A stretch of DNA of 64,000 nucleotides from Paenibacillus sp. V4I3. Lineage in GTDB: Bacteria; Bacillota; Bacilli; Paenibacillales; NBRC-103111. The notes beneath the pieces were generated by a model. The model did no database searches, was not told the origin of the DNA, and saw only the letters and a list, made by a program, of their open reading frames with translations. Positions within the stretch are counted from its first letter, which is position 1, and each line of letters starts with the position of its first letter. Location of the stretch: the NCBI RefSeq assembly GCF_030817215.1, contig NZ_JAUSZA010000001.1:1008501-1072500 (forward strand), read 5' to 3'. Below, in pieces: positions 1 to 64,000 of this stretch. A program made the translations under genes and the position numbers.

Positions 1-1428
1 TTCTTTAATTTCATTCAATTCTTCGCTAATGATGGCTAGAATCAGATTCTCATCAGCAAGAATCGCTTTAAGCTCAGCAATTTTCTTCATAAGTTCAGCA
101 TACTCAGCTTCGATCTTCTCACGTTCTAAGCCTGTTAAACGCTGTAAACGCATGTCGAGAATAGCTTGAGCTTGATCGAGGCTCAAATTAAACGTAGTCA
201 TGAGCCCTTCTCTAGCTTCTTCCGTTGTACGGGAAGCACGAATCAAAGCAATAACTTGATCCAAGTGATCAAGTGCGATTCGTAAGCCTTCCAAAATGTG
301 AGCGCGCGCTTCCGCTTTGCGCAGATCAAACTCAGTTCTACGGCGAATTACTTCTTGCTGATGCTTGAGATAATAATGCAGCATCTCGCGAAGATTTAGA
401 ACTCTTGGTTCGCCGTTGACGAGTGCAAGCATAATAATACCGAAGTTCGATTGCATGGCCGTATGTTTAAACAAGTTATTCAGAACAACATGCGGGTTGA
501 CGTCGCGACGAAGCTCAATGACAACTCGCATACCGTTGCGGTCGGATTCATCTCGAAGATCCGTGATACCATCAATCTTTTTCTCACGAACAAGTTCCGC
601 TATTTTCTCAACTAATCTAGCTTTATTTACTTGATAAGGCAGCTCATTAACAATGATTCTAGCTTTATTATTGTTTTCTTCAATAACAGTTCTAGCGCGC
701 ATCGTAACAGAACCTCTGCCTGTTTGATAGGCTTGTCTAATCCCCTCACGGCCTAAGATAAAGCCAGCTGTTGGGAAATCCGGTCCTTTAATAGCTTGCA
801 TCAATTCAAGAGGTGTAATATCCGGATTTTCAATCATCATTTGGATACCTTCGATAACCTCACGAAGGTTATGAGGAGGAATGTTCGTAGCCATCCCTAC
901 CGCAATCCCGGAGCTTCCGTTCACAAGCAAGTTCGGAAAACGAGAAGGGAGAACAACCGGTTCATGTTCTTCGCCATCATAGTTTGGTTTATAGTCAATT
1001 GTCTCTCTGTTAATATCACGAAGAAGCTCCATCGCGATCTTAGACAAGCGAGCTTCGGTATAACGCATGGCTGCTGCCATATCACCGTCGATCGATCCAA
1101 AGTTACCATGACCATCAACCAGCATATAACGAAGTGAGAAATCTTGCGCCATTCGAACCATCGTCTCATATACCGCAGTGTCTCCATGCGGATGGTACTT
1201 ACCGATGACTTCACCAACGATTCTCGCCGATTTCTTATGTGGTTTATCTGGAGACATGCCTAGCTCAGACATCGCAAACAAGATACGACGATGAACAGGC
1301 TTCAGACCGTCTCTTACATCTGGCAGTGCACGACTGACAATGATACTCATCGCATAGTCTAAGAAAGATGTACGCATTTCGGTAGAAATGTCAATTTCTT
1401 TGACTTGCGAATGTAATTCTTCGCTCAT
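1..1428 (-). CDS. gyrA: DNA gyrase subunit A (N-terminal 476 codons, cut by window edge)
   Basis: GyrA is the breakage-reunion subunit of DNA gyrase and works with GyrB, encoded just upstream. The frame is open from an ATG at 1428 to base 1, so the C-terminal part is missing only because the window ends. An AGGAGG lies 7 nt before the start. The catalytic tyrosine is Y123 in AMRYTEARL. The quinolone-determining helix reads [10 protein letters not shown], giving Thr84 and Glu88 at the positions that are Ser and Asp/Glu in many bacteria. A 46-bp gap separates it from gyrB, so the pair is probably one operon. Confidence 0.97.
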
Positions 1429-1474
1429 GAATGTTCCTCCTGAAAGCTTACATCGTTAGCAACGTCTAGGACGT

Positions 1475-3792
<2,318 letters not shown>

Positions 3793-3797
3793 GCTCC

Positions 3798-4916
3798 TCA
3801 GCTCCTGCCGCTTACATTTCCTTTCAAAACATGAAACACGGAAGCATGATCCAGTTGATCCAAATGGACACTCTCTAGACCTGTTGTTGTAATAAAAGTT
3901 TGGACTTTCTGCTGAAACGTGCGGATCAACTGTGTTTGTCTATACTCATCAAGCTCGGATAGCACATCATCCAGCAATAATAGGGGATACTCGCCAACTT
4001 CCTCATGAATAAGCTCTATTTCTGCAAGCTTAAGTGATAACGCTGTTGTTCGCTGCTGACCCTGTGATCCATACGTTTGGACTTCTTTGTCGTTGATGTA
4101 AAAAAGAAGATCGTCACGATGAGGGCCCACTAGCGTAACACCTCTTCGGAATTCCTGATCTCTAACCAATGATAACTTTATCATAAATTGGTCTAATAAA
4201 ACAGATTCATCTTCAAACGGTGTTATATCAAAAGAGGGGGAATAGCGAATAAGAAGCTCCTCACTATCGTTCGTAATCCCTCTATGGATCGTTTCCGCCC
4301 ATTGTTGTAGCTTCTTAATAAAGCTTTGACGTTTTTTCATAATTTTAACACCATACTGTGCTAATTGTTCATTCCAAATGTCTAACATCGCGTCTGGCGC
4401 GGTTTTTCCTGGAAAAGATTGCTTTAAATAATTATTCCGCTGCACCAATATTTTCTGATATTGCGATAAATCATGCAGATAGGAGGGCTGTACTTGGCCA
4501 ATCTCCATATCGAGGAAACGCCTTCTAATACCAGGAGTTCCTTTGACAATCTCTAAGTCTTCCGGTGCAAACATGACCACGTTCAAAGCACCGATAAAGT
4601 TACTAAGTTTCTTTTGTTCAAGGCCATTGATTTTCGCTTTTTTACCTTTGGTCGAAATGGAGAGATCCAGCTTACAGCTGCCATATCGCTTCTGAATTTC
4701 CGCATGCAGCTGCGTCTGCTCACCGTTCCAGCCAATTAATTCTTTATCCTGATGGGTGCGATGTGATTTCGTCATGGCCATTACATAGATTGATTCCAAC
4801 AAATTAGTTTTACCTTGGGCGTTAGGTCCAACGAATATATTCACATTGCTATCCGTTGTTAGCTCAATCTGGTCGTAATTTCTGTAATGACTGAGTACGA
4901 GTCTGTTCAAAAACAT
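3798..4916 (-). CDS. recF: DNA replication and repair protein RecF
   Basis: RecF is an SMC-like ATPase that helps load RecA at single-strand gaps through the RecFOR pathway. The Walker A motif GPNAQGKT is at residues 30-37. The ABC signature-like SQGQQRTTALSLKLAE and the Walker B PLLLLDDVLSELD lie near the C-terminus. At 372 aa the length is typical. It lies in the dnaA-dnaN-yaaA-recF order, 28 bp after yaaA. Confidence 0.97.
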   Translation of the reverse strand: MFLNRLVLSHYRNYDQIELTTDSNVNIFVGPNAQGKTNLLESIYVMAMTKSHRTHQDKELIGWNGEQTQLHAEIQKRYGSCKLDLSISTKGKKAKINGLEQKKLSNFIGALNVVMFAPEDLEIVKGTPGIRRRFLDMEIGQVQPSYLHDLSQYQKILVQRNNYLKQSFPGKTAPDAMLDIWNEQLAQYGVKIMKKRQSFIKKLQQWAETIHRGITNDSEELLIRYSPSFDITPFEDESVLLDQFMIKLSLVRDQEFRRGVTLVGPHRDDLLFYINDKEVQTYGSQGQQRTTALSLKLAEIELIHEEVGEYPLLLLDDVLSELDEYRQTQLIRTFQQKVQTFITTTGLESVHLDQLDHASVFHVLKGNVSGRS

Positions 4917-4944
4917 GGGTGGCCATCCTCCTGGGTTAATCCGA

Positions 4945-5160
4945 TCAGGAGCTAACGACTTCGAATTGTCCGAAACCCTCCACGGTTACCACATCTTGCG
5001 GCACGAGTTTCCGGCCTCTACGATTTTCAGCTTGTCCGTTCACTTCAATTTTTGTATCCACAACAAAAAATTTGGCTTGTCCACCTGTGGATATACAGTC
5101 CGATAATTTCAGAAACTGTCCAAGTGTAATATAGTCCGTATTTATGGGGATCTGTTTCAT
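4945..5160 (-). CDS. yaaA: S4-domain RNA-binding protein YaaA
   Basis: This 71-residue protein is a stand-alone S4 RNA-binding domain (YaaA/RlbA type), with the core TLGQFLKLSDC and the S4 turn VNGQAENRRGRKL. It probably acts on rRNA or ribosome assembly, by family. I start at ATG 5160, because AAGGAG lies 8 nt upstream and overlaps the dnaN stop codon. A GTG three codons earlier sits on that ribosome site and is unlikely. The overlap suggests translational coupling with dnaN. Confidence 0.9.
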   Translation of the reverse strand: MKQIPINTDYITLGQFLKLSDCISTGGQAKFFVVDTKIEVNGQAENRRGRKLVPQDVVTVEGFGQFEVVSS

Positions 5161-5172
5161 ATAGCGCACTCC

Positions 5173-6315
5173 TTAATTCGTTGTTCGATACGGCAAAATA
5201 AGCTGCAGAATGTTTGTGGAATCTTGAGGCTTCATGATGATTGGCTGCATAGCTCCAGTAAATCCGATGTGAATGAACTCGGAATCAAGAACTTTAAGCG
5301 CATCGAGCATATATTTGGAGTTAAAAGAGATTTTGAGTAACTCACCAGCAATATGCTGCAGGTTAATTTGCTCAGTTACTTTTCCAAGCTCGGAAGAACT
5401 TGAAGAAATCTCAATCGTCTGGTCTTCAAGCATCATCATTTTAACAATGTTCGTTTTATCTTCTCTAGAAAGTAAATAAGCACGGTCGATGGCTTCAGCC
5501 AATTCTTTGGTTGGTACGACCATTTCGGTTTGAAAAGATTGCGGAATCAGCTTTGATGTATCCGGGTAGGTTCCGTCTAAAATGCGAGAATAGAACAAAA
5601 TCGAATGAATTTTGAATAAAACCTGATTGTCTGAAATAACTATATCTATAAGGGAATTTTGATCAGGCAAAATTTTGCTTAATTCATTCAAAGTTCGGCC
5701 TGCGATAACAATGTTCGGAAGTTGATGGGCATTATCGTTATCAACCGTTACTTCTCTGCTTGCGAGTCGATGACGATCACAAGCAATAAATTTCAGTTTA
5801 TCACCTGAGATGTTCCAGAGCACACCCGTAAGAATAGGCGTCGATTCATTCGTTGATACGGCATAAGAAGTTTGCTTAATCATTGTTTTCAGCAAATCGC
5901 TAGGCAAACGCAGCATTTTACTTTCTTCGATTTCGGGTAGAAGCGGGTATTCATCGGGATCGAGCCCCATGATTTGAATCTCAGAAGAACCAGAACGAAT
6001 AATGGTTTGAAAGTTATTTCTTACTTCGATTTCGATTAATTGTGCAGGTAGCTTACGAATAATTTCGACGAAGAATTTGGCTGGAAGAACGACACTACCG
6101 GCTTGAAATAGTTCAATAATTTTAATCTTGTCATTTTCACTAGGGGTAAAGCTTTGAATGGAAATATCCGTATCGCTTGCTGTAAGGGTTACACCGCTTA
6201 AGGTTGCATCTATTTTGATCCCTGTAAGGATAGGTATTGTTGTACGAGAGGATATGGCTTTGGAAACGTGACCAATGGATTCAATTAAATGGTCTTTTAG
6301 GATGGTTAATTTCAT
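5173..6315 (-). CDS. dnaN: DNA polymerase III beta subunit (sliding clamp)
   Basis: DnaN is the ring-shaped processivity clamp that tethers the replicative polymerase to DNA. The 380-residue protein shows the three-domain clamp sequence. It starts MKLTILKDHLIESIGHVSKA, contains STPILTGVLWNISGDKLKFIACDRHRLA, here quoted only in part as DRHRLA, and ends MKPQDSTNILQLILPYRTTN. It follows dnaA after a 179-bp spacer that carries origin elements. Confidence 0.97.
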   Translation of the reverse strand: MKLTILKDHLIESIGHVSKAISSRTTIPILTGIKIDATLSGVTLTASDTDISIQSFTPSENDKIKIIELFQAGSVVLPAKFFVEIIRKLPAQLIEIEVRNNFQTIIRSGSSEIQIMGLDPDEYPLLPEIEESKMLRLPSDLLKTMIKQTSYAVSTNESTPILTGVLWNISGDKLKFIACDRHRLASREVTVDNDNAHQLPNIVIAGRTLNELSKILPDQNSLIDIVISDNQVLFKIHSILFYSRILDGTYPDTSKLIPQSFQTEMVVPTKELAEAIDRAYLLSREDKTNIVKMMMLEDQTIEISSSSSELGKVTEQINLQHIAGELLKISFNSKYMLDALKVLDSEFIHIGFTGAMQPIIMKPQDSTNILQLILPYRTTN

Positions 6316-6360
6316 GATTTCACTCCTGTGGTTCTTTTTTTCATTGCGTTAGCATAATCA

Positions 6361-6471
6361 TTATATAATAACATTCTTTATTAGTAATAGCAGTAGGGGC
6401 TCTGGATATGTGGATATGTGGATGAACCTTATATAAATCAAGCCTATCCACATGTGAATAGATTGTGCATA
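6361..6471. other. oriC unwinding element with DnaA-trios and DnaA boxes
   Basis: The dnaN-dnaA spacer is AT-rich at 6361-6380. It is followed by five triplets at 6382-6396 (TAG TAA TAG CAG TAG), a GC tract at 6397-6402, and DnaA-box-like repeats TCTGGATAT (6401), TGTGGATAT (6409) and TGTGGATGA (6417). TATCCACAT (6445) and TTGTGCATA (6463) lie beyond. This box, GC tract and trio order matches the basal unwinding system described for B. subtilis oriC. I infer that strand opening begins to the left of 6382. Confidence 0.8.
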
Positions 6472-6494
6472 GGCTTACCCAAAATTAAATGTTA

Positions 6495-7859
6495 TCAAGA
6501 GGGGTTCTTGATGCGTTCTGTCAGATTATGAACGATCTTGTAAAGATCCTGATCTACTTTTAATTGTTGTGATATTTTATCATGGGCATGGATAACCGTT
6601 GTATGGTCACGGCCACCAAAATTATCTCCGATTTTCGGCAAAGAGAAGTCCGTCAGCTCACGTGCCAGGTACATCGCGACCTGTCTAGGGAATGCGACGG
6701 CTTTTGTTCGTTTACGGGCTTTGAAATCCTCTAGCTTTAAACCATAGAATTCTCCAACCCGCTGCTGAATATCCTGTATCGTGATTACCCGTGGTCGATT
6801 CGATGGAATAATATCTTTCAATGCTTCGGCTGTTAGATGCACACTAATATCCTGATTAATAAGGGATGAGTACGCAACAACTCGAATCAAAGCACCTTCA
6901 AGCTCACGAATATTCGTATCGATTTGGTTCGCGATATAGATCATCGCTTCATTCGGAATCTCCAGATTCTCTGCTTTCGCTTTCTTGCGGAGAATGGCGA
7001 TGCGTGTTTCCAAATCAGGGGGCTGAATATCTGTAATTAATCCCCACTCAAATCTAGAGCGTAACCGATCTTCCAGGGTTGGAATTTCTTTGGGCGGCCG
7101 GTCACTAGAGATAATAATTTGTTTGCCTTCTTCATGAAGCGCGTTAAATGTATGGAAAAACTCCTCCTGCGTACCTTCTTTACCAGCGAGGAATTGAATA
7201 TCATCAATCAAAAGTACATCGATCGTTCTATATTTATTACGAAATCCTTCACCGCGGTTATCACGAACCGCATTAATAAATTCATTCGTAAACTTTTCTG
7301 ATGAAATATATAAAACACGTGCCCCAGGGTTATGTTCTAACACATAATGGCCAATGGCATGCATTAAATGGGTCTTACCTAAACCAACTCCTCCATAAAG
7401 AAAGAGGGGATTATAAGCTTTAGCTGGTGCCTCGGCAACAGCCAAGGATGCAGCATGAGCGAATCGATTGCCGGATCCGATAACGAACGTATCAAAGGTA
7501 TACCTAGCATTCATCATATTGGTGAAATTTTCTTCACCTGTAACAATCGCAGGACCTTTAGGTGGGAAAACAGCTGGCTGAACCGCTGTAGACTGAGATT
7601 TCTGATCTTCCGTTTCAATGATAAATTTCACAGAAACTTGTTTACCCGTAAAGTCATAAATGGTTCCTTCAATAAGCTTGGTATAACGGCTTTCGAGCCA
7701 TTCCTGGGCAAAATTGTTGGGCGCACAAATAACGACAGTTGAATCATTGAATACTGTCGCTTTGGTTGATTTAAGCCAAGTGTCGAAGCTTGGTTTACTG
7801 AGCTTAGTTTGAATAATCGTTAAAATTTGCTGCCATAAGTCCGTAGAATGGCCTTCCAC
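6495..7859 (-). CDS. dnaA: Chromosomal replication initiator DnaA
   Basis: DnaA binds the origin boxes and opens the duplex. The 454-residue protein has the N-terminal helicase-loader domain and a linker near 85-110. The AAA+ core has Walker A GGVGLGKT (156-163) and Walker B VLLIDD (215-220). The C-terminal box-binding helix is [11 protein letters not shown] (about 415-425). The start is GTG 7859 with AAAGGAG 9 nt upstream. DnaA boxes lie on both sides of the gene, which fits autoregulation and a bipartite origin. Confidence 0.98.
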
Positions 7860-8065
7860 AGTAATTCACTCCTTTGAAATCAAACATGTGGCATAAAGGC
7901 CAGTAAAGATATGTTCGGTTTATAAAGCTTTATTGTTAAATCTCGAAAATAAGCAATTCACTTTACACGATGGCTTAATCGAAATCTGTATATAGCTTAC
8001 TCGGTTAACAACGAAAAGAACCTTATATGTCTGATGCGGTCAAGAAAGGACGATTTTTGTCGATT

Positions 8066-8349
8066 TTATCCACATTATTAAGGATCGGTTGAAATGACTT
8101 ATTCTTGTAGAGGGAAAATTGTTCACAATGTTATCCACAGGTTGTTGATAAGTCGGAGGGTTAGTGGTGTCTATCCACAACAGAAACATTATCATCTTAT
8201 CAAAAGATTACTTGTTAATCAACGGATTGTTTGATATTATCCACATTTACAACAAGTTGTGCATAGATTTTGTTCACAACACAAGATATTGTTGATATTA
8301 TGTTAATTTTCGACAAGCTTCTCTGTTGGGGAGTAAAATTTTATACACA
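8066..8349. other. oriC DnaA-box cluster upstream of dnaA
   Basis: Three perfect TTATCCACA boxes lie at 8066-8074, 8131-8139 and 8237-8245. One-mismatch boxes are CTATCCACA at 8171 and TTATACACA at 8341. Weaker candidates are TTGTGCATA at 8257 and TTGTTCACA at 8270. All the good boxes point the same way. The 632-bp stretch between dnaA (7859) and rpmH (8492) holds no credible gene. With the dnaA-dnaN spacer it forms a bipartite origin. Confidence 0.88.
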
Positions 8350-8410
8350 GGTTATTCTTTTTTTATTTTTTACTGAGGAAATGTCTTCTTCACCTGTACA
8401 CTCAGGTAGG

Positions 8411-8439
8411 TTGACTTTCTGCTGTGGAAATGATTTAAT
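8411..8439 (+). promoter_or_regulatory. Candidate sigma-A promoter of rpmH
   Basis: TTGACT (8411-8416) and TTTAAT (8434-8439) are separated by 17 bp, about 50 bp before the rpmH start. A DnaA-box-like TGTGGAAAT lies in the spacer at 8423, so DnaA could modulate this promoter. Confidence 0.5.
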
Positions 8440-8491
8440 GAGTAGTAGAAATTTTGTAGGATGGATATCCTCAGGTAGGGAGGTGCTATAG

Positions 8492-8626
8492 ATGGGTCCG
8501 ACGTTTAACCCGAATACGAGAAAGCGTAAGAAGAATCATGGTTTCCGTAAAAGAATGAGCACGAAGAACGGTCGTAAAGTTCTGCAAGCTCGTCGTCTTA
8601 AAGGAAGAAAAATTCTTAGCGCGTAA
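8492..8626 (+). CDS. rpmH: 50S ribosomal protein L34
   Basis: This 44-codon gene encodes L34, a small basic large-subunit protein. It begins [18 protein letters not shown] and ends [10 protein letters not shown] strong AGGGAGGTG precedes the ATG. It is the first gene to the right of the origin, in its conserved position before rnpA. A terminator follows at once. Confidence 0.97.
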
Positions 8627-8631
8627 AAATG

Positions 8632-8657
8632 AGGCTCCGGAAGGGGCTTTTTTTTTT
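8632..8657 (+). terminator. Intrinsic terminator after rpmH
   Basis: GGCTCC and GGGGCT can pair around a GGAA-type loop and are followed by ten T. It may let L34 be made in excess over rnpA. Confidence 0.75.
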
Positions 8658-8772
8658 GCATTTTGAGGGATTGGTTTATATGGGGATAATTCTGTTAAAA
8701 CTATATAAGCTAACTAATATTGTATTGAACTTAACTTAATCACGGAGTCATTTGTCTGGAGCGTACATAATT

Positions 8773-9132
8773 GTGGAAAAAGTATATAGATTAGCTAAAA
8801 GAGAAGACTTCAATAAGGTATATCGGTATGGGAAGTCGATGGCCAATCATCAATTCGTTCTATATTATTTGCCCCAACCTAAATTGGAACAGTTTCGTCT
8901 TGGCGTGTCTGTGAGTAAAAAGGTAGGCAATGCTGTCGTTCGAAACCGGCTCAGACGAATGATGAAGGAAATTATCCGTTTGAAAAAAGAGAATATGACG
9001 CCACACTATGACTACATCTTATTGGCTAGAAAACCAGTGGTTGAAATGGACTATGCCGAGATGGAGAAAAGTATCTGGCATGTGATTCGCAAGGCTTCTT
9101 TATTAAAAAGAAATGATGTCATTAAAAAGTAA
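8773..9132 (+). CDS. rnpA: Ribonuclease P protein component
   Basis: RnpA is the protein subunit of RNase P, which matures tRNA 5' ends. The conserved RNR box is seen in KKVGNAVVRNRLRRMMKE, and the N-terminal YRLAKREDFNKVYRYG aligns with known family members. I prefer GTG 8773 (119 aa), because family members start just before this motif and TGGAG lies about 11 nt upstream. TTG 8752 with CGGAG nearby would add seven residues. Confidence 0.93.
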   Translation: MEKVYRLAKREDFNKVYRYGKSMANHQFVLYYLPQPKLEQFRLGVSVSKKVGNAVVRNRLRRMMKEIIRLKKENMTPHYDYILLARKPVVEMDYAEMEKSIWHVIRKASLLKRNDVIKK

Positions 9133-9203
9133 CGTAATATTTCCTTGCGGGCTGAAGATGTGTTATAGTTTATGATGGAAAAGATATTTAGGAGGATCTC
9201 ATT

Positions 9204-9971
9204 TTGACTCGTCGAATTTATATGCTAGCTTCACTCTCTGCGTTGATCTTATTACTGTCCGGATGTAGTCCGTCAAGTGCAGCTATGGCACCTATTGATC
9301 CGAATACCGCAGGTTTTTTTGTTAAATATTTTGTGTACCCGCTTTCCAGAACGCTGGACTGGTTCGCTGATCATTTATGGGGTCAATACGGATTATCCAT
9401 CTTGGTCGTTACCTTGATCATTCGTTTAATTATTTTGCCGCTTACACTTAAGCAGTACAAAAGTTCCAAACGGATGCAGGATCTACAGCCAGAGATGAAG
9501 AAGCTCAAAGAAAAGTATAAAGATGATGCGAAGAAACAGCAGGAAGAAACCATGAAGCTGTTTCAGCAAAATGGTGTGAATCCATTAGCAGGATGTTTCC
9601 CAATCATTGTTCAAATGCCAATTCTAATTGCTCTTTATCAAGCGATTATGCGTAATGATCACATCCGTGAACATACTTTCCTATGGATGAATCTTGGACA
9701 ACCGGATCACCTGTACATTCTTCCACTGATTGCCGCGGCAACAACTTTCGTTCAACAAATGTTTATGTCTTCCCAAATGAATCAACAAATGAAAAGCTTA
9801 TTATATATTTTCCCAGTTATGATTTTCGTGATGTCCATGAATTTCGCAGCTGCTCTTCCGCTTTACTGGATTTACGGTAACATTTTCACAATCATTCAGT
9901 CTTACTTTATTTATGGTTCTCCTGCATCGCAAAAGTCGGGGCAAAAAAATAAGGGTGGCCTGTCCAAATGA
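9204..9971 (+). CDS. yidC: Membrane protein insertase YidC/SpoIIIJ
   Basis: YidC/Oxa1-type insertase places membrane proteins in the bilayer, and SpoIIIJ members are also needed for forespore gene expression. The 255-residue lipoprotein precursor starts at TTG 9204 behind AGGAGG. It has a signal peptide with lipobox LLSGC (Cys21). The conserved hydrophilic-groove arginine is R74 in LIIRLIILPL. A charged coiled loop (EMKKLKEKYKDD) and later membrane helices follow. It overlaps jag by 4 nt (ATGA), the classic pairing. Confidence 0.95.
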   Translation: MTRRIYMLASLSALILLLSGCSPSSAAMAPIDPNTAGFFVKYFVYPLSRTLDWFADHLWGQYGLSILVVTLIIRLIILPLTLKQYKSSKRMQDLQPEMKKLKEKYKDDAKKQQEETMKLFQQNGVNPLAGCFPIIVQMPILIALYQAIMRNDHIREHTFLWMNLGQPDHLYILPLIAAATTFVQQMFMSSQMNQQMKSLLYIFPVMIFVMSMNFAAALPLYWIYGNIFTIIQSYFIYGSPASQKSGQKNKGGLSK

Positions 9972-10585
9972 AAAAAATTGTGGTGACTGGAAAGACTATT
10001 GAGCTAGCGGTTAAATCCGGTTTATCTCAATGGCAAGTTTCCGAGGATCGTGTAAACATTCATATTTTGGAGCAACCCTCTCGAGGGTGGTTCGGATTTA
10101 TTGGTACCAAAGAAGCTAAAGTAGAGCTTGAATTGATTCCAGATCCACTTGAGGAAGCCATTGCTTTCTTACAAGATATGTTCGCAGCGATGCAGATTTC
10201 CATCACCATAGATACGCGTAAAGATCGTGAAGGCTACATTTTGAATATGAGTGGCTCTGAATTAGGTATTCTGATCGGTAAAAGAGGACAAACACTGGAT
10301 GCTTTGCAGTATTTGGTGAATATCGTTGCAAACCGGTATGCGAATTCTCATTTTCGTATTATCCTAGATGCGGAAAATTTCAGGGATAGACGTAAGAAGA
10401 CATTGGAGGAGCTCGCAGTTAGGCTCGCCAATCGTGTAATTAAGTCCAAAAAAGAAGTGATTCTTGAACCCATGAATTCTCAGGAACGAAAGATTATTCA
10501 TGCTGAGTTACAGGGACATCCAGTTGTAAAAACATACAGTAAAGGCGAAGAACCGAACCGTAGGGTGGTTATCGCTGTCAAATAA
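9968..10585 (+). CDS. jag: RNA-binding protein Jag/KhpB (SpoIIIJ-associated)
   Basis: The 205-residue protein has a Jag_N domain (about 1-50, with SRGWFGFIGTKEAKVE), a KH domain (GILIGKRGQTLDALQYLVN) and a C-terminal R3H domain (EPMNSQERKIIHAELQ). Jag/KhpB binds RNA and in related bacteria affects cell elongation and sporulation. Its ATG overlaps the yidC stop, so the two are translationally coupled. A strong terminator follows. Confidence 0.95.
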   Translation: MKKIVVTGKTIELAVKSGLSQWQVSEDRVNIHILEQPSRGWFGFIGTKEAKVELELIPDPLEEAIAFLQDMFAAMQISITIDTRKDREGYILNMSGSELGILIGKRGQTLDALQYLVNIVANRYANSHFRIILDAENFRDRRKKTLEELAVRLANRVIKSKKEVILEPMNSQERKIIHAELQGHPVVKTYSKGEEPNRRVVIAVK

Positions 10586-10592
10586 AGCTACC

Positions 10593-10626
10593 GCAATGAC
10601 TTTGATCATGTCATTGCTTTTTCTTT
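10593..10626 (+). terminator. Intrinsic terminator after jag
   Basis: A perfect 8-bp stem GCAATGAC/GTCATTGC (10593-10600 with 10610-10617) is followed by a T-rich tail. Confidence 0.85.
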
Positions 10627-10656
10627 AAGATGAGGTAAATTCGAGGTGTAAATATT

Positions 10657-12033
10657 ATGTTAAATGATACGATTGCTGCTATTTCTACACCGCTTGGTGA
10701 GGGTGGGATAGCGGTTATTCGTGTGAGCGGAGACGAAGCTGTTCCACTCGTGGAACGTATTTTTCGCTCTAAAACGAAATTATCTGTTGCTGAGACGCAT
10801 ACGGTACATTATGGATTCATAATAGAACCTGCTTCTGCCCAAAAGGTAGAGGAGGTTCTAGTTACGTTAATGAAAGCTCCACGTTCATTTACGATGGAAG
10901 ATGTCGTGGAGGTCAGTTGTCACGGGGGCATTGTCTCTGTGAAGAAAGTGCTTGATCTATTGCTGCAGCAGGGAGTTCGGTTAGCTGAACCCGGTGAGTT
11001 CACGAAGCGAGCATTCTTGAATGGTCGGATTGATCTGACTCAGGCTGAAGCGGTGATCGATTTAATCCGGGCCAAATCGGATAGGGCTTTCAAGGTAGCT
11101 TTGAAGCAAGTTGAAGGAAATTTGTCAAAGCAAATCAAGCATTTACGGCATGTATTAGTGGAATTGATGGCTCACGTGGAAGTGAATATTGATTATCCGG
11201 AGCATGACGTAGAAGAAATGACGAACACTTTCATAAAGAGCAAGTGTGATACGGTAATGCTTGAAATTGACCGTCTTTTGATAACCGCGGAGCAAGGGAA
11301 GATATTGCGAGAAGGTATTGAAACGGCCATTGTAGGTAAGCCGAATGTCGGTAAATCATCGCTTCTCAACGAATTAGCGCAGGAGAATCGTGCAATTGTT
11401 ACGGATATTCCAGGTACAACAAGGGATGTTATTGAGGAATTCGTGAATATTGGCGGTATTCCTTTAAAGCTGCTGGATACTGCGGGCATTAGGGAAACGT
11501 CAGATCTTGTCGAACAAATCGGAGTTGAGCGTTCGAAGACTGCTTTAGCTGAAGCAGATCTTATTTTGTTAGTGCTCAACAGTAATGAAGAGCTTGAATT
11601 CGACGAAATTGCGCTGATGAAACAATTAGCTGATAAGCAAACGATTGTTATTTTGAATAAGACGGATTTAGCTAGAAAGCTGAATGTCGAACAAGTACTA
11701 AGTTATTTTCCACAGGAACGTATTGTTGAGTTATCACTGATTGAGAATAAAGGTATTGAAGATTTGGAAAAAGCGATCGCGGCAATTTTCTTTGAGGGTA
11801 AACTAGAATCAAGCGATTTGACGTATGTTAGTAATGTTCGTCATATTTCGCTGTTGAAGCAAGCTAAACGCTCGTTACAAGATGCACTTGATGCTAATGA
11901 ACAATATGTTCCTATTGATATGATACAAATTGATATTCGAGCAACTTGGGAGCAGCTTGGAGAGATTATTGGCGATTCAGTCGGAGAATCATTGATCGAT
12001 CAAATATTTACACAATTTTGCTTAGGAAAATGA
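10657..12033 (+). CDS. mnmE: tRNA uridine-5-carboxymethylaminomethyl GTPase MnmE
   Basis: MnmE, with MnmG, modifies the wobble uridine of several tRNAs. The 458-residue protein has the N-terminal folate-binding domain, a G domain with P-loop GKPNVGKSS near residue 227, the switch DIPGTTRD and NKTD. It ends in the catalytic FCLGK motif. CGAGGTG precedes the ATG. mnmG begins 46 bp downstream, so they are probably co-transcribed. Confidence 0.97.
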
Positions 12034-12079
12034 AAACGACAGCATTTGCGTTTTCATAAAAGAGGGAGGGACGTTTATT

Positions 12080-13975
12080 ATGGGATATCATGCAGGTGAT
12101 TATGATGTTATTGTCATCGGCGCCGGACACGCAGGTTGTGAATCTGCACTGGCCTCAGCACGCATGGGTTGTAATACGCTTTTATTAACGATTAATTTAG
12201 ACATGGTCGCATTCATGCCTTGCAATCCATCTATTGGTGGTCCTGCGAAGGGCCACGTTGTTCGTGAAATTGACGCGCTTGGTGGCGAAATGGGTCGTAA
12301 CATCGACAAAACGTTTATTCAAATGCGGATGTTGAATACAGGGAAAGGCCCCGCGGTACATGCGCTGCGCGCACAAGCGGACAAATTTGCGTATCAACAT
12401 AAAATGAAAGAAACAATTGAAGCGACTCCAAACTTGACGTTACGTCAAGGTATGGCCGAAGAGCTCATTGTTGAAGGTGGCGTATGTAAGGGCGTTATCA
12501 CTAAAACAGGCGCTGAATATTACTCTAAAGCAATTGTATTAACGACGGGGACTTATTTAAGAGGGAAAGTTATTATGGGCGAACTGATGTATGAGAGCGG
12601 ACCAAATAATCAGCAGCCTTCTGTTAAATTATCGGAATCCTTGCGTAAACTCGGTTTTGATCTTGTTCGGTTCAAAACAGGGACACCGCCGCGCGTTCAC
12701 AAGGATACAATTGATTTTAGTAAAACGGAAATTCAACCGGGTGATGATGAACCTAAATTTTTCTCATTTGAGACAAAAGCTGAGATTGGTGGTAATGAGC
12801 AGCTGCCATGTTGGTTAACGTACACGTCTGAGGAAACGCACAACATTATTAATTCTAATTTACATCGTGCTCCGATGTTCTCGGGGGCTATTGAAGGAAC
12901 AGGTCCAAGGTATTGCCCATCCATTGAGGATAAAATAGTTCGATTCGCTGATAAACCTAAGCATCAAATCTTTCTAGAGCCAGAGGGACGTAATACTTCG
13001 GAATATTATGTTCAAGGGTTATCAACAAGCATGCCGGAAGATGTACAATTGGGCATACTGCGTTCAATCCCTGGTTTAGAGAAAGTGGAAATGATGCGTA
13101 CCGGTTATGCCATTGAATATGATGCGGTAGTTCCTACTCAGTTGAAACCTTCTTTGGAGACGAAATTGGTAAGTGGATTATTCACTGCTGGACAAATTAA
13201 TGGAACATCGGGATACGAGGAAGCTGCTGGTCAAGGGGTTATGGCTGGGATTAATGCGGCTCGTAAAGTTCAAGAGAAAGAAGCTATCGTTCTGGATAGA
13301 TCGGAAGGGTATATCGGCGTTTTAATTGATGATCTTGTAACGAAGGGTACGAATGAACCTTATCGTTTATTAACATCTCGCGCAGAGTATCGTTTGCTTC
13401 TTCGTCATGATAATGCTGATCTAAGACTAACACCAATTGGTCACGAAATTGGGCTAATTTCAGACGAACGATTCGCAGCATTTTTAAATAAGAAGGCTTT
13501 GATTGATCAAGAAATTGAACGTCTGACTAACGTTAAGGTGAAACCAGAACCTCATGTGCAGGAATTACTAGAAAGTCTGGAAAGTGTGCAGTTGAACAAT
13601 TCTGTACCAGCTATTTCGTTACTTCGTCGTCCTGAGATTGAATATAAGCATATTGAACAAATGACTCCTTCTCCACTTGAGCTTGACGATGAAATGAAAG
13701 AACAAGTAGGGATTCAAGTGAAATATGCTGGTTACATCGAAAAACAAAGCAATCAAGTTGAACGTTTGCGCAAGATGGAAAAGAAGAAGATTCCTGATGA
13801 CATCGAGTATAGCGAAATACACGGAATTGCGACGGAAGCTAAGCAGAAGTTAGCTAAAATTCGACCGATATCTATTGGTCAAGCATCTCGTATCGGTGGC
13901 GTTACACCTTCGGATATTTCAATCCTGCTTGTTTATTTGGAACACTACAACAGAGTCATTGCGGCTAGAGGTTAA
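12080..13975 (+). CDS. mnmG: tRNA uridine-5-carboxymethylaminomethyl enzyme MnmG (GidA)
   Basis: MnmG is the FAD- and NADH-dependent partner of MnmE in wobble-uridine modification. The dinucleotide fold [14 protein letters not shown] is at the N-terminus. The family motifs [19 protein letters not shown] (in part) and [13 protein letters not shown] are present. At 631 aa the length is standard. A GAGGGAGGG ribosome site lies 10 nt before the ATG. rsmG starts 3 nt after its stop. Confidence 0.97.
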
Positions 13976-13978
13976 TTC

Positions 13979-14707
13979 ATGGATGATATTCAACAACAAT
14001 TTGTTCAATTATTAGAAAAACAACAAATTACTCTTTCTACATTACAGCTTGATCAATTTGAGTTGTATTACAAGACTCTTGTTGAGTGGAACGAGAAAAT
14101 GAATTTAACGGGTATTACAGAGAGAGATCAGGTTTACTTGAAACATTTCTATGATTCTCTTTCTGTTTCTTTTAATTATCATATAGGACAAGTATCATCC
14201 GTTGCTGATATTGGCTCTGGAGCTGGATTTCCGAGTATTCCTTTGAAAATTGCTTTTCCACATCTTAAAATTACGATCGTTGATTCTTTGAATAAACGCA
14301 TCTTGTTTTTAAGAGAGTTAGTTACGCAACTTGGGCTTACGGATACCGAATGTGTTCATGGTAGAGCAGAAGACATTGCTAGATTACCTAAGTATCGGGA
14401 TCAATTTGATTTGGTTACAGCTAGAGCTGTTGCACGATTGCAGGTTTTAAATGAATTTTGTCTTCCTTTTGTTAAGAAGGGTGGAACGTTCATTGCAATG
14501 AAAGGTTCAGAGATTGATGAGGAACTAAGTGAGGCTTCATTCAGTTTAGCAGAGTTAAGAGGGAAGGTAGTCAAGGTGAATCGTATGCAGCTACCGATTG
14601 AGGGATCGATCCGGCATTTTGTAGAGATTCATAAACTAGCATCGACTCCCGCTAAGTATCCTAGAAAAGCAGGTATCCCACTGAAAGAGCCTTTAGTCAA
14701 ATTGTGA
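13979..14707 (+). CDS. rsmG: 16S rRNA (guanine527-N7)-methyltransferase RsmG
   Basis: RsmG (GidB) methylates G527 of 16S rRNA using S-adenosylmethionine. The binding motif VADIGSGAGFPSIPLKIAF and the downstream TARAVARL are clear in the 242-residue protein. Its ribosome site AGAGG lies inside the end of mnmG, so translation is likely coupled. A parS site begins 4 nt after its stop. Confidence 0.96.
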   Translation: MDDIQQQFVQLLEKQQITLSTLQLDQFELYYKTLVEWNEKMNLTGITERDQVYLKHFYDSLSVSFNYHIGQVSSVADIGSGAGFPSIPLKIAFPHLKITIVDSLNKRILFLRELVTQLGLTDTECVHGRAEDIARLPKYRDQFDLVTARAVARLQVLNEFCLPFVKKGGTFIAMKGSEIDEELSEASFSLAELRGKVVKVNRMQLPIEGSIRHFVEIHKLASTPAKYPRKAGIPLKEPLVKL

Positions 14708-14710
14708 ATT

Positions 14711-14726
14711 TGTTCCACGTGAAACA
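14711..14726. other. parS centromere site 1
   Basis: TGTTCCACGTGAAACA is identical to the parS consensus bound by ParB/Spo0J in Bacillus. It sits between rsmG and noc, about 6 kb from the origin. ParB is expected to load here and recruit SMC. Confidence 0.95.
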
Positions 14727-14920
14727 TTTACATGGATTCGAGTATCAAATAGAAGGAAATAGGGACTCTATGTTGAATTAATAATAGAGTGAATTTAACC
14801 CAATAGATAAGCAATTTTAAGAGATTGCACTTGTATACTTCGACGTAATATTGGCAAAATGTTTTCGTTCGTTGAAAAGAAAGTATAAGTATAAGTATAT
14901 ATTTTTGCTTCGCATCAACC

Positions 14921-15000
14921 TTGACAAACGCATTCGTCCGTTAAGGACGAAGGTGTCGTTTATCCTTGTGTAGGACGAAGAGGTCGTCTATCTTTGGATC
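14921..15000 (+). repeat. Tandem GGACGAAG hairpin repeat in the noc leader
   Basis: The 339-bp rsmG-noc spacer holds parS, a run of AAGTATA-like repeats at 14880-14900, and this element. TTCGTCC (14933-14939) and GGACGAA (14945-14951) form a hairpin around GTTAA. The unit starting GGACGAAG at 14945 recurs with mismatches at 14973, a 28-bp period. Each unit continues with GTCGT and TATCYTTG. Similar units lie before walR and the 17.8-kb gene. A TTGACA at 14921 has no good -10. Confidence 0.55.
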
Positions 15001-15046
15001 ATTTTGGTCGCTTAAACTACGGGAAGAGTTGGTGGTAAGTTTTCCT

Positions 15047-15862
15047 ATGAAAGAACAAATTTCAAAGCTATTTGGCCTATCAGATCGATCAACGACTGAC
15101 GAGGTCAAGAACATATCGGTTAATAGTATTATTCCAAGTCCCTATCAGCCAAGGTTGTTGTTTGATGATGATCGAATTGATGAACTCATGCAAACAATTC
15201 GAACTCATGGCATCATTCAGCCCATCGTTGTCAGAGTTAAAAACAACGCGTTCGAGTTAATTGCCGGTGAACGACGTTTAAGGGCTGTTAAAAAGTTGGG
15301 TCTCGATACAATCCCTGCGATTGTACGTGATTTCAATGATTCTCAAGCAGCATCTATTGCTCTTATTGAAAATCTTCAGCGCGAAGGACTTACCTCAATA
15401 GAAGAGGCTGCTGCTTACCAACAATTAATAGAGATGCATGATTTAACGCAGGAAAGCTTAGCGCAGCGTCTCGGTAAAAGCCAATCGACGATTGCAAATA
15501 AAATCCGGTTATTACATTTAAGCGAACCTGTTAAGATGGCATTAATGGAACGTAAAATTACGGAACGTCATGCCAGAGCATTGTTGGCGCTTGATCAAGA
15601 AGAACTGCAAGTTAAAGTGCTTGAAGAAATCATCGCCAAAGAGTTGAATGTAAAGCAAACAGAAATAAAAATTAATTTCTTGAAGGAAGCAACTAAAATC
15701 AAGAAATCTCGACGCGTCTCTTTTTCGAAAGATGTTCGGTTAGCTTTAAATACAATTCGTCAATCCGTTGAAATGGTTTCGAGTTCTGGTTTAAATATTA
15801 ATACGTCTGAGCAAGATCATGATGATCATTACGAAATTATAATTAAGATTCCTAAACGATAA
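15047..15862 (+). CDS. noc: Nucleoid occlusion protein Noc
   Basis: Noc is a ParB-family DNA-binding protein that blocks division over the nucleoid. It shares the ParB N-domain (YQPRLLFDDDRIDEL, GERRLRAVKKLG) and an HTH (LTQESLAQRLGKSQSTIANK), and ends EIIIKIPKR. The start ATG 15047 (271 aa) gives the expected N-terminus MKEQISKLFGL. An in-frame extension to 14966 runs through the repeat element and looks non-coding. It is the first of three ParABS-related genes and has its own terminator. Confidence 0.93.
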   Translation: MKEQISKLFGLSDRSTTDEVKNISVNSIIPSPYQPRLLFDDDRIDELMQTIRTHGIIQPIVVRVKNNAFELIAGERRLRAVKKLGLDTIPAIVRDFNDSQAASIALIENLQREGLTSIEEAAAYQQLIEMHDLTQESLAQRLGKSQSTIANKIRLLHLSEPVKMALMERKITERHARALLALDQEELQVKVLEEIIAKELNVKQTEIKINFLKEATKIKKSRRVSFSKDVRLALNTIRQSVEMVSSSGLNINTSEQDHDDHYEIIIKIPKR

Positions 15863-15883
15863 TAAGGCATTTATTGCTACCTT

Positions 15884-15906
15884 AAACGGCGCAAGCCGTT
15901 TTTTTT
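15884..15906 (+). terminator. Intrinsic terminator after noc
   Basis: AAACGGC and GCCGTTT pair around GCAA, followed by a run of T to 15906. Confidence 0.9.
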
Positions 15907-16024
15907 GCATCTTATGGACATAAACTATCAAATATTGATAAGGTAACTCGCCCATAGATATGTTAAGATAGTAATACTGCTTTAGTATGGCATTTGGAAC
16001 ATAAGCGATTGAGGTGAAATGGTT

Positions 16025-16783
16025 TTGTCTAAAATAATTGCAATAACAAATCAGAAGGGTGGCGTCGGTAAGACGACAACTTCTGTGAATTTAGGTGCTT
16101 CCCTAGCATCATTAGGGAAAAGGGTGCTTCTCGTTGACATCGACCCACAAGGCAACACAACAAGTGGCATCGGTGTAAACAAAGCGGATGTTGTTAATTG
16201 TATCTATGATGTACTAATTAATGATGTTCACCCCAAAGATGCAACGGTTGAAACCAACGTTCCAAATCTCAAAATAGTACCTGCAACGATTCAGTTAGCA
16301 GGAGCTGAAATAGAACTTGTTCCGACGATTTCAAGGGAAGTACGATTAAAGAAATCCCTCCAGTTAGTGAAACATTTATATGATTACATCCTTATTGATT
16401 GTCCTCCGTCACTAGGCCTTCTAACCATTAACTCATTAACTGCTGCCGATTCTGTCATTATCCCAATTCAATGTGAATACTACGCGCTTGAAGGATTAAG
16501 CCAGCTGCTCAATACAGTTCGTTTAGTTCAAAAGCATCTCAATACAGGGCTTCAAATTGAAGGCGTTTTGTTGACTATGTTCGATGCAAGAACTAACCTT
16601 GGTATACAGGTTATTGAAGAAGTTAAGAAATACTTCCAAACGAAAGTATACCAAACGATTATTCCAAGAAATGTTCGCTTAAGTGAAGCACCCAGTCATG
16701 GACAATCCATTATTACGTATGATCCTAGATCAAAAGGCGCGGAAGTGTATTTAGAGCTTGCGAAGGAAGTGATCTCTGTATGA
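16025..16783 (+). CDS. soj: Chromosome partitioning ATPase ParA/Soj
   Basis: Soj is a Walker-type ATPase that acts with ParB in origin segregation and DnaA control. The deviant Walker A KGGVGKTTTSVNLG and the Walker B DIDPQGN are at the N-terminus. I choose TTG 16025 (252 aa). GAGGTGA (16011-16017) is then 7 nt away, and the protein starts SKIIAITNQKGG like B. subtilis Soj. ATG 16019 would touch the ribosome site. It overlaps parB by 4 nt. Confidence 0.95.
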   Translation: MSKIIAITNQKGGVGKTTTSVNLGASLASLGKRVLLVDIDPQGNTTSGIGVNKADVVNCIYDVLINDVHPKDATVETNVPNLKIVPATIQLAGAEIELVPTISREVRLKKSLQLVKHLYDYILIDCPPSLGLLTINSLTAADSVIIPIQCEYYALEGLSQLLNTVRLVQKHLNTGLQIEGVLLTMFDARTNLGIQVIEEVKKYFQTKVYQTIIPRNVRLSEAPSHGQSIITYDPRSKGAEVYLELAKEVISV

Positions 16784-17652
16784 CCAAAGGCCTTTCTAAA
16801 GGTTTAGGTAAGGGATTGGATGCTTTAATTACTTCTTTACATATCGATGATAGTGATAAAGTTATCCAAATTCCATTATCTCAATTGAGAGCAAACCCTT
16901 ATCAACCTAGAAAAAATTTCAATGAAGATAGCATTAGAGAATTAGCTGATTCAATCAAAGAACACGGTGTTATTCAACCGATCATCGTTCGTAAAGTTCT
17001 TAAAGGTTTTGAGATTATCGCTGGTGAGCGGAGATTCCGTGCTTCTCAAGTATCAGGGATGCCGACGATACCGGCTGTTGAAAGAAACTTCTCGGATCAG
17101 CAAGTAATGGAAATCGCTTTGATTGAAAATGTACAGCGTGAAGATCTCAATGCGATGGAAATTGCTTTTGCTTATCAAGGTATCATTGATCAGTTTTCTC
17201 TCACGCAAGAAGAGCTTTCTGCAAAGGTTGGAAAGAGTAGATCGCATATTGCTAACTTTCTGAGATTGCTGCAACTGCCTGATTCCATTAAACAATATGT
17301 TTCACGTGGAACATTATCAATGGGACATGCTAGAGCTATTGTGGGTGTGAAGGACGATAAGGTGAAAAAAGAACTCGCAGAAACAACCATTAGTAAACAA
17401 TGGAGTGTACGTGAGCTTGAAGAAGCTGTGAAAACGTTGGAAGAGACACCAGGGCAAGAAAAAGAAAGAAGTAAGCAAAAAGAAAAGAATAGAGATCCAT
17501 ACATTAATCAAGCTGAAGATCAGTTGAGAGATATTTACCGCACGACGGTGAAAATTAAAAATCAGCAGGATAAAGGTAAGATTGAACTTCTCTACTATTC
17601 CAAAGACGATTTAAACCGTCTACTAGAATTACTTCAAGGTAAAATTTCTTAA
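16780..17652 (+). CDS. parB: Chromosome partitioning protein ParB/Spo0J
   Basis: ParB binds parS, spreads as a CTP-dependent clamp and loads SMC. The 290-residue protein has the N-terminal NPYQPRKNF region, the CTP-binding GERRFRASQVSG box, the HTH LTQEELSAKVGKSRSHIAN, and a lysine-rich linker before the C-terminal dimer domain. Its ATG overlaps the soj stop. The gene carries a perfect parS at 17298. Confidence 0.96.
   Translation: MTKGLSKGLGKGLDALITSLHIDDSDKVIQIPLSQLRANPYQPRKNFNEDSIRELADSIKEHGVIQPIIVRKVLKGFEIIAGERRFRASQVSGMPTIPAVERNFSDQQVMEIALIENVQREDLNAMEIAFAYQGIIDQFSLTQEELSAKVGKSRSHIANFLRLLQLPDSIKQYVSRGTLSMGHARAIVGVKDDKVKKELAETTISKQWSVRELEEAVKTLEETPGQEKERSKQKEKNRDPYINQAEDQLRDIYRTTVKIKNQQDKGKIELLYYSKDDLNRLLELLQGKIS
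17298..17313. other. parS centromere site 2 inside parB
   Basis: TGTTTCACGTGGAACA is the exact reverse complement of the first parS. It is read through as parB codons for YVSRGT. B. subtilis also carries a parS inside spo0J. Confidence 0.95.
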
Positions 17653-17658
17653 AATTAG

Positions 17659-17712
17659 ATAGCATACCGATGGTTTTCTTTCGAACTGAAAGATCAAACT
17701 AAGGTATGCTAT
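17659..17712 (+). terminator. Inverted repeat after parB, possible terminator
   Basis: ATAGCATACC (17659-17668) is the exact complement of GGTATGCTAT (17703-17712). The loop is 34 nt and only a weak AT-rich tail follows, so this could be a terminator or a protein-binding dyad. Confidence 0.5.
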
Positions 17713-17773
17713 ATTTATGAGTTGATGAGTAAGTTTACAACTTAACGTGCTTCGTACCAACCTTACAAACCAG

Positions 17774-17818
17774 CTCGACTTTAAGGACGGGTTGAACCGT
17801 ATATCCATGTGAGAGAGG
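17774..17818 (+). repeat. Diverged GGACG leader repeat
   Basis: TTAAGGACG, then a spacer, then CCGTATATCCATGTGAGAGAGG resembles the units before noc and walR. It runs directly into the ribosome site of the next gene. It is the weakest of the copies. Confidence 0.35.
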
Positions 17819-17825
17819 TGACAAA

Positions 17826-18986
17826 ATGACGGGTGTTATGTATTTTGATCAAGCGGCATCTTCATGGCCAAAACCACCTGCTGTTATGGATGCCATGATG
17901 CAATGTATGCAGGAGTTCGCAGCAAATCCAGGCAGAGGCAGTCATCAGATGGCAGTGAAAGCCAGTAGAGTATTATTTGAGACACGGAAAAATACGGCGC
18001 GTTTATTCGGGATTAGAAATCCTAATGATATATCGTTTGCACTAAATACAACCCATGCACTGAATCAAGCGATCAAAGGCTTCGTAAAAGCTGGAGACCA
18101 CGTAATATGCACCAATATCGAGCATAACTCCGTGCGTAGACCTCTTGAATATTTGAAGGCCTCGGCTCAGGTTGAACTTACGTATATTCCTAGCGATGAA
18201 CAAGGTAATATTCGATTAGATGAATTGAAGAAAGCATTTCAACCCAATACAACACTGGTCGTTGTCAATCATAGTTCAAATCTGTTGGGGACAATTATGC
18301 CAGTAGGTGAAATGGGAGACATCTGCCGTAATCAAGGCGTTAGGCTGCTCGTAGACGCGGCTCAGAGTGCCGGTATACTGCCTATTGATGTAGTGAGTAT
18401 GAATATTGATATGCTGGCATTTCCGGGCCACAAGGGGCTCTTGGGGCCTCAGGGAACAGGTGGTTTATACATTCATCCGGACCTTGATTTAGAGCCACTA
18501 TTACACGGAGGCACAGGGAGTCAATCGGAGGCCATACACCAACCCACCGTGCGACCAGATCGTTATGAAGCTGGGACGCAAAATACAGTTGGAATTGCGG
18601 GACTAAATGAAGGTGTGAAATTTGTCTGGGCTGAAACTGTAGAAAAGATTCATGAGAAAGAGTGGCGCCAAACTCAACTCCTGATGGAAGGTTTGCTGGG
18701 AATTGAAGGAGTCACGGTTCTTGGGCCAACGCTTGGACAAAATAAAACAGGAATTGTTTCCTTTAATATCAACGATGCGGATTCATCGGAAGTGGCCTTT
18801 ATCCTGGATCAATCCTTTCAGATAGCCGTTCGTTCAGGCTATCATTGTACACCACTTGCCCATGAAGCTGCGGGAACTTTAGCTAAAGGTGCAGTAAGAG
18901 CGAGTATTGGTTATTTCACAACGGATCATGAAGTCGAAGCCTTGATTGATGCTGTAAAAGAGATTCAAACGCAGTATGCGAAGTAG
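17826..18986 (+). CDS. PLP-dependent aminotransferase class V, cysteine desulfurase-like
   Basis: This 386-residue enzyme is of the class V aminotransferase fold, and I place it with the NifS/CsdA-like desulfurases. The PLP lysine is K203 in FPGHKGLLGPQG. The candidate catalytic cysteine is C341 in VRSGYHCTPLAHE. HNSVRRP and VDAAQSAG are further active-site segments. Such an enzyme releases sulfur from cysteine, but no scaffold or acceptor gene is adjacent, so the partner is unknown. AGAGAGGTGA precedes the ATG. Confidence 0.88.
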   Translation: MTGVMYFDQAASSWPKPPAVMDAMMQCMQEFAANPGRGSHQMAVKASRVLFETRKNTARLFGIRNPNDISFALNTTHALNQAIKGFVKAGDHVICTNIEHNSVRRPLEYLKASAQVELTYIPSDEQGNIRLDELKKAFQPNTTLVVVNHSSNLLGTIMPVGEMGDICRNQGVRLLVDAAQSAGILPIDVVSMNIDMLAFPGHKGLLGPQGTGGLYIHPDLDLEPLLHGGTGSQSEAIHQPTVRPDRYEAGTQNTVGIAGLNEGVKFVWAETVEKIHEKEWRQTQLLMEGLLGIEGVTVLGPTLGQNKTGIVSFNINDADSSEVAFILDQSFQIAVRSGYHCTPLAHEAAGTLAKGAVRASIGYFTTDHEVEALIDAVKEIQTQYAK

Positions 18987-19001
18987 AAAGAGGGATAAAT
19001 C

Positions 19002-19493
19002 ATGGGGGAACTGTTTGGCCTTGATGCTGGGGTCATTGTATTAACTTGTTTCGCATTAATCGTTGTGCTATTTATTTTCATATTAATTGTATCCATTAAA
19101 TTAGCTTCCTTGCGTAAACAATATTCACAAATGATGAACGGGTCACAAGCAGAGAATATGGAACAGCTCATTATTGATATGCAAAAAGGATTAAATGAGC
19201 AAAAGGCCGAATCAATAGCGACTTCAGCCAGGGTTGAAACAATTCAAAAAGCATTGATGAAGACGAAGTCAAAAATCGCGATCCATCGCTATAATGCCTT
19301 CAATGAAGGTGGAAGTGATTTAAGCTTTACTATTGCTATATTGGATGATTATCAAGATGGGGTCATTCTGACGGGTATACATAGTCGCGAGCAGATGTAT
19401 TTGTATGCTAAGCCAATTCAGAATGCACAATCAAGCTATACGCTAAGCCCTGAAGAAAAAGAAGCGATTAATCAAACTTTAAAGCAGCCGTAG
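19002..19493 (+). CDS. DUF4446 family membrane-anchored protein
   Basis: This 163-residue protein has one N-terminal membrane helix (about 10-30, CFALIVVLFIFILIVSIKL). A short coiled segment and a compact domain follow, with IAIHRYNAFNEGGSDLSFTIAILD, quoted here in part as RYNAFNEGGSDLSF. That motif is typical of DUF4446 proteins near parB in Firmicutes. The function is not known. It follows the aminotransferase by 15 bp. Its last 26 bp overlap the end of yyaC on the other strand. Confidence 0.85.
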   Translation: MGELFGLDAGVIVLTCFALIVVLFIFILIVSIKLASLRKQYSQMMNGSQAENMEQLIIDMQKGLNEQKAESIATSARVETIQKALMKTKSKIAIHRYNAFNEGGSDLSFTIAILDDYQDGVILTGIHSREQMYLYAKPIQNAQSSYTLSPEEKEAINQTLKQP

Positions 19494-20091
19494 CATTAGG
19501 GGTATAAGATTGTGTGCGGCGCAAAGCAGAATGAAGAGCATCACCAATGATATTGGCCATATTCATGACTAAGCTAAGCCGCGTGTTCTGAAGGACGAAA
19601 TACTCCATAAATCCACCGACATTTACAATTCCGGTAACATGGATGTCACCAACTGGGGGCAAATCTTTATTAACACCAGCGCCCGGTTTAAGAGGTCCAT
19701 CTGCAACTTGAATGCAACCGACGCTAGATACTTGACCAAGGCAAGCATCGATGGCAACGATGAAGGGGTTTTGAAACTGGTTATGGACTTTATCCACGGT
19801 TTCAGCTAAATTCATGGCATGGACAGGCTCATCTAAAGTGCCGAAAAGATGGAGGTTGCGGAGGTTGGTTGTTCGATTCAAATGAGAGCCAACTAGTGGT
19901 CCTAAGGAATCTCCAGTAGAACGATCGGTTCCTACACATATGACAACGATAGGTTGATAGGTTGGTAGTTTGCTAAAGATGGTGTGTAAATGCTTTGAGA
20001 GAAGAAAAGGGGTATCAGCATCTGTATGTTGAATCTTCAGTGGTTCTAGAACCGTATTTTTCACTCCATCGAAACCAAATTGGAATTTCAT
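19468..20091 (-). CDS. yyaC: Spore protease YyaC (DUF1256)
   Basis: This 207-residue protein belongs to the YyaC/DUF1256 family, related to the GPR spore protease. Visible motifs are CVGTDRSTGDSLGPLVG, FIVAIDACLGQ and PGAGVNKDLPPVGD. I start at ATG 20091, where GGAGGGA lies just upstream. A longer frame to 20190 lacks a ribosome site. Its presence marks the organism as a spore former. It is convergent with the DUF4446 gene and divergent from the DUF3343 gene. Confidence 0.9.
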   Translation of the reverse strand: MKFQFGFDGVKNTVLEPLKIQHTDADTPFLLSKHLHTIFSKLPTYQPIVVICVGTDRSTGDSLGPLVGSHLNRTTNLRNLHLFGTLDEPVHAMNLAETVDKVHNQFQNPFIVAIDACLGQVSSVGCIQVADGPLKPGAGVNKDLPPVGDIHVTGIVNVGGFMEYFVLQNTRLSLVMNMANIIGDALHSALRRTQSYTPNATAALKFD

Positions 20092-20188
20092 CGTATCCCT
20101 CCAAATGTTACTATTTTTTTTACTAGTATATGGAGAGATAGGGACATTTATACGTAGAAGAGGGGGACTTTCCCTGAAACTTTCAATC

Positions 20189-20425
20189 ATGTTGCTAGCG
20201 TTCGATTCTACTCAACAAGCACTGAGGGCAGAAATGCTGCTAGAGTATGCAGATATCGAGATCGACATACGACCAACTCCGAAAGAAATCACCGCGGGCT
20301 GCGCACTGTCTATTGAATTCCCCGGAGAGAATTTAGAACAAGTAAGAGACATCATTCATTCTGAAAATGTGGAAATAAGAGGCATCTATTTTAAAAATGA
20401 GGATAAATATGTTACGATGGAATGA
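20189..20425 (+). CDS. DUF3343 domain protein
   Basis: This small protein (78 aa from ATG 20189) reads MLLAFDSTQQALRAEMLLE, then PTPKEITAGCALSIEF, which is the DUF3343 pattern. The function is unknown. The start is uncertain: the best ribosome site, AGAGGGGG, is about 20 nt upstream and would suit a CTG at 20174. The mscS gene follows 18 bp after its stop. Confidence 0.8.
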   Translation: MLLAFDSTQQALRAEMLLEYADIEIDIRPTPKEITAGCALSIEFPGENLEQVRDIIHSENVEIRGIYFKNEDKYVTME

Positions 20426-20443
20426 AATTAAGGGGGGCTGCAG

Positions 20444-21283
20444 ATGGCCTTTGTAACTAAGTTTTTTGCAGATTTAGGTCAATGGATACACGAACATATA
20501 ACTAAACCGGAAATGATAGCCTCGATATTTTGGATTATCGTTAAAATTATATTAATCTATGTAGTAGCTAAAATTTGTATAAAAATCGCTGATAAAACAA
20601 TCGCTCATATGATTTCAGCCAGAGACAAGTCTCCGTTGAAATTTGATAGAAGAAGAACGAACACAATAGGAAGTCTCATACATAATCTAATAGCTTACAC
20701 GATCAATCTTATATGCATTATGCTGATACTAGGGCAAGTTGGGCTGAATATAGGCCCTTTACTTGCTGGTGCAGGTGTACTCGGGCTAGCGATTGGTTTC
20801 GGAGCACAGAGTTTGGTGAAGGATGTAATAACAGGGTTCTTCATCATCTTTGAGGATCAATTCGGAGTGGGGGATGTCATTCAAATTGATCAATTCAAAG
20901 GTACAGTGGAAGAAATCGGGATTAGAGTGACCCGGATCAAGAGTTGGACAGGTGAAGTGCATATTATTCCGAATGGAAATATCAAACAAGTAACCAATTT
21001 TTCTACCTATAATTCACTTGCTGTAGTTGATGTAACGATTCCTCTTCATTTGGATATTGATAAAGCGACAGAAATCCTCAAGGAAACGGTGAAGCAAGTT
21101 CAGCTGCTTACCGATGATATTGTGAAAGAACCTGAGGTGCTTGGTGTTCAGATGGTAGGTACGACGGATTTGAAAATTCGTATTATCGCGGAGTGTAAGC
21201 CGACAAGACAATTTAATGTCACTAGACTTTTGAATATCGAAATTAAGAAGCAGCTCAATATCACCCAAATAGAAGTGCTATAA
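20444..21283 (+). CDS. Mechanosensitive channel, MscS family
   Basis: MscS-type channels release solutes when membrane tension rises. The 279-residue protein has three N-terminal helices. The third is the pore helix GAGVLGLAIGFGAQSLVKDV, followed by FEDQFGVGDVIQID and the cytoplasmic beta domain with GEVHIIPNG. AAGGGGGGC lies about 6 nt before the ATG. Confidence 0.95.
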   Translation: MAFVTKFFADLGQWIHEHITKPEMIASIFWIIVKIILIYVVAKICIKIADKTIAHMISARDKSPLKFDRRRTNTIGSLIHNLIAYTINLICIMLILGQVGLNIGPLLAGAGVLGLAIGFGAQSLVKDVITGFFIIFEDQFGVGDVIQIDQFKGTVEEIGIRVTRIKSWTGEVHIIPNGNIKQVTNFSTYNSLAVVDVTIPLHLDIDKATEILKETVKQVQLLTDDIVKEPEVLGVQMVGTTDLKIRIIAECKPTRQFNVTRLLNIEIKKQLNITQIEVL

Positions 21284-21330
21284 CCCAAGAAAATAATGTC
21301 CGTAAATTCAAAAAAGGCGGTGGCAGACGA

Positions 21331-21546
21331 ATGGAGAAGAAGCAGTATCAACTTGGCGATATTGTGCAAATGAAAAAGCCCCATCCGTGTGGCACCAATG
21401 AAATGGAAATCATTCGGATGGGTATGGATATTCGGATCAAATGTGTAGGCTGTAAACACAGTGTATTAGTGCCGAGAACGAAGTTCGAAAGTAAGCTAAA
21501 AAAAGTACTCCGATCGAATATAGAGATACAAGAAGAGTCCTCTTAA
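21331..21546 (+). CDS. DUF951 family protein (YyzM-like)
   Basis: This 71-residue protein starts MEKKQYQLGDIVQMKKPHPC and has the DUF951 zinc-ribbon-like pairs KPHPCG and CVGCKHSVLVPR. It probably binds nucleic acid, but the role is unknown. In many relatives the GTPase gene ychF follows. Here a tRNA and accessory genes follow instead. Confidence 0.88.
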   Translation: MEKKQYQLGDIVQMKKPHPCGTNEMEIIRMGMDIRIKCVGCKHSVLVPRTKFESKLKKVLRSNIEIQEESS

Positions 21547-21564
21547 TGGGTTCAGGAAAAACAC

Positions 21565-21593
21565 TTGCGAGAGCCTGACTTTTTTGATACAAT
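21565..21593 (+). promoter_or_regulatory. Promoter of tRNA-Ser
   Basis: TTGCGA (21565-21570) and TACAAT (21588-21593) are 17 bp apart, 23 bp before the tRNA. TTCAGG and CCTGAC around it, followed by six T, could also end the DUF951 transcript. Confidence 0.65.
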
Positions 21594-21615
21594 AAGTCCT
21601 GTTCTCGCTTTTCAT

Positions 21616-21703
21616 GGAAAGGTACCCAAGTGGTCCAAGGGGGCTGACTCGAAATCAGTTAGGCGTCGCGAGGCGTGCGTGGGTTCGACTCCCACTCTTT
21701 CCG
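21616..21703 (+). tRNA. tRNA-Ser (anticodon CGA)
   Basis: The 88-nt sequence folds with acceptor GGAAAGG/TCTTTCC, discriminator G, anticodon loop CTCGAAA (anticodon CGA, reading UCG) and T arm GTGGG-TTCGACT-CCCAC. The long variable arm is typical of serine tRNAs. The 3' CCA is not encoded. Confidence 0.95.
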
Positions 21704-21736
21704 TACTCTAGTGGAACCAACAGCGTGAAACAAATT

Positions 21737-21777
21737 AAGAGCCTTTTACGTCTATGAAGACGTAGGGGGCTCTTTTG
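21737..21777 (+). terminator. Terminator after tRNA-Ser
   Basis: AAGAGCC (21737-21743) pairs with GGCTCTT (21768-21774), with an inner TACGTC/GACGTA stem, ending in TTTT. Confidence 0.8.
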
Positions 21778-21864
21778 CTTTGGCAGTTAGGGGATAAAAG
21801 GCAAGGAAAGGAAGCAAAATAACCCCATATCTAGGCATAGGTAAAATGAAGGAGGTAGACCGTT

Positions 21865-22296
21865 ATGAGAATTTGGTTAATGATGCTTCTGGTGCTAGCT
21901 GTGGTCATCACAGGGTGCTCCAAGAAGAACGAGGGGGGCACAGCAAGTCCTACTGCTGGTGGGACTGTACAGCCTTCTCCAGGGGCTTCTGCGACGCCTG
22001 GCGGGACAAGCGGTCCAACTGGTGGAACAGCTGCAACTGCGACACCAAAGGCCGGAGACAATGCGACGAAGGATGAGCCGCTTCCTAAGATAACGAAGGA
22101 ACAGGCCGATAAAATAAGTATGACAGGCACTTACGATGACATGGTGAAGCTGACAGGATCCAAAGGTAAGTTGATTAAAGAAGAGAATGGAAAGAAAACG
22201 TATGACTTTGAGATATCCAATCAACCTGGTTATTATGTACAGCTTGTTTTCTTTGCGGATGGTAAGATATCGGAGAAGCGAGTTTATCAGAAATAA
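21865..22296 (+). CDS. Small lipoprotein with Thr/Gly/Pro linker
   Basis: This 143-residue protein has a signal peptide with lipobox VITGC (Cys18). A linker of about 45 residues rich in Gly, Thr, Pro and Ala follows, then a C-terminal domain (about 75-143) with TYDDMVKLTGSKGKLIKEE. That domain resembles the BLIP-like (DUF3862) or SmpA fold, by pattern only. It is expected on the outer face of the membrane. GGAGG precedes the ATG. It stands alone between two terminators. Confidence 0.8.
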   Translation: MRIWLMMLLVLAVVITGCSKKNEGGTASPTAGGTVQPSPGASATPGGTSGPTGGTAATATPKAGDNATKDEPLPKITKEQADKISMTGTYDDMVKLTGSKGKLIKEENGKKTYDFEISNQPGYYVQLVFFADGKISEKRVYQK

Positions 22297-22301
22297 CGAA
22301 G

Positions 22302-22337
22302 AAGGCCGCACACCCAACTGGGTTGTGTGGCCTTTTT
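22302..22337. terminator. Bidirectional terminator
   Basis: AGGCCGCACACCC and GGGTTGTGTGGCCT pair with one bulge. A T-run follows on the plus strand, and the element lies between two convergent genes. Confidence 0.85.
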
Positions 22338-22339
22338 GC

Positions 22340-23704
22340 TCATAGGGTAGAAGTGGTTGTATTTGTGCCTTTATCGAAAATTTTCTCACCATTGCCTGAA
22401 CCCACATTGCCAAAGAGGATGGTTTCTCGGCAATTGGTATCCGTGATCCGGATCGGTGCTTTGGTACAGGTGTTTAGGCTATTACCTATTAACTGATTGC
22501 TATCTGAGTACGAACCGCTTTCTTTGCCTTCAGCAGCTAGTAAAATGCCTTCTGCTTTACAACTACGAATAGAATTCTGACGAATCTGATTATCATAAGC
22601 ATTAATGAGGACAATCCCGTTATTACCTATAGCTTGGAGCTGGTTATTGGATATGATATTGCGATGAGGTCGTTTTAGTTGGGTGTCCGCTTGTCCCGCT
22701 AACAGAATACCAATATCGTCGATATCATTTAGAATATTAGCAGTAATCATATTGGAGATGCAGTGACCCTTGAGACGGATGCCATAGGTATACCCTTTAT
22801 TTCCGCTTGAATTTATAAAATTCTCAATAATGTTATCGGAGAGGGTATTAAACTGACATGGCTCTTCTCTGGGACCGGATATAAGGTCAATCCCAGACTG
22901 ATAGCACTTCTGCATGCGATTTCTCGCGATGACAGAATGACTGCTGCCATTGGTAAAAGTGATACACGTTTGAAACAGCATGTTGAATTGATTTTGCACA
23001 AAATGATGATTCTTAACATTACTACACCAGATGCCATAACCTTGGGAATCGTAATCCAGCGTTCCGATGATGTTATCGAAAGTACAGTTTTCCACAACGA
23101 CTCGGTTAGAGTCAACGGATTTGATGCCATTATCGATCATTGAAAAGGTGCAGTCTGTGATGGTAATGTCGGTAGCTTGGTCGAGCGCAATTCCGCATTC
23201 AATGCGTGGTACCGAGGCATTCCCGAAAGATCCAATTCCTTGGAAGGACAACCCCTGGATATGTACATGTTGAACCGCGGATAAGTTAAGGAGACCGAAT
23301 TTATGGGTGGAGGACCGAAGGATACTGCTGCTGCCGGCCCCTATTAAGGTAATGTTCGCACTCACGCGCAAGGGAATCTTGAGGAAGTACATGCCTGGCG
23401 GGATGTAAACTATGCCACCTGATAGAGCAGCTGTGTCGATTGCGCTTTGGATGTAAGGAGCATCGTCTTCATCATAGCGTCGGTTACCGCGGGCTCCGAA
23501 ATCTTTGACATTGTAAATAAGTGTGGAAGGAGATGCTGCTTGAGCAGTTGAGCTATTTGTGAAGATGTCTCCTGCTACAAAAGCTAAACCTGCGGCGCCA
23601 ATTGAAGAGAGCAGTTTTCTACGGCTAAAAGAGGCTGTAGATTGGGGCGGAGGGTTTAGATCAGAAGATGATACTTCACGCTGTCTATCTTTATTTTCGT
23701 TCAA
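22340..23704 (-). CDS. Tat-exported right-handed beta-helix protein (pectate-lyase-like)
   Basis: This 454-residue protein has a twin-arginine signal (FSRRKLLSS, then a hydrophobic stretch to AQA). Next comes the pectate-lyase-superfamily opening NVKDFGARGNRRYDEDDAPYIQ, quoted here in part as NVKDFGARG, and IPPGMYFL. The rest shows repeated beta-helix rungs (NVITDC-like and NQIRQNSIRSC). It probably binds or cuts a polysaccharide. No catalytic residues can be assigned from sequence alone. It is divergent from the 23.9-kb gene. Confidence 0.82.
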   Translation of the reverse strand: MNENKDRQREVSSSDLNPPPQSTASFSRRKLLSSIGAAGLAFVAGDIFTNSSTAQAASPSTLIYNVKDFGARGNRRYDEDDAPYIQSAIDTAALSGGIVYIPPGMYFLKIPLRVSANITLIGAGSSSILRSSTHKFGLLNLSAVQHVHIQGLSFQGIGSFGNASVPRIECGIALDQATDITITDCTFSMIDNGIKSVDSNRVVVENCTFDNIIGTLDYDSQGYGIWCSNVKNHHFVQNQFNMLFQTCITFTNGSSHSVIARNRMQKCYQSGIDLISGPREEPCQFNTLSDNIIENFINSSGNKGYTYGIRLKGHCISNMITANILNDIDDIGILLAGQADTQLKRPHRNIISNNQLQAIGNNGIVLINAYDNQIRQNSIRSCKAEGILLAAEGKESGSYSDSNQLIGNSLNTCTKAPIRITDTNCRETILFGNVGSGNGEKIFDKGTNTTTSTL

Positions 23705-23859
23705 AAAATTTCACCTCATTAAAGGATTGGTAGATATAGTAAATTATAAGATAAAGCGAACAGAACGGGAAGAGCAGAAGTATCATTGAAACAGAGTTAA
23801 TACTTTGTTAATAATTCATTTAGATGGATTCAATAAGCCTATATTAAAATAAATAGTAA

Positions 23860-23871
23860 GGAAACGTTTCC
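23860..23871. promoter_or_regulatory. Perfect palindrome before the 23.9-kb gene
   Basis: GGAAACGTTTCC is a 12-bp perfect dyad 27 bp before the start codon. It resembles LacI/CcpA-type operators with a central CG but does not fit the cre consensus well. Confidence 0.4.
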
Positions 23872-23898
23872 CCTAAATCGTATTAAAGGAGAACCAAG

Positions 23899-25140
23899 AT
23901 GAAACTTAGCAAAAAAGGAATTACTGTACTTTCATTTACGATTGGAGCCTGTCTATTCGTATCTACTGCTTTTGCCGATACGCTGCTTGGATCTGGATAT
24001 GACCGGCTGAAAGATTCAGCAAAAAACACTGCTGCACTCATGGAAAAGGATTTGAACAACTATACGGTCGAGGCGTTGTATACGTTGAAGGATAATAATC
24101 AAACCTTGCTTCAAGCTTCAATGATCAAGAAAATGGATACGGCAAAACAAACATCTGAAGACAATACGGTGACTAAAAAAGCAAATGGCGAAACCACCTC
24201 CAATTATACGTATTCCGACAATAAGCTTTCAGTTAGGAAAAGCGGCATGGAGGATACCTATTACGTCACGGAATATCCGGCTAATGTGAACAGGAAAGGA
24301 CCAGCACAGTTCGACAACCCGTTTAAAGAGAAGGGAGCAGCGGAGATCGAAAAGATTGTTGACGCTGTGGTTGGCTCTCTGAAAGATTATGTGCAGGTAG
24401 AGGAAGGGAATGACGGCGGAAAAGTATATGCGGGGAGCTTGTCCGAGACACAAGTGCCGGCCGTCGTAAATGCTGTCTCCTCCTTTGGTATCAAGCAGAT
24501 GCTTAACGATGAGAGGGATTTACCGGAAATAGAGAGCGATATTTTTGTGAAAAAGGTTGTGGGTACGGCCGTTGAAAATAAAGCAGGCTATCTGGAAAAT
24601 GTGACGGGTGATATTACCCTGTCGGGAAAAGATAAAAATGGTGTTCAGCATGACTTAAACCTCAATGTCATTGTAAAGCTTTCTGAGATTGGCAATACGA
24701 AGATTGCTATGCCTGACCTAACAGGCGCGAACGTTGAGAAGGTCAGCTATTCGGGCGGATTCAGCAGCAAATATGTGGGAACATATAAAAATGATATCAT
24801 TATGGACAAAGACGGCAAGTTTGTGAAGATTGGCGAGAGAACGGTTGAAATCACAAGCATAGACGGCGATAAAGTGACAGGAAAGTATTCAGAGACTGTT
24901 TATCCTGGTTTTGAGAGCGAGTATCCAAACAAGGATGCATTTGACTTTGCATACAATCCGGTGTCATCCACAACTTTTACTTACACAGATGCGAAGGGTG
25001 AACAGAAAAATGGAATGATTCATCCGAACTCCGCTGGCAAGGTTTATTTTGAAATGGGTATAGAGGTCATTGATAAAAACTCGTACAAATCTAGCTCGAA
25101 ACCATATTACGATGGAGAATTTAGACGCATATTTGAATAG
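23899..25140 (+). CDS. Exported protein of unknown function linked to an ABC exporter
   Basis: I do not recognise this 413-residue protein. It has a Sec signal peptide (MKLSKKGITVLSFTIG, cleavage likely after STAFA). It then has an alpha/beta extracellular part with YDRLKDSAKNTAALMEKDLNNY, here noted as a helix with no obvious metal or catalytic motif. The C-terminal half is rich in beta strands (EKVSYSGGFSSKYVGTYKND). It lies just before an ABC exporter with its own two-component system, and a terminator separates them. It may be the sensed or protective partner, which is an inference from position. Confidence 0.75.
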   Translation: MKLSKKGITVLSFTIGACLFVSTAFADTLLGSGYDRLKDSAKNTAALMEKDLNNYTVEALYTLKDNNQTLLQASMIKKMDTAKQTSEDNTVTKKANGETTSNYTYSDNKLSVRKSGMEDTYYVTEYPANVNRKGPAQFDNPFKEKGAAEIEKIVDAVVGSLKDYVQVEEGNDGGKVYAGSLSETQVPAVVNAVSSFGIKQMLNDERDLPEIESDIFVKKVVGTAVENKAGYLENVTGDITLSGKDKNGVQHDLNLNVIVKLSEIGNTKIAMPDLTGANVEKVSYSGGFSSKYVGTYKNDIIMDKDGKFVKIGERTVEITSIDGDKVTGKYSETVYPGFESEYPNKDAFDFAYNPVSSTTFTYTDAKGEQKNGMIHPNSAGKVYFEMGIEVIDKNSYKSSSKPYYDGEFRRIFE

Positions 25141-25148
25141 AAAATGGG

Positions 25149-25188
25149 GTTCAGGAGGCTGCAAATGGCGGCTTCTTGAACATTTTTT
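25149..25188 (+). terminator. Strong terminator or attenuator before the ABC genes
   Basis: GTTCAGGAGGC (25149-25159) pairs over 11 positions with GCTTCTTGAAC (25171-25181), followed by ATTTTTT. It starts 8 nt after the exported-protein stop and ends 15 nt before the ATPase start, so readthrough would tune ABC expression. Confidence 0.8.
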
Positions 25189-25202
25189 GGGGAGATGATG
25201 AA

Positions 25203-25928
25203 TTGACAGTCAAGGCAATTGAAATAAACGACTTAACCAAGTCATTTAAGAATGGCCGGGGGATTAGCGAGTTAAACTTAGAAGTAGATCAAGGCGATAT
25301 ATTCGGTTTTCTAGGACCAAATGGCGCTGGGAAGACAACAGCCATGAAGATGATGACCGGGCTCACGAAACCGGATCGTGGTGATGTGAAGATTTTCGGC
25401 GCCAGCATTTTAGAAGATTACGTCAATGCCATGAAGCATGTAGGCTGTATGATTGAAACAGCGGAATCGTATCCATATTTAACAGCAAATGAAAACCTGA
25501 AACTGTTCGCCAGGTTTTACCCGCAGATTGATCAGCGAAGAATTGATGAATGTCTTGAAATCACAGGCATGTTGAAATATAAAAATGAAAAATCACAGAA
25601 ATTTTCACTCGGGATGAAACAAAGGCTGGGGATAGCGGCTGCGATTCTGTCCAAACCAAAGCTTTTAATTTTGGACGAGCCTTTAAACGGACTTGATGTC
25701 GAGGGGATGCTGGAAATGAGAAAATTGATCAAACAGCTTTCCCAGGAGGGCACGACTTTCTTTATTTCCAGCCACTTGATTCACGATGTGGAATTAACGT
25801 GCACAAGAATCGGGATTATTTACGGAGGCAAGCTTGTCAACGTCGAATATACCCAGAATATTCTTTCTTACTATTCTTCGCTTGAAAATTATTTTGTAAG
25901 TGAGGTGGACAGGAATGGCAGGGTTTAA
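25203..25928 (+). CDS. ABC transporter ATP-binding protein (BcrA-like exporter)
   Basis: The ATPase of a small-molecule or peptide exporter has Walker A GPNGAGKTTAMK, signature FSLGMKQRLGIAAA, Walker B LLILDEPLNGLD and the H-loop SSHLI. I start at TTG 25203 (241 aa), 8 nt after GGGGAG, giving LTVKAIEINDLTKSF. An in-frame TTG at 25176 lies inside the terminator. The sequence is closest in style to bacitracin/lantibiotic self-protection ATPases. The stop overlaps the permease start by 14 nt. Confidence 0.92.
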   Translation: MTVKAIEINDLTKSFKNGRGISELNLEVDQGDIFGFLGPNGAGKTTAMKMMTGLTKPDRGDVKIFGASILEDYVNAMKHVGCMIETAESYPYLTANENLKLFARFYPQIDQRRIDECLEITGMLKYKNEKSQKFSLGMKQRLGIAAAILSKPKLLILDEPLNGLDVEGMLEMRKLIKQLSQEGTTFFISSHLIHDVELTCTRIGIIYGGKLVNVEYTQNILSYYSSLENYFVSEVDRNGRV

Positions 25929-26669
25929 AGCTGCATTTATAAATGAATCCGTGAAGCTGCTGAAAAAGAGAAAAAAATGCTTGCAGCCGTGATTTTGTCC
26001 ATTCTTGCCGTTGTGATCGGGCAAATTGCCGTAACGACGATTAAGCATGGCCTTGGATTAAGGGTTGTTGGGAGTGTGGAATTTCCCATAGTGGTGCTAA
26101 CGTTTATTACTTATACGCTTTTACCGTTGTTTGCCATTTTTGTAGCGATCGATATGTTTAACGGTGAATCCTCGTCGAATACTATGAAAATAACGCTCTT
26201 AAGGCCGGTCTCCAGATTTGGTGTGTTTAGTGCGAAGGTTTTAAATTTGGCCTTATTTATTGTTGGGAACCTTTTGTTTGTTATGCTTCTTTCTTTGCTT
26301 GTTGGATTCATATTTAATCCGGCCTCTGCCAGCTACATGGGCATCGTAAAGGTGATTTTATCATATGGCTTAACTTTTCTTCCCGTATTTGTGTTTGCAC
26401 TTATCGTCGTCCTGTTGTCCAATGTGATCCAGGGAGGACTAGCAGTATTTTTCCTCTCTATTCTAGTGTTTATCGGTTTTAATTTTATGGGTATTGTGTT
26501 CTCATCCTATTCGAGTTTTTTTATTACGTCGATGTTTGATTGGTACACCCTCTGGATTTCTGAATCGATCAATGTGTTTAAAATATTCCGACAGATCTTA
26601 ATCATGTCAGGCTGTGGTATCATGTTATTTACTACGGGGTATTACTTGTTTGACAGGAAGGATATATAG
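25915..26669 (+). CDS. ABC-2 type permease, interrupted by a -1 frameshift at an A7 run
   Basis: The gene starts at ATG 25915 behind AGGTGG (6-nt spacing) and reads MAGFKAAFINESVKLLKKRKK, then meets TGA at 25990. The -1 frame, open from ATG 25977, continues MLAAVILSILAVVIGQIAV through six membrane helices to 26669. Joining them at the AAAAAAA run (25971-25977) gives a normal permease N-terminus of about 251 residues. It may be a programmed slip, a true mutation or a sequencing error. It is the membrane partner of the upstream ATPase. Confidence 0.8.
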
Positions 26670-26681
26670 AAAGGAATATAC

Positions 26682-28109
26682 ATGCACTTAACCAAACGTT
26701 TTTTCACGATGAATGCGCTGGCTGTACTGGTCTCCATTGGTTTGACGTTCCTGGCTGTCATTATTTTTGTTGCTGCTTATACGAAAGTTTTTGGCCGCGA
26801 AGCCGGTATAAAGGAGTTTCAAAAAGTCTTCGAAGTCAGGGCAGCGATCAGCGAAATCAAAAGAGAAGCACTGACCTTTAAGTTCGAGCAGCTCTTGGAT
26901 CATAACTATCAACAAAAGCTCTTTGATCGAGTTAACGCTTTGGATGCCAGTGCGATCATTTTAATAAATAGAGAAGTTTTGTTTGCTACACATAATTTTA
27001 ATAAGATCGATATCGAGAAAAGCCTAATGCTGTCTGGCGATTCGTCTCATCGAGATGAGATTGAGCTTGAGGGCAAAACTTATATGTTTACCCGAGCGGA
27101 TTACAAACTTCCTTCAGGGGATATGGGCATTTTGCTGCTGCTTGTGCCAATCAAGGTGAAAACAAGTTTTTATGTGCTGCTTGGCATTTTTACAGTCAGC
27201 TTTTTCACTGTGGTATTTTTGCTAATGAATTTTTGGATTTCGTATAAGTTTTCACGCGGAATTATTTTACCGATTTCCAGGTTAAAGGACGCCGCTATTA
27301 AAATCAGGGAAGGGGATTTAAGCTGCGAGATTTCCGAAGAGGGCGAAGGCGAAATTCAGGAATTAAGCAGAACCTTGGAGTTAATGCGGATCAAGCTAAA
27401 GGAGTCTGTCTATTTGCAGCAAAAATTTGATGATAACAGGAAGTTTTTAGTTTCAAGCATTTCACATGACTTAAAGACGCCTGTTACTTCCATTAAAGGT
27501 TATATTGAAGGGATTATAGATGGGGTAGCCAAGACGCCTGAGAAACTTGAGGAGTACCTTGAAACTGCACGATCCAAAGCTATTTTGGTGAACGCTATGA
27601 TCGATGATCTTCTTTTATATTCCAAGCTTGATTTGAATCAGCTTCCTTATCATTTTGAGAAAAGCGATTTGACGAGCTATTTCGAGGATTGCGTCGCGGA
27701 TCATAAATATGAGTGTGAAAAGGCTAACCTTTCATTAGAGTTAATAAACGAATTAAAGGAGCCTGTCAAAGTATTAATCGATCGTGAAAGATTAAAGAGG
27801 GTCATACAGAACATTCTTGATAATGCTGTGATGTATGCAGGTAAGACAAATGGAAAGATTGCCATATTACTCAGGGAAACACGAACGTCTGCTATTATAG
27901 AAATTAGGGACAACGGCAATGGAATACCCGAGAACAAACTCCCCTTCATATTTGACCGATTTTATCAGGTAGACCCTTCAAGAAAAAGCGGCAGCGGACT
28001 AGGACTTGCTATCGCAAAGCAAATTATAGAAGGGCAAGAAGGGAAAATATGGGCAAAAAGCGTTGTGGGAGAGGGGACACGCATAATGATATCTCTGAAG
28101 AAGTTCTAA
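26682..28109 (+). CDS. Sensor histidine kinase
   Basis: This 475-residue kinase has two membrane helices (about 10-33 and 160-185) flanking an extracellular domain of about 125 residues, then HAMP. Next is the dimerisation domain with phospho-acceptor H262 in SSISHDLKTPVTSIKGY, then the HATPase with NILDNAVMYAG, DNGNGIP and GSGLGLAIAKQ. GAAAGGA lies 7 nt before the ATG. It begins 12 bp after the permease, so it belongs to the exporter operon. Confidence 0.93.
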   Translation: MHLTKRFFTMNALAVLVSIGLTFLAVIIFVAAYTKVFGREAGIKEFQKVFEVRAAISEIKREALTFKFEQLLDHNYQQKLFDRVNALDASAIILINREVLFATHNFNKIDIEKSLMLSGDSSHRDEIELEGKTYMFTRADYKLPSGDMGILLLLVPIKVKTSFYVLLGIFTVSFFTVVFLLMNFWISYKFSRGIILPISRLKDAAIKIREGDLSCEISEEGEGEIQELSRTLELMRIKLKESVYLQQKFDDNRKFLVSSISHDLKTPVTSIKGYIEGIIDGVAKTPEKLEEYLETARSKAILVNAMIDDLLLYSKLDLNQLPYHFEKSDLTSYFEDCVADHKYECEKANLSLELINELKEPVKVLIDRERLKRVIQNILDNAVMYAGKTNGKIAILLRETRTSAIIEIRDNGNGIPENKLPFIFDRFYQVDPSRKSGSGLGLAIAKQIIEGQEGKIWAKSVVGEGTRIMISLKKF

Positions 28110-28126
28110 CATGTTTGGAGGTTATG

Positions 28127-28822
28127 ATGAAAAAAATTCTGATTGTTGAGGACGACCAAAGTATTGCCAATTTGCAAAAGGATTACCTTGAGTTGAGCGG
28201 TTATTCGGTTAAGACGGTGAACAGCGGATCAGCGGGTTTGAGAGCTCTAAAGGAGGAAGATTTTGAGCTCATTATATTAGATATCATGCTGCCGGATATA
28301 GACGGGTTTGAAGTTTTGAGAACAGTGCGTGAGCAGGATGATATTCCTGTGCTTCTGGTATCAGCTAGAGCAGAGGAAATCTATAAGATTAATGGTTTAG
28401 GACTCGGCGCGGACGATTATATTACAAAGCCGTTCAGCTCGGGTGAACTGGTAGCCAGGGTTGGTGCCCATCTGAAAAAATTTGAGCGTATGAAAGAGCG
28501 GTTTGGAAATGGGAATGAGGGAAGCAGGATTCAGGTCAGAGGTCTTGAGGTTCAAAAAGATGCCAGGAGAGTTTTTGTGAACGGGAATGAAGTCATTTTG
28601 GCGCAAAAGGAATTTGACCTGCTTCTGTTTCTTTTGCAGCATGCCAATCGGGTGTTTGGTAAAGAAGAACTTTTTGAGAGAATCTGGGGGATGGATGCGA
28701 TGAGCGACACCTCTACCGTAACGGTTCATATTGCCAGAATCAGAGAGAAAATTGAGGAAATCCCATCTAAACCCCAGTATATAGGAACAGTTTGGGGATC
28801 AGGGTACAGGTTTATAGTTTGA
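28127..28822 (+). CDS. OmpR-family response regulator
   Basis: This 231-residue regulator has a receiver domain with acidic pair EDD and phospho-acceptor D52 in LDIMLPDIDG, and K in ITKPFSSGEL. The winged-helix DNA-binding domain has LTQKEFDLLLFL-like AQKEFDLLLFLLQHAN and TVTVHIARIREKIE. I choose ATG 28127, 5 nt after GGAGG, over the adjacent ATG 28124. It starts 17 nt after the kinase stop. It probably controls this operon in answer to the exporter substrate. Confidence 0.93.
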   Translation: MKKILIVEDDQSIANLQKDYLELSGYSVKTVNSGSAGLRALKEEDFELIILDIMLPDIDGFEVLRTVREQDDIPVLLVSARAEEIYKINGLGLGADDYITKPFSSGELVARVGAHLKKFERMKERFGNGNEGSRIQVRGLEVQKDARRVFVNGNEVILAQKEFDLLLFLLQHANRVFGKEELFERIWGMDAMSDTSTVTVHIARIREKIEEIPSKPQYIGTVWGSGYRFIV

Positions 28823-28843
28823 TCATTTCAATTGAAAAGAGTT

Positions 28844-28873
28844 GGCCCTAAGTAGGTAAACTACATAAGGGCC
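28844..28873. terminator. Inverted repeat between convergent genes
   Basis: GGCCCT-AAGTAG and CTACAT-AAGGGCC pair with one mismatch, between the regulator and the convergent membrane gene. The T-tail is weak on both strands. Confidence 0.6.
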
Positions 28874-28891
28874 AGCTATTCATTCCAATCG

Positions 28892-29164
28892 CTAATGATT
28901 CCTATCCCGCCGCCTGTAGCTTACAGAGAAACGGTCAATGATATACCCAACCAGGGCCCATGAGGCGATCGTTAACGCATAAATGATAAGCATTCGAAAC
29001 ATGGAAATTTCATAGATGTTCGTAAATGTTGATGCAAACCATGCTGGTATACTGAGAGCGTAGAACAGCATATAGAAGGCATCATGATCATGAAATAAAT
29101 AATGAACCAAGCACAAGGCAGCACCTAGGAAGGTGAACAGCCATGTAAACGTGGTAATTCTCAT
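28892..29164 (-). CDS. Small three-helix membrane protein
   Basis: I do not recognise this 90-residue protein. It has three predicted membrane helices (about 5-24, 30-50, 58-78) and a basic tail (YRRRDRNH). A His/Asp loop YLFHDHDAFY joins the first two helices. It lies between a two-component system and yjzC. No enzyme motif is visible. Confidence 0.6.
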   Translation of the reverse strand: MRITTFTWLFTFLGAALCLVHYLFHDHDAFYMLFYALSIPAWFASTFTNIYEISMFRMLIIYALTIASWALVGYIIDRFSVSYRRRDRNH

Positions 29165-29190
29165 TGGTCATTCTCCTACTCATGGTGAAC

Positions 29191-29382
29191 TTATTTTAGC
29201 GTTATTTTTTTTCGATGCCATTTTCGATTGTGGTTACTATTTTCCGGGAAAGTGTCACCTTTTTTCAACGTAACGGTTTTAGGATTCTTGATGCCCATGT
29301 GAAAAGCATTTTCACCGATTTCCATATACTCGCCGTCGTTAGGAACATGATCGCCAGCATTGAATTCTGTCCATTCACCCAC
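29191..29382 (-). CDS. yjzC: YjzC family small protein
   Basis: This 63-residue protein reads GEWTEFNAGDHVPNDGEYMEI and KNPKTVTLKKGDTFPE, matching the YjzC pattern (a small Bacillales protein of unknown role). I use GTG 29382, because AGAGGTG is then 6 nt upstream and the N-terminus matches the family. The GTG at 29391 would sit on the ribosome site. Confidence 0.8.
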   Translation of the reverse strand: MGEWTEFNAGDHVPNDGEYMEIGENAFHMGIKNPKTVTLKKGDTFPENSNHNRKWHRKKITLK

Positions 29383-29493
29383 GATGATCACCTCTTCTTA
29401 AGAATAACAATCATGTTTAGATTACCCCTTTGCAGGGGAAGCATGTATGAATCCCATTACCAGCTTCCTCCTCACAGTTTGTTAGAGAAAAAC

Positions 29494-29522
29494 TTGTAAT
29501 CTGTCGCTCAATTTGCTATAGT
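29494..29522 (+). promoter_or_regulatory. Promoter of the rpsF operon
   Basis: TTGTAA (29494-29499) and TATAGT (29517-29522) are 17 bp apart. They give a leader of roughly 95 nt before rpsF. Confidence 0.6.
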
Positions 29523-29560
29523 ATTCAGGTGCGAGTTTTGAATAAGAATCCTCGCTCCTT

Positions 29561-29597
29561 GCTCCTTCGCTTGTCTGACAAGCTTAAAGAGGAGCCG
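29561..29597 (+). promoter_or_regulatory. Candidate S6:S18 leader hairpin
   Basis: GCTCCT (29561) pairs with AGGAGC (29590), and inside it GCTTGT (29569) pairs with ACAAGC (29578). The trinucleotide CCG follows the outer stem at 29595. Known S6:S18 autoregulatory leaders carry a hairpin with a CCG element. I assign it by position and shape only. Confidence 0.45.
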
Positions 29598-29622
29598 CTT
29601 AGTCCAAAAGGAGGTGAAATAC

Positions 29623-29910
29623 ATGCGCAAATATGAACTGATGTACATCATTCGTACAGACGTTGAACAAGAAGTTGTTCAATCTACGGTAGAAAAGTTC
29701 CAAGGCATCATCACGAACGGTGGGGGAGAAATCTCCAAACATGACCTGATGGGCAAACGCCGTCTTGCGTATGAGATCAAGAAGTTCCGTGACGGGCACT
29801 ATGTGCTGGTACACTTCAACGCAGAACCTGCTGTTGTAACTGAACTTGATCGCGTACTTAAGATTTCGGACGAAGTTATTCGTCACTTAATCGTAAACGA
29901 CGTAGCTTAA
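29623..29910 (+). CDS. rpsF: 30S ribosomal protein S6
   Basis: S6 binds 16S rRNA as a pair with S18. The 95-residue protein reads [17 protein letters not shown], with [21 protein letters not shown] 29623 is preceded by a near-perfect AAGGAGGTGA. It leads the conserved rpsF-ssb-rpsR operon. Confidence 0.97.
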
Positions 29911-29945
29911 ATGCATGCCAGTATTTTCGTCAGGAGGGTTGTTCC

Positions 29946-30431
29946 ATGTTGAACCGTGTTATTCTTATCGGTCGATTGACCAAAGATCCAGAACTTCGAT
30001 ATACGCCAGCTGGCGTAGCTGTTACACAATTTACACTTGCAGTAGACCGCCCTTTCACGAACTCACAGTCGAAAGAACGGGAAGCGGACTTTATCAATAT
30101 CGTCACGTGGAGGCAGCTTGCTGAAACATGCGCGAACTATTTGCGTAAAGGTCGTTTAACAGCAGTGGAAGGACGTATTCAGGTACGGAATTACGACAAC
30201 AATGAGGGCAAGCGCGTTTATGTGACCGAAGTTATTGCCGATAATGTACGTTTCCTTGAATCCAGCAACAGCGGCGGTAATCGCGAAGAAGGCGGATCAT
30301 CTAACGCAAACGCAAGCTACGGCGGCGGAAGCGGCAGTGGCAATCGTGGCGGTGGATCGCGCGAGCAGCAGGATCCTTTCATAGATGACGGAAAACCGAT
30401 CGATATTTCCGATGATGACTTGCCATTCTAA
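29946..30431 (+). CDS. ssb: Single-stranded DNA-binding protein
   Basis: SSB coats single-stranded DNA in replication and repair. The 161-residue protein has the OB-fold ([20 protein letters not shown]), a Gly/Ser/Asn-rich linker at about 110-145, and the acidic partner-binding tip DISDDDLPF. It lies between rpsF and rpsR as in B. subtilis, behind AGGAGGG. Confidence 0.97.
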
Positions 30432-30454
30432 AGTAGAAAGGACTGAACAAACTA

Positions 30455-30742
30455 ATGGCTTTCCAAAAAAGAGATAACAACAGTGAAGATCGCGGCGACC
30501 GCAAATTTGCTCCTCGTGGTAAAGGCGGTAAAGGTAAACGTCGTAAGGTTTGTTACTTCACAGTAAACAAAATCAAGCACATTGACTATAAAGATATTGA
30601 AACTCTTAAAAAGTTCATCAGTGAGCGCGGGAAGATTCTTCCTAGACGTGTAACTGGTACTTCCGCTAAGTACCAACGTGCATTGACGATCGCTATCAAG
30701 CGCTCCCGTACAATCGCATTGTTGCCTTACACAACGGAATAG
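30455..30742 (+). CDS. rpsR: 30S ribosomal protein S18
   Basis: S18 pairs with S6 on the small subunit. The 95-residue protein has a lysine/glycine-rich N-terminus and the core [15 protein letters not shown], then [17 protein letters not shown]. It is the last gene of the rpsF operon, and a terminator follows. Confidence 0.96.
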
Positions 30743-30755
30743 GGTTAAACCAAGA

Positions 30756-30785
30756 AGGCAGCTGTATCTAACGGCTGTCTTTTTT
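30756..30785 (+). terminator. Terminator after rpsR
   Basis: AGGCAGC (30756) pairs with GCTGTCT (30774), followed by six T. Confidence 0.8.
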
Positions 30786-30823
30786 GTATGCCAAGAAGCA
30801 AACTACGAGGGGAGAAACCGATC

Positions 30824-31162
30824 GTGAAAATCCATAAAAAGCAGGCGGAACACTACATATGGGGCGAAAGTTGCGACGGTTGGTATCTGGAGCGGGACGC
30901 AGATAGGACAATAATCCAAGAGCGAATGCCGGCAGGCGCGAGTGAAGTCAAGCATGTGCATGAAAAGGCGAAGCAGTTTTTCTTCATTTTAAGTGGAGAA
31001 GCTAAGATGTGGATCGATGGTAAGGTCATCACCCTGAAGTCGCAGGAAGGTTGTACAATCTTACCTGGTATTCCGCACCAAATTCATAACGAGTCCTTGG
31101 AAGATGTCGAATTTCTAGTGATTTCAACACCATCAACGCAAGGGGATCGAACAGCTCTGTAG
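30824..31162 (+). CDS. Cupin domain protein
   Basis: This 112-residue protein is a single small cupin, with the first motif VKHVHEKAKQFFFILSGEA (metal-binding histidines) and the second ILPGIPHQIHN. Substrate and function cannot be told. GTG 30824 follows GAGGGGAG by 9 nt. An in-frame ATG at 30788 lies in the rpsR terminator and has no ribosome site. Confidence 0.82.
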   Translation: MKIHKKQAEHYIWGESCDGWYLERDADRTIIQERMPAGASEVKHVHEKAKQFFFILSGEAKMWIDGKVITLKSQEGCTILPGIPHQIHNESLEDVEFLVISTPSTQGDRTAL

Positions 31163-31235
31163 AGGCTTTCTTTTCTTGTGCCTATTTGTGGTATAATTGA
31201 GACAATAGTCATTGCTGAATGAGGAGAGATGGCGG

Positions 31236-31547
31236 TTGCTGAATAGGGAAAAGGATGTTGACCTAGCCAGACGGGCCAAAGTCATTGAGTGGCTCAAGAC
31301 AGAAGTCGTAGATCATGTAGCACATCTGCTCAAAGGCATATGGGAAGGCAGCCATGTGAAAATTGTAGATGGATTAGCCAGCTTAATTTCGAGCGGTTAC
31401 ATCTTAGGCAGAAGACTAGGCATTTCATTTCACAGTTTAGACGAAGCTATTGTAGAGAAAATGAAGAAGCACCGCCAAGAGGGCCATCAACTTGAGGACT
31501 GGTACGGCGACATTTCATCGCTAGAAGAACATTTACGTAAGAGGTGA
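31236..31547 (+). CDS. MazG-like family protein
   Basis: This 103-residue protein begins LNREKDVDLARRAKVIEWLK and belongs to the small MazG-like group found upstream of yybS in Paenibacillus-type genomes. MazG proteins hydrolyse nucleoside triphosphates, but the acidic metal motif is not obvious here, so activity is doubtful. TTG 31236 sits 9 nt after GAGGAG. yybS starts 6 bp after its stop. Confidence 0.7.
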   Translation: MLNREKDVDLARRAKVIEWLKTEVVDHVAHLLKGIWEGSHVKIVDGLASLISSGYILGRRLGISFHSLDEAIVEKMKKHRQEGHQLEDWYGDISSLEEHLRKR

Positions 31548-31553
31548 GCCCGG

Positions 31554-32468
31554 TTGGGGAAACGAAGTTGGCAAAGCATCATATGGAGCGCAGTGACGAT
31601 CGTCTCATTGCTATCTCTAATGACGCCTTTTATTATTTTCACATTTAGTTTTCTCATGATTCCAGTTCTAATGTTATATGTAAAATCAAGCACAAGGCGT
31701 TTCGTCATTAGCTATGTGCTCAGCTTGCTCGTTGTTTATATACTTACCCAATGGCAAGGGATATTCCTTATGTCGGTTTCTCTATTCTTTTTACCGCCTG
31801 TACTGGTCATGGGTAACTTATATAAACGTAAAGCAGCGGCAAGATCTGTGTTAACGGCAGGGATTATCACGATTCTGGCAGAGTCTCTGGTGAGTCTTGT
31901 TATCGGGTATGCGCTCGGATTTGATCCGGTTGCGAAGTTCAAACAGTTCATGATGGAAAGTATAGCGAGTATGCCTCCAGGAATTCGTGATATTTTGCCG
32001 AAAGATCAGGATTGGTATGTCAATTTCATCGTGCAAGTGATTCCTTTATATTTAATTTTCGTAGCCCTATTCTACACATTTGTGTCTCACGGCATTAGCC
32101 GCTGGCTGCTCAACAAAACAGGAGAAGGGATTCCAGGATTGCGCCCGATGAGGGAGTGGATGCTGCAGAAATCGCTTGTCTGGATCTATTTAGTTGTATT
32201 TGTTTTAGATTTATTCGTTAATCCGGCTTCAATTTCGCTTATCTCTACGTTATTAATGAATGCGATGCCGCTGCTTATGCTAGCCTTTGCAATTCAGGCG
32301 ATTTGCTTTCTATTCTTTGTTGCACATGCGAACAAGTGGAAGCCTATTTTGCCAATCGTGGCGATTGTATTAGTTTGCTTCATGCCTCCTTTATTTATCG
32401 TATACAGCTTATTAGGGGTATTTGATGTTGCGTTTCCAATCCGAGAACGGTTCAAGAAAAATATATAG
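31554..32468 (+). CDS. yybS: YybS family membrane protein (DUF2232)
   Basis: This 304-residue protein has about eight membrane helices and no soluble domain. It is the DUF2232/YybS protein that precedes gdpP across Bacillales. It resembles energy-coupling or S-component-like membrane proteins, but its substrate is unknown. TTG 31554 follows GAGGTGAG. gdpP begins 18 bp later. Confidence 0.85.
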   Translation: MGKRSWQSIIWSAVTIVSLLSLMTPFIIFTFSFLMIPVLMLYVKSSTRRFVISYVLSLLVVYILTQWQGIFLMSVSLFFLPPVLVMGNLYKRKAAARSVLTAGIITILAESLVSLVIGYALGFDPVAKFKQFMMESIASMPPGIRDILPKDQDWYVNFIVQVIPLYLIFVALFYTFVSHGISRWLLNKTGEGIPGLRPMREWMLQKSLVWIYLVVFVLDLFVNPASISLISTLLMNAMPLLMLAFAIQAICFLFFVAHANKWKPILPIVAIVLVCFMPPLFIVYSLLGVFDVAFPIRERFKKNI

Positions 32469-32486
32469 GATTAGGAGCTAGTTCGA

Positions 32487-34457
32487 ATGCCGAAGTTCCT
32501 TTTAAAGCGGTGGCACGGTCAACATATCGTGTGGATTTTCGTCCTACTCATCATTTTGACAGCCATTATTTATATGTTCAAATGGTGGCTGGGCCTTACA
32601 GCCTTTCTAGTCTGCGGTGTATTGGCTTACTTTACGCTACAAGCAGAAACAGCTTTTCGTAGAGAGTTAAATACGTACGTCGGAACGATTACACATCGGG
32701 TGAAAAAAGCAGGCAATGAAGTGATGAGTGGCCTTCCCATCGGAATTATTTTATATAATGAAGAGAAGCGCATCGAGTGGCACAACCCTTTTGTGGCAAA
32801 AATGCTTGAGAAGGATTCGGTCATTGGCGAGTCGCTATTTGAATACTTCCCTGATTTGAAAAACAAAAAGGACAAAAACGACAAAAGTGACAAGCTGGAG
32901 CTGTCCATTGGAAAGTTTATTTATCAAGTATGGATTCGGCCAGAGGAGCGGCTTCTTTATTTCCGTGAAATAACGGAGCAAGCGAATTTGGCGAAGAAGT
33001 ATGAAGATGAGAAAACGGCGATCGGCATCGTAATGATGGATAATCTAGAAGAGTCGACGCAAGGTCTCGATGATCAGACGCGCAGTATTATGCTGGCTAA
33101 AGTGACTGGCGAGATTACGGAATGGGCTCAGAAGTACCAGCTTTATTTGCGCCGGACGTCGTCAGATCGTTTCCTCATTCTGATGGATCAAAAGGCTTTG
33201 CGCCAATTGGAACAAACACGGTTTGAAATCCTGGACGAAGTGCGGGATTTGACGATTGAAAATAAGCTTCCATTGACACTTAGTATTGGGATCGCTTCAG
33301 GAGCTGAGCAGCTCATGGAACTTGGTCAAATGGCACAGATGGGACTAGACATGTCACTCGGCCGCGGCGGCGATCAGGTAACGGTCAAAGTCGGGCAGCG
33401 ACTTTCCTTCTATGGCGGAAGGACGAATGCGGTTGAGAAGCGTACGCGGGTTCGAGCTAGGGTCATTTCTCACGCCTTGCGTGATCTAATGAAGGATAGC
33501 GATAAAGTGATCATCATGGGTCATAAGTTCCCCGATATGGACTCCGTTGGTGCAGCGATTGGTGTCTTGAAGGCAGTACAGGTTGTCGGCAAGGAAGGCT
33601 ACATTGTACTGGAGGGTGTTAATCCCTCTATTCAGAAGGTGATGGAGACGATTGCTGCCGATGAGCGGCTGCATCGTTGGTTCATTACGCCGGAGCAGGC
33701 GATGCAGATTACGACACAGCGCTCGCTGGCAGTTGTTGTGGATACACATAAGGCGTCCATGGTGGCTGAACCTAAGCTGATTCAGCTGACGCATAGGGTC
33801 GTGGTGGTCGATCACCATCGCCGTAGTGAGGAGTTCATCCATGATGCGACGCTCGTCTATATGGAGCCTTATGCGTCCTCAACGTGTGAACTTGTGACGG
33901 AGCTTCTTCAATATATCAATGAAAAGCTAACCATGGAAGTGTTGGAAGCAACGATGCTGCTGGCTGGGATTGTGGTTGATACGAAGAGTTTCAGCCTCCG
34001 TACAGGGGCAAGAACCTTCGAAGCGGCATCCTATTTGCGCCGTAATGGTGCAGATTCCTCCTTAATCCAGCGATTGCTGAAGGAAGATCTCGATTCGTAT
34101 ATCGAAAGAGCAGAAGTTATTAAACATACAGAAACGATCTACGAGCATGTTGCTTTGGCAGTTGCTGAGCCAAATCGCAAATATTCTCAGTTGATGATTG
34201 CGCAAGTAGCTGATACATTGTTGAATATGACGAATATTATGGCATCCTTTGTCATCGCCGAACGACCGGACGGATTGATCGGAATCAGCGCAAGATCGCT
34301 GGGACAGATGAACGTTCAGATCGTAATGGAGCGTCTGGGCGGAGGCGGGCATTTAACGAATGCAGCTACGCAGATAGATGGCACTTTAGAGGAAGCAACG
34401 AAACGATTGAAGAAAGTACTTGAGGAAATGCAGGAAGAGGAGGGACTTTTCGAATGA
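32487..34457 (+). CDS. gdpP: Cyclic-di-AMP phosphodiesterase GdpP
   Basis: GdpP (YybT) degrades c-di-AMP at the membrane, affecting wall stress and potassium balance. The 656-residue protein has two N-terminal helices (about 10-50), a PAS-like domain (75-165) and a degenerate GGDEF domain. The DHH-DHHA1 part has [33 protein letters not shown] and [10 protein letters not shown]. An odd lysine/aspartate-rich insert ([12 protein letters not shown]) sits in the PAS region. rplI overlaps by 4 nt. Confidence 0.95.
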
Positions 34458-34903
34458 AAGTCATTTTACTAAAAGACGTAAAAGGCCAAGGTAAGAAGGG
34501 CGAAGTGAAAGAAGTATCTGAGGGCTACGCACAGAATTTCCTAATCGCGCAGGGACTTGCTGCTCCAGCTACACAAGGAACCGTTAAGGTGCTTGATAAT
34601 CAGAAAAAGGCAGAACAGCGCCGCAAGGATCAAGAGAAAGCCGATGCTCAGGCACTCGGTGAGAAGCTCGGTGAAATGACCGTTCAAATCAAGGCGAAAG
34701 CCGGTGAAGGCGGACGTCTATTCGGAGCCATCCCTAGCAAGCAAATCGCAGAGATTCTAGAGAAGCAATATAAAATCGTAATCGATAAGCGCAAAATCGT
34801 GCTGGAAGATCCAATTCGTACGCTTGGTGTGACGAAGGTTGCTGTGAAACTGCACAGTGAAGTAACGGCTAGCTTGAACGTACATGTGACGGAGGAGAAG
34901 TAA
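34454..34903 (+). CDS. rplI: 50S ribosomal protein L9
   Basis: L9 is a two-domain large-subunit protein. The N-terminal [20 protein letters not shown] and the long connecting helix are visible in 149 residues. It overlaps gdpP by ATGA, the usual arrangement. Confidence 0.97.
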
Positions 34904-34984
34904 GAAGTGGAGTGACGGAACGTGGGTAGTGGCGTTTCGGAGCAAGAGAAAACAGCGTAAATGGAGAAAGAACATGGATAAAGG

Positions 34985-35010
34985 TAAGAGTCCCTTGGAG
35001 GGGCTCTTAT
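34985..35010 (+). terminator. Terminator after rplI
   Basis: TAAGAGTCCC pairs with GGGGCTCTTA. The tail TCTATT is only partly T-rich. The 409-bp rplI-dnaB gap otherwise shows only the repeat at 35124. Confidence 0.65.
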
Positions 35011-35123
35011 CTATTGTGAGGTAATACCGCGGTTGTTGGATTAATGAGATAATTCCCGTAGTTTGCTGCGGGGAAATTTATTAGATGTCTGTAGAGATGT
35101 TTAAGAGTTTTGTGAGCGTAAGA

Positions 35124-35151
35124 GAGTAAAGAGTAAAGAGTAAAGAGTAAA
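35124..35151. repeat. Four tandem GAGTAAA repeats
   Basis: Four perfect 7-bp units lie between rplI and dnaB, about 160 bp before dnaB. They look like a simple slippage repeat. Confidence 0.8.
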
Positions 35152-35312
35152 CCTCTAAAGCCTTCTAAATTGTTTGAAGTGCTTTGAATGATATTTGAAC
35201 ATGAACCAATTCAGTCCGAAGTGTGGATGATAGAAAATGATTAAAGAGTTTCTCATCTTTTGTGATGCAAGGCTAGTAAACTACTAACGAAAAGAAAGGC
35301 GGGTACAGCAGC

Positions 35313-36677
35313 ATGAGCGGAGATAATATGTTTATGGATCGTGTACCCCCACAAAATATAGAAGCCGAGCAAGCCGTACTCGGTGCTATTTTGATTCACG
35401 GCGAAGCCTTGATTACCGCCATGGAGCGGATATCAAGCGACGACTTCTATCGTGGTACACATCAACGCATCTTCGAGTCGATCGTAGAACTCGCAGAAGA
35501 GCAGGAGCCTGTCGACCTGATCACGCTTACGTCGCGGCTACAGAACAAACAGCAACTTGAAGAGATCGGCGGCGTGACGTATCTCTCTGAGTTGGCTAAT
35601 GCGGTGCCAACAGCAGCAAATATTGACTACTACGCAGCTATCGTCGAGGAGAAGTCGATGTTACGCCGCCTTATCCGCACAGCAACCCAAATCGTCTCCA
35701 ATGGCTATGCCAATGAGGACGATGTTGGGTCAATGCTCAGCGAAGCGGAGGCGAAGATCCTTGAGATCTCGCAGCGCCGCAGCTCAAGCGGCTTCGTGGT
35801 TATTCGCGATGTGCTCATGGAAGTATTCGAGAAAGTCGAGCAGCTTTACTCGAATAAGGGAGGGTCAACGGGGATCCCTTCGGGCTTTATTGACCTCGAC
35901 AAGATGACGTCCGGCTTTCAGCGCTCGGACCTTGTAATCTTGGCCGCCCGTCCTTCGGTTGGTAAGACCGCGTTCGCGCTGAACGTTGCGCAGAACGTGG
36001 GCGTACGGGCTAAGGAAACTGTCGCCATCTTCTCCCTGGAGATGGGCGCGGCGCAGCTTGTACAGCGTATGATCTGCGCGGAAGCGAACGTCGACGCCAA
36101 CCGCATGCGGACGGGTTATCTCGAGGGCGACGACTGGGAGAAGCTGACGATGGCAATTGGCGCTTTGTCCGAGGCGAACATTTACATCGATGATTCACCA
36201 TCGATTACGGTCGCGGACATCCGCGCGAAGTGCCGTCGTCTGCAGCAGGAGAAGGGGCTCGGCATGATCCTCATCGACTACCTGCAGCTGATTGCCGGCC
36301 GCGGCAAAGGCGATAACCGTCAGCAGGAGGTCTCTGAGATCTCCCGTACGCTGAAGCAAATTGCGCGTGAGCTCAACGTTCCGGTCATCGCGCTCTCGCA
36401 GCTGAGCCGGGGTGTTGAGCAGCGGCAAGACAAGCGTCCGATGATGTCTGACCTTAGGGAGTCGGGATCGATCGAGCAAGATGCCGACATCGTAGCGTTC
36501 CTCTACCGGGACGATTACTACGATAAGGAATCCGAAAAGAAGAACATTATCGAGATCATTATTGCTAAGCAGCGGAACGGTCCCGTAGGAACCGTAGAGC
36601 TGGCGTTCTTAAAGCAATTTAATAAGTTCGTAAATATGGATCGAAGTCATCAGGAAGCAGCAGCCGCGCAGTATTGA
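35313..36677 (+). CDS. dnaB: Replicative DNA helicase DnaB
   Basis: DnaB (DnaC in B. subtilis) is the ring helicase of the fork. The N-domain has RVPPQNIEAEQAVLGAIL, then Walker A ARPSVGKTAFALN, DYLQLIAGRG and the arginine-finger region LSRGVEQRQDKRPM. At 454 aa it has normal length and no intein. Base use is more GC-rich from about 35.75 to 36.5 kb than in the flanking genes. A terminator overlaps its stop codon. Confidence 0.97.
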   Translation: MSGDNMFMDRVPPQNIEAEQAVLGAILIHGEALITAMERISSDDFYRGTHQRIFESIVELAEEQEPVDLITLTSRLQNKQQLEEIGGVTYLSELANAVPTAANIDYYAAIVEEKSMLRRLIRTATQIVSNGYANEDDVGSMLSEAEAKILEISQRRSSSGFVVIRDVLMEVFEKVEQLYSNKGGSTGIPSGFIDLDKMTSGFQRSDLVILAARPSVGKTAFALNVAQNVGVRAKETVAIFSLEMGAAQLVQRMICAEANVDANRMRTGYLEGDDWEKLTMAIGALSEANIYIDDSPSITVADIRAKCRRLQQEKGLGMILIDYLQLIAGRGKGDNRQQEVSEISRTLKQIARELNVPVIALSQLSRGVEQRQDKRPMMSDLRESGSIEQDADIVAFLYRDDYYDKESEKKNIIEIIIAKQRNGPVGTVELAFLKQFNKFVNMDRSHQEAAAAQY

Positions 36678-36691
36678 CGGCTGTTTTTTTT
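36661..36691 (+). terminator. Terminator overlapping the dnaB stop
   Basis: CAGCCG (36661) pairs with CGGCTG (36678) and eight T follow. The dnaB TGA is in the loop. Confidence 0.85.
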
Positions 36692-36728
36692 ATTTTCATA
36701 AAGCTAACCTATTAGTTTGCGCAATATC

Positions 36729-36767
36729 CGAACGATTATACAGACACCTGTGTAATTGTTCGTTTTT
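36729..36767 (+). terminator. Second hairpin terminator after dnaB
   Basis: A 15-bp stem (36729-36743 with 36748-36762, with two G-T pairs) is followed by five T. It abuts the stop of a minus-strand open frame at 36766. Confidence 0.8.
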
Positions 36768-37047
36768 AATTGACTTTGCTCAGGGGGACTGCTACACTAG
36801 AGACGGTGAAAAAACCTTGGTCGAATGCCTGCTTATCGTAAGGCAACTTCGAAATAAGGTCGTTTTTCATGCCGTAAGGTAGGTTCACTTCCTGCAGATG
36901 ACTGCCGAAGAAACCTGGATGTTCCTTTGCGGTGAGTAAGCCCTCTGAACCGGTTCGCCAAATGTGAAACGGTGTATAGAGGTATTTGCATCGCCAGAGG
37001 GAAAGTAAGATGGACACTAGACGCTTTAGCGCTTTAATGAAGTCCAA
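36766..37047 (-). CDS. Doubtful hypothetical protein between dnaB and purA
   Basis: This 93-codon frame opens with TTG 37047 and reads MDFIKALKRLVSILLSLWRC. I recognise no domain. The ribosome site (AGAGAG) is weak and too close. Its stop abuts a strong plus-strand hairpin. It could be a real small gene, a remnant or chance. Nothing else is visible in the 441-bp dnaB-purA gap apart from the purA ribosome site. Confidence 0.3.
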   Translation of the reverse strand: MDFIKALKRLVSILLSLWRCKYLYTPFHIWRTGSEGLLTAKEHPGFFGSHLQEVNLPYGMKNDLISKLPYDKQAFDQGFFTVSSVAVPLSKVN

Positions 37048-37118
37048 CTTCTCTCTGTGGTACTAAAGCCATAACGGCTCATTATGGGTGATTCGTCACC
37101 GTACGGAGGTAAGTGCAT

Positions 37119-38405
37119 ATGTCAACGGTTGTTGTTGTCGGTACGCAATGGGGAGATGAAGGGAAAGGGAAAATCACGGATTTCTTAGCGGAATCTGCTG
37201 AGGTTGTTGCTCGTTATCAAGGTGGTAACAATGCAGGCCATACAATCATTATTAGCGGGAAGAAATATAAGCTAACGATGATACCTTCAGGTATTTTTTA
37301 CAAAGATAAAGCTTGTGTAATCGGGAATGGCATGGTGATTAACCCGGCTGCACTCATTGAAGAAATTAACTACATTCATGATAACGGTTTTACGACGACG
37401 AACCTTAACATTAGTGACCGCGCGCATGTCATTATGCCGTATCATTTGTTGTTGGATGGTCTGGAAGAAGATCGCAAAGGTGATAGCAAAATTGGCACGA
37501 CCCGCAAAGGGATCGGACCTTGTTATATGGATAAAGCAGCTCGTAACGGTATTCGTATCGCTGATCTAATGGACGCGGAAGAGTTTGAATTGAAGCTTAG
37601 ACGCATCGTTGCAGAGAAAAATGTTGTGATTGAGCAAGTTTACGGTTCACAGGGTCTTGATGTAGAGCCGATTCTCAAAGAATATCTCGAGTACGCTGAA
37701 GTCATTCGTCCATATGTAACGGATACGTCGGTTGTATTGAACCAATACATTGATCAAGGACGCAGAGTACTATTCGAAGGCGCACAAGGTGTTATGTTGG
37801 ATATCGACCAAGGTACATACCCGTATGTTACCTCCTCGAACCCAACTGCAGGCGGTGTATGCATTGGTTCTGGTGTAGGCCCAACGAAGATCCACAATAT
37901 CATTGGTGTGGCAAAAGCTTACACGACGCGTGTTGGTGATGGCCCGTTCCCTACGGAGCTAGACAACGAAATCGGCGCTTGGATTCGTGAAAAAGGCTTT
38001 GAATATGGTACAGTAACGGGTCGTCCACGTCGTGTTGGTTGGTTCGACAGCGTTGTTGTTCGTCACGCAAGACGCGTTAGCGGAATCACGGGCTTATCCC
38101 TTAACTCCATTGACGTTCTAACTGGCCTTGAAACGGTAAAAATTTGCACAGGCTACATGTACCGCGGCGAGTTGATTGAGCACTACCCAGCTAGCCTGAA
38201 AGCTATCTCCGAGTGTGTAGCTGTATATGAAGAGCTTCCAGGTTGGACAGAAGACGTATCCGGCGCACGTACGCTGAGCGATCTGCCTGAGAATGCCAGA
38301 CATTATGTGGAGCGTGTTTCCCAGCTGACAGGTATTCCAATCGCGATCTTCTCCGTAGGTCGTAACCGTGAGCAAACGAACCTGGTTCGTCCAATCTACG
38401 CATAA
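37119..38405 (+). CDS. purA: Adenylosuccinate synthetase
   Basis: PurA joins IMP and aspartate, using GTP, in AMP synthesis. The N-terminal P-loop [18 protein letters not shown] and the motifs QGGNNAGHT and GVGPTKIHN are clear. I start at ATG 37119 (428 aa), 9 nt after GGAGG. A GTG two codons earlier is less likely. The flanking hairpins suggest its own transcription unit. Confidence 0.97.
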
Positions 38406-38450
38406 TCATAACCAAATGAGGCGTAATGTTCGCTTTTTCCTGAATAACTT

Positions 38451-38494
38451 AAGAAATCCTCTAGGCTGTTAGCAGCTTAGAGGATTTCTTTTTT
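38451..38494 (+). terminator. Terminator after purA
   Basis: AAGAAATCCTCTA and TAGAGGATTTCTT pair, extended by GCTG/CAGC, and end in six T. It is the strongest terminator in this part of the window. Confidence 0.92.
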
Positions 38495-38546
38495 ATCAAA
38501 AAGGGATTTAATGGAGATGATTTCGTCAATACTGGGAAGGAGGAAC

Positions 38547-38567
38547 ATGATTATGCGCCAGGAGTGA
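38547..38567 (+). CDS. Possible six-codon leader peptide
   Basis: ATG ATT ATG CGC CAG GAG TGA follows AAGGAGG (38537-38543). The end of this frame is itself the ribosome site AGGAGTGA of the next gene, so translating it could control access to that site. It may also be chance. Confidence 0.3.
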   Translation: MIMRQE

Positions 38568-38575
38568 TAGCGAGA

Positions 38576-39238
38576 ATGAAACTAATAGCATGGTTAAGTA
38601 AGATCGTCATTGGAACAGTCCTGATTACATCGATTACGATGTTTACGACATGGTATGTTGTAAACATGTACGTGGAGGATATATTTCGACAATATCAGAT
38701 CCCAGCTTTGGGTAAAAAGGTTCAATTTAACGAATTTGCTGCAAGATTGGCGGGGGAGCTGAATATAGTTATGCGTAGAGACGGGGGGAAGCAAGCTGCC
38801 CCATCTGAAAGCCCTGCACCTACGAAGCCTGTTCCTAGTCTCAACCCGTCTGGAAGCCAATCTAGCCCTAGTCCAAACGATCAACTTCCCACAAGTGGAG
38901 TTAGTTCTACTGACAGTGGAGATGCTTCCCAAGGAGCCAAGGATGATGCCATAGCCGTTATGGGAAGAGCGCGAAGTGAAGCGAACGAGCAGAAAAAGGA
39001 ACTCGTTATGTCGACGGAGGATTTTGCCAAAAAAAAAGAAGCACTGTCCAGCGACGATAAGATGAAAATATTTTCTCTAGTTGTTGCCAAGCTGCCGCAA
39101 AGTGACGTGCAGAATCTATCCGTTTTGCTCGAAGATGGGATTACCACAGAGGAGTTAAAGCAAGTCAATGACACGCTTAAAAAGTACTTAAGTGAGAAGG
39201 AATTGAAGCAGCTTACAGATATCCTGAGCAAGTATTAA
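38576..39238 (+). CDS. Membrane-anchored protein of unknown function
   Basis: I do not recognise this 220-residue protein. It has one N-terminal membrane helix (about 8-28), a Pro/Ser-rich linker (about 70-115) and a helical C-terminal domain (about 140-220). The domain contains LSSDDKMKIFSLVVAKLPQ and ends LKQLTDILSKY. It is likely anchored with the helical part outside. AGGAGTGA is 8 nt before ATG 38576. Its stop overlaps that of the next, convergent gene by 4 nt. Confidence 0.75.
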   Translation: MKLIAWLSKIVIGTVLITSITMFTTWYVVNMYVEDIFRQYQIPALGKKVQFNEFAARLAGELNIVMRRDGGKQAAPSESPAPTKPVPSLNPSGSQSSPSPNDQLPTSGVSSTDSGDASQGAKDDAIAVMGRARSEANEQKKELVMSTEDFAKKKEALSSDDKMKIFSLVVAKLPQSDVQNLSVLLEDGITTEELKQVNDTLKKYLSEKELKQLTDILSKY

Positions 39239-39492
39239 TGGAGTTGTCCGCCGTATTTGATAATCGTATCCTCAGCTTGGCGGTAGCGTGACTTCTCAAC
39301 ACTTACCATGAGTGCAAAGGAGGGCTCAGCAGCAAAGCTGTCTACGGATTGAATGAAGCTGTCACCTTGATCAGAACTAGGCACTACGCTATTATCGAAT
39401 TTGATATCTAGTACACCTTGCAGTTTAAGAACTTCCGCCGCTTGCTCTAAATTATCCCTATTTTGGAATGTAGCAGCCAAATTAATTTCCAT
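39235..39492 (-). CDS. Small conserved-looking protein of unknown function
   Basis: This 85-residue protein reads MEINLAATFQNRDNLEQAAE, then LMVSVEKSRYRQAEDTII. The pattern (short strand, helix, strand with a C-terminal basic helix) suggests a ferredoxin-like fold, by inspection only. GGGGACATC upstream supplies a modest ribosome site. It is convergent with the 38.6-kb gene. Confidence 0.6.
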   Translation of the reverse strand: MEINLAATFQNRDNLEQAAEVLKLQGVLDIKFDNSVVPSSDQGDSFIQSVDSFAAEPSFALMVSVEKSRYRQAEDTIIKYGGQLH

Positions 39493-39663
39493 CGTTGATG
39501 TCCCCTTTCAATTTTTCATGCTAATTCGTCAAACCTTGTAACAATGCGCATAATCTCTTGGATTTTCATACAAAAAAATGAATTTTTAGCGCCTTCTTTT
39601 GGTGATGGACACGAATCTATCACATGGATATCGAGTATTTTGTTGAAATAGGCAGAGAAAGTG

Positions 39664-39677
39664 TGTTAAATTTAACA
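39664..39677. promoter_or_regulatory. Perfect palindrome upstream of the M23 peptidase
   Basis: TGTTAAATTTAACA is a 14-bp dyad about 90 bp before the peptidase start. It carries TGTTAA on both strands, resembling a WalR half-site, but it lacks the usual direct-repeat layout. Confidence 0.35.
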
Positions 39678-39764
39678 AAAGGAAGACATCCTTTATGGAT
39701 ATTATGTCTAATCAAGGTTTATTTATGTATCTACGGATGCAAAACCGTTCAAAGGGAGAAGATC

Positions 39765-41309
39765 ATGACAGGTTTCAGGGGAATGCGCTTTGTCATGGAT
39801 CTCATCAAGAGATTCACGCCTAAGCGAGAAAGCTTGACCGGAAATGAATCAATATCAGACAAGCAGCTGGAAGAATCAACGACAATAACGACGCTAACGG
39901 TAATGAAACGACAAAAATGGTCCCTTGCTCTGGGAGTTAGTGCAATCGCACTAACTGGGATAATTACGTTTACTGGACATCAATATGTTGAAGCAGGCAT
40001 GGTGAATGTGTATCATGTGAAGCTGGATGGCCAAGAAATAGGTATTGTAAGCGACAATAAGATTATTGAAGAATATAAGCAAAGAAAACCGCAAGAAGTG
40101 CAACAAAAATTCCCAGATGTGCATGTCGTGCTGAAAACAAACGGAGTTACCTATGAGTCTGAAAAGGCTTACAATGTAGAACCAGATGATTCAGCTGTTT
40201 TGGCAACACTTGATAAGCTGCTTGTGCCGCAACCGGTCGGCATTGAATTGAAGGTAGATGGGAAAACCATCGCAATTGTGAAGGATCAGCAGACGGCTGA
40301 TCAGATTCTTGAACAGGTAAGTGCACCCTTCGCGCCTAAAGCCAAGGAAACCGCTAAGGTAGCTGCCCTATCAACAGGGTTGGGTGAGGATATCACAACA
40401 GCACCATCGGAACTCGAGAAAGTAGAATTTGTTCAGCAGGTAGATACCAAGGAAGTTCCTATCGAACCAGATGATTTGGCTAAACCGGAAGATGTAATTA
40501 AAAAGCTCAAGACCGGTGATGTACAGCCTGCTAAGTATACGGTTGTCGAGGGAGATTGCGTTTCCTGTATCGCGAAGAAATTAGGGATTACAAAGCAATT
40601 CATTTATGATAAAAACCCCGGCCTTCAAGATGATAAGCTGAAAATCGGCAACCAACTTGATGTGACGGTGCTCAAACCAACGCTCTCTGTTAAGACAACA
40701 GAACGGGTTGTACAGAATCAGGAGATTCAATACGACACTGAGTATGTGAAAGATGATTCACTTCGTGTAGGTGTTGTTCAACCGATAACCGCTGGGAAGA
40801 ATGGGCTGAAGAAGGTTACGATTCAAGTGACGAAGGTCGACGGTTTAATGACCGAAGAGAAGCTTGTGAATGAAGAGATCATTGATAAACCTGTTATGGC
40901 TAAGGTGAAAAAAGGAACCAAAGTCATTCAAGGCGAAGGCTCAGGGAAGTTCGCGTGGCCTGTCATTTCCCCAAGTATTTCAAGTACGTTCGGCATGCGC
41001 TGGGGTAAGCTCCACAAAGGAATTGATATTACTGGCAACAAAAATATCATGACGGCCGATAACGGCAAAGTCACGGAAACCGGTTATAAATCCGATTATG
41101 GCAATTATATTATTATTAATCATTTGAACGGTTACGAGACGTTATATGGTCATTTGAGCAAAATCACCACCACCGAAGGTACTATCGTCGAAAAGGGCGA
41201 TAAAATTGGTATTATGGGAAGTACAGGCGACTCCACGGGTGTTCACTTACATTTTGAGATTCACAAAAGTGGTAGTTTAGAAAATCCTTTAAAGTATTTA
41301 AACCGCTAA
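39765..41309 (+). CDS. Membrane-anchored M23 endopeptidase with LysM and G5 domains
   Basis: This 514-residue protein is a likely peptidoglycan cross-link cutter. It has a cytoplasmic N-terminus, one membrane helix (about 50-70), a LysM domain (258-302), a G5 domain (about 308-385) and a LytM-type domain with zinc ligands H417, D421, H494 and H496 (HKGID, HLHFE). The LysM contains a CVSC pair (C265, C268). I start at ATG 39765 behind AAAGGGAGAAG. It lies next to walRK, whose regulon usually includes such enzymes. Confidence 0.9.
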   Translation: MTGFRGMRFVMDLIKRFTPKRESLTGNESISDKQLEESTTITTLTVMKRQKWSLALGVSAIALTGIITFTGHQYVEAGMVNVYHVKLDGQEIGIVSDNKIIEEYKQRKPQEVQQKFPDVHVVLKTNGVTYESEKAYNVEPDDSAVLATLDKLLVPQPVGIELKVDGKTIAIVKDQQTADQILEQVSAPFAPKAKETAKVAALSTGLGEDITTAPSELEKVEFVQQVDTKEVPIEPDDLAKPEDVIKKLKTGDVQPAKYTVVEGDCVSCIAKKLGITKQFIYDKNPGLQDDKLKIGNQLDVTVLKPTLSVKTTERVVQNQEIQYDTEYVKDDSLRVGVVQPITAGKNGLKKVTIQVTKVDGLMTEEKLVNEEIIDKPVMAKVKKGTKVIQGEGSGKFAWPVISPSISSTFGMRWGKLHKGIDITGNKNIMTADNGKVTETGYKSDYGNYIIINHLNGYETLYGHLSKITTTEGTIVEKGDKIGIMGSTGDSTGVHLHFEIHKSGSLENPLKYLNR

Positions 41310-41318
41310 TTATAGACA

Positions 41319-41364
41319 GAGGCAAGGTCAAACCGAACAACTCGGGGGGCCTTGTCTCTTTTTT
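41319..41364 (+). terminator. Terminator after the M23 peptidase
   Basis: GAGGCAAGGTC pairs with GGCCTTGTCTC (two wobbles) and six T follow. Confidence 0.85.
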
Positions 41365-41470
41365 CCACAATAGAAAGAATAAGTTTCAATTTGCCTCGGG
41401 TAGAGGGTTTCTCACTTGAATGTATGATAAAATAGAGGGTAGTATGCAGGAAATAGACTGACTTTACATG

Positions 41471-41509
41471 CTCGTCCCAGTGGGACGAAGTCATTTATCC
41501 TTGAGTAGG
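41471..41509 (+). repeat. GGACGAAG hairpin repeat in the walR leader
   Basis: TCGTCCC (41472-41478) and GGGACGA (41482-41488) form a 7-bp hairpin around AGT. TTTATCCTTGAGTAGG follows, nearly matching the noc-leader unit (TTTATCCTTGTGTAGG). The element ends in the walR ribosome site. Confidence 0.55.
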
Positions 41510-41520
41510 CGGTGGTAGGT

Positions 41521-42240
41521 TTGTTTGGTAAAATTCTCGTGGTGGATGACGAACAACCGATTGCAGATATTTTGAAATTTAATTTGGAAAAAGAGGGCTA
41601 CCAGGTCATCTGTGCGTATGACGGAGGAAGCGCTGTAGAGCTTGCTTTCTCTGAGCAGCCGGATCTGATATTGCTGGATCTCATGCTGCCTGTGAAGGAT
41701 GGGATGGATGTGTGCCGAGAGGTTCGCTCGAAGCTGAATACTCCTATCATTATGCTCACAGCCAAAGATACAGAACTGGATAAAGTGCTTGGCCTAGAGA
41801 TGGGCGCAGACGACTATGTGACCAAGCCATTCGGTACTAGGGAGCTGCTTGCCCGAGTGAAGGCGCACCTGCGCAGACAGACGAAAGCGCAGTCGGCTCC
41901 AAGCGAGTCAGACACGCAGCGGAATGGGATGCGTATTCATGCCCTGTTTATCGATAACGACATGTACATGGTGTATAAAGATGGCACACCGCTCGATTTG
42001 ACACATCGGGAGTTCGAGCTTATTCAGTATTTGGCCAAAAATTCAGGCAAAGTCATGACACGCGAGCACCTGCTGCAGGCGGTGTGGGGCTTTGAATATT
42101 TCGGCGACGTACGAACAGTCGATGTAACGATTCGGCGCTTACGCGAGAAGCTGGAGACGGACCCGAGCCGTCCGGAGTATATAATGACGCGCAGGGGCCT
42201 CGGCTACTTAATGCGCAGTCCTAAGGCCGGAGGCTTCTGA
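41521..42240 (+). CDS. walR: Essential response regulator WalR
   Basis: WalR (YycF) controls cell-wall metabolism genes. The receiver domain has VDDEQP, phospho-acceptor D53 in [11 protein letters not shown] and [13 protein letters not shown]. The OmpR-type DNA-binding domain has [12 protein letters not shown] and [14 protein letters not shown] 41521 places AGGCGGTGG 5-8 nt upstream and gives a family-like N-terminus [14 protein letters not shown] three codons earlier would lie in the ribosome site. It is followed by walK after 2 bp. Confidence 0.95.
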
Positions 42241-42242
42241 GC

Positions 42243-44075
42243 ATGAAGGGCATCCGCTTCTTTCAATCGATTCAAGCGAAGCTGATTATTATTTATGTCT
42301 TACTTATTCTGATTGCGATGCAGCTCATTGGCGTGTATTTCTATAAGACGGTGGAGACGTATTTCAAGAATGACTTTTTGGCTTCACGCAACAGTCAGGT
42401 AACGCTGCTGGCCGGTTTTGTGGGATCGTACCTCACAGGGGATCAGGACAGCAAGAACGCTGCTGAAGGCAAGAAGACGTACGCGGATTTGAACGAATTC
42501 GTCAGCAATTTATTTTCTATTAATAATGCGGAAATTCAAATTATAGATGCGAACGGGAACGTCATTAGTACATCGGTTCCTAATCATTTGAAACAGAAGA
42601 ACACGCAGCCGGAAGTCATCAGGGCGCTGCAGGGGATTAAGGATAACCAACGGATCTTCACGGATGAGGATGGTTATCGGAAGGTCATTATCGCCAAACC
42701 GGTGGGCAGCGGTGCCCGTGTCCTGGGTGCGGTATACATTATCGCTTCGATGGAAGATGTCTATAAAACGATCCGATCGATTAACCGCATTCTCATCTCG
42801 GGAACCTTGATTGCTCTAGGGTTAACCGCTATTCTGGGTGTGCTCCTTACTAGTACGATCACGAATCCGATCAAAGAGATTACGAAGCAGGCGACGGCTG
42901 TCGCAGAAGGCAACTTTGATCAACAGGTTATTATTCAAGGGACCGATGAGATTGGGCAGCTCGGTCATACATTTAATTTTATGATGAATAGGCTCAAAGA
43001 AGCGCTCTCGCTGAATGAAGAAGAGAAAGAGAAGCTCGCTTCGATCTTAACGAATATGAATGACGGGATTATTGCCACGGACGATAGAGGCCATGTCATC
43101 GTGCTTAACCGCAGGGCGAAGCAAATTCTGCAAACGGAAGAGGAGACGACTCTCGGTCTGGACATATCTGAGGTGCTTGGCATTCCGATGGATACGATTC
43201 GCGGTTTCCTCCAAGGTCATGTTAGTACGACGCTGCTGGATATTCATCTCCCCGATGACGATGAGCAGTTATCCGTACGTATCACATTCACGCCGATTCA
43301 CCGAAGAGGTGAAGGACAAAATGGGATTATTGCGGTGCTACAGGACGTAACGGATCAGGAGAAGCTGGAGCAGGCGAGGCGCGAATTCGTAGCGAACGTA
43401 TCACATGAGCTGCGTACGCCGCTGACGACGATCAAGAGCTATCTGGAAGCGCTAGATGATGGCGCAATCGAGGAGCCGCAGCTGGCTTCACGCTTCATCA
43501 GCGTTACGCGCAGCGAGACGGAGAGGATGATCCGCTTAGTGACGGATCTCTTGCATCTATCGAGGCTTGATTCCAAGCAATCGATGATGAGTAAATCCTC
43601 GACGCTTGTGAGCGAGATGCTGGAGGAGGTGGCCGACCGTTTCTCTTTCCAGCTGCAGCAGCGTAAGATTCAAATTCTAATTCATGTGGAGCAGGGCGTA
43701 ACCAGCTTACTGCTCGATCGGGATAAAATTGATCAAGTACTCGACAATCTCGTGTCGAATGCAATTAAGTATACGGGTGATGAAGGGGCCATTCAGCTTG
43801 AAGCGAGGAAGATCGAGAAGGATGTTCTGGAAATTTCGGTTCAGGATAACGGAATTGGCATCCCGAAGAAAGATCTGTCCCGCATTTTTGACCGATTCTA
43901 CCGTGTGGATAAAGCGCGTTCCCGCAATATGGGCGGTACGGGGTTAGGTCTTTCAATTGCCCGGGAAATAGTAAAAGCACATGGCGGTTCGATCATTTTG
44001 GAGTCGGAACTGGGACAAGGAACTCGTGTTGTATTCACACTGCCGATTCAGCAAGAGGAGGAAGATGAGCTATGA
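42243..44075 (+). CDS. walK: Essential sensor histidine kinase WalK
   Basis: WalK senses wall status and phosphorylates WalR. The 610-residue kinase has two membrane helices (about 12-32 and 183-205), an extracellular domain of about 150 residues, HAMP and PAS. The kinase core has H388 in VANVSHELRTPLTTIK, NLVSNAIKYTGD, DNGIGIPKKD and GTGLGLSIAREI. It overlaps walH by 4 nt. Domain order and length match the family. Confidence 0.97.
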   Translation: MKGIRFFQSIQAKLIIIYVLLILIAMQLIGVYFYKTVETYFKNDFLASRNSQVTLLAGFVGSYLTGDQDSKNAAEGKKTYADLNEFVSNLFSINNAEIQIIDANGNVISTSVPNHLKQKNTQPEVIRALQGIKDNQRIFTDEDGYRKVIIAKPVGSGARVLGAVYIIASMEDVYKTIRSINRILISGTLIALGLTAILGVLLTSTITNPIKEITKQATAVAEGNFDQQVIIQGTDEIGQLGHTFNFMMNRLKEALSLNEEEKEKLASILTNMNDGIIATDDRGHVIVLNRRAKQILQTEEETTLGLDISEVLGIPMDTIRGFLQGHVSTTLLDIHLPDDDEQLSVRITFTPIHRRGEGQNGIIAVLQDVTDQEKLEQARREFVANVSHELRTPLTTIKSYLEALDDGAIEEPQLASRFISVTRSETERMIRLVTDLLHLSRLDSKQSMMSKSSTLVSEMLEEVADRFSFQLQQRKIQILIHVEQGVTSLLLDRDKIDQVLDNLVSNAIKYTGDEGAIQLEARKIEKDVLEISVQDNGIGIPKKDLSRIFDRFYRVDKARSRNMGGTGLGLSIAREIVKAHGGSIILESELGQGTRVVFTLPIQQEEEDEL

Positions 44076-45361
44076 TCGAGAGTCTGAAATCCATCCTTCT
44101 TGTTGTCCTGATTGGGACGAGCTTGTACCAAAGCTTCTATTTAGCTTCTTACACCCCGCCGAAGATTGAGCCTATACAACAAAGTAATTATGTTCAGACG
44201 GAGACATTAGGGAAGCAATCGGAGCTGCATGACATGCTGTTCCCTGATCAAATCATCGTTCACTTAGGCAATCAGCAGCACTCTGTTCTGTATCCAAACA
44301 ATTACTACTATACAAGACTGCTCGAAAATATTAAGCAGCGAAGTTTTAAAGGCTTTCGCAAAACGTCGATGTATTTGGTCAATGTGAACTGGGAAGAAGT
44401 TCGAACGAAACAGCAAGGGGTTGAGATTCGATTCCGCGACGGCATCCCTTTTACGATTCTTCAGCAGCTGCTTCGTATTGAAGGCGAAATGCCGATTGAT
44501 AATGATAAAATCACACGGATATGGATTTACTCTAAGGGCAATAACGAGGATGTTCGTGCCTTCTTCTTTACGGATTCCCCGGGCGTTGGGTATGAAGTCA
44601 TCGGGGCCGATTTTACCAGTAAAGATGTGGAAAATTTCGCGGCATTTGGTGACCTCACGAACCTATACAAAACGACAAACAGCGGGGATTACTATCTCCC
44701 AATAAAGCCGCTTCGACTGCCGAACTATATATTTAGTTATAGCTTGTTGACGTCAGATCAATTAAAACAAAGCCTGTTCGTTGATCCAGGTATTACTAGG
44801 TATCTCAAAGAGCGCGACGGTTCTGAAATTTATACGGACAGCAAGCGCGGTTTTCAGCTAAATCGAGATCTGCGGTGGGTCACGTATTCGGATCCTGTAG
44901 CGCCAGTAGAAAGTAAAACAGAGGTATTGGAAGACTTGCAGGCGGGTATCAAATTTATTAATCAGCATATCGGTTGGGATGGGAAATATATAGTTTCTCA
45001 CACGCCACAGAAGCAATTAATCGATAATCACTCGTTCACGTTCCGACAGTACTATGAATCTTTGCCGATTATTACGCCGCAGGCTGAGGGCTATGGTTCC
45101 GTGAAAATGCAAGTTCAGAAGGGAATTATTTCTGGATTCGAGAGGTCGATGATTATTCCCGATCTGAAGACAGTACAGCGTCGTGATTTTGAAATCATGT
45201 CCGGTGATGCTTTGGAAGAAAGGCTGCAGTATTATCAGAAGCGATCCAGTATTGTTACTATTTTCCCAGCATATCGTCCGGTAATAACGGATAAGACGCT
45301 TGTATTGACGGCAACATGGGCTATTGAACTGCGTGATGGCACATACGATTTTGTGGAGTAA
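44072..45361 (+). CDS. walH: WalK regulatory protein WalH (YycH)
   Basis: WalH is a membrane-anchored protein that modulates WalK. The 429-residue protein has one N-terminal helix (about 5-22) and a large extracellular region with the YycH signature parts TLVLTATWAIELRDGTYD and NYYYTRLLENIKQ. The ATG overlaps the walK stop. It is expected outside the membrane, contacting WalK and WalI. Confidence 0.93.
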   Translation: MIESLKSILLVVLIGTSLYQSFYLASYTPPKIEPIQQSNYVQTETLGKQSELHDMLFPDQIIVHLGNQQHSVLYPNNYYYTRLLENIKQRSFKGFRKTSMYLVNVNWEEVRTKQQGVEIRFRDGIPFTILQQLLRIEGEMPIDNDKITRIWIYSKGNNEDVRAFFFTDSPGVGYEVIGADFTSKDVENFAAFGDLTNLYKTTNSGDYYLPIKPLRLPNYIFSYSLLTSDQLKQSLFVDPGITRYLKERDGSEIYTDSKRGFQLNRDLRWVTYSDPVAPVESKTEVLEDLQAGIKFINQHIGWDGKYIVSHTPQKQLIDNHSFTFRQYYESLPIITPQAEGYGSVKMQVQKGIISGFERSMIIPDLKTVQRRDFEIMSGDALEERLQYYQKRSSIVTIFPAYRPVITDKTLVLTATWAIELRDGTYDFVE

Positions 45362-45396
45362 ACAGGTTCCATTTCTGAGGAAAGGTTGGTGAGATC

Positions 45397-46221
45397 ATGA
45401 ATTGGAGTCGGGCTAAAACGATTTTGATTTGTTCCTTTTTGATGTTGAATATGATTCTTGGTTTCCAACTTTGGTCCACCAATCGTTCCAATCAGACGGA
45501 AATCGCTTTGGATACATCAAGTACTGTAGAAGAGCTGAATAACGCGCTCCGAAATAAAAATATACGGCTAATGGATGAGTTACCGACGGATCAACTGAAG
45601 TTGAAGGTCATCACGGTGAAGTACGACGATAGTATAAAGCCAGGTGAGCAGAAAACATTGAAAACACCCATTAACATGAGCCTTCTCCTTGGTAAAGGGG
45701 CTAGTAAAGAAATTCAAGCGCAATCGGAGATTCCACACTTTGGTCTGTACCAATTGGATTCGATGAGAAAAAATGGTGTCTATGTGTTCACACAGCTTTA
45801 TGGCAAGCTTCCGCTCTTCGACGTTTGGGTGGAGCTGAATGAACAAAATGGAGAAATTACCAGTTACCGTCAAGCTTACGTTGAAGTAGAATCAGGAGTA
45901 GAACAGACGGAGCAGAAGCTGATCCCTGCCCAGTTAGCTGTTCGCAGCTTAGTGGACAATTATTTGAGTGACGGCGCTATTATTACGGAAGTCAGACTGG
46001 GGTATCACGGACAGCCGTATAACTCAGAAACGCAACCGATGTTTCCACATTGGCGGATTACGATCGATAACGGAGATATTTATTATTTACAAGCTTTCAA
46101 TGGAGCAGTTGAGTCTCCGCAGAAAGGGTCTGAACTAGCTCCATTTGGTACGCAAGTGGATGGTGCGAAAACAACGGAGAACCCTGAAAATAGCGGGGAC
46201 AAGAGCAAGGATAAGAAGTAG
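45397..46221 (+). CDS. walI: WalK regulatory protein WalI (YycI)
   Basis: WalI is the second membrane-anchored modulator of WalK. The 274-residue protein has the usual start MNWSRAKTILICSFLMLNM with one helix. Its extracellular part includes FPHWRITIDNGDIYYLQAFNG. A charged Lys/Asp tail ends the protein. It follows walH by 35 bp with AGGAAAGG upstream. Confidence 0.93.
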   Translation: MNWSRAKTILICSFLMLNMILGFQLWSTNRSNQTEIALDTSSTVEELNNALRNKNIRLMDELPTDQLKLKVITVKYDDSIKPGEQKTLKTPINMSLLLGKGASKEIQAQSEIPHFGLYQLDSMRKNGVYVFTQLYGKLPLFDVWVELNEQNGEITSYRQAYVEVESGVEQTEQKLIPAQLAVRSLVDNYLSDGAIITEVRLGYHGQPYNSETQPMFPHWRITIDNGDIYYLQAFNGAVESPQKGSELAPFGTQVDGAKTTENPENSGDKSKDKK

Positions 46222-46286
46222 GCAAGTGTGATAGTCAACAATGGACGGCTAGATGGATGACATGTAGGCATAGAGGAGTAGGGAAG

Positions 46287-47087
46287 ATGGGTATGAGGTT
46301 TACGGTACTGTCGAGCGGTTCGACGGGTAATGCGACGGTGGTTGACAATGGTGAAATCAAGCTGCTGATTGATGTGGGATTTAGCGCCAAGAAGATGGAG
46401 CTGTTAATGAAGGAACGTGAGCTCGAGGCGAGCAGTATTGATGCCATTCTGGTCACACACGAGCATTCGGATCATATTAAAGGGCTGGGAGCGCTGGCTC
46501 GCAAATATGATTTGCCTATCTATGCGAATGAGAAGACTTGGGAAGAGCTGGACCGTCAAATCGGTGTGATCGCGGAAGGCAACAAGAAGGTGATGGAAAC
46601 CGGAGGTATCGAGGAATTCGGTACGCTTCGTGTTGAATCATTCGGAATATCACATGATGCAGCGGAGCCGGTGGGGTACTGCTTTTATGAAGGGGAACAG
46701 AAGTTAAGTGTTGTAACGGACTTGGGATACATGAGTGAGAAAGTCAAAGAAAAGATTACGGATTCAGATAGCTTGGTACTCGAGACGAATCACGATGTGG
46801 ACATGCTGCGCGTGGGGCATTATCCATGGAGTATTAAGCGTCGTATCCTTGGGGACAAGGGTCATTTATCCAATGAAGCTGCAGGGGAAGCGCTCTGTGA
46901 CGTGTTGACGAACAAGACGAAGTCTGTCTATATGGCGCATTTAAGTCGTGACCATAATTTAATGGATTTGGCCAGGCTAACGTTGAATAACATAGTACAA
47001 GAGCGTGCCCCTGAAGCTAAACAGCTGCGGCTGATGGATACATATTTTGACCGCTCTACGAAATGGGATGTATTGGATTCGGAGTAA
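46287..47087 (+). CDS. walJ: Metallo-beta-lactamase-fold hydrolase WalJ (YycJ)
   Basis: WalJ is a metallo-hydrolase linked to wall and chromosome coordination. The metal motif THEHSDHIKG and the downstream SFGISHDAAEPV and VTDLGYM are present. ATG 46287 (266 aa), 8 nt after AGGAG, gives the start MGMRFTVLSSGSTGN. The last 32 bp overlap a convergent small gene. Confidence 0.94.
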   Translation: MGMRFTVLSSGSTGNATVVDNGEIKLLIDVGFSAKKMELLMKERELEASSIDAILVTHEHSDHIKGLGALARKYDLPIYANEKTWEELDRQIGVIAEGNKKVMETGGIEEFGTLRVESFGISHDAAEPVGYCFYEGEQKLSVVTDLGYMSEKVKEKITDSDSLVLETNHDVDMLRVGHYPWSIKRRILGDKGHLSNEAAGEALCDVLTNKTKSVYMAHLSRDHNLMDLARLTLNNIVQERAPEAKQLRLMDTYFDRSTKWDVLDSE

Positions 47088-47265
47088 GCGCAGCGTCGAG
47101 CTCTTTGGATTTGAGCTGGATTTCTTGCGCAGTGATGAGACCCTTATCGATCAGAACTTGAATGAGAGATGAGAGGACGAGTGACTGGTGGTAGTGACTA
47201 TCTTTAAGGTCAGCGAGCTTACCAATCATGTTAATTTCATCAAAATGGGAAGGAATACGGTTCAT
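47056..47265 (-). CDS. Small protein convergent with walJ
   Basis: I do not recognise this 69-residue protein. It reads MNRIPSHFDEINMIGKLADL, then LIDKGLITAQEIQLKSKELD, and looks mainly helical. ATG 47265 is 10 nt after AGGAG. The conserved-looking sequence and ribosome site argue that it is real. It overlaps walJ tail to tail by 32 bp. Confidence 0.6.
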   Translation of the reverse strand: MNRIPSHFDEINMIGKLADLKDSHYHQSLVLSSLIQVLIDKGLITAQEIQLKSKELDAALTPNPIHPIS

Positions 47266-47446
47266 TCTGAGCATTCTCCTTTATTTGTATGATTTAAAAT
47301 TTCAGTTAACTCTAGTATTTCGTTAAGAGATTTGGTTTACTATTATTGTAGGCAAGAAGTGAACGAAACATTCCTATTATTTGAAAAATAACAATTCAAG
47401 GCGAGAGCGGCATAGCTTAACCCCTATCAGCGAGGAGGGACCCGAT

Positions 47447-48670
47447 ATGAGTTTGTTTGATGATGATTTTTATTCTACCAAAAGGTCCAGGCAGCGTCAG
47501 GATTCTTGGCGTCCCAAAGGGACAGGGGCATTCACTAGCTTCGCGGGACGCAGACGGAATGTGGCCCTCATTGCTGGAGTAGGCGGAGCGCTAGCCATGC
47601 TTTTGCTGGTCGGGGTATTTGGCGGCTTCGGGAAAAGTGACTCATCTGGGGCAGCGCTAGCTATACCAGCTTCTGCGGCAAAAGCCGAGGTGCATCCGAT
47701 GAATAGCAACGATTCTGTTGTAGCGGCAACGGAGAAAATAAAGCCTGCTGTGGTCAGCGTTATTTCCTCGAAGAAGGATGATAAAGGGCAAGAGACCGGA
47801 CTGGGGATTGGGTCGGGTGTTATTTTCGCACGGAATGGTGATAAAATTCGAATTGTGACGAATAGTCACGTTGTTGAGAACGGGAACCAGTTCGAAATCG
47901 TTAATTTTCAAGGTGAGCATCGCAAAGCAACCCTAATCGGTCGCGATCGGATTACAGACCTGGCTGTGTTGGAAGCGGATGGGAAAGACATTAAAGTGCT
48001 TGCTGAATTCGGTGATTCTGAAACGCTGCGAGCAGGAGAGATGGCGATTGCGGTAGGCAACCCGCTTGGACTTGGATTCTCGCCGACCGTTACCCAAGGT
48101 ATCATTTCTTCGCCAAAACGAACGATACCGGTTTCGCTGACACGTGAAGGCACGGATTACGACTGGGAGATGGATGTTATCCAAACGGATGCGGCTATCA
48201 ACCAAGGGAACAGCGGCGGACCTCTGGTGAACATCGAGGGCAAGGTTATCGGAATCAATTCCATGAAGATATCAGATACGGGCGTGGAAGGGTTAGGTTT
48301 TGCCATTCCTATTAATAGTGTGAAGCCGATTATTGAGAGCTTGATCAAGGATCATAAGGTGAAAAGACCGTTGATGGGTGTTTCGACGCAGGAACTGCAA
48401 GCTTTTAAAGGGACGGATGTATTAAAGCTCCCTACGGATGTTAAGACTGGAGTTATCGTCTTCGATGTGTCGGGACCTGCCAAAGAAGCGGGCCTCAAAG
48501 CTCAGGATGTCATTGTCCAGTTGGATGACCGCAAGATTGACAGTACGATCTCGCTGCGGAAATATTTGTATAACGAGAAGAAGATTGGCGATAAGGTCAA
48601 CGTGGTGTACTACCGCGGCGGTAAGAAGCTGAATGCGGTGGTTACTTTGGTTGAAGCGATGGATAAGTGA
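47447..48670 (+). CDS. htrA: HtrA-like serine protease
   Basis: This membrane-anchored trypsin-like protease degrades damaged exported proteins. It has a cytoplasmic N-terminus, one helix (about 38-60), the catalytic triad H141 (TNSHVV), D171 (RITDLAVLE) and S256 (QGNSGGPLV), and one PDZ domain (about 310-400). ATG 47447 (407 aa) is 8 nt after GAGGAGGG. The position after walJ matches yycK/htrC in relatives. Confidence 0.95.
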   Translation: MSLFDDDFYSTKRSRQRQDSWRPKGTGAFTSFAGRRRNVALIAGVGGALAMLLLVGVFGGFGKSDSSGAALAIPASAAKAEVHPMNSNDSVVAATEKIKPAVVSVISSKKDDKGQETGLGIGSGVIFARNGDKIRIVTNSHVVENGNQFEIVNFQGEHRKATLIGRDRITDLAVLEADGKDIKVLAEFGDSETLRAGEMAIAVGNPLGLGFSPTVTQGIISSPKRTIPVSLTREGTDYDWEMDVIQTDAAINQGNSGGPLVNIEGKVIGINSMKISDTGVEGLGFAIPINSVKPIIESLIKDHKVKRPLMGVSTQELQAFKGTDVLKLPTDVKTGVIVFDVSGPAKEAGLKAQDVIVQLDDRKIDSTISLRKYLYNEKKIGDKVNVVYYRGGKKLNAVVTLVEAMDK

Positions 48671-48763
48671 TGAAAGATAAAAGATGAAAGATGAAAGATA
48701 AGTGATATTTGAAGAGATACAAGATATGCGTGGATAGAAACATTGCGGATGAGAGGTACTTGC

Positions 48764-48931
48764 ATGCATGTAGTTTGTAAAGATCATGTGGAAATCGCGA
48801 TTGATGAGTTTGTTGATGAGTATGAGGAAGCTCCGGACATTGTGGATCTGCAGAAGACCCACTTTGCTAGTTGGGAGCCACCGACGCACTGCGAACACTG
48901 CAAGGAGTTAGCGCGATTTCTAGTTGTATGA
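48764..48931 (+). CDS. CxxH/CxxC family small protein
   Basis: This 55-residue protein has paired metal-binding motifs CKDH near the N-terminus and CEHC near the C-terminus, separated by an acidic region EFVDEYEEAPD. It matches the small CxxH/CxxC proteins found near rlmH. The function is unknown. ATG 48764 follows GAGAGG by about 7 nt. A terminator overlaps its stop. Confidence 0.82.
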   Translation: MHVVCKDHVEIAIDEFVDEYEEAPDIVDLQKTHFASWEPPTHCEHCKELARFLVV

Positions 48932-48955
48932 GGAAGGCGGAGGCCTTCCTTTTTT
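48931..48955 (+). terminator. Terminator after the CxxC gene
   Basis: AGGAAGGC and GCCTTCCT form a perfect 8-bp stem, then six T. Confidence 0.92.
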
Positions 48956-49000
48956 GTTTGGGTTGGGAGCGGGTCGATCAACACGAACTGGACGAGTTTG

Positions 49001-49186
49001 ATTGGATTAGATCCAATGAAGTCTCCTGACATCCGCGGTTAGGGTTAGTTCCATTGGATTTATACAGTGGAATATGTGGAAACTAGCTCAGAGGAGCTGT
49101 TTTTGGAGCATTCTGTTGGATTAGCTCCAATGAAAGCGGGGAAATAGGGTGAATGAGCTCGATTTGATTGTATTTTATCCAATGGA
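49001..49186. repeat. Cluster of ATTGGAT/ATCCAAT dyad repeats
   Basis: ATTGGAT-TAG-ATCCAAT (49001-49017) is a perfect dyad. Related units are TTAGTTCCATTGGA (49045), TTGGATTAGCTCCAATGAA (49117) and TTTATCCAATGGA (49174). They fill the 279-bp gap between the CxxC gene and rlmH. Confidence 0.7.
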
Positions 49187-49210
49187 GCAAATGAGGGGAG
49201 ATTGTCGGTT

Positions 49211-49690
49211 ATGCATTTACAGATATTAACCGTAGGGAAATTGAAGGAGCGCTATCTCGTGGACGGGATAGCGGAGTATGTTAAGCGCCTTGGGCCGTAT
49301 GCCAAGGTGCAGATGATTGAGGTGCCGGATGAGAAGGCACCGGAGAACATGAGCCCTGCTGAGGAGCAGCAGGTGCGTGTGAAGGAAGGCGAGAGGCTAT
49401 TAGCCAAGCTCGCTGCGGACGTGTACGTCGTGGCGCTGGCCATCGACGGCGAGATGTGGTCGAGCGAGCAGCTGGCAGGCTCGCTCGACAAGTTGGCCAC
49501 CTATGGGCGGAGCCAGGTGGCCTTCGTGATCGGCGGCTCGCTGGGGCTATCGAGCGAGCTGCTGCGCCGTGCGGATATGCGGCTGTCTTTTGGCCGCATG
49601 ACGCTGCCGCACCAGCTGATGCGGCTGGTGCTGGTGGAGCAGATTTATCGCGCGATGCGGATAAATCGGGGGGAGCCTTATCACAAATGA
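49211..49690 (+). CDS. rlmH: 23S rRNA (pseudouridine1915-N3)-methyltransferase RlmH
   Basis: RlmH methylates pseudouridine 1915 of 23S rRNA. The SPOUT-fold motifs [15 protein letters not shown] and [20 protein letters not shown], quoted here in part as [14 protein letters not shown], and the end RGEPYHK are present. ATG 49211 (159 aa, family length) is about 10 nt after GAGGGGAG. The gene is more GC-rich than its neighbours. Confidence 0.96.
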
Positions 49691-49717
49691 CGGCAAGTTT
49701 TTGATGAAAGATTTAGG

Positions 49718-49834
49718 GTGCATATCGAATTGAGCATTAAATCATATGTGATGTATGATTGCGGAACCAAAAGAATGGATGCCATTAAGCAGGAAATTCA
49801 TTCTTTGGAAAAGGACACTACCGATACGGATTGA
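49718..49834 (+). other. Short open frame between rlmH and marC
   Basis: A 38-codon frame from GTG 49718 reads MHIELSIKSYVMYDCGTKR, then MDAIKQEIHSLEKD. The composition is protein-like, but there is no ribosome site at a useful distance. It may be a remnant or a small gene. Confidence 0.25.
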
Positions 49835-49886
49835 GAACTATTAAAAACTGGACAAGGAAACAGAACATACAACTAGGAGATACTAC

Positions 49887-50528
49887 ATGGAAATGTACAC
49901 ATCATTTTTATTGCTGAGCCTCACTTCATTCTTTACACTCATTAATCCACTTGCCATTATGCCAATCTTTATGTCGATGACAGCCGATCTTGAATCACAG
50001 AAGAAAGTCCATACTGCTCGTAAAGCAGTAATTGTTTCATTTTTTATATTGCTCATATTTTCAACTACTGGCGAATGGGTATTTCACTTTTTCAACATTT
50101 CAATTAACAGTTTAAAGATTGTCGGTGGGGTTATTTTCATTTTAATGGGACAGGATATGCTTCAGGCACGACTTGTTCGTACAAAGGTTGATAAAGCGGA
50201 TGTCGATACATATGTAAATGATATTTCCATTACTCCATTGGCTATTCCAATGATTTGTGGTCCTGGGGCAATTACTAATGGAATTGTTCTTATGGAATCT
50301 ACGACAAATTTGATGGAGAAGATTATATTAATAGTTGTGATGGCGGTTGTACTTATGCTTACTTACATTGTCCTTGTTAACTCAGCTAAAATTTATCGAT
50401 TGATTGGGCCAACAGGCAATAATGTGCTAATGCGTTTAATGGGACTAATTGTTATGGTGATTGCCATTGAGTTTATGGTAAGTGGAATTACGCCGATTAT
50501 CCAGCAAATTCTGAAAATTTCGCCCTAG
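49887..50528 (+). CDS. MarC family membrane protein
   Basis: This 213-residue protein has six membrane helices and the MarC pattern FTLINPLAIMPIFMSMT near the N-terminus and TPLAIPMICGPGAI mid-protein. MarC was once linked to drug resistance, but its function is not settled. It is a single gene ending at a strong terminator. Base use is AT-richer than rlmH just before it. Confidence 0.92.
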   Translation: MEMYTSFLLLSLTSFFTLINPLAIMPIFMSMTADLESQKKVHTARKAVIVSFFILLIFSTTGEWVFHFFNISINSLKIVGGVIFILMGQDMLQARLVRTKVDKADVDTYVNDISITPLAIPMICGPGAITNGIVLMESTTNLMEKIILIVVMAVVLMLTYIVLVNSAKIYRLIGPTGNNVLMRLMGLIVMVIAIEFMVSGITPIIQQILKISP

Positions 50529-50572
50529 CGATGGTCAACAGCGCAAGCTATTGACCGAGGTGTATATAATTG

Positions 50573-50611
50573 AAGCGTCGAAGAACAATTGTGTGTCTTT
50601 GACGCTTTTTT
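50573..50611 (+). terminator. Terminator after marC
   Basis: AAGCGTCGAAG pairs with CTTTGACGCTT (one mismatch), then TTTT. A further GGTCAA/TTGACC dyad lies at 50533-50556. Confidence 0.85.
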
Positions 50612-50696
50612 GGTCTGATTTATTCAAAAGTTAGGGAGCGGGGACCGTGTATCGTCAATCTTATGTGGAGGGGCATTTTTTGTGTTAGCTGCAAGC

Positions 50697-51956
50697 CTAG
50701 GGAAACTGAACATAAAACGAAGTAGTCTCATTCAGCACGCTTTTCGCGTAAATCTTTCCTTTATGCTGTTCGACAATTGATTTGGCTATAGCGAGTCCCA
50801 GGCCATATCCGCCATACTTGCGTGAACGAGATGAATCAGCGCGGAAGAAGCGGTCGAAGATTCTTTCTAGATGCTCTAGTGGGATGCCTTCGCCTGTATT
50901 GGTCACCTTTAGCATAATATCGTTATGACGCTTCTTTAAGGTGAGCGAGATAGATCCTTTAGGATTGGTGTATTTGATGGCATTATCCAAGAGAATCATG
51001 ACCACCTGCTTGATTTGCTCGCTGTTGCCGTGAAGGGGCAAGTTAGGTTCAATCTCGTAATTTAATGAAATATTTTTCTCGAACATAACGGCTTCCATCG
51101 TTAGAATGACGCTTTCAACGGATTCGCTCACGTTGAAGTTCGTGAAGATCATTCTTGCTCTGGAGTCATCCATTTCGGTTAGGTATAGGAGATCGTTGGT
51201 CAGCGTCTTCATTCTTTCCGTTTCCGATTTAATATGGTGCAACCACTTCGATTGATTGTGAATCGTATCTTCGCTATTGGATAAGAGAACGTCCGCATTG
51301 GTGTTAATGACGGCTAATGGCGTTTTCAATTCATGGGAAGCGTCGGCGATAAATTGCTTCTGTTTATTGAAGGCTTCTCTGACAGGAGCGATGGAGCGGT
51401 TCGCGAAAAATCGGCTCGTAAAGTAGATGACAATGAGCATAATCAATCCCACGACAGAGAACGTATACACGAGATTCGTAAGGATGTTCTGCCGAGCAGT
51501 GACGTCAAGGTATACAACGGAATACCCTGTGGCATTTTTCTGCACGATATAAGCCCATGAATTGCCATCTAGTTTAAATTGGCCGTCATCCGAGTTATTG
51601 GAGGCGGCTTTCTTTATCGCCAGGTCGTAGAACTCGGTGTCCATGTCAAATCGGGATTTGGTGGCTGTGATCTTCCACTGTGCGTCTGTTTGCAATAAGA
51701 AAGAGACTGAGCGTTCCGGCGACAGGTCGGCATTTACCTTGGACTCTTGTGGAGGATGATCCCCATCTGGTCGCGGCTCTCCCTTTTTTCCGCCAGGCTT
51801 GAGGTAGAAGTCGGATACTTTATGCAGCTCCATATCGATATCGCGCCGTACGTTCTGATAGGTAATCGTATAAATGGAAGCAAAGGCCAAGAGCATGATG
51901 AAGGAGATGATGACCAGGTTAGCGATAAGAAATCGATTGCGAAGCTTGCTGAACAT
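50697..51956 (-). CDS. Sensor histidine kinase of the VTC-operon system
   Basis: This 419-residue kinase has two helices (about 10-32 and 162-182) around an extracellular domain with a Lys/Gly/Pro-rich, acidic loop (PGGKKGEPRPDGDHPPQE). The kinase core has H208 in ADASHELKTPLAVI, MILLDNAIKYTN and YGLGLAIAKSIVEQH. ATG 51956 overlaps the regulator stop (TAATG) and follows GGAGGTG. It probably senses an envelope signal. The signal is not deducible. Confidence 0.93.
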   Translation of the reverse strand: MFSKLRNRFLIANLVIISFIMLLAFASIYTITYQNVRRDIDMELHKVSDFYLKPGGKKGEPRPDGDHPPQESKVNADLSPERSVSFLLQTDAQWKITATKSRFDMDTEFYDLAIKKAASNNSDDGQFKLDGNSWAYIVQKNATGYSVVYLDVTARQNILTNLVYTFSVVGLIMLIVIYFTSRFFANRSIAPVREAFNKQKQFIADASHELKTPLAVINTNADVLLSNSEDTIHNQSKWLHHIKSETERMKTLTNDLLYLTEMDDSRARMIFTNFNVSESVESVILTMEAVMFEKNISLNYEIEPNLPLHGNSEQIKQVVMILLDNAIKYTNPKGSISLTLKKRHNDIMLKVTNTGEGIPLEHLERIFDRFFRADSSRSRKYGGYGLGLAIAKSIVEQHKGKIYAKSVLNETTSFYVQFP

Positions 51957-52633
51957 TAGGTGGTCACCTCCAAAACATAGCCTACGCCTCTAATGGTGTT
52001 TATTCGGACCGATGAATTCAGAAAAGCAATTTTTTTCCTCAAAAAAGAGATGTAGACTTCCACGTTGTTATGTTCAACCTCGGAATCGAAGCCCCAGAGC
52101 TTTTCGATGATCTGTTCTTTCGATGTTACCGAAAGCTTCCTCGACATTAGCAGCTCCAGCAATTCGCTTTCTTTTAAAATCAGCTTGAGTTCCTTTCCTT
52201 TGCACGTAAGCTTGAGATTCCCCGTATTCAATTCGATATCTCCGAACTTTAACGCATCTTCGGGCATGACCTCGCCTTTGCGCCTTAAAGCCGCTCTAAT
52301 TCTCGCGAGCAGCTCCTCGGTCGAGAACGGTTTGGCAACATAGTCGTCAGCGCCGTAATCCAGACCTGAAATCTTATCGGATATTTCCCCTCTGGCTGTA
52401 AGCAGGATAACGGGAGTCGAAATCCCTTTGTTGCGAATCGTCTTCAATAAGGTGATGCCGTCCATCTCAGGCAACATAATGTCGAGCAATAACAGATCAT
52501 ATATGCCGCTTAATGCATTATCCAGCCCAGATTGGCCATCATGGACAGCGTCGACGGAGTAATTGTGTTTTTTTAAAATTTGGGTTAAAGCCTCCGCTAA
52601 ATGAACCTCATCTTCTACAATTAAAATTCTCAT
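51956..52633 (-). CDS. OmpR-family response regulator of the VTC-operon system
   Basis: This 225-residue regulator has EDE, phospho-acceptor D51 in LLLLDIMLPEMDG, and VAKPFSTEELLARIR. The winged helix ends in NTIRGVGYVLEV. ATG 52633 follows AGGGGAAG. An in-frame extension of 16 codons is less likely. It is the first gene of a two-gene operon, divergent from the VTC operon. The shared operator suggests that it controls both. Confidence 0.94.
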   Translation of the reverse strand: MRILIVEDEVHLAEALTQILKKHNYSVDAVHDGQSGLDNALSGIYDLLLLDIMLPEMDGITLLKTIRNKGISTPVILLTARGEISDKISGLDYGADDYVAKPFSTEELLARIRAALRRKGEVMPEDALKFGDIELNTGNLKLTCKGKELKLILKESELLELLMSRKLSVTSKEQIIEKLWGFDSEVEHNNVEVYISFLRKKIAFLNSSVRINTIRGVGYVLEVTT

Positions 52634-52687
52634 GATTGCTTCCCCTTTTTGTGTCAGTTTGGTAAAGCCACGCTGCTGCATGACTTC

Positions 52688-52801
52688 ATTATAGGGATCG
52701 AACCTTTAATCAAACTTAATCTTAACACTTGTCTAGAGCTTAATAAAAAATTTACATGAAATCCATCATTTAAGTTTCACTAAAGGTTCGAGGGCTAATA
52801 T
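52688..52801. promoter_or_regulatory. Mirror-image divergent promoters with operator arms
   Basis: CGAACCTTTA-nnn-AAACTTAA (52699-52719) is the inverse of TTAAGTTT-nnn-TAAAGGTTCG (52770-52790). Facing left, TATAAT (52693-52688) follows the arm. Facing right, TAATAT (52796-52801) follows at nearly the same distance. Neither has a good -35, and each arm covers the -35 zone. TTAAG/TTAAA half-sites recur every 10 bp, as for OmpR-type activators. Confidence 0.7.
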
Positions 52802-52850
52802 ACAGACATGAAGCAGCAAGCACTCGCAAAGGAGAAAGGGGAGCATCCCA

Positions 52851-53588
52851 ATGGCGATCGAAGTGTTCAACCGATATGAAAATAAATATCTGATGGATAG
52901 CAAAGCCTTTTACGTTATATATAACCGATTGCTTGAATATATGGAGCTCGATGAATACAACAAGAATGATAAGTTCTATTCGATAAGCAACATGTATTAC
53001 GATACCGAACATGATTCTTTAATCAGGAACAGCTTGGCGAAGCCAAAATACAGGGAGAAACTCCGAATAAGAGCCTACGGCATTCCTGAAGAAGATGGCA
53101 AGGTGTACTTGGAGCTTAAGAAAAAGGTGTTCGGTTTAGTGAACAAGCGAAGGACGGCGCTGAAGTTGAACGAGGCTTATGATTTTGTAAGCTCAGGTAT
53201 TGAGCCGGAATTCAAGACTTATATGAACAAGCAAGTCATCCAGGAAATCAAATACTTCCTTCAGCGATATGACCTGCAGCCCAAAGTGTTCCTGGCTTAT
53301 GACCGAATTGCGATGTTTTGCAAAAATAACCGGGATTTGCGGATTACTTTTGATACGAATATCCGATCTAGGCGGTATGACCTCAAGCTTGAAAGTGGGG
53401 ATCAAGGAGAATCGCTGATCAGCCGCGGGCAATGGTTAATGGAAGTGAAGGCGGAGAAAACGGTGCCCCTCTGGCTATCGAAAATGCTGTCTGAACACCA
53501 AATGTTTCGAACAAGCTTCTCCAAGTACGGTAATGAATACAAAAAAATGCGAAATGAAAGATTAGCGGGGGAGAGAATTCAATTATGA
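52851..53588 (+). CDS. VTC-domain polyphosphate polymerase-like protein
   Basis: This 245-residue protein has the VTC triphosphate-tunnel fold, with FNRYENKYLMD, YYDTEHDSLI, LRIRAYG, LELKKKV and MEVKAEKTVPLWL. In yeast Vtc4 this domain makes polyphosphate from ATP at the membrane. The basic and acidic tunnel residues seem present, so it may be active. There is no SPX domain. It overlaps the next gene by 4 nt. Confidence 0.88.
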   Translation: MAIEVFNRYENKYLMDSKAFYVIYNRLLEYMELDEYNKNDKFYSISNMYYDTEHDSLIRNSLAKPKYREKLRIRAYGIPEEDGKVYLELKKKVFGLVNKRRTALKLNEAYDFVSSGIEPEFKTYMNKQVIQEIKYFLQRYDLQPKVFLAYDRIAMFCKNNRDLRITFDTNIRSRRYDLKLESGDQGESLISRGQWLMEVKAEKTVPLWLSKMLSEHQMFRTSFSKYGNEYKKMRNERLAGERIQL

Positions 53589-54265
53589 TAGAATCCATTT
53601 TGGCTTCGGCTCAGGTAAGTTCGGACTTAACCTTAGTCAATGCGTTGTTAACTATCTTGATTTCTTTCGCACTAGGTGCGATTATCAGCTTCACTTATAT
53701 GAAAACTCAACCTATGTATAATCAGAGCTTCACTTTGACGATGATTGTATTGCCTGCGATCATAGCGGTTATCATCCTGTTGATCGGCAGCAACATAGCT
53801 AGAGCCTTTAGTCTTGCCGGAGCATTCTCCATTATTCGGTTCAGAAGCGCTCCCGGAGATCCGAAGGATATCGCGTTCGTCTTGTTTACGATGGCGGCTG
53901 GACTCGCATGTGGTGTCGGTTCATTCGGTTACGCGGTGCTATTCACAATTGCTCTTTGCTTATTAATGTTCTTCCTGAAAGCTATCAATTTTGGAGCAAA
54001 AAGATCCTCGCAGAAAATGCTGAAAGTAACAATCCCGGAAAATCTGGGGTACGAGGAAGCTTTTGATGAGATCTTCAAGACATTCAAGATTGATTATGAG
54101 TTGAGAAAGGTCAGAACCACCGAGCTGGGCAGTTTGTATGAGCTTGTATATCTGGTTACCATCGATCATCTCACGAACCAGAAAGAATTCCTCGATGCCG
54201 TCAGGTGCAGGAATGGAAACTTGGATATTACCCTAACGATGAGTCCAACCGCATCAGAATACTAA
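53585..54265 (+). CDS. DUF4956 membrane protein
   Basis: This 226-residue protein has four N-terminal helices with FSLAGAFSIIRFRSAPGD, KDIAFVLFTMAAGLACG, and a cytoplasmic alpha/beta tail. DUF4956 proteins commonly accompany VTC-domain proteins. A role as the membrane partner or channel for the polymerase is my inference. The ATG overlaps the VTC stop, so the two are coupled. Confidence 0.88.
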   Translation: MIESILASAQVSSDLTLVNALLTILISFALGAIISFTYMKTQPMYNQSFTLTMIVLPAIIAVIILLIGSNIARAFSLAGAFSIIRFRSAPGDPKDIAFVLFTMAAGLACGVGSFGYAVLFTIALCLLMFFLKAINFGAKRSSQKMLKVTIPENLGYEEAFDEIFKTFKIDYELRKVRTTELGSLYELVYLVTIDHLTNQKEFLDAVRCRNGNLDITLTMSPTASEY

Positions 54266-54286
54266 AATTAGAGAGGTAGATGAGAT

Positions 54287-56050
54287 ATGAAAAAACTTTT
54301 AATAACAAAACAAGCCGGTATAGTTCTATTATGTGCTGTTATAGCATCAGCATGCAGCGATCAAACCGCCACAACAAATTCCAATGCGGAGGCTTCTTCG
54401 ACAGCATCGGTTCAGTCTACGGCAGCCGCGTCAAGTACGAAAGCAGCCAGTACCGATCTAATCCAGAAGGTCGAGTATGCTGATGATGACAAGTACACGG
54501 ATTGGAGCTCGTCGAATCCGACCGAAATCAAGCTGAATGGTACCGGTGCAAGCATTAACGGTTCAGGGGCAGAGGTGAAGGAAAGTACGGTTTCGATCAC
54601 AGCGGCTGGAACCTATGTGGTGAGCGGGAAACTGGATAACGGTCAAATCGCGATCGACGTAAAGGATAAAGGAACCGTTCGTTTGGTATTAAACGGAGCG
54701 GAGATTTATAACAACAGTACCTCGGCTATCTTCGTCGAAGAAGCAGGGAAGACAATTATCTCGTTGCAAGAGGGAACAAATAACCTGGTCTCAGACGGAA
54801 AAACTTACGTCTACCCGGATGCGTCAACAGACGAACCCAATTCGGCTATCTTCAGCAAAGACGATCTTACGATCAATGGTGCCGGAAAGCTCGTCGTTCA
54901 AGGAAATTACAACAATGGTATCACCAGTAAGGATAAGCTGAAAATAACGGGAGGAACGCTTGATATTCATGCTATTGACGATGCACTTATGGGGCGCGAT
55001 TTAGTGGCTGTCCAAGAAGGCAGTATGACCATCGAAGCTGGCGGACACGGAATCAAAACAACGAAGGATACAGAGGGTTCCGAAGGTTACATTGACATTG
55101 CCGGCGGTTCGTTCAACATCAATTCCGGCGAAGATGCCTTGCATAGCAGCGGCGGTCTTCACATAAATGGGGGAGATATGCATATTAATGCCGGCGACGA
55201 TGGGATTAACGCGGAGGTCTCGATCGCTATCGCGGGAGGTACGATTGATATTGCCAAAAGCAATGAAGGGATCGAAGCCCCTACGGTCGTGATCTCAGAC
55301 GGTAAAACAAGTGTTGTCTCGAGTGATGACGGCGTGAATATCTCATCGGGAGATGCCGAAGCCGCTGGTGGAGGTGGGCCTGCTGGACCTGGTGGAAATC
55401 AATCCGGCGCGGCTTCAAGCAACAAACTTACGATTAGCGGAGGGAATCTTACTGTCGATTCGAAAGGCGATGGTTTAGATTCGAACGGTTCGATTGCAAT
55501 GACCGGCGGTACCGTTATCGTTAACGGTCCAACTGAGAACGGCAATGGCCCCTTGGATTACGACGGGACATTCGTAATGACGGGTGGATTCCTGGTTGCC
55601 GCAGGCAGCTCCGGCATGGCGCAAGCTACATCCGAGCAATCGACACAGCCAGGCGTTCTGATGACCTACTCGAAAGCGCAGCAAGCAGGCGCTATGGTTC
55701 ATCTGGAAGATAGCGATGGCAATACGGTTCTAACATTTACTCCACCGAAAAGCTATCAGTCTTTGTTCGTCAGCTCCCCGACAATCAAGAAGGATGCTTC
55801 ATATACGCTTAGCTCGGGAGGAACGTCGACTGGTAGTCAAGTGAACGGTCTCTATGACGGCGGCAAGTACCAAGGGGGGACGAAGGTGGTTGATTTTACA
55901 ACCTCGAGTGTCATAACCTGGTTGTCCGAATCGGGTGTGACCGCGGCAAGAAGCGGGATGGGAGGCCCCGGCGGCAATCGAGGACAGGGCGGAGGCAGAG
56001 GTGGAATGCCACCAGCAGGTGGTGGAGAACCGCCGCAAAAGACGCAGTAA
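54287..56050 (+). CDS. Beta-helix carbohydrate-binding lipoprotein (Cthe_2159-like)
   Basis: This 587-residue protein has a signal peptide with lipobox IASAC (Cys23), a Ser/Ala/Thr-rich linker, and a beta-helix of regular rungs (GTLDIHAIDDALMGRD, GDMHINAGDDGINAE, SKGDGLDSNGSIAMTGG). The Asp/Gly repeats fit calcium- and polysaccharide-binding proteins of the Cthe_2159 type. A Gly/Pro-rich tail (GGRGGMPPAGGG) ends it. It is third in the operon and probably acts at the cell surface. Confidence 0.85.
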   Translation: MKKLLITKQAGIVLLCAVIASACSDQTATTNSNAEASSTASVQSTAAASSTKAASTDLIQKVEYADDDKYTDWSSSNPTEIKLNGTGASINGSGAEVKESTVSITAAGTYVVSGKLDNGQIAIDVKDKGTVRLVLNGAEIYNNSTSAIFVEEAGKTIISLQEGTNNLVSDGKTYVYPDASTDEPNSAIFSKDDLTINGAGKLVVQGNYNNGITSKDKLKITGGTLDIHAIDDALMGRDLVAVQEGSMTIEAGGHGIKTTKDTEGSEGYIDIAGGSFNINSGEDALHSSGGLHINGGDMHINAGDDGINAEVSIAIAGGTIDIAKSNEGIEAPTVVISDGKTSVVSSDDGVNISSGDAEAAGGGGPAGPGGNQSGAASSNKLTISGGNLTVDSKGDGLDSNGSIAMTGGTVIVNGPTENGNGPLDYDGTFVMTGGFLVAAGSSGMAQATSEQSTQPGVLMTYSKAQQAGAMVHLEDSDGNTVLTFTPPKSYQSLFVSSPTIKKDASYTLSSGGTSTGSQVNGLYDGGKYQGGTKVVDFTTSSVITWLSESGVTAARSGMGGPGGNRGQGGGRGGMPPAGGGEPPQKTQ

Positions 56051-56111
56051 TTGATCAAGTTAGCTAACAAAGTTCCGTGGGTGATCGAGGCTGTATTCGA
56101 GGATCACTGCG

Positions 56112-56146
56112 ATTTTAAGGGCACCCAATTTGGGTGCCCTTAAAAT
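56112..56146 (+). terminator. Long perfect hairpin after the lipoprotein
   Basis: A perfect 16-bp stem (56112-56127 with 56131-56146) has a 3-nt ATT loop and a CTTTTTAG tail 7 nt later. Confidence 0.85.
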
Positions 56147-56195
56147 TCGCCTTTTTAGAGTGATACAGAGAGGCGTGGAGAGATGCAATTTATAA

Positions 56196-56315
56196 ATATC
56201 GCAGGGATACGCTCGAATGCAGTATGCCCATACCGACGCTTATTATCAATACCTCGATGCCGCCGTGGCCTATCCCTACAGCAATGCCATCTTTGCGCTC
56301 TTTGCGCTTTTTTAA
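56196..56315 (+). pseudogene. Unidentified gene fragment
   Basis: A protein-like frame without a start context reads GYARMQYAHTDAYYQYLDAA, then VAYPYSNAIFALFALF to a TAA. I do not recognise it. It is the first of three fragments in the 796-bp stretch between the lipoprotein gene and the TM2 genes, where no intact gene exists. Confidence 0.35.
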
Positions 56316-56408
56316 TAGAAAAGAGAAGCCTATCCAACGTCCACCGTTTTCAAATATACCTGCGGCCAGCCCGCCGTAGATGATGACTATCTATGCAAGA
56401 GCGCTGAT

Positions 56409-56561
56409 TTAATCATCATCCTTGTAATTCGCTTGCTCGCCGATTGCCAATAACAGGCTGATCATTGTTTTGGTAATCGAGCCAATTTCATACAGGTATT
56501 TGGATGAATCAAACTCCGTTGCTCTGTCCCGAAGTCCAGATCGAACGCGTGGAATCGTGAA
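56409..56561 (-). pseudogene. Serine hydrolase (beta-lactamase-like) fragment
   Basis: The frame reads DSSKYLYEIGSITKTMISLL and stops at TAA 56409. SITK in a FEIGSITKT-like context is the SxxK active-site motif of class C beta-lactamase family hydrolases. The rest of the gene is missing on both sides, so it is a decayed fragment. Confidence 0.6.
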
Positions 56562-56714
56562 CTAATCCGACTGTTAACTGATGGTTGGGACGCTCCGCCC
56601 ACCGCTGAATACGCTTTTCTGAGAGATATAGAGATTTCTCGCGCTACCCTAGATGACAGGGAAAAGGACCTGAAAGCTAATCCTAAAGTGTATCTCATAG
56701 AAAAAATTTATTAG
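56538..56714 (+). pseudogene. Unidentified C-terminal gene fragment
   Basis: A 58-codon frame reads NRELIRLLTDGWDAPPTAEY, then FLRDIEISRATLDDREKDLK, ending KVYLIEKIY. It is clearly protein-like but lacks a start. It overlaps the serine hydrolase fragment on the other strand by 24 bp. Confidence 0.4.
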
Positions 56715-56846
56715 GTAGTTAGTAGGGGTAAAGATAGGGAATTTTGCAATCTTTATGAAAAATTAACCAAATTTAATAAAAAGGTACTATTAATTAAAGA
56801 AATTACATTGTATAATTTAGCCATTATTGAGAGATGGGGTCGAAAT

Positions 56847-57179
56847 ATGTCGTCACTTTTGCAAAAGCAAAACTTAACAACGGAGCAACTTCAATTACTT
56901 GCATCCGAGATGAGTAAGAAACAAAAAACGGGTGGTATTGCTTGGTTACTTTGGTTCTTTACAGGTGGTATCGGAGGGCACCGTTTTTACCTAGGCAGAG
57001 TTGGAACAGGGGTTGCCATGTTACTTACGCTTGGTGGATTAGGAATATGGACATTAATTGACTTATTTCTTTTGTCCGGTATGATTAAGGATACCAATGA
57101 AAAGATTGAGAATGAGATCCTTTCTGAGCTTCGTCTGATTAGTCAAGCAAGAGCTAACTCAGAAGTAGCCGCGGGATAG
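56847..57179 (+). CDS. TM2 domain protein 1
   Basis: This 110-residue membrane protein has an N-terminal soluble helix (LTTEQLQLLASEMSKK) and a TM2 domain with FFTGGIGGHRFYLGRVGTG and WTLIDLFLL. The ATG is at 56847. The frame extends to TTG 56808, but this overlaps a TATAAT at 56811-56816 that is a candidate -10. The function is unknown. A related gene follows. Confidence 0.85.
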   Translation: MSSLLQKQNLTTEQLQLLASEMSKKQKTGGIAWLLWFFTGGIGGHRFYLGRVGTGVAMLLTLGGLGIWTLIDLFLLSGMIKDTNEKIENEILSELRLISQARANSEVAAG

Positions 57180-57197
57180 GTTTACGAGTATAAGAAA

Positions 57198-57593
57198 ATG
57201 GATAACTTACAATTATTGCGCACTTTAACTTTGGAAGAGCTAGGCATATTAGAGGCAGAATTACTCAAAAAGCGAAAATCTAAAGAAGCAGTTTGGGGCC
57301 TTTGGGCAGGATTACACTTCTTTGGTGCTCACAGGTTCTATACTGAAAACTATTTGTATGCAAGCATAATGTTTGCGACTACATTTGTTCCAAGTATCGC
57401 CATAATTTTATTAGCTGTTTACACTGATTTAGAATCGTTCAATTACTTCATGTTGTGGGTGCTCATCTTCATACTAAGCGGATCCTTACTTTGGAGTTGG
57501 ATAGATGCTTTTTTCCTAAATAAGCGTATAGAAGAAATGAACCATGAGCAGGAACGGAATATCATTCATCGAATTAAAGGAATGGATCATTAA
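57198..57593 (+). CDS. TM2 domain protein 2
   Basis: This 131-residue protein shares the plan of the gene 18 bp upstream. It has an N-terminal helix (LTLEELGILEAELLKKRK) and TM2 helices with GLHFFGAHRFYTENY and WSWIDAFFLNKR. The extra middle helix is longer. The pair looks like an old tandem duplication that has diverged strongly. A terminator follows. Confidence 0.83.
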   Translation: MDNLQLLRTLTLEELGILEAELLKKRKSKEAVWGLWAGLHFFGAHRFYTENYLYASIMFATTFVPSIAIILLAVYTDLESFNYFMLWVLIFILSGSLLWSWIDAFFLNKRIEEMNHEQERNIIHRIKGMDH

Positions 57594-57611
57594 TAACCTG
57601 AACAATCGTAG

Positions 57612-57640
57612 CCCTATCTTATGAGATAGGGTTTTGTGTT
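57612..57640 (+). terminator. Terminator after the TM2 pair
   Basis: CCCTATCT and AGATAGGG form an 8-bp stem with a TATG loop, followed by TTTTGTGTTTT. Confidence 0.88.
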
Positions 57641-57762
57641 TTATATTCCCGCTCGAATAAACGACCTCACTCACGGAAGCGAGGAGCAGGGGGGGAAACA
57701 GGGCATGTGGGTAAGATTACCACGTGTCCTTTTTATATGGGTACCTAGGGGAGGTTTTGTGA

Positions 57763-57828
57763 GTGCAACGTCGAATGATTGTGTTACAAGATCGATCTGT
57801 AAAATCGTATGGAAGATATCAACATTAA
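57763..57828 (+). other. Possible 21-codon leader frame before the epimerase
   Basis: GTG 57763 is 8 nt after GGGGAGG, and the frame reads MQRRMIVLQDRSVKSYGRYQ to TAA, 15 bp before the epimerase ATG. It may be a leader peptide or chance. Nothing else is clear in this 250-bp gap. Confidence 0.25.
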
Positions 57829-57843
57829 CGGAGGTGTTTTTAC

Positions 57844-58860
57844 ATGAAAGCGCTATTTATCGGAGGCACAGGGACGATCAGCTCTGCAATCACCAAGCAG
57901 TTATTAGAAAAAGGATGCGAACTTTATCTTCTGAATAGAGGCACAAGGAATGAGGACTTGCCGGCAGGCGTAAATATTATAAAAGCAGATATTAATGATG
58001 AAGAGCAAGTATCTAAGCTTATTGCGAACTTGGAATTTGATGTCGTTGCTGATTTCATAGCATTTGAACCGGCTCAGGTGGAGAGAGATTATCGCTTATT
58101 TAAGGGTAAAACGAAACAATTTATGTTTATTAGCTCAGCTTCTGCCTACCAGACGCCTTTATCCGACTATAGAATTACAGAGGGAACTCCTTTATCAAAC
58201 CCATATTGGGAGTATTCCAGAAATAAGATTGCTTGTGAAGAATATTTAATGAAGCAGTATCGTGAGAATGGTTTTCCGATAACAATCGTAAGACCAAGTC
58301 ACACCTATAGTGAACGTTCGATCCCACTTGGCGTACATGGAAGTAAGGGTACCTGGCAGGTTGCTAAGCGAATGCTGGAGAACAAACCCGTGATCATTCA
58401 CGGAGATGGTACTTCCCTGTGGACAATGACACACAATAGTGATTTTGCAAAAGGTTTTATTGGTTTAATGGGCAATATACATGCGATTGGTGAGTCCGTT
58501 CATATCACTTCAGATGAGACGGTTACTTGGAATCAAATTTACGAGGTAATTGCTGATGCTCTAGGAGTAAAGCTTAAAGCTGTCCATGTTTCGTCTGAAT
58601 TTCTGGTTGCCTGCAGTAAGGAGGATTATAGGGGTGGGTTGCTAGGAGATAAGGCTAACTCGGTCGTATTTGATAATTCAAAACTGAAACGACTTGTTCC
58701 TGAATTTGTTGCAAGCACACGATTTGATCAAGGGATTAGGCAAACGATCGCATATATATTAGCCCATCCTGAACATCAAAAAGAGGATAAGGAATTTGAT
58801 AGTTGGTGTGATAAAGTTATCCATGCATTAGATGCTGCTATAAGGAATATATCTGAATAG
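57844..58860 (+). CDS. NAD-dependent epimerase/dehydratase (extended SDR)
   Basis: This 338-residue enzyme has the Rossmann motif FIGGTGTISSAITKQL, SSASAYQTP and the catalytic pair YSRNK. The sequence suits atypical or extended SDRs acting on nucleotide-sugars or similar. The substrate is unknown. ACGGAGGTG lies 8 nt before the ATG. Confidence 0.87.
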   Translation: MKALFIGGTGTISSAITKQLLEKGCELYLLNRGTRNEDLPAGVNIIKADINDEEQVSKLIANLEFDVVADFIAFEPAQVERDYRLFKGKTKQFMFISSASAYQTPLSDYRITEGTPLSNPYWEYSRNKIACEEYLMKQYRENGFPITIVRPSHTYSERSIPLGVHGSKGTWQVAKRMLENKPVIIHGDGTSLWTMTHNSDFAKGFIGLMGNIHAIGESVHITSDETVTWNQIYEVIADALGVKLKAVHVSSEFLVACSKEDYRGGLLGDKANSVVFDNSKLKRLVPEFVASTRFDQGIRQTIAYILAHPEHQKEDKEFDSWCDKVIHALDAAIRNISE

Positions 58861-58885
58861 GTCATTCCAAAGGTAGGGATCAGCC

Positions 58886-59155
58886 ATGTATTGGTTATTT
58901 TTAATCATTATTTTGATAATCGTTCTAATTTTTTTGTTCCTGTTTGCACGCAAGGCTAGAGATAAACTTGAGACAAGAAAAGTAGTTCAATTATCACTTA
59001 AACAAAAAAAGAATTCGGTGAATAAACAAACTTGTAGTTTTTGTCGTAAAAAAGCCAAACGTCTTCATTTTTATTCATCAGAAAGCGGTCAGGTACTAGG
59101 AGTATGTGATCAATGTAAACCACAAGCGGAGCGACGAGCTTTGATGAGAATATAA
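58886..59155 (+). CDS. Small membrane protein with zinc-ribbon tail
   Basis: This 89-residue protein has one N-terminal helix of about 20 residues. A basic linker follows, then a four-cysteine ribbon (CSFCRKKAKRLHFY and CDQCKPQAER). It is probably a cytoplasm-facing metal-binding module. I do not recognise the family. AAAGGTAGGG precedes the ATG, 25 bp after the epimerase stop. A terminator follows. Confidence 0.65.
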   Translation: MYWLFLIIILIIVLIFLFLFARKARDKLETRKVVQLSLKQKKNSVNKQTCSFCRKKAKRLHFYSSESGQVLGVCDQCKPQAERRALMRI

Positions 59156-59193
59156 CTAATTATGAAGGCATTCGTTGGTGACATATAATAGTC

Positions 59194-59235
59194 AAAGAAC
59201 AGGTCGGGAGAACTTTTTCCTGGGCTGTTCTTTTT
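59194..59235 (+). terminator. Terminator after the zinc-ribbon gene
   Basis: AAAGAACAG (59194) pairs with CTGTTCTTT (59225), followed by T. Confidence 0.85.
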
Positions 59236-59312
59236 GTGTTGATTAAAGATAATTCCTCCCATAATGCTAGAATTATTCAAGCAGGTAATAGGAGGAATCT
59301 AGTTGAGTATAA

Positions 59313-59460
59313 TTGGAAATTGTCGTTTTATGAGATTTTGGAACAGGATATTCTTCTTTAAGCTATTTGAAACTTTTTCCCATCGACAGTTTAAAAATCG
59401 ATCGTTCTTTTGCAAGTAATATCTTTGCGGATTCAAAGGATGCAGCACTTGTTCAAATGC
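59313..59460 (+). pseudogene. EAL-domain (c-di-GMP phosphodiesterase) fragment
   Basis: After TGA 59331 the frame reads [20 protein letters not shown], then [20 protein letters not shown]. This is the diagnostic EAL-domain segment DDFGTGYSS and LKIDRSF. The TGA sits where the preceding Asp should be, and both ends of the domain are missing. It fills the 315-bp gap between the zinc-ribbon and transporter genes with the terminator before it. Confidence 0.8.
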
Positions 59461-59471
59461 CGCTTCCGTTA

Positions 59472-61208
59472 TTATTTAACCAGATCCTCAATGGAAGTAA
59501 TGTTCATATATTTCGGAACGACTAGACCGAGCTTGGTTCCTATTAGGTTGGGTCCCAAGTCCTCGAAGTTACCTTTAAACTTCTCATAATAATCTTTATG
59601 CGTGGTTGGCAGCCAAGCAGCTACCATGGCATCAGCATCCCCGCTAGCGATGCCGGCCCACATAGGTCCAGCCTCAACCTGAAGCATATCCACTTGGTAT
59701 CCCAGCTTGCTCTCCAGCACGTATTTAACCACATTTGTACTGGCAATTTCTGAATCCCATGCTACATAGGCAAGCTTTAACTTCTTCCCTTCCACCTTGG
59801 GGATACCGCTAATCCACGCATTTACCTTATCCGGGTTAGTCTCCACCCACTGGGCAGCGGATTCCTCTGGCTTCTGGCCATCTTGGATGTTCGCCATCAC
59901 CATTTCCATATCGGCAGGTTTCCACTGAAATTTATCGAGGAATTGATAGGCCGAAGGTTGATCGGCTTGCAAATGGAGACGTACAATCGTATGAATCTCT
60001 TCATCTCCGCCGAATACGTTTTTCGGATCTGCCAAATATTTCAGATCATACTTAGAAAACATCCAGTGTGGTGTCCAGCCTGTCACAATGATGGGCTTGC
60101 CTTCCTTATAGGCTTTGTCCAAGGCAATAGTCATAGCTGTACTGGAACCTTCAACTAGCTTCCATGAGGAAAGATTATAGGCCTTAAGTGCTTTGTCCGC
60201 AGCATTCATTAAGCCGGAACCAGGGTCAATGCCAATAATGCTGTAATTTACCTGGTCTCCAACAAAAGTACTCGTTGAAACAGGAGATTTCTTCCCTATT
60301 CCTATAAAGATAGCAACGACACAGAAAGCGGCTATAGCCGCGATTACCAGGGGCTTCTTTAAGGCGAAAGACTTTTTCCCTGTTCTCTTCTTTCCAATGA
60401 CGCTCTGTGTTAATCGGTCCAGTAGGATCGCCAAAACGACAACAGCAAGTCCTGCCTCAAACCCCTGTCCTGTCTTCAATTGAGTCACAGCTCGGTATAC
60501 GTCTGCTCCGACGCCCTGTGCTCCGATCATTGAAGCAATGACTACCATCGACAGAGACAGCATAATGGTCTGGTTGATCCCGGCTAATATGGTTGGCAGT
60601 GCCAAAGGAAACTGTACTTTGAAAAGCTTCTGAGCCGGGGTTGACCCAAATGCATCAGCAGCTTCTACTAAATCGGCTGGTACCTGTAGAATACCAAGGT
60701 TCGTTAAGCGAATGGTCGGTGGGATCGAGAAAATAACCGAGGCGATAACGCCTGGAACCACGCCAAGACCGAAGAAAGTAACCGCAGGAATGAGGTATAC
60801 AAACGCAGGCATTGTCTGCATAAAATCCAGCATCGGGGTCAGTGTACTCCTCACCGAGCGGTTTCTGGCACACCAGATCCCGAGTGGCAGTCCAAGAACG
60901 ATGGAAATAAGGGCGGAGGTTAATACCAAAGCCAATGTGTCCATTGTGGAATCCCAGTATCCGAGATTAAGGATAAGCAGCAATCCGAGCACGGCAAATA
61001 GTGCCAGCCGCCACTTGCCGAAATAGTAAGCAAGGAGCGTTAGAAGTATGATAACAACGATAGCGGGGAAGGCATGAAATAAGAAAGTAAATCCGCCTAC
61101 GATCCCACTAATGACGGATGAGAAGAAGTTAAACAGGAAGGCAAAGTGGGTATTGAACCAACTGATGATGGACTCGACCCAGCGGTCCAAAGGAATTTTC
61201 GTGAACAT
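59472..61208 (-). CDS. Glycine betaine/proline ABC transporter, permease fused to binding protein
   Basis: This 578-residue protein imports a quaternary-amine osmolyte, by family. Residues 1-270 are the ProW-like permease ([34 protein letters not shown]). After a further helix (287-305), residues 315-578 form an OpuAC-like binding domain with GIDPGSGLM and the aromatic site GWTPHWMF. The two lobes are in swapped order: the C-lobe at 315-465 comes first and the N-lobe ([15 protein letters not shown]) at 476-578 follows. It overlaps the ATPase gene by one base. Confidence 0.9.
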
Positions 61209-62410
61209 TAGGGGTTCACCTTCTTGTCAGTAGTATCATGGGTGCCTGCGATAGCAGCTAGGACTGCGCCACGAACTATAATGCCTAGTAAACGGCCTTT
61301 TTCATCGACCACTGTAACCGGAATTTTGGCACCGCTAATAAGCTCGAAGCATTCATTTAAATGGATATCAGGCGGGACTGTAAGCACATCACGAATGACG
61401 ATATCCCCAATCGTTTTATGATCTTTGACTGCAAGAACTGCATCTTCTGCAGTAATGGCGCCAATGAGCCGTTTTGCTTTGTCCACAACGTACAGGTTTG
61501 AAATCCCACTATCCTGCATTAACTGCAAGGCAACCCTAGGTCCTCGTTCCAAAGTGATTGTTTCTGGCCTGCGCATCACGTGTGCAGCCGTTAATACTTT
61601 GGACAGATCGACATCCTCTACGAATCGTTCCACGTACTTGTTCGCTGGATTCATTAATATTTCTTCTGGAGTCCCAATCTGGACAACGGAACCCTCTCGC
61701 ATAAGAGCGATTCTGTCACCAATTCGCAAGGCTTCATCCAAATCATGTGTAATAAAAATAATTGTCTTTTTCATTTTATCCTGGAGCTCCAGCAGTTCAT
61801 CCTGCATATCCTTACGAATTAAAGGATCCAGTGCACTGAACGCTTCATCCATGAGCAAAACATCAGGATCGTTCGCTAAAGCGCGCGCTAGTCCAACCCG
61901 CTGCTGCATGCCTCCGCTCAGTTGGTCGGGATGGCTGTCCTCCAATCCTTTTAAACCGACAAGCTCCAAAGATTCCAGCGCCTTTTGCCGATTGGCCTGC
62001 TTGGAGCCGCCTTGAATCTCCAGTCCAAACTCCACATTCTCAATGATTGTTTTATGCGGAAACAAGGCGAATTTCTGGAAAACCATACTGATCTTGCGAC
62101 GCCTAACTTGACGAAGCTGTTCATGGTTCATCGAAACAATGTTCTCGCCATCAATGAGAATTGTTCCAGAGGTGGGTTCAATCAGACGATTCAATAGACG
62201 GACCAGCGTAGATTTACCGCTTCCGGACAATCCCATAATCACGAAGATCTCGCCCGCCTGTATGGTTAAATTGACCTTATTTACACCAACGGTATGCTTC
62301 GTTTCTTCGTATATTTTCTTTTTGGACCATCCTTTATCAAGAAGTAAAAGGGCCTTCTTGGGATCTTGTCCGAATACCTTCGTCAAATTATTGACTTCAA
62401 CAATATGCAT
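61208..62410 (-). CDS. Glycine betaine/proline ABC transporter ATPase with tandem CBS domains
   Basis: This 400-residue ATPase has Walker A GLSGSGKSTLVRLLNR, signature LSGGMQQRVGLARA, Walker B VLLMDEAFSALD and two C-terminal CBS domains (about 275-395). In OpuA the CBS pair senses ionic strength or c-di-AMP. With gdpP in this genome, such a link is possible but unproved. AGGAGGTAGCT precedes ATG 62410. It is the first gene of the operon. The extended N-terminus (KHTVGVNKVNL) is OpuAA-like. Confidence 0.93.
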   Translation of the reverse strand: MHIVEVNNLTKVFGQDPKKALLLLDKGWSKKKIYEETKHTVGVNKVNLTIQAGEIFVIMGLSGSGKSTLVRLLNRLIEPTSGTILIDGENIVSMNHEQLRQVRRRKISMVFQKFALFPHKTIIENVEFGLEIQGGSKQANRQKALESLELVGLKGLEDSHPDQLSGGMQQRVGLARALANDPDVLLMDEAFSALDPLIRKDMQDELLELQDKMKKTIIFITHDLDEALRIGDRIALMREGSVVQIGTPEEILMNPANKYVERFVEDVDLSKVLTAAHVMRRPETITLERGPRVALQLMQDSGISNLYVVDKAKRLIGAITAEDAVLAVKDHKTIGDIVIRDVLTVPPDIHLNECFELISGAKIPVTVVDEKGRLLGIIVRGAVLAAIAGTHDTTDKKVNP

Positions 62411-62593
62411 AGCTACCTCCTGTTGTTTAGTTGAAATCAGACTATCCTTAAATCAGAAATTCCCTCTCCGATCAAAAAAGCCGTAATAAAAATATAAACA
62501 TAATAGCGGGAATTGAAACACGAGGTCTAAAAAGGGATAACAAGTGCGAGAGGTTTTTTTGTTTCTGGATTCTTGGAAAGGCGAAACAGGCGA

Positions 62594-62736
62594 GCTATAT
62601 ACGAGTATGGTGTAATCATTGACGTACCAGAAAATGAGGAATTATTATTTCTCACAGAGTGAGGCTGATTGGCGAAACGGAGTTCTGCATTTTTATAAAA
62701 GGGGCTTTCCTAAGAGTCTAAGACTTAAAAGGTAGC
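62594..62736 (+). pseudogene. Possible frameshifted gene fragment
   Basis: In one frame the sequence reads AIYEYGVIIDVPENEELLFL up to TGA 62660. The +1 neighbour frame continues SEADWRNGVLHFYKRGFPKS. The two join like a single damaged reading frame. I do not recognise it. It is the only feature, besides the terminator below, in the 337-bp gap 62411-62747. Confidence 0.3.
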
Positions 62737-62741
62737 CCCCT
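62694..62741 (-). terminator. Terminator after the DUF3231 gene
   Basis: On the minus strand GGGGCT and AGCCCC pair around a 27-nt loop and are followed by TTTTAT. Confidence 0.75.
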
Positions 62742-62747
62742 AAAGTT

Positions 62748-63302
62748 TTAAGTTGATGTTTGTTGGGAGCCAGGAGGAATGAAAAACGGCGGCATTTTAA
62801 TCCACCCGCGTTTCATCATTAATTGTTTTAATTTTGCCCCCAACATGACTTTTTCCGCTTGGAATTGAAGAAACATTAAGCCAAAATCGGTCCGAATCGA
62901 TTCTGCATTGGCACCTGCGGCACGGAGAATCAAACTAACGATTTTAAAAGATAATTCGTTGGCAAGTACTTCATCCGTCAATTTAACGCCAAGCGGAATA
63001 CTATTAGGATCCGAGTGAGGCATATTTTCATGAGCAGGAGGTAAAGTAATTCCTTCCTTAAGCATGAATTCATAGAGGCGTTCACGTTGACTATGATTGA
63101 GTTCCAAATCATCCTTAAGCATGGCTTTCAGATCCTCATCACTCGTGGTGTTTATACCCGCTTGAACAGTTGCTTTGGCTATTTCAAGGCCTGCTAAGTA
63201 AATCCAACAAGCCATCACCTCTCCTACATGAAGAGGTTGGGGTTTTTCTTCATCAGTTAAAGATTTGATTGTAGTAATTGCTGCTTCCAATATGCCAACC
63301 AT
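62748..63302 (-). CDS. DUF3231 family protein
   Basis: This 184-residue protein matches the C-terminal DUF3231 repeat, with PLHVGEVMACWIYLAG, PLGVKLTDEVLANEL, RTDFGLMFLQFQAEKV and KRGWIKMPPFFIPPG. DUF3231 proteins are four-helix bundles of spore formers, sometimes related to CotF. Most carry two repeats, and this one has a single repeat. GGGAGGA is 7 nt before ATG 63302. Confidence 0.85.
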   Translation of the reverse strand: MVGILEAAITTIKSLTDEEKPQPLHVGEVMACWIYLAGLEIAKATVQAGINTTSDEDLKAMLKDDLELNHSQRERLYEFMLKEGITLPPAHENMPHSDPNSIPLGVKLTDEVLANELSFKIVSLILRAAGANAESIRTDFGLMFLQFQAEKVMLGAKLKQLMMKRGWIKMPPFFIPPGSQQTST

Positions 63303-63394
63303 TGTGATTCCTCCCGACATTGTCATTTATTTGCATATTGTTTACTTGGCAATCTTTTTTATTCATACTAAAAGTGTGCCAAGGAGAGACTGAT

Positions 63395-63472
63395 ATGCAA
63401 ACAATTATGATAGTAGAAGACAATCCTAAAATTGCTGAGTTCTTGCAGTCTTACATAAAAAAATACGGCTAA
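63395..63472 (+). pseudogene. Truncated response regulator
   Basis: ATG 63395 is 6 nt after AAGGAGAG and reads MIVEDNPKIAEFLQSYIKKY, the first 25 residues of a receiver domain, to TAA 63470. The phospho-acceptor region and DNA-binding domain are absent. It lies directly before a membrane sensor-like gene, so it is probably the decayed partner. Confidence 0.7.
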
Positions 63473-63577
63473 GCTTTTATTCAAATGAGGGATCATGTAT
63501 GTTAGTATAAAGCATTAGAATTTTAGTTCATGGGTAGCGGATAAAATCTGACCCCCCAAGTAGGTGCGAATCGAAAG

Positions 63578-64000
63578 ATGCAGAATTTGGTCAAAAACGA
63601 AAGATTGCAAATGATCGTCATCGCTATAGCTACGGCCACTGGCGCACAATTCAAGATAAATCCTTTTAGCAACGATTATTTTCGCATTGGTCTTGGGGTT
63701 AGTATCTTTTTGTTTTTTTTATTGCTCATGCCGCATCTACCCTATGTGAAGACGGGTTTCCTAACGGGGATCGTTAGCATGATCGTTCAGTCTGGAGATT
63801 GGATCTCTCACGTGCATTCATTTACGATCTTGGAGAGCTTACAGAATAATGCAGCAGCCGGTTGCTACTATGTTGTATTTGCATTTGGAATGAGTAAGCT
63901 TCGAAAAAGATTGAACGAATTTCACCCCCTCATGTTAGGTGGATATATCGCATTAATTGACTTCGTTTCTAATGAAACGGAGCTCTTATTGCGTGGGGTA
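63578..64000 (+). CDS. Membrane sensor-like protein, N-terminal part (cut by window edge)
   Basis: The frame is open from ATG 63578 to the last base (141 codons). It shows four or five helices, with NDYFRIGLGVSIFLFFLLLM, LPYVKTGFLTGIVSMIVQSG and GGYIALIDFVSNETELLLRG. The layout suits the membrane part of a multi-helix sensor kinase of the YcbA/GlnK type, but the kinase domain lies beyond the window. The ribosome site is weak. Confidence 0.65.
   Translation, partial: MQNLVKNERLQMIVIAIATATGAQFKINPFSNDYFRIGLGVSIFLFFLLLMPHLPYVKTGFLTGIVSMIVQSGDWISHVHSFTILESLQNNAAAGCYYVVFAFGMSKLRKRLNEFHPLMLGGYIALIDFVSNETELLLRGV

Follow-up and report, generated by a model that had tools for sequence, protein, structure and literature searches.

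The divergent locus

Two divergent promoters lie within the window, the 64,000-nucleotide stretch of Paenibacillus sp. V4I3 DNA analysed here (Table 1). One serves a response regulator (RR) and sensor histidine kinase (HK) pair on the minus strand, the other a VTC-DUF4956-Cthe_2159 operon on the plus strand. The range given by the original prediction, 52688-56050, takes in the VTC operon but leaves the two-component genes (50697-52633) outside.

The pair belongs to the OmpR/PhoB family, with receiver and Trans_reg_C domains in the regulator and HisKA/HATPase_c in the kinase. Hydropathy places two TM-like stretches of HK on either side of a loop of ~120 residues, which is presumably extracytoplasmic. 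RR most likely starts at the ATG at 52633, not at 52681, because the family profiles align to the longer ORF only from residue 17 onward, because ATG 52681 sits between the -10 and that residue-17 point, and because AAAGGGG lies 5' of 52633. The recognition-helix region of RR reads NVEVYISFLRKKI. The Cthe_2159-family protein has a lipoprotein-like start, ASAC, as judged by eye.

Table 1. Genes and promoter elements of the divergent locus (window positions)
Feature	Positions	Strand	Basis or remark
Sensor histidine kinase (HK), 419 aa	50697..51956	-	Pfam HisKA + HATPase_c
OmpR/PhoB-type response regulator (RR), 225 aa	51956..52633	-	Pfam Response_reg + Trans_reg_C
RR-operon -10, TATAAT	52688..52693	-	10 nt from box
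RR-side operator, ATTAAG-TTTGA-TTAAAG	52704..52720	-	
VTC-side operator, TTTAAG-TTTCA-CTAAAG	52769..52785	+	
VTC-operon -10, TAATAT	52796..52801	+	
VTC-domain protein, 245 aa, polyphosphate-polymerase-like	52851..53588	+	Pfam VTC 4.4e-52
DUF4956 membrane protein, C-terminal ferredoxin/ACT-like domain	53585..54265	+	Pfam DUF4956 4.5e-16; model
Cthe_2159-family protein, 587 aa	54287..56050	+	Pfam Cthe_2159 5e-79; PDB 4peu E 3.9e-41

Operators and their conservation

Both promoters consist of a tandem operator, NTTAAG-N5-NTAAAG, followed by 10 nt and a -10; neither has a good -35 by eye. The RR side reads ATTAAG-TTTGA-TTAAAG-GTTCGATCCC-TATAAT and the VTC side TTTAAG-TTTCA-CTAAAG-GTTCGAGGGC-TAATAT. 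Each operator arm is a tandem repeat in itself, and the layout is of the OmpR/PhoB type: a direct-repeat operator with a period of ~11 bp, 5' of the -10. The two boxes occupy the positions at which the arms had been predicted, each before a -10. The predicted inverse similarity of the arms is also there, though the count of 18/21 needs correction: within the spacer, the best 21-nt inverted pair aligned without gaps agrees at 19/21 positions, against best values of 12-16 in 200 dinucleotide shuffles. Mirror similarity reaches 48 nt at 77%. The arm pattern is real and far beyond chance.

Conservation was followed in 78 divergent spacers, those of the window and of 77 relatives. The VTC-side core is exact in 78/78. 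The RR-side core is exact in 70/78, with one mismatch in the other 8, so that both cores are exact in 70/78 loci and within one mismatch in all 78. Conservation of the arms wherever the gene pair is kept had been set beforehand as a test, and the original idea withstood it. The core pattern occurs in 0/15,600 shuffles. Most box positions carry 1-2 bits, whereas those from 40 to 2 nt upstream carry at most 0.5 bit each. The distance from the box to the best -10 is 10 nt in 70/78 loci on each side, and TAAGAT is the commonest form of the VTC -10 in relatives. As for AAAGGTTCGA, predicted to be common to both directions, only AAAGGTT (VTC side) and AAAGGT (RR side) are nearly invariant in relatives. 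Judged by these alignments, the shared putative operator is nearly unchanged across dozens of species of soil Paenibacillus and relatives.

The spacers span 157-1404 bp. The boxes remain beside their own genes in long spacers (806 bp in L030, 1404 bp in L091), and also in L096 despite the inversion of its RR-HK pair. Since each arm tracks its own gene over this range, the arms taken in the original prediction as a single mirror-image element are more plausibly one operator present twice, each copy independent of the other.

Boxes at other genes

In relatives, boxes are also found 5' of cotH, NAGPA, DUF4405 and YceI genes; those of cotH and NAGPA stand without a mirror partner. A wider regulon in the window's own genome was considered and rejected. 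The box plus -10 pattern has only the two divergent sites at zero mismatch in 8.17 Mb, and with up to one mismatch allowed the genome-wide total rises to 4, a number that the reversed-pattern control reaches as well. A second pattern at up to 3 mismatches gave 6 sites versus 7 in the control. No ORF of at least 60 aa starts within 260 bp of a TTCAG-variant site at 1574455. The sole CotH match of this genome (G000) lies at 4618404, and the 2-kb stretch around the start of the gene (L243) holds no half-site pair. Within the window, tblastn (E<=1e-5) found no relative of the NAGPA, CotH, LTA-synthase-like, DUF4405 or YceI targets; HtrA was the only type of box target matched.

What the operon may make

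The VTC domain scores 177.4 bits against a Pfam cut-off of 23, and in profile comparison the protein matches yeast Vtc4 structures (E 2e-7). By hydropathy it is soluble, with no TM-like stretch. K12, R72, R74, K90, R152 and R164 align to basic residues of Vtc4, which we take to be tunnel residues. They are invariant in 25 sequences, as are E198, K200 and K225 outside the stretch aligned to Vtc4.

The DUF4956 protein appears weakly MgtC-like. It scores 9.6 bits (E 1.6) with Pfam MgtC, below the cut-off of 31.4, and at E up to 10 the same Pfam model matches 44/55 relatives, the best at 7e-6. Two structural models were built, from 24 sequences (pLDDT 64.6, pTM 0.42) and from 55 sequences (pLDDT 73.7, pTM 0.56); neither had a Foldseek match at E<=0.001. 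The comparison with 2lqj, the ACT-like domain of M. tuberculosis MgtC, spans the C-terminal domain only (Z 9.8, rmsd 3.2, 88 aligned) and ties with many ferredoxin-like folds. The third protein scores 265.7 bits with the Cthe_2159 family PF14262 (cut-off 25.8). PDB 4peu and 4phb are, we assume, Cthe_2159 of Clostridium thermocellum.

By these assignments, the operon most likely produces or processes a polymer rich in phosphate at the membrane. A serious competitor, somewhat short of an even chance, is that the product is not polyphosphate and that VTC, DUF4956 and CotH proteins serve an exopolysaccharide or a protein-phosphorylation system. Excerpts of the two papers concerned place genes for CotH, a polyphosphate polymerase and DUF4956 next to Pel clusters (PMC7112168) and describe altered Pel level and aggregation in S. 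intermedius when the CotH or the MgtC/ACT-protein gene is mutated (PMC12345266). Likewise, one Paenibacillaceae trio (L317) adjoins PelF-like and, weakly, PelG-like genes. Two results speak against it: the Vtc4-aligned basic residues are invariant, and scans of 9 window proteins and of 5/14 and 5/13 ORFs near two further trios (L316, L318) turned up no Pel gene. No CotH gene was found beside VTC and DUF4956 at the window operon, unlike in a Pel module. In the open-access literature we found no paper naming both DUF4956 and VTC, and none on a Paenibacillus two-component system together with a VTC domain-containing protein.

Association of the box with the regulator

RR and a close VTC are found in the identical 13/30 genomes of the genus. 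The family survey covered 104 genomes, genus included, with E<1e-100 for each of the two proteins: 28 have RR and a close VTC, 6 VTC only, 2 RR only and 68 neither, absence of RR being not certain because the best candidates scored were at most 28 per genome. The box is present at VTC in 28/28 genomes with RR and in 0/6 without (coordinates matched by hand, shared ancestry ignored); in those 6/6, tandem TTCAG repeats replace it. In the 2 RR genomes without close VTC, another gene stands divergent to RR and has a box facing it (YceI in G053, DUF4405 in G058); as an instance of RR without VTC, G058 is weak because that genome is 78% complete and holds a distant VTC. A set of 87 distinct boxes outside obvious RR/VTC pairs, which still includes some VTC and RR promoters, divides by subtype: 23/25 of the TTAAAG type occur in RR genomes, versus 17/61 of the TTTAAG type.

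The family also holds CiaR-like regulators with similar boxes. It is improbable, but worth weighing, that another such regulator encoded elsewhere is the main reader of the boxes and that the neighbouring RR-HK pair is a further target. P. pini (L061) and P. daejeonensis (L101) carry the box at VTC and before cotH genes, with no RR at E<=1e-60 in either genome. Seven weaker RR relatives occur in family genomes (E 1e-60 to 1e-86), and 31/38 HtrA-type boxes are in genomes without RR (at most 28 candidates per genome scored). Nor does RR's own promoter always bear a clear box: in G021, where RR lies 1.8 kb from VTC, there is no core within 1.5 kb upstream of RR, and in G053 that region holds nothing better than 3 mismatches. 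What argues for RR itself is the 28/28 versus 0/6 distribution of the VTC box, the bias of the TTAAAG subtype, the identical distribution of RR and close VTC in the genus and the box at RR's own promoter in 78 divergent loci. The original interpretation is upheld in part, with conserved boxes and co-occurrence linking the regulator to both operons and with P. pini, P. daejeonensis, G021 and G053 as counterexamples. The Brevibacillus migulae locus (L082) also has a box, in variant form, with no RR beside it.

Proposed mechanism

We favour, with a probability of about 0.8, an autoregulated two-component switch that would drive the RR-HK and VTC promoters through one operator and feed a phosphate-rich polymer operon. 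On comparative sequence grounds the regulatory part is well supported. HK and the OmpR/PhoB-type RR would form the switch. Phosphorylated RR would bind the tandem 11-bp half-sites NTTAAG-N5-NTAAAG, which would occupy the place of the -35 at both divergent promoters, and would recruit RNA polymerase to each, every box working for its own promoter. VTC would act as the cytosolic polymerase, with the MgtC-like DUF4956 protein as its partner in the membrane, and the Cthe_2159 lipoprotein would lie outside.

That RR represses both promoters instead has only about one chance in ten. The box overlaps the polymerase-binding region, and its position alone is compatible with repression; on the other side are the lack of a good -35 by eye, a VTC -10 that is off consensus (TAAGAT) and an activating role of the same box geometry for CiaR (PMC3091779, in excerpt). 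Least probable of all is one mirror palindrome with RR on both arms, looping the spacer and coupling the promoters, which the window's long mirror arms and the mostly short spacers (median 233 bp) would suit but which we discard given spacers of up to 1404 bp, boxes that stay with their genes in inverted L096 and unpaired boxes before cotH or NAGPA.

Beyond the switch, a more speculative and rather unlikely extension is a Paenibacillaceae envelope-signal regulon. Cytosolic VTC would make polyphosphate or another phosphorylated polymer, passed to MgtC-like DUF4956 and on to the surface Cthe_2159 lipoprotein, with a co-regulated CotH kinase in some species; control of the operon would have passed between a pair of OmpR-type regulators, one using TTAAG and the other TTCAG operators. 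Such an exchange of operators at a single operon has the look of a clean natural example of rewired regulation. Little is understood about the VTC, DUF4956 and CotH proteins of bacteria, and a tight operator in many species offers a handle on the inducer and on gene membership, hence on the product of the module.

Comparison with known systems

Like yeast Vtc4 (PDB 3g3q and others), the window protein has a VTC domain and keeps the aligned basic residues. Unlike Vtc4, the predicted polymerase is a separate soluble protein, the membrane part being the DUF4956 protein. The lipoprotein shares its Pfam family with Cthe_2159 of Clostridium thermocellum (4peu, E 3.9e-41), from which it differs in sharing an operon with VTC and DUF4956. 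As in Gram-positive Pel accessory genes (PMC7112168, PMC12345266, both in excerpt), VTC-type and DUF4956 proteins are paired, and CotH is linked to both: distant relatives have it in the operon, and in some relatives its gene carries the same box. Unlike in the Pel accessory genes, a Cthe_2159 lipoprotein replaces CotH and the operon has its own two-component system.

The closest regulatory parallels are CiaRH of Streptococcus and BAS0540/0541 of Bacillus anthracis, in which BAS0540 binds its own promoter (PMC4938410). Like these, the system described here combines an OmpR-type pair with tandem TTAAG-type half-sites separated by N5, and its recognition helix may be similar. An excerpt of PMC3091779 gives the CiaR box as TTTAAG-N5-TTTAAG, the box-to--10 distance as 10 nt, the recognition helix as VVEVYVSKVRKKL, and the third T of the second half-site as invariant in streptococcal csRNA promoters. 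The helix is identical to that of RR at 8/13 positions (counted by eye), and the 10-nt distance is kept on both sides of the window and in 70/78 loci per side. The first half-site and N5 also agree; the second half-site, unlike that of CiaRH, lacks T as its third base and is mostly TTAAAG or CTAAAG (NTAAAG in 78/78 VTC-side boxes). By its sequence, the box is thus of CiaR-box geometry with a variant second half-site. Titles or abstract openings among the open-access matches listed hold no link of CiaR to VTC or CotH. Unlike those of CiaRH, the targets would be VTC-DUF4956-Cthe_2159, joined in some relatives by cotH and NAGPA.

The two promoters of the divergent spacer

The promoters of the response regulator gene (RR) and of the polyphosphate-polymerase-like gene (VTC) share one layout, NTTAAG-N5-NTAAAG-N10-(-10), in which the tandem half-sites form a predicted operator, the box. 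The paired promoter arms described in the original prediction are borne out, since both boxes were located and the top 21-nt inverted pair matches at 19/21 positions, against 12-16 in shuffles (n = 200). In the whole genome (8.17 Mb, one contig), box plus -10 occurs without mismatch only at the RR and VTC promoters. With ≤1 mismatch there are 4 sites, equal to the reversed-pattern control (4).

Features of the divergent locus (window coordinates)
Feature	Position	Strand	Sequence
Histidine kinase	50697-51956	-	
Response regulator (RR)	51956-52633	-	
RR-side box and -10		-	ATTAAG-TTTGA-TTAAAG-GTTCGATCCC-TATAAT
A-rich tract	52743-52749		
VTC-side box and -10		+	TTTAAG-TTTCA-CTAAAG-GTTCGAGGGC-TAATAT
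VTC -10/start region	52796-52815		TAAGATACAGACAT in relatives
VTC	52851-53588	+	
DUF4956	53585-54265	+	
Cthe_2159-family protein	54287-56050	+	
Two TM2-domain protein genes	56808-57593		

Conservation was followed in 85 loci: the window, four loci from the genus and the best 80 of the 133 VTC relatives that turned up when named genomes were scanned. RR and VTC diverge in 78 of them (the window and 77 relatives). Of the other seven, two end at a contig edge (L047, L092), one stretch stops before RR (L011), one has an inverted arrangement (L096, P. pinistramenti) and three have no neighbouring RR (L061, L082, L101). All 78 divergent spacers have an exact TTAAG-N6-TAAAGGT core on the VTC side; on the RR side it is exact in 70 and one mismatch off in the remaining 8. 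The arms are thus kept in relatives holding the gene pair. None of 15,600 shuffled spacers carried the core on the + strand. Among the seven non-divergent loci, six have a VTC promoter with the exact core, and L082 (Brevibacillus migulae) has a variant box, TTTAAG-CTTCA-TTTAAGG (by eye).

Over the 78 spacers, information content reaches 1-2 bits at most box positions, less at a few variable ones, and is ≤0.5 bit (VTC side) or ≤0.3 bit (RR side) per position from 40 to 2 nt upstream. The distance from box to best -10 is 10 nt in 70/78 on each side. In relatives VTC usually has the off-consensus -10 hexamer TAAGAT and RR usually has TATAAT, a contrast that would fit a basal RR level and an activator-dependent VTC target. 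Conservation at VTC reaches past the -10, and the VTC box is preceded, at 20-26 nt, by the A-rich tract.

A single palindrome was rejected, because spacer length varies from 157 to 1404 bp and the boxes track their own genes. Each box remains near its own gene in the long spacers L030 (806 bp) and L091 (1404 bp); in L096, where RR and its kinase have the same orientation as VTC, a box is kept at both. Of the proposed mirror-image element, the similar arms in inverse orientation therefore stand, as two operators. A third box in L096 (L096:219-2634) faces a DUF4405/unknown/PspA gene row, which looks like a target of an envelope-stress-like kind.

Pairing of box and regulator

Of 30 genus genomes, 13 have RR (E ≤ 1e-85), and exactly these have a close VTC; two further ones have a distant VTC only (25-27% identity). 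Among 104 family genomes, genus included, 28 hold RR and VTC, 6 VTC only, 2 RR only and 68 neither (E < 1e-100 for both proteins, RR calls among the best 28 candidates per genome); a Fisher test on this table ignores shared ancestry. Boxes with ≤1 mismatch were found in 68 of the 104 (121 sites, hand-added), and the reversed pattern had zero matches in any. A box stands at VTC in 28/28 RR-bearing genomes (coordinates matched by hand) and in 0/6 of those with VTC and without RR (L298-L303). Where RR has no close VTC, the box faces YceI in one genome (G053) and DUF4405 in the other (G058, 78% complete, with a distant VTC). This comparison strongly supports a regulatory reading in which RR would bind the boxes; activation by RR and the signal sensed by the two-component system we infer.

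The pairing has exceptions. RR is missing at E ≤ 1e-60 from P. pini (L061) and P. daejeonensis (L101), which carry a box at VTC and others upstream of cotH genes (L125; L124, L127). L082 has its variant box and no RR among the neighbours. In G021, RR lies 1.8 kb from VTC, with no core within 1.5 kb upstream of RR, and the best match upstream of the RR of G053 has 3 mismatches. Hence a related regulator may control part of the box-bearing genes.

The VTC promoters of L298-L303 carry 3-6 TTCAG units (≥4/5 bases matching) in exact 11-bp register, ending ahead of a -10-like hexamer. Judged from sequence, these arrays may reflect a swap to another OmpR-type regulator. A TTCAG-variant box with a good -10 also occurs elsewhere in the window's genome (G000:C1:1574455-1574486) and in G010, G025, G026 and G029, genomes of the same genus. 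No ORF of 60 aa follows in 4/5 of these sites, and G025 has a 68-aa ORF only; they are possibly the promoter of an RNA gene.

Other predicted targets

By position, 34 of the 121 sites are RR or VTC promoters and were set aside. The other 87 were examined in 85 stretches, whose rescan gave 89 boxes, two counted twice by overlap (87 distinct). The first downstream ORFs of the 89, with Pfam names from cluster representatives only, are HtrA-like proteases (38), VTC (9), NAGPA (7), sulfatase-domain proteins (7, in two clusters; presumably LTA-synthase-like), RR (5, including L200, a 56%-identity relative), CotH (4) and singletons (11, including YceI and DUF4405), with no ORF at 8.

All 4 CotH boxes lie in genomes with RR and a close VTC (G035, G054, G077, G100); RR genomes also hold 6/7 NAGPA, 7/38 HtrA and 1/7 sulfatase boxes. 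When the 87 distinct boxes are grouped by base 3 of their second half-site, 23/25 A-type boxes are in RR genomes, against 17/61 T-type (one is C-type), so the TTAAAG subtype goes with the window-type RR. The HtrA boxes of Paenibacillaceae (38 loci among L165-L242, e.g. L166:401-432) have the near-canonical CiaR form TTAAG-N5-TTTAAGGTT and precede a -10 that departs from consensus (CAATAT or similar); they probably belong to another CiaR-like regulator. The absence of the window-type RR from the genomes of 31/38 suggests a second CiaR-like regulon including htrA, as in streptococci.

Product of the VTC operon

In a profile comparison VTC hits structures of Vtc4 at E 2e-7, and its K12, R72, R74, K90, R152 and R164, invariant in 25 relatives, align with Vtc4 basic residues that we take to line the tunnel. 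Of 55 DUF4956 relatives, 44 match MgtC when E values as high as 10 are admitted (best 7e-6); the match of the window protein (E 1.6) falls below the cut-off. Its model (pLDDT 73.7, pTM 0.56) shows five long helices plus a domain of ferredoxin/ACT-like fold; the MgtC C-terminal domain 2lqj aligns over 88 residues (Z 9.8, rmsd 3.2), level with many other structures. The two TM2-domain genes are neighbours downstream of the operon.

At distant VTC loci, DUF4956 adjoins VTC in 25/25 examined, and a CotH-profile match lies beside the pair in 23/25 (L278-L297, L304-L306; 4 of the 23 weak, 24-29 bits), with none at two short loci (L020, L021). In 19-kb views of three such trios, one (L317) adjoins below-cut-off PelG and PelF-like genes (the latter DUF3492 plus glycosyltransferase), as would fit an operon serving exopolysaccharide. 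Genes for CotH, polyphosphate polymerase and DUF4956 are described next to pel in PMC7112168, and PMC12345266 reports altered Pel and aggregation in CotH and MgtC/ACT gene mutants. Against this role, trios L316 and L318 show no Pel gene in the 5/14 and 5/13 ORFs scanned, which may be at variance with the statement of the authors of PMC12345266 that the trio was not found outside Pel loci. We infer the operon product from the Vtc4 and MgtC matches and the CotH/Pel context, which therefore make a phosphate-polymer role plausible and exopolysaccharide a serious rival.

Comparison with CiaRH

The streptococcal CiaR box, as described in PMC3091779, is TTTAAG-N5-TTTAAG, later revised to NTTAAG-N5-TTTAAG; it sits ten bases ahead of the -10, and the recognition helix is VVEVYVSKVRKKL. 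The helix region of the window RR, NVEVYISFLRKKI, is identical to it at 8/13 positions (by eye). A CiaRH-like pair of Bacillus anthracis binds such boxes, its own promoter among them (PMC4938410), and CiaR activates htrA in S. pneumoniae (review PMC12826053). By analogy, the window system may work like CiaRH, but the second half-site of its boxes is unlike that of CiaR, and for this reason it is not filed as CiaRH. An autoregulated two-component switch is a known kind of system; unusual here are the very clean operator, the interesting target module and the apparent natural operator swap.
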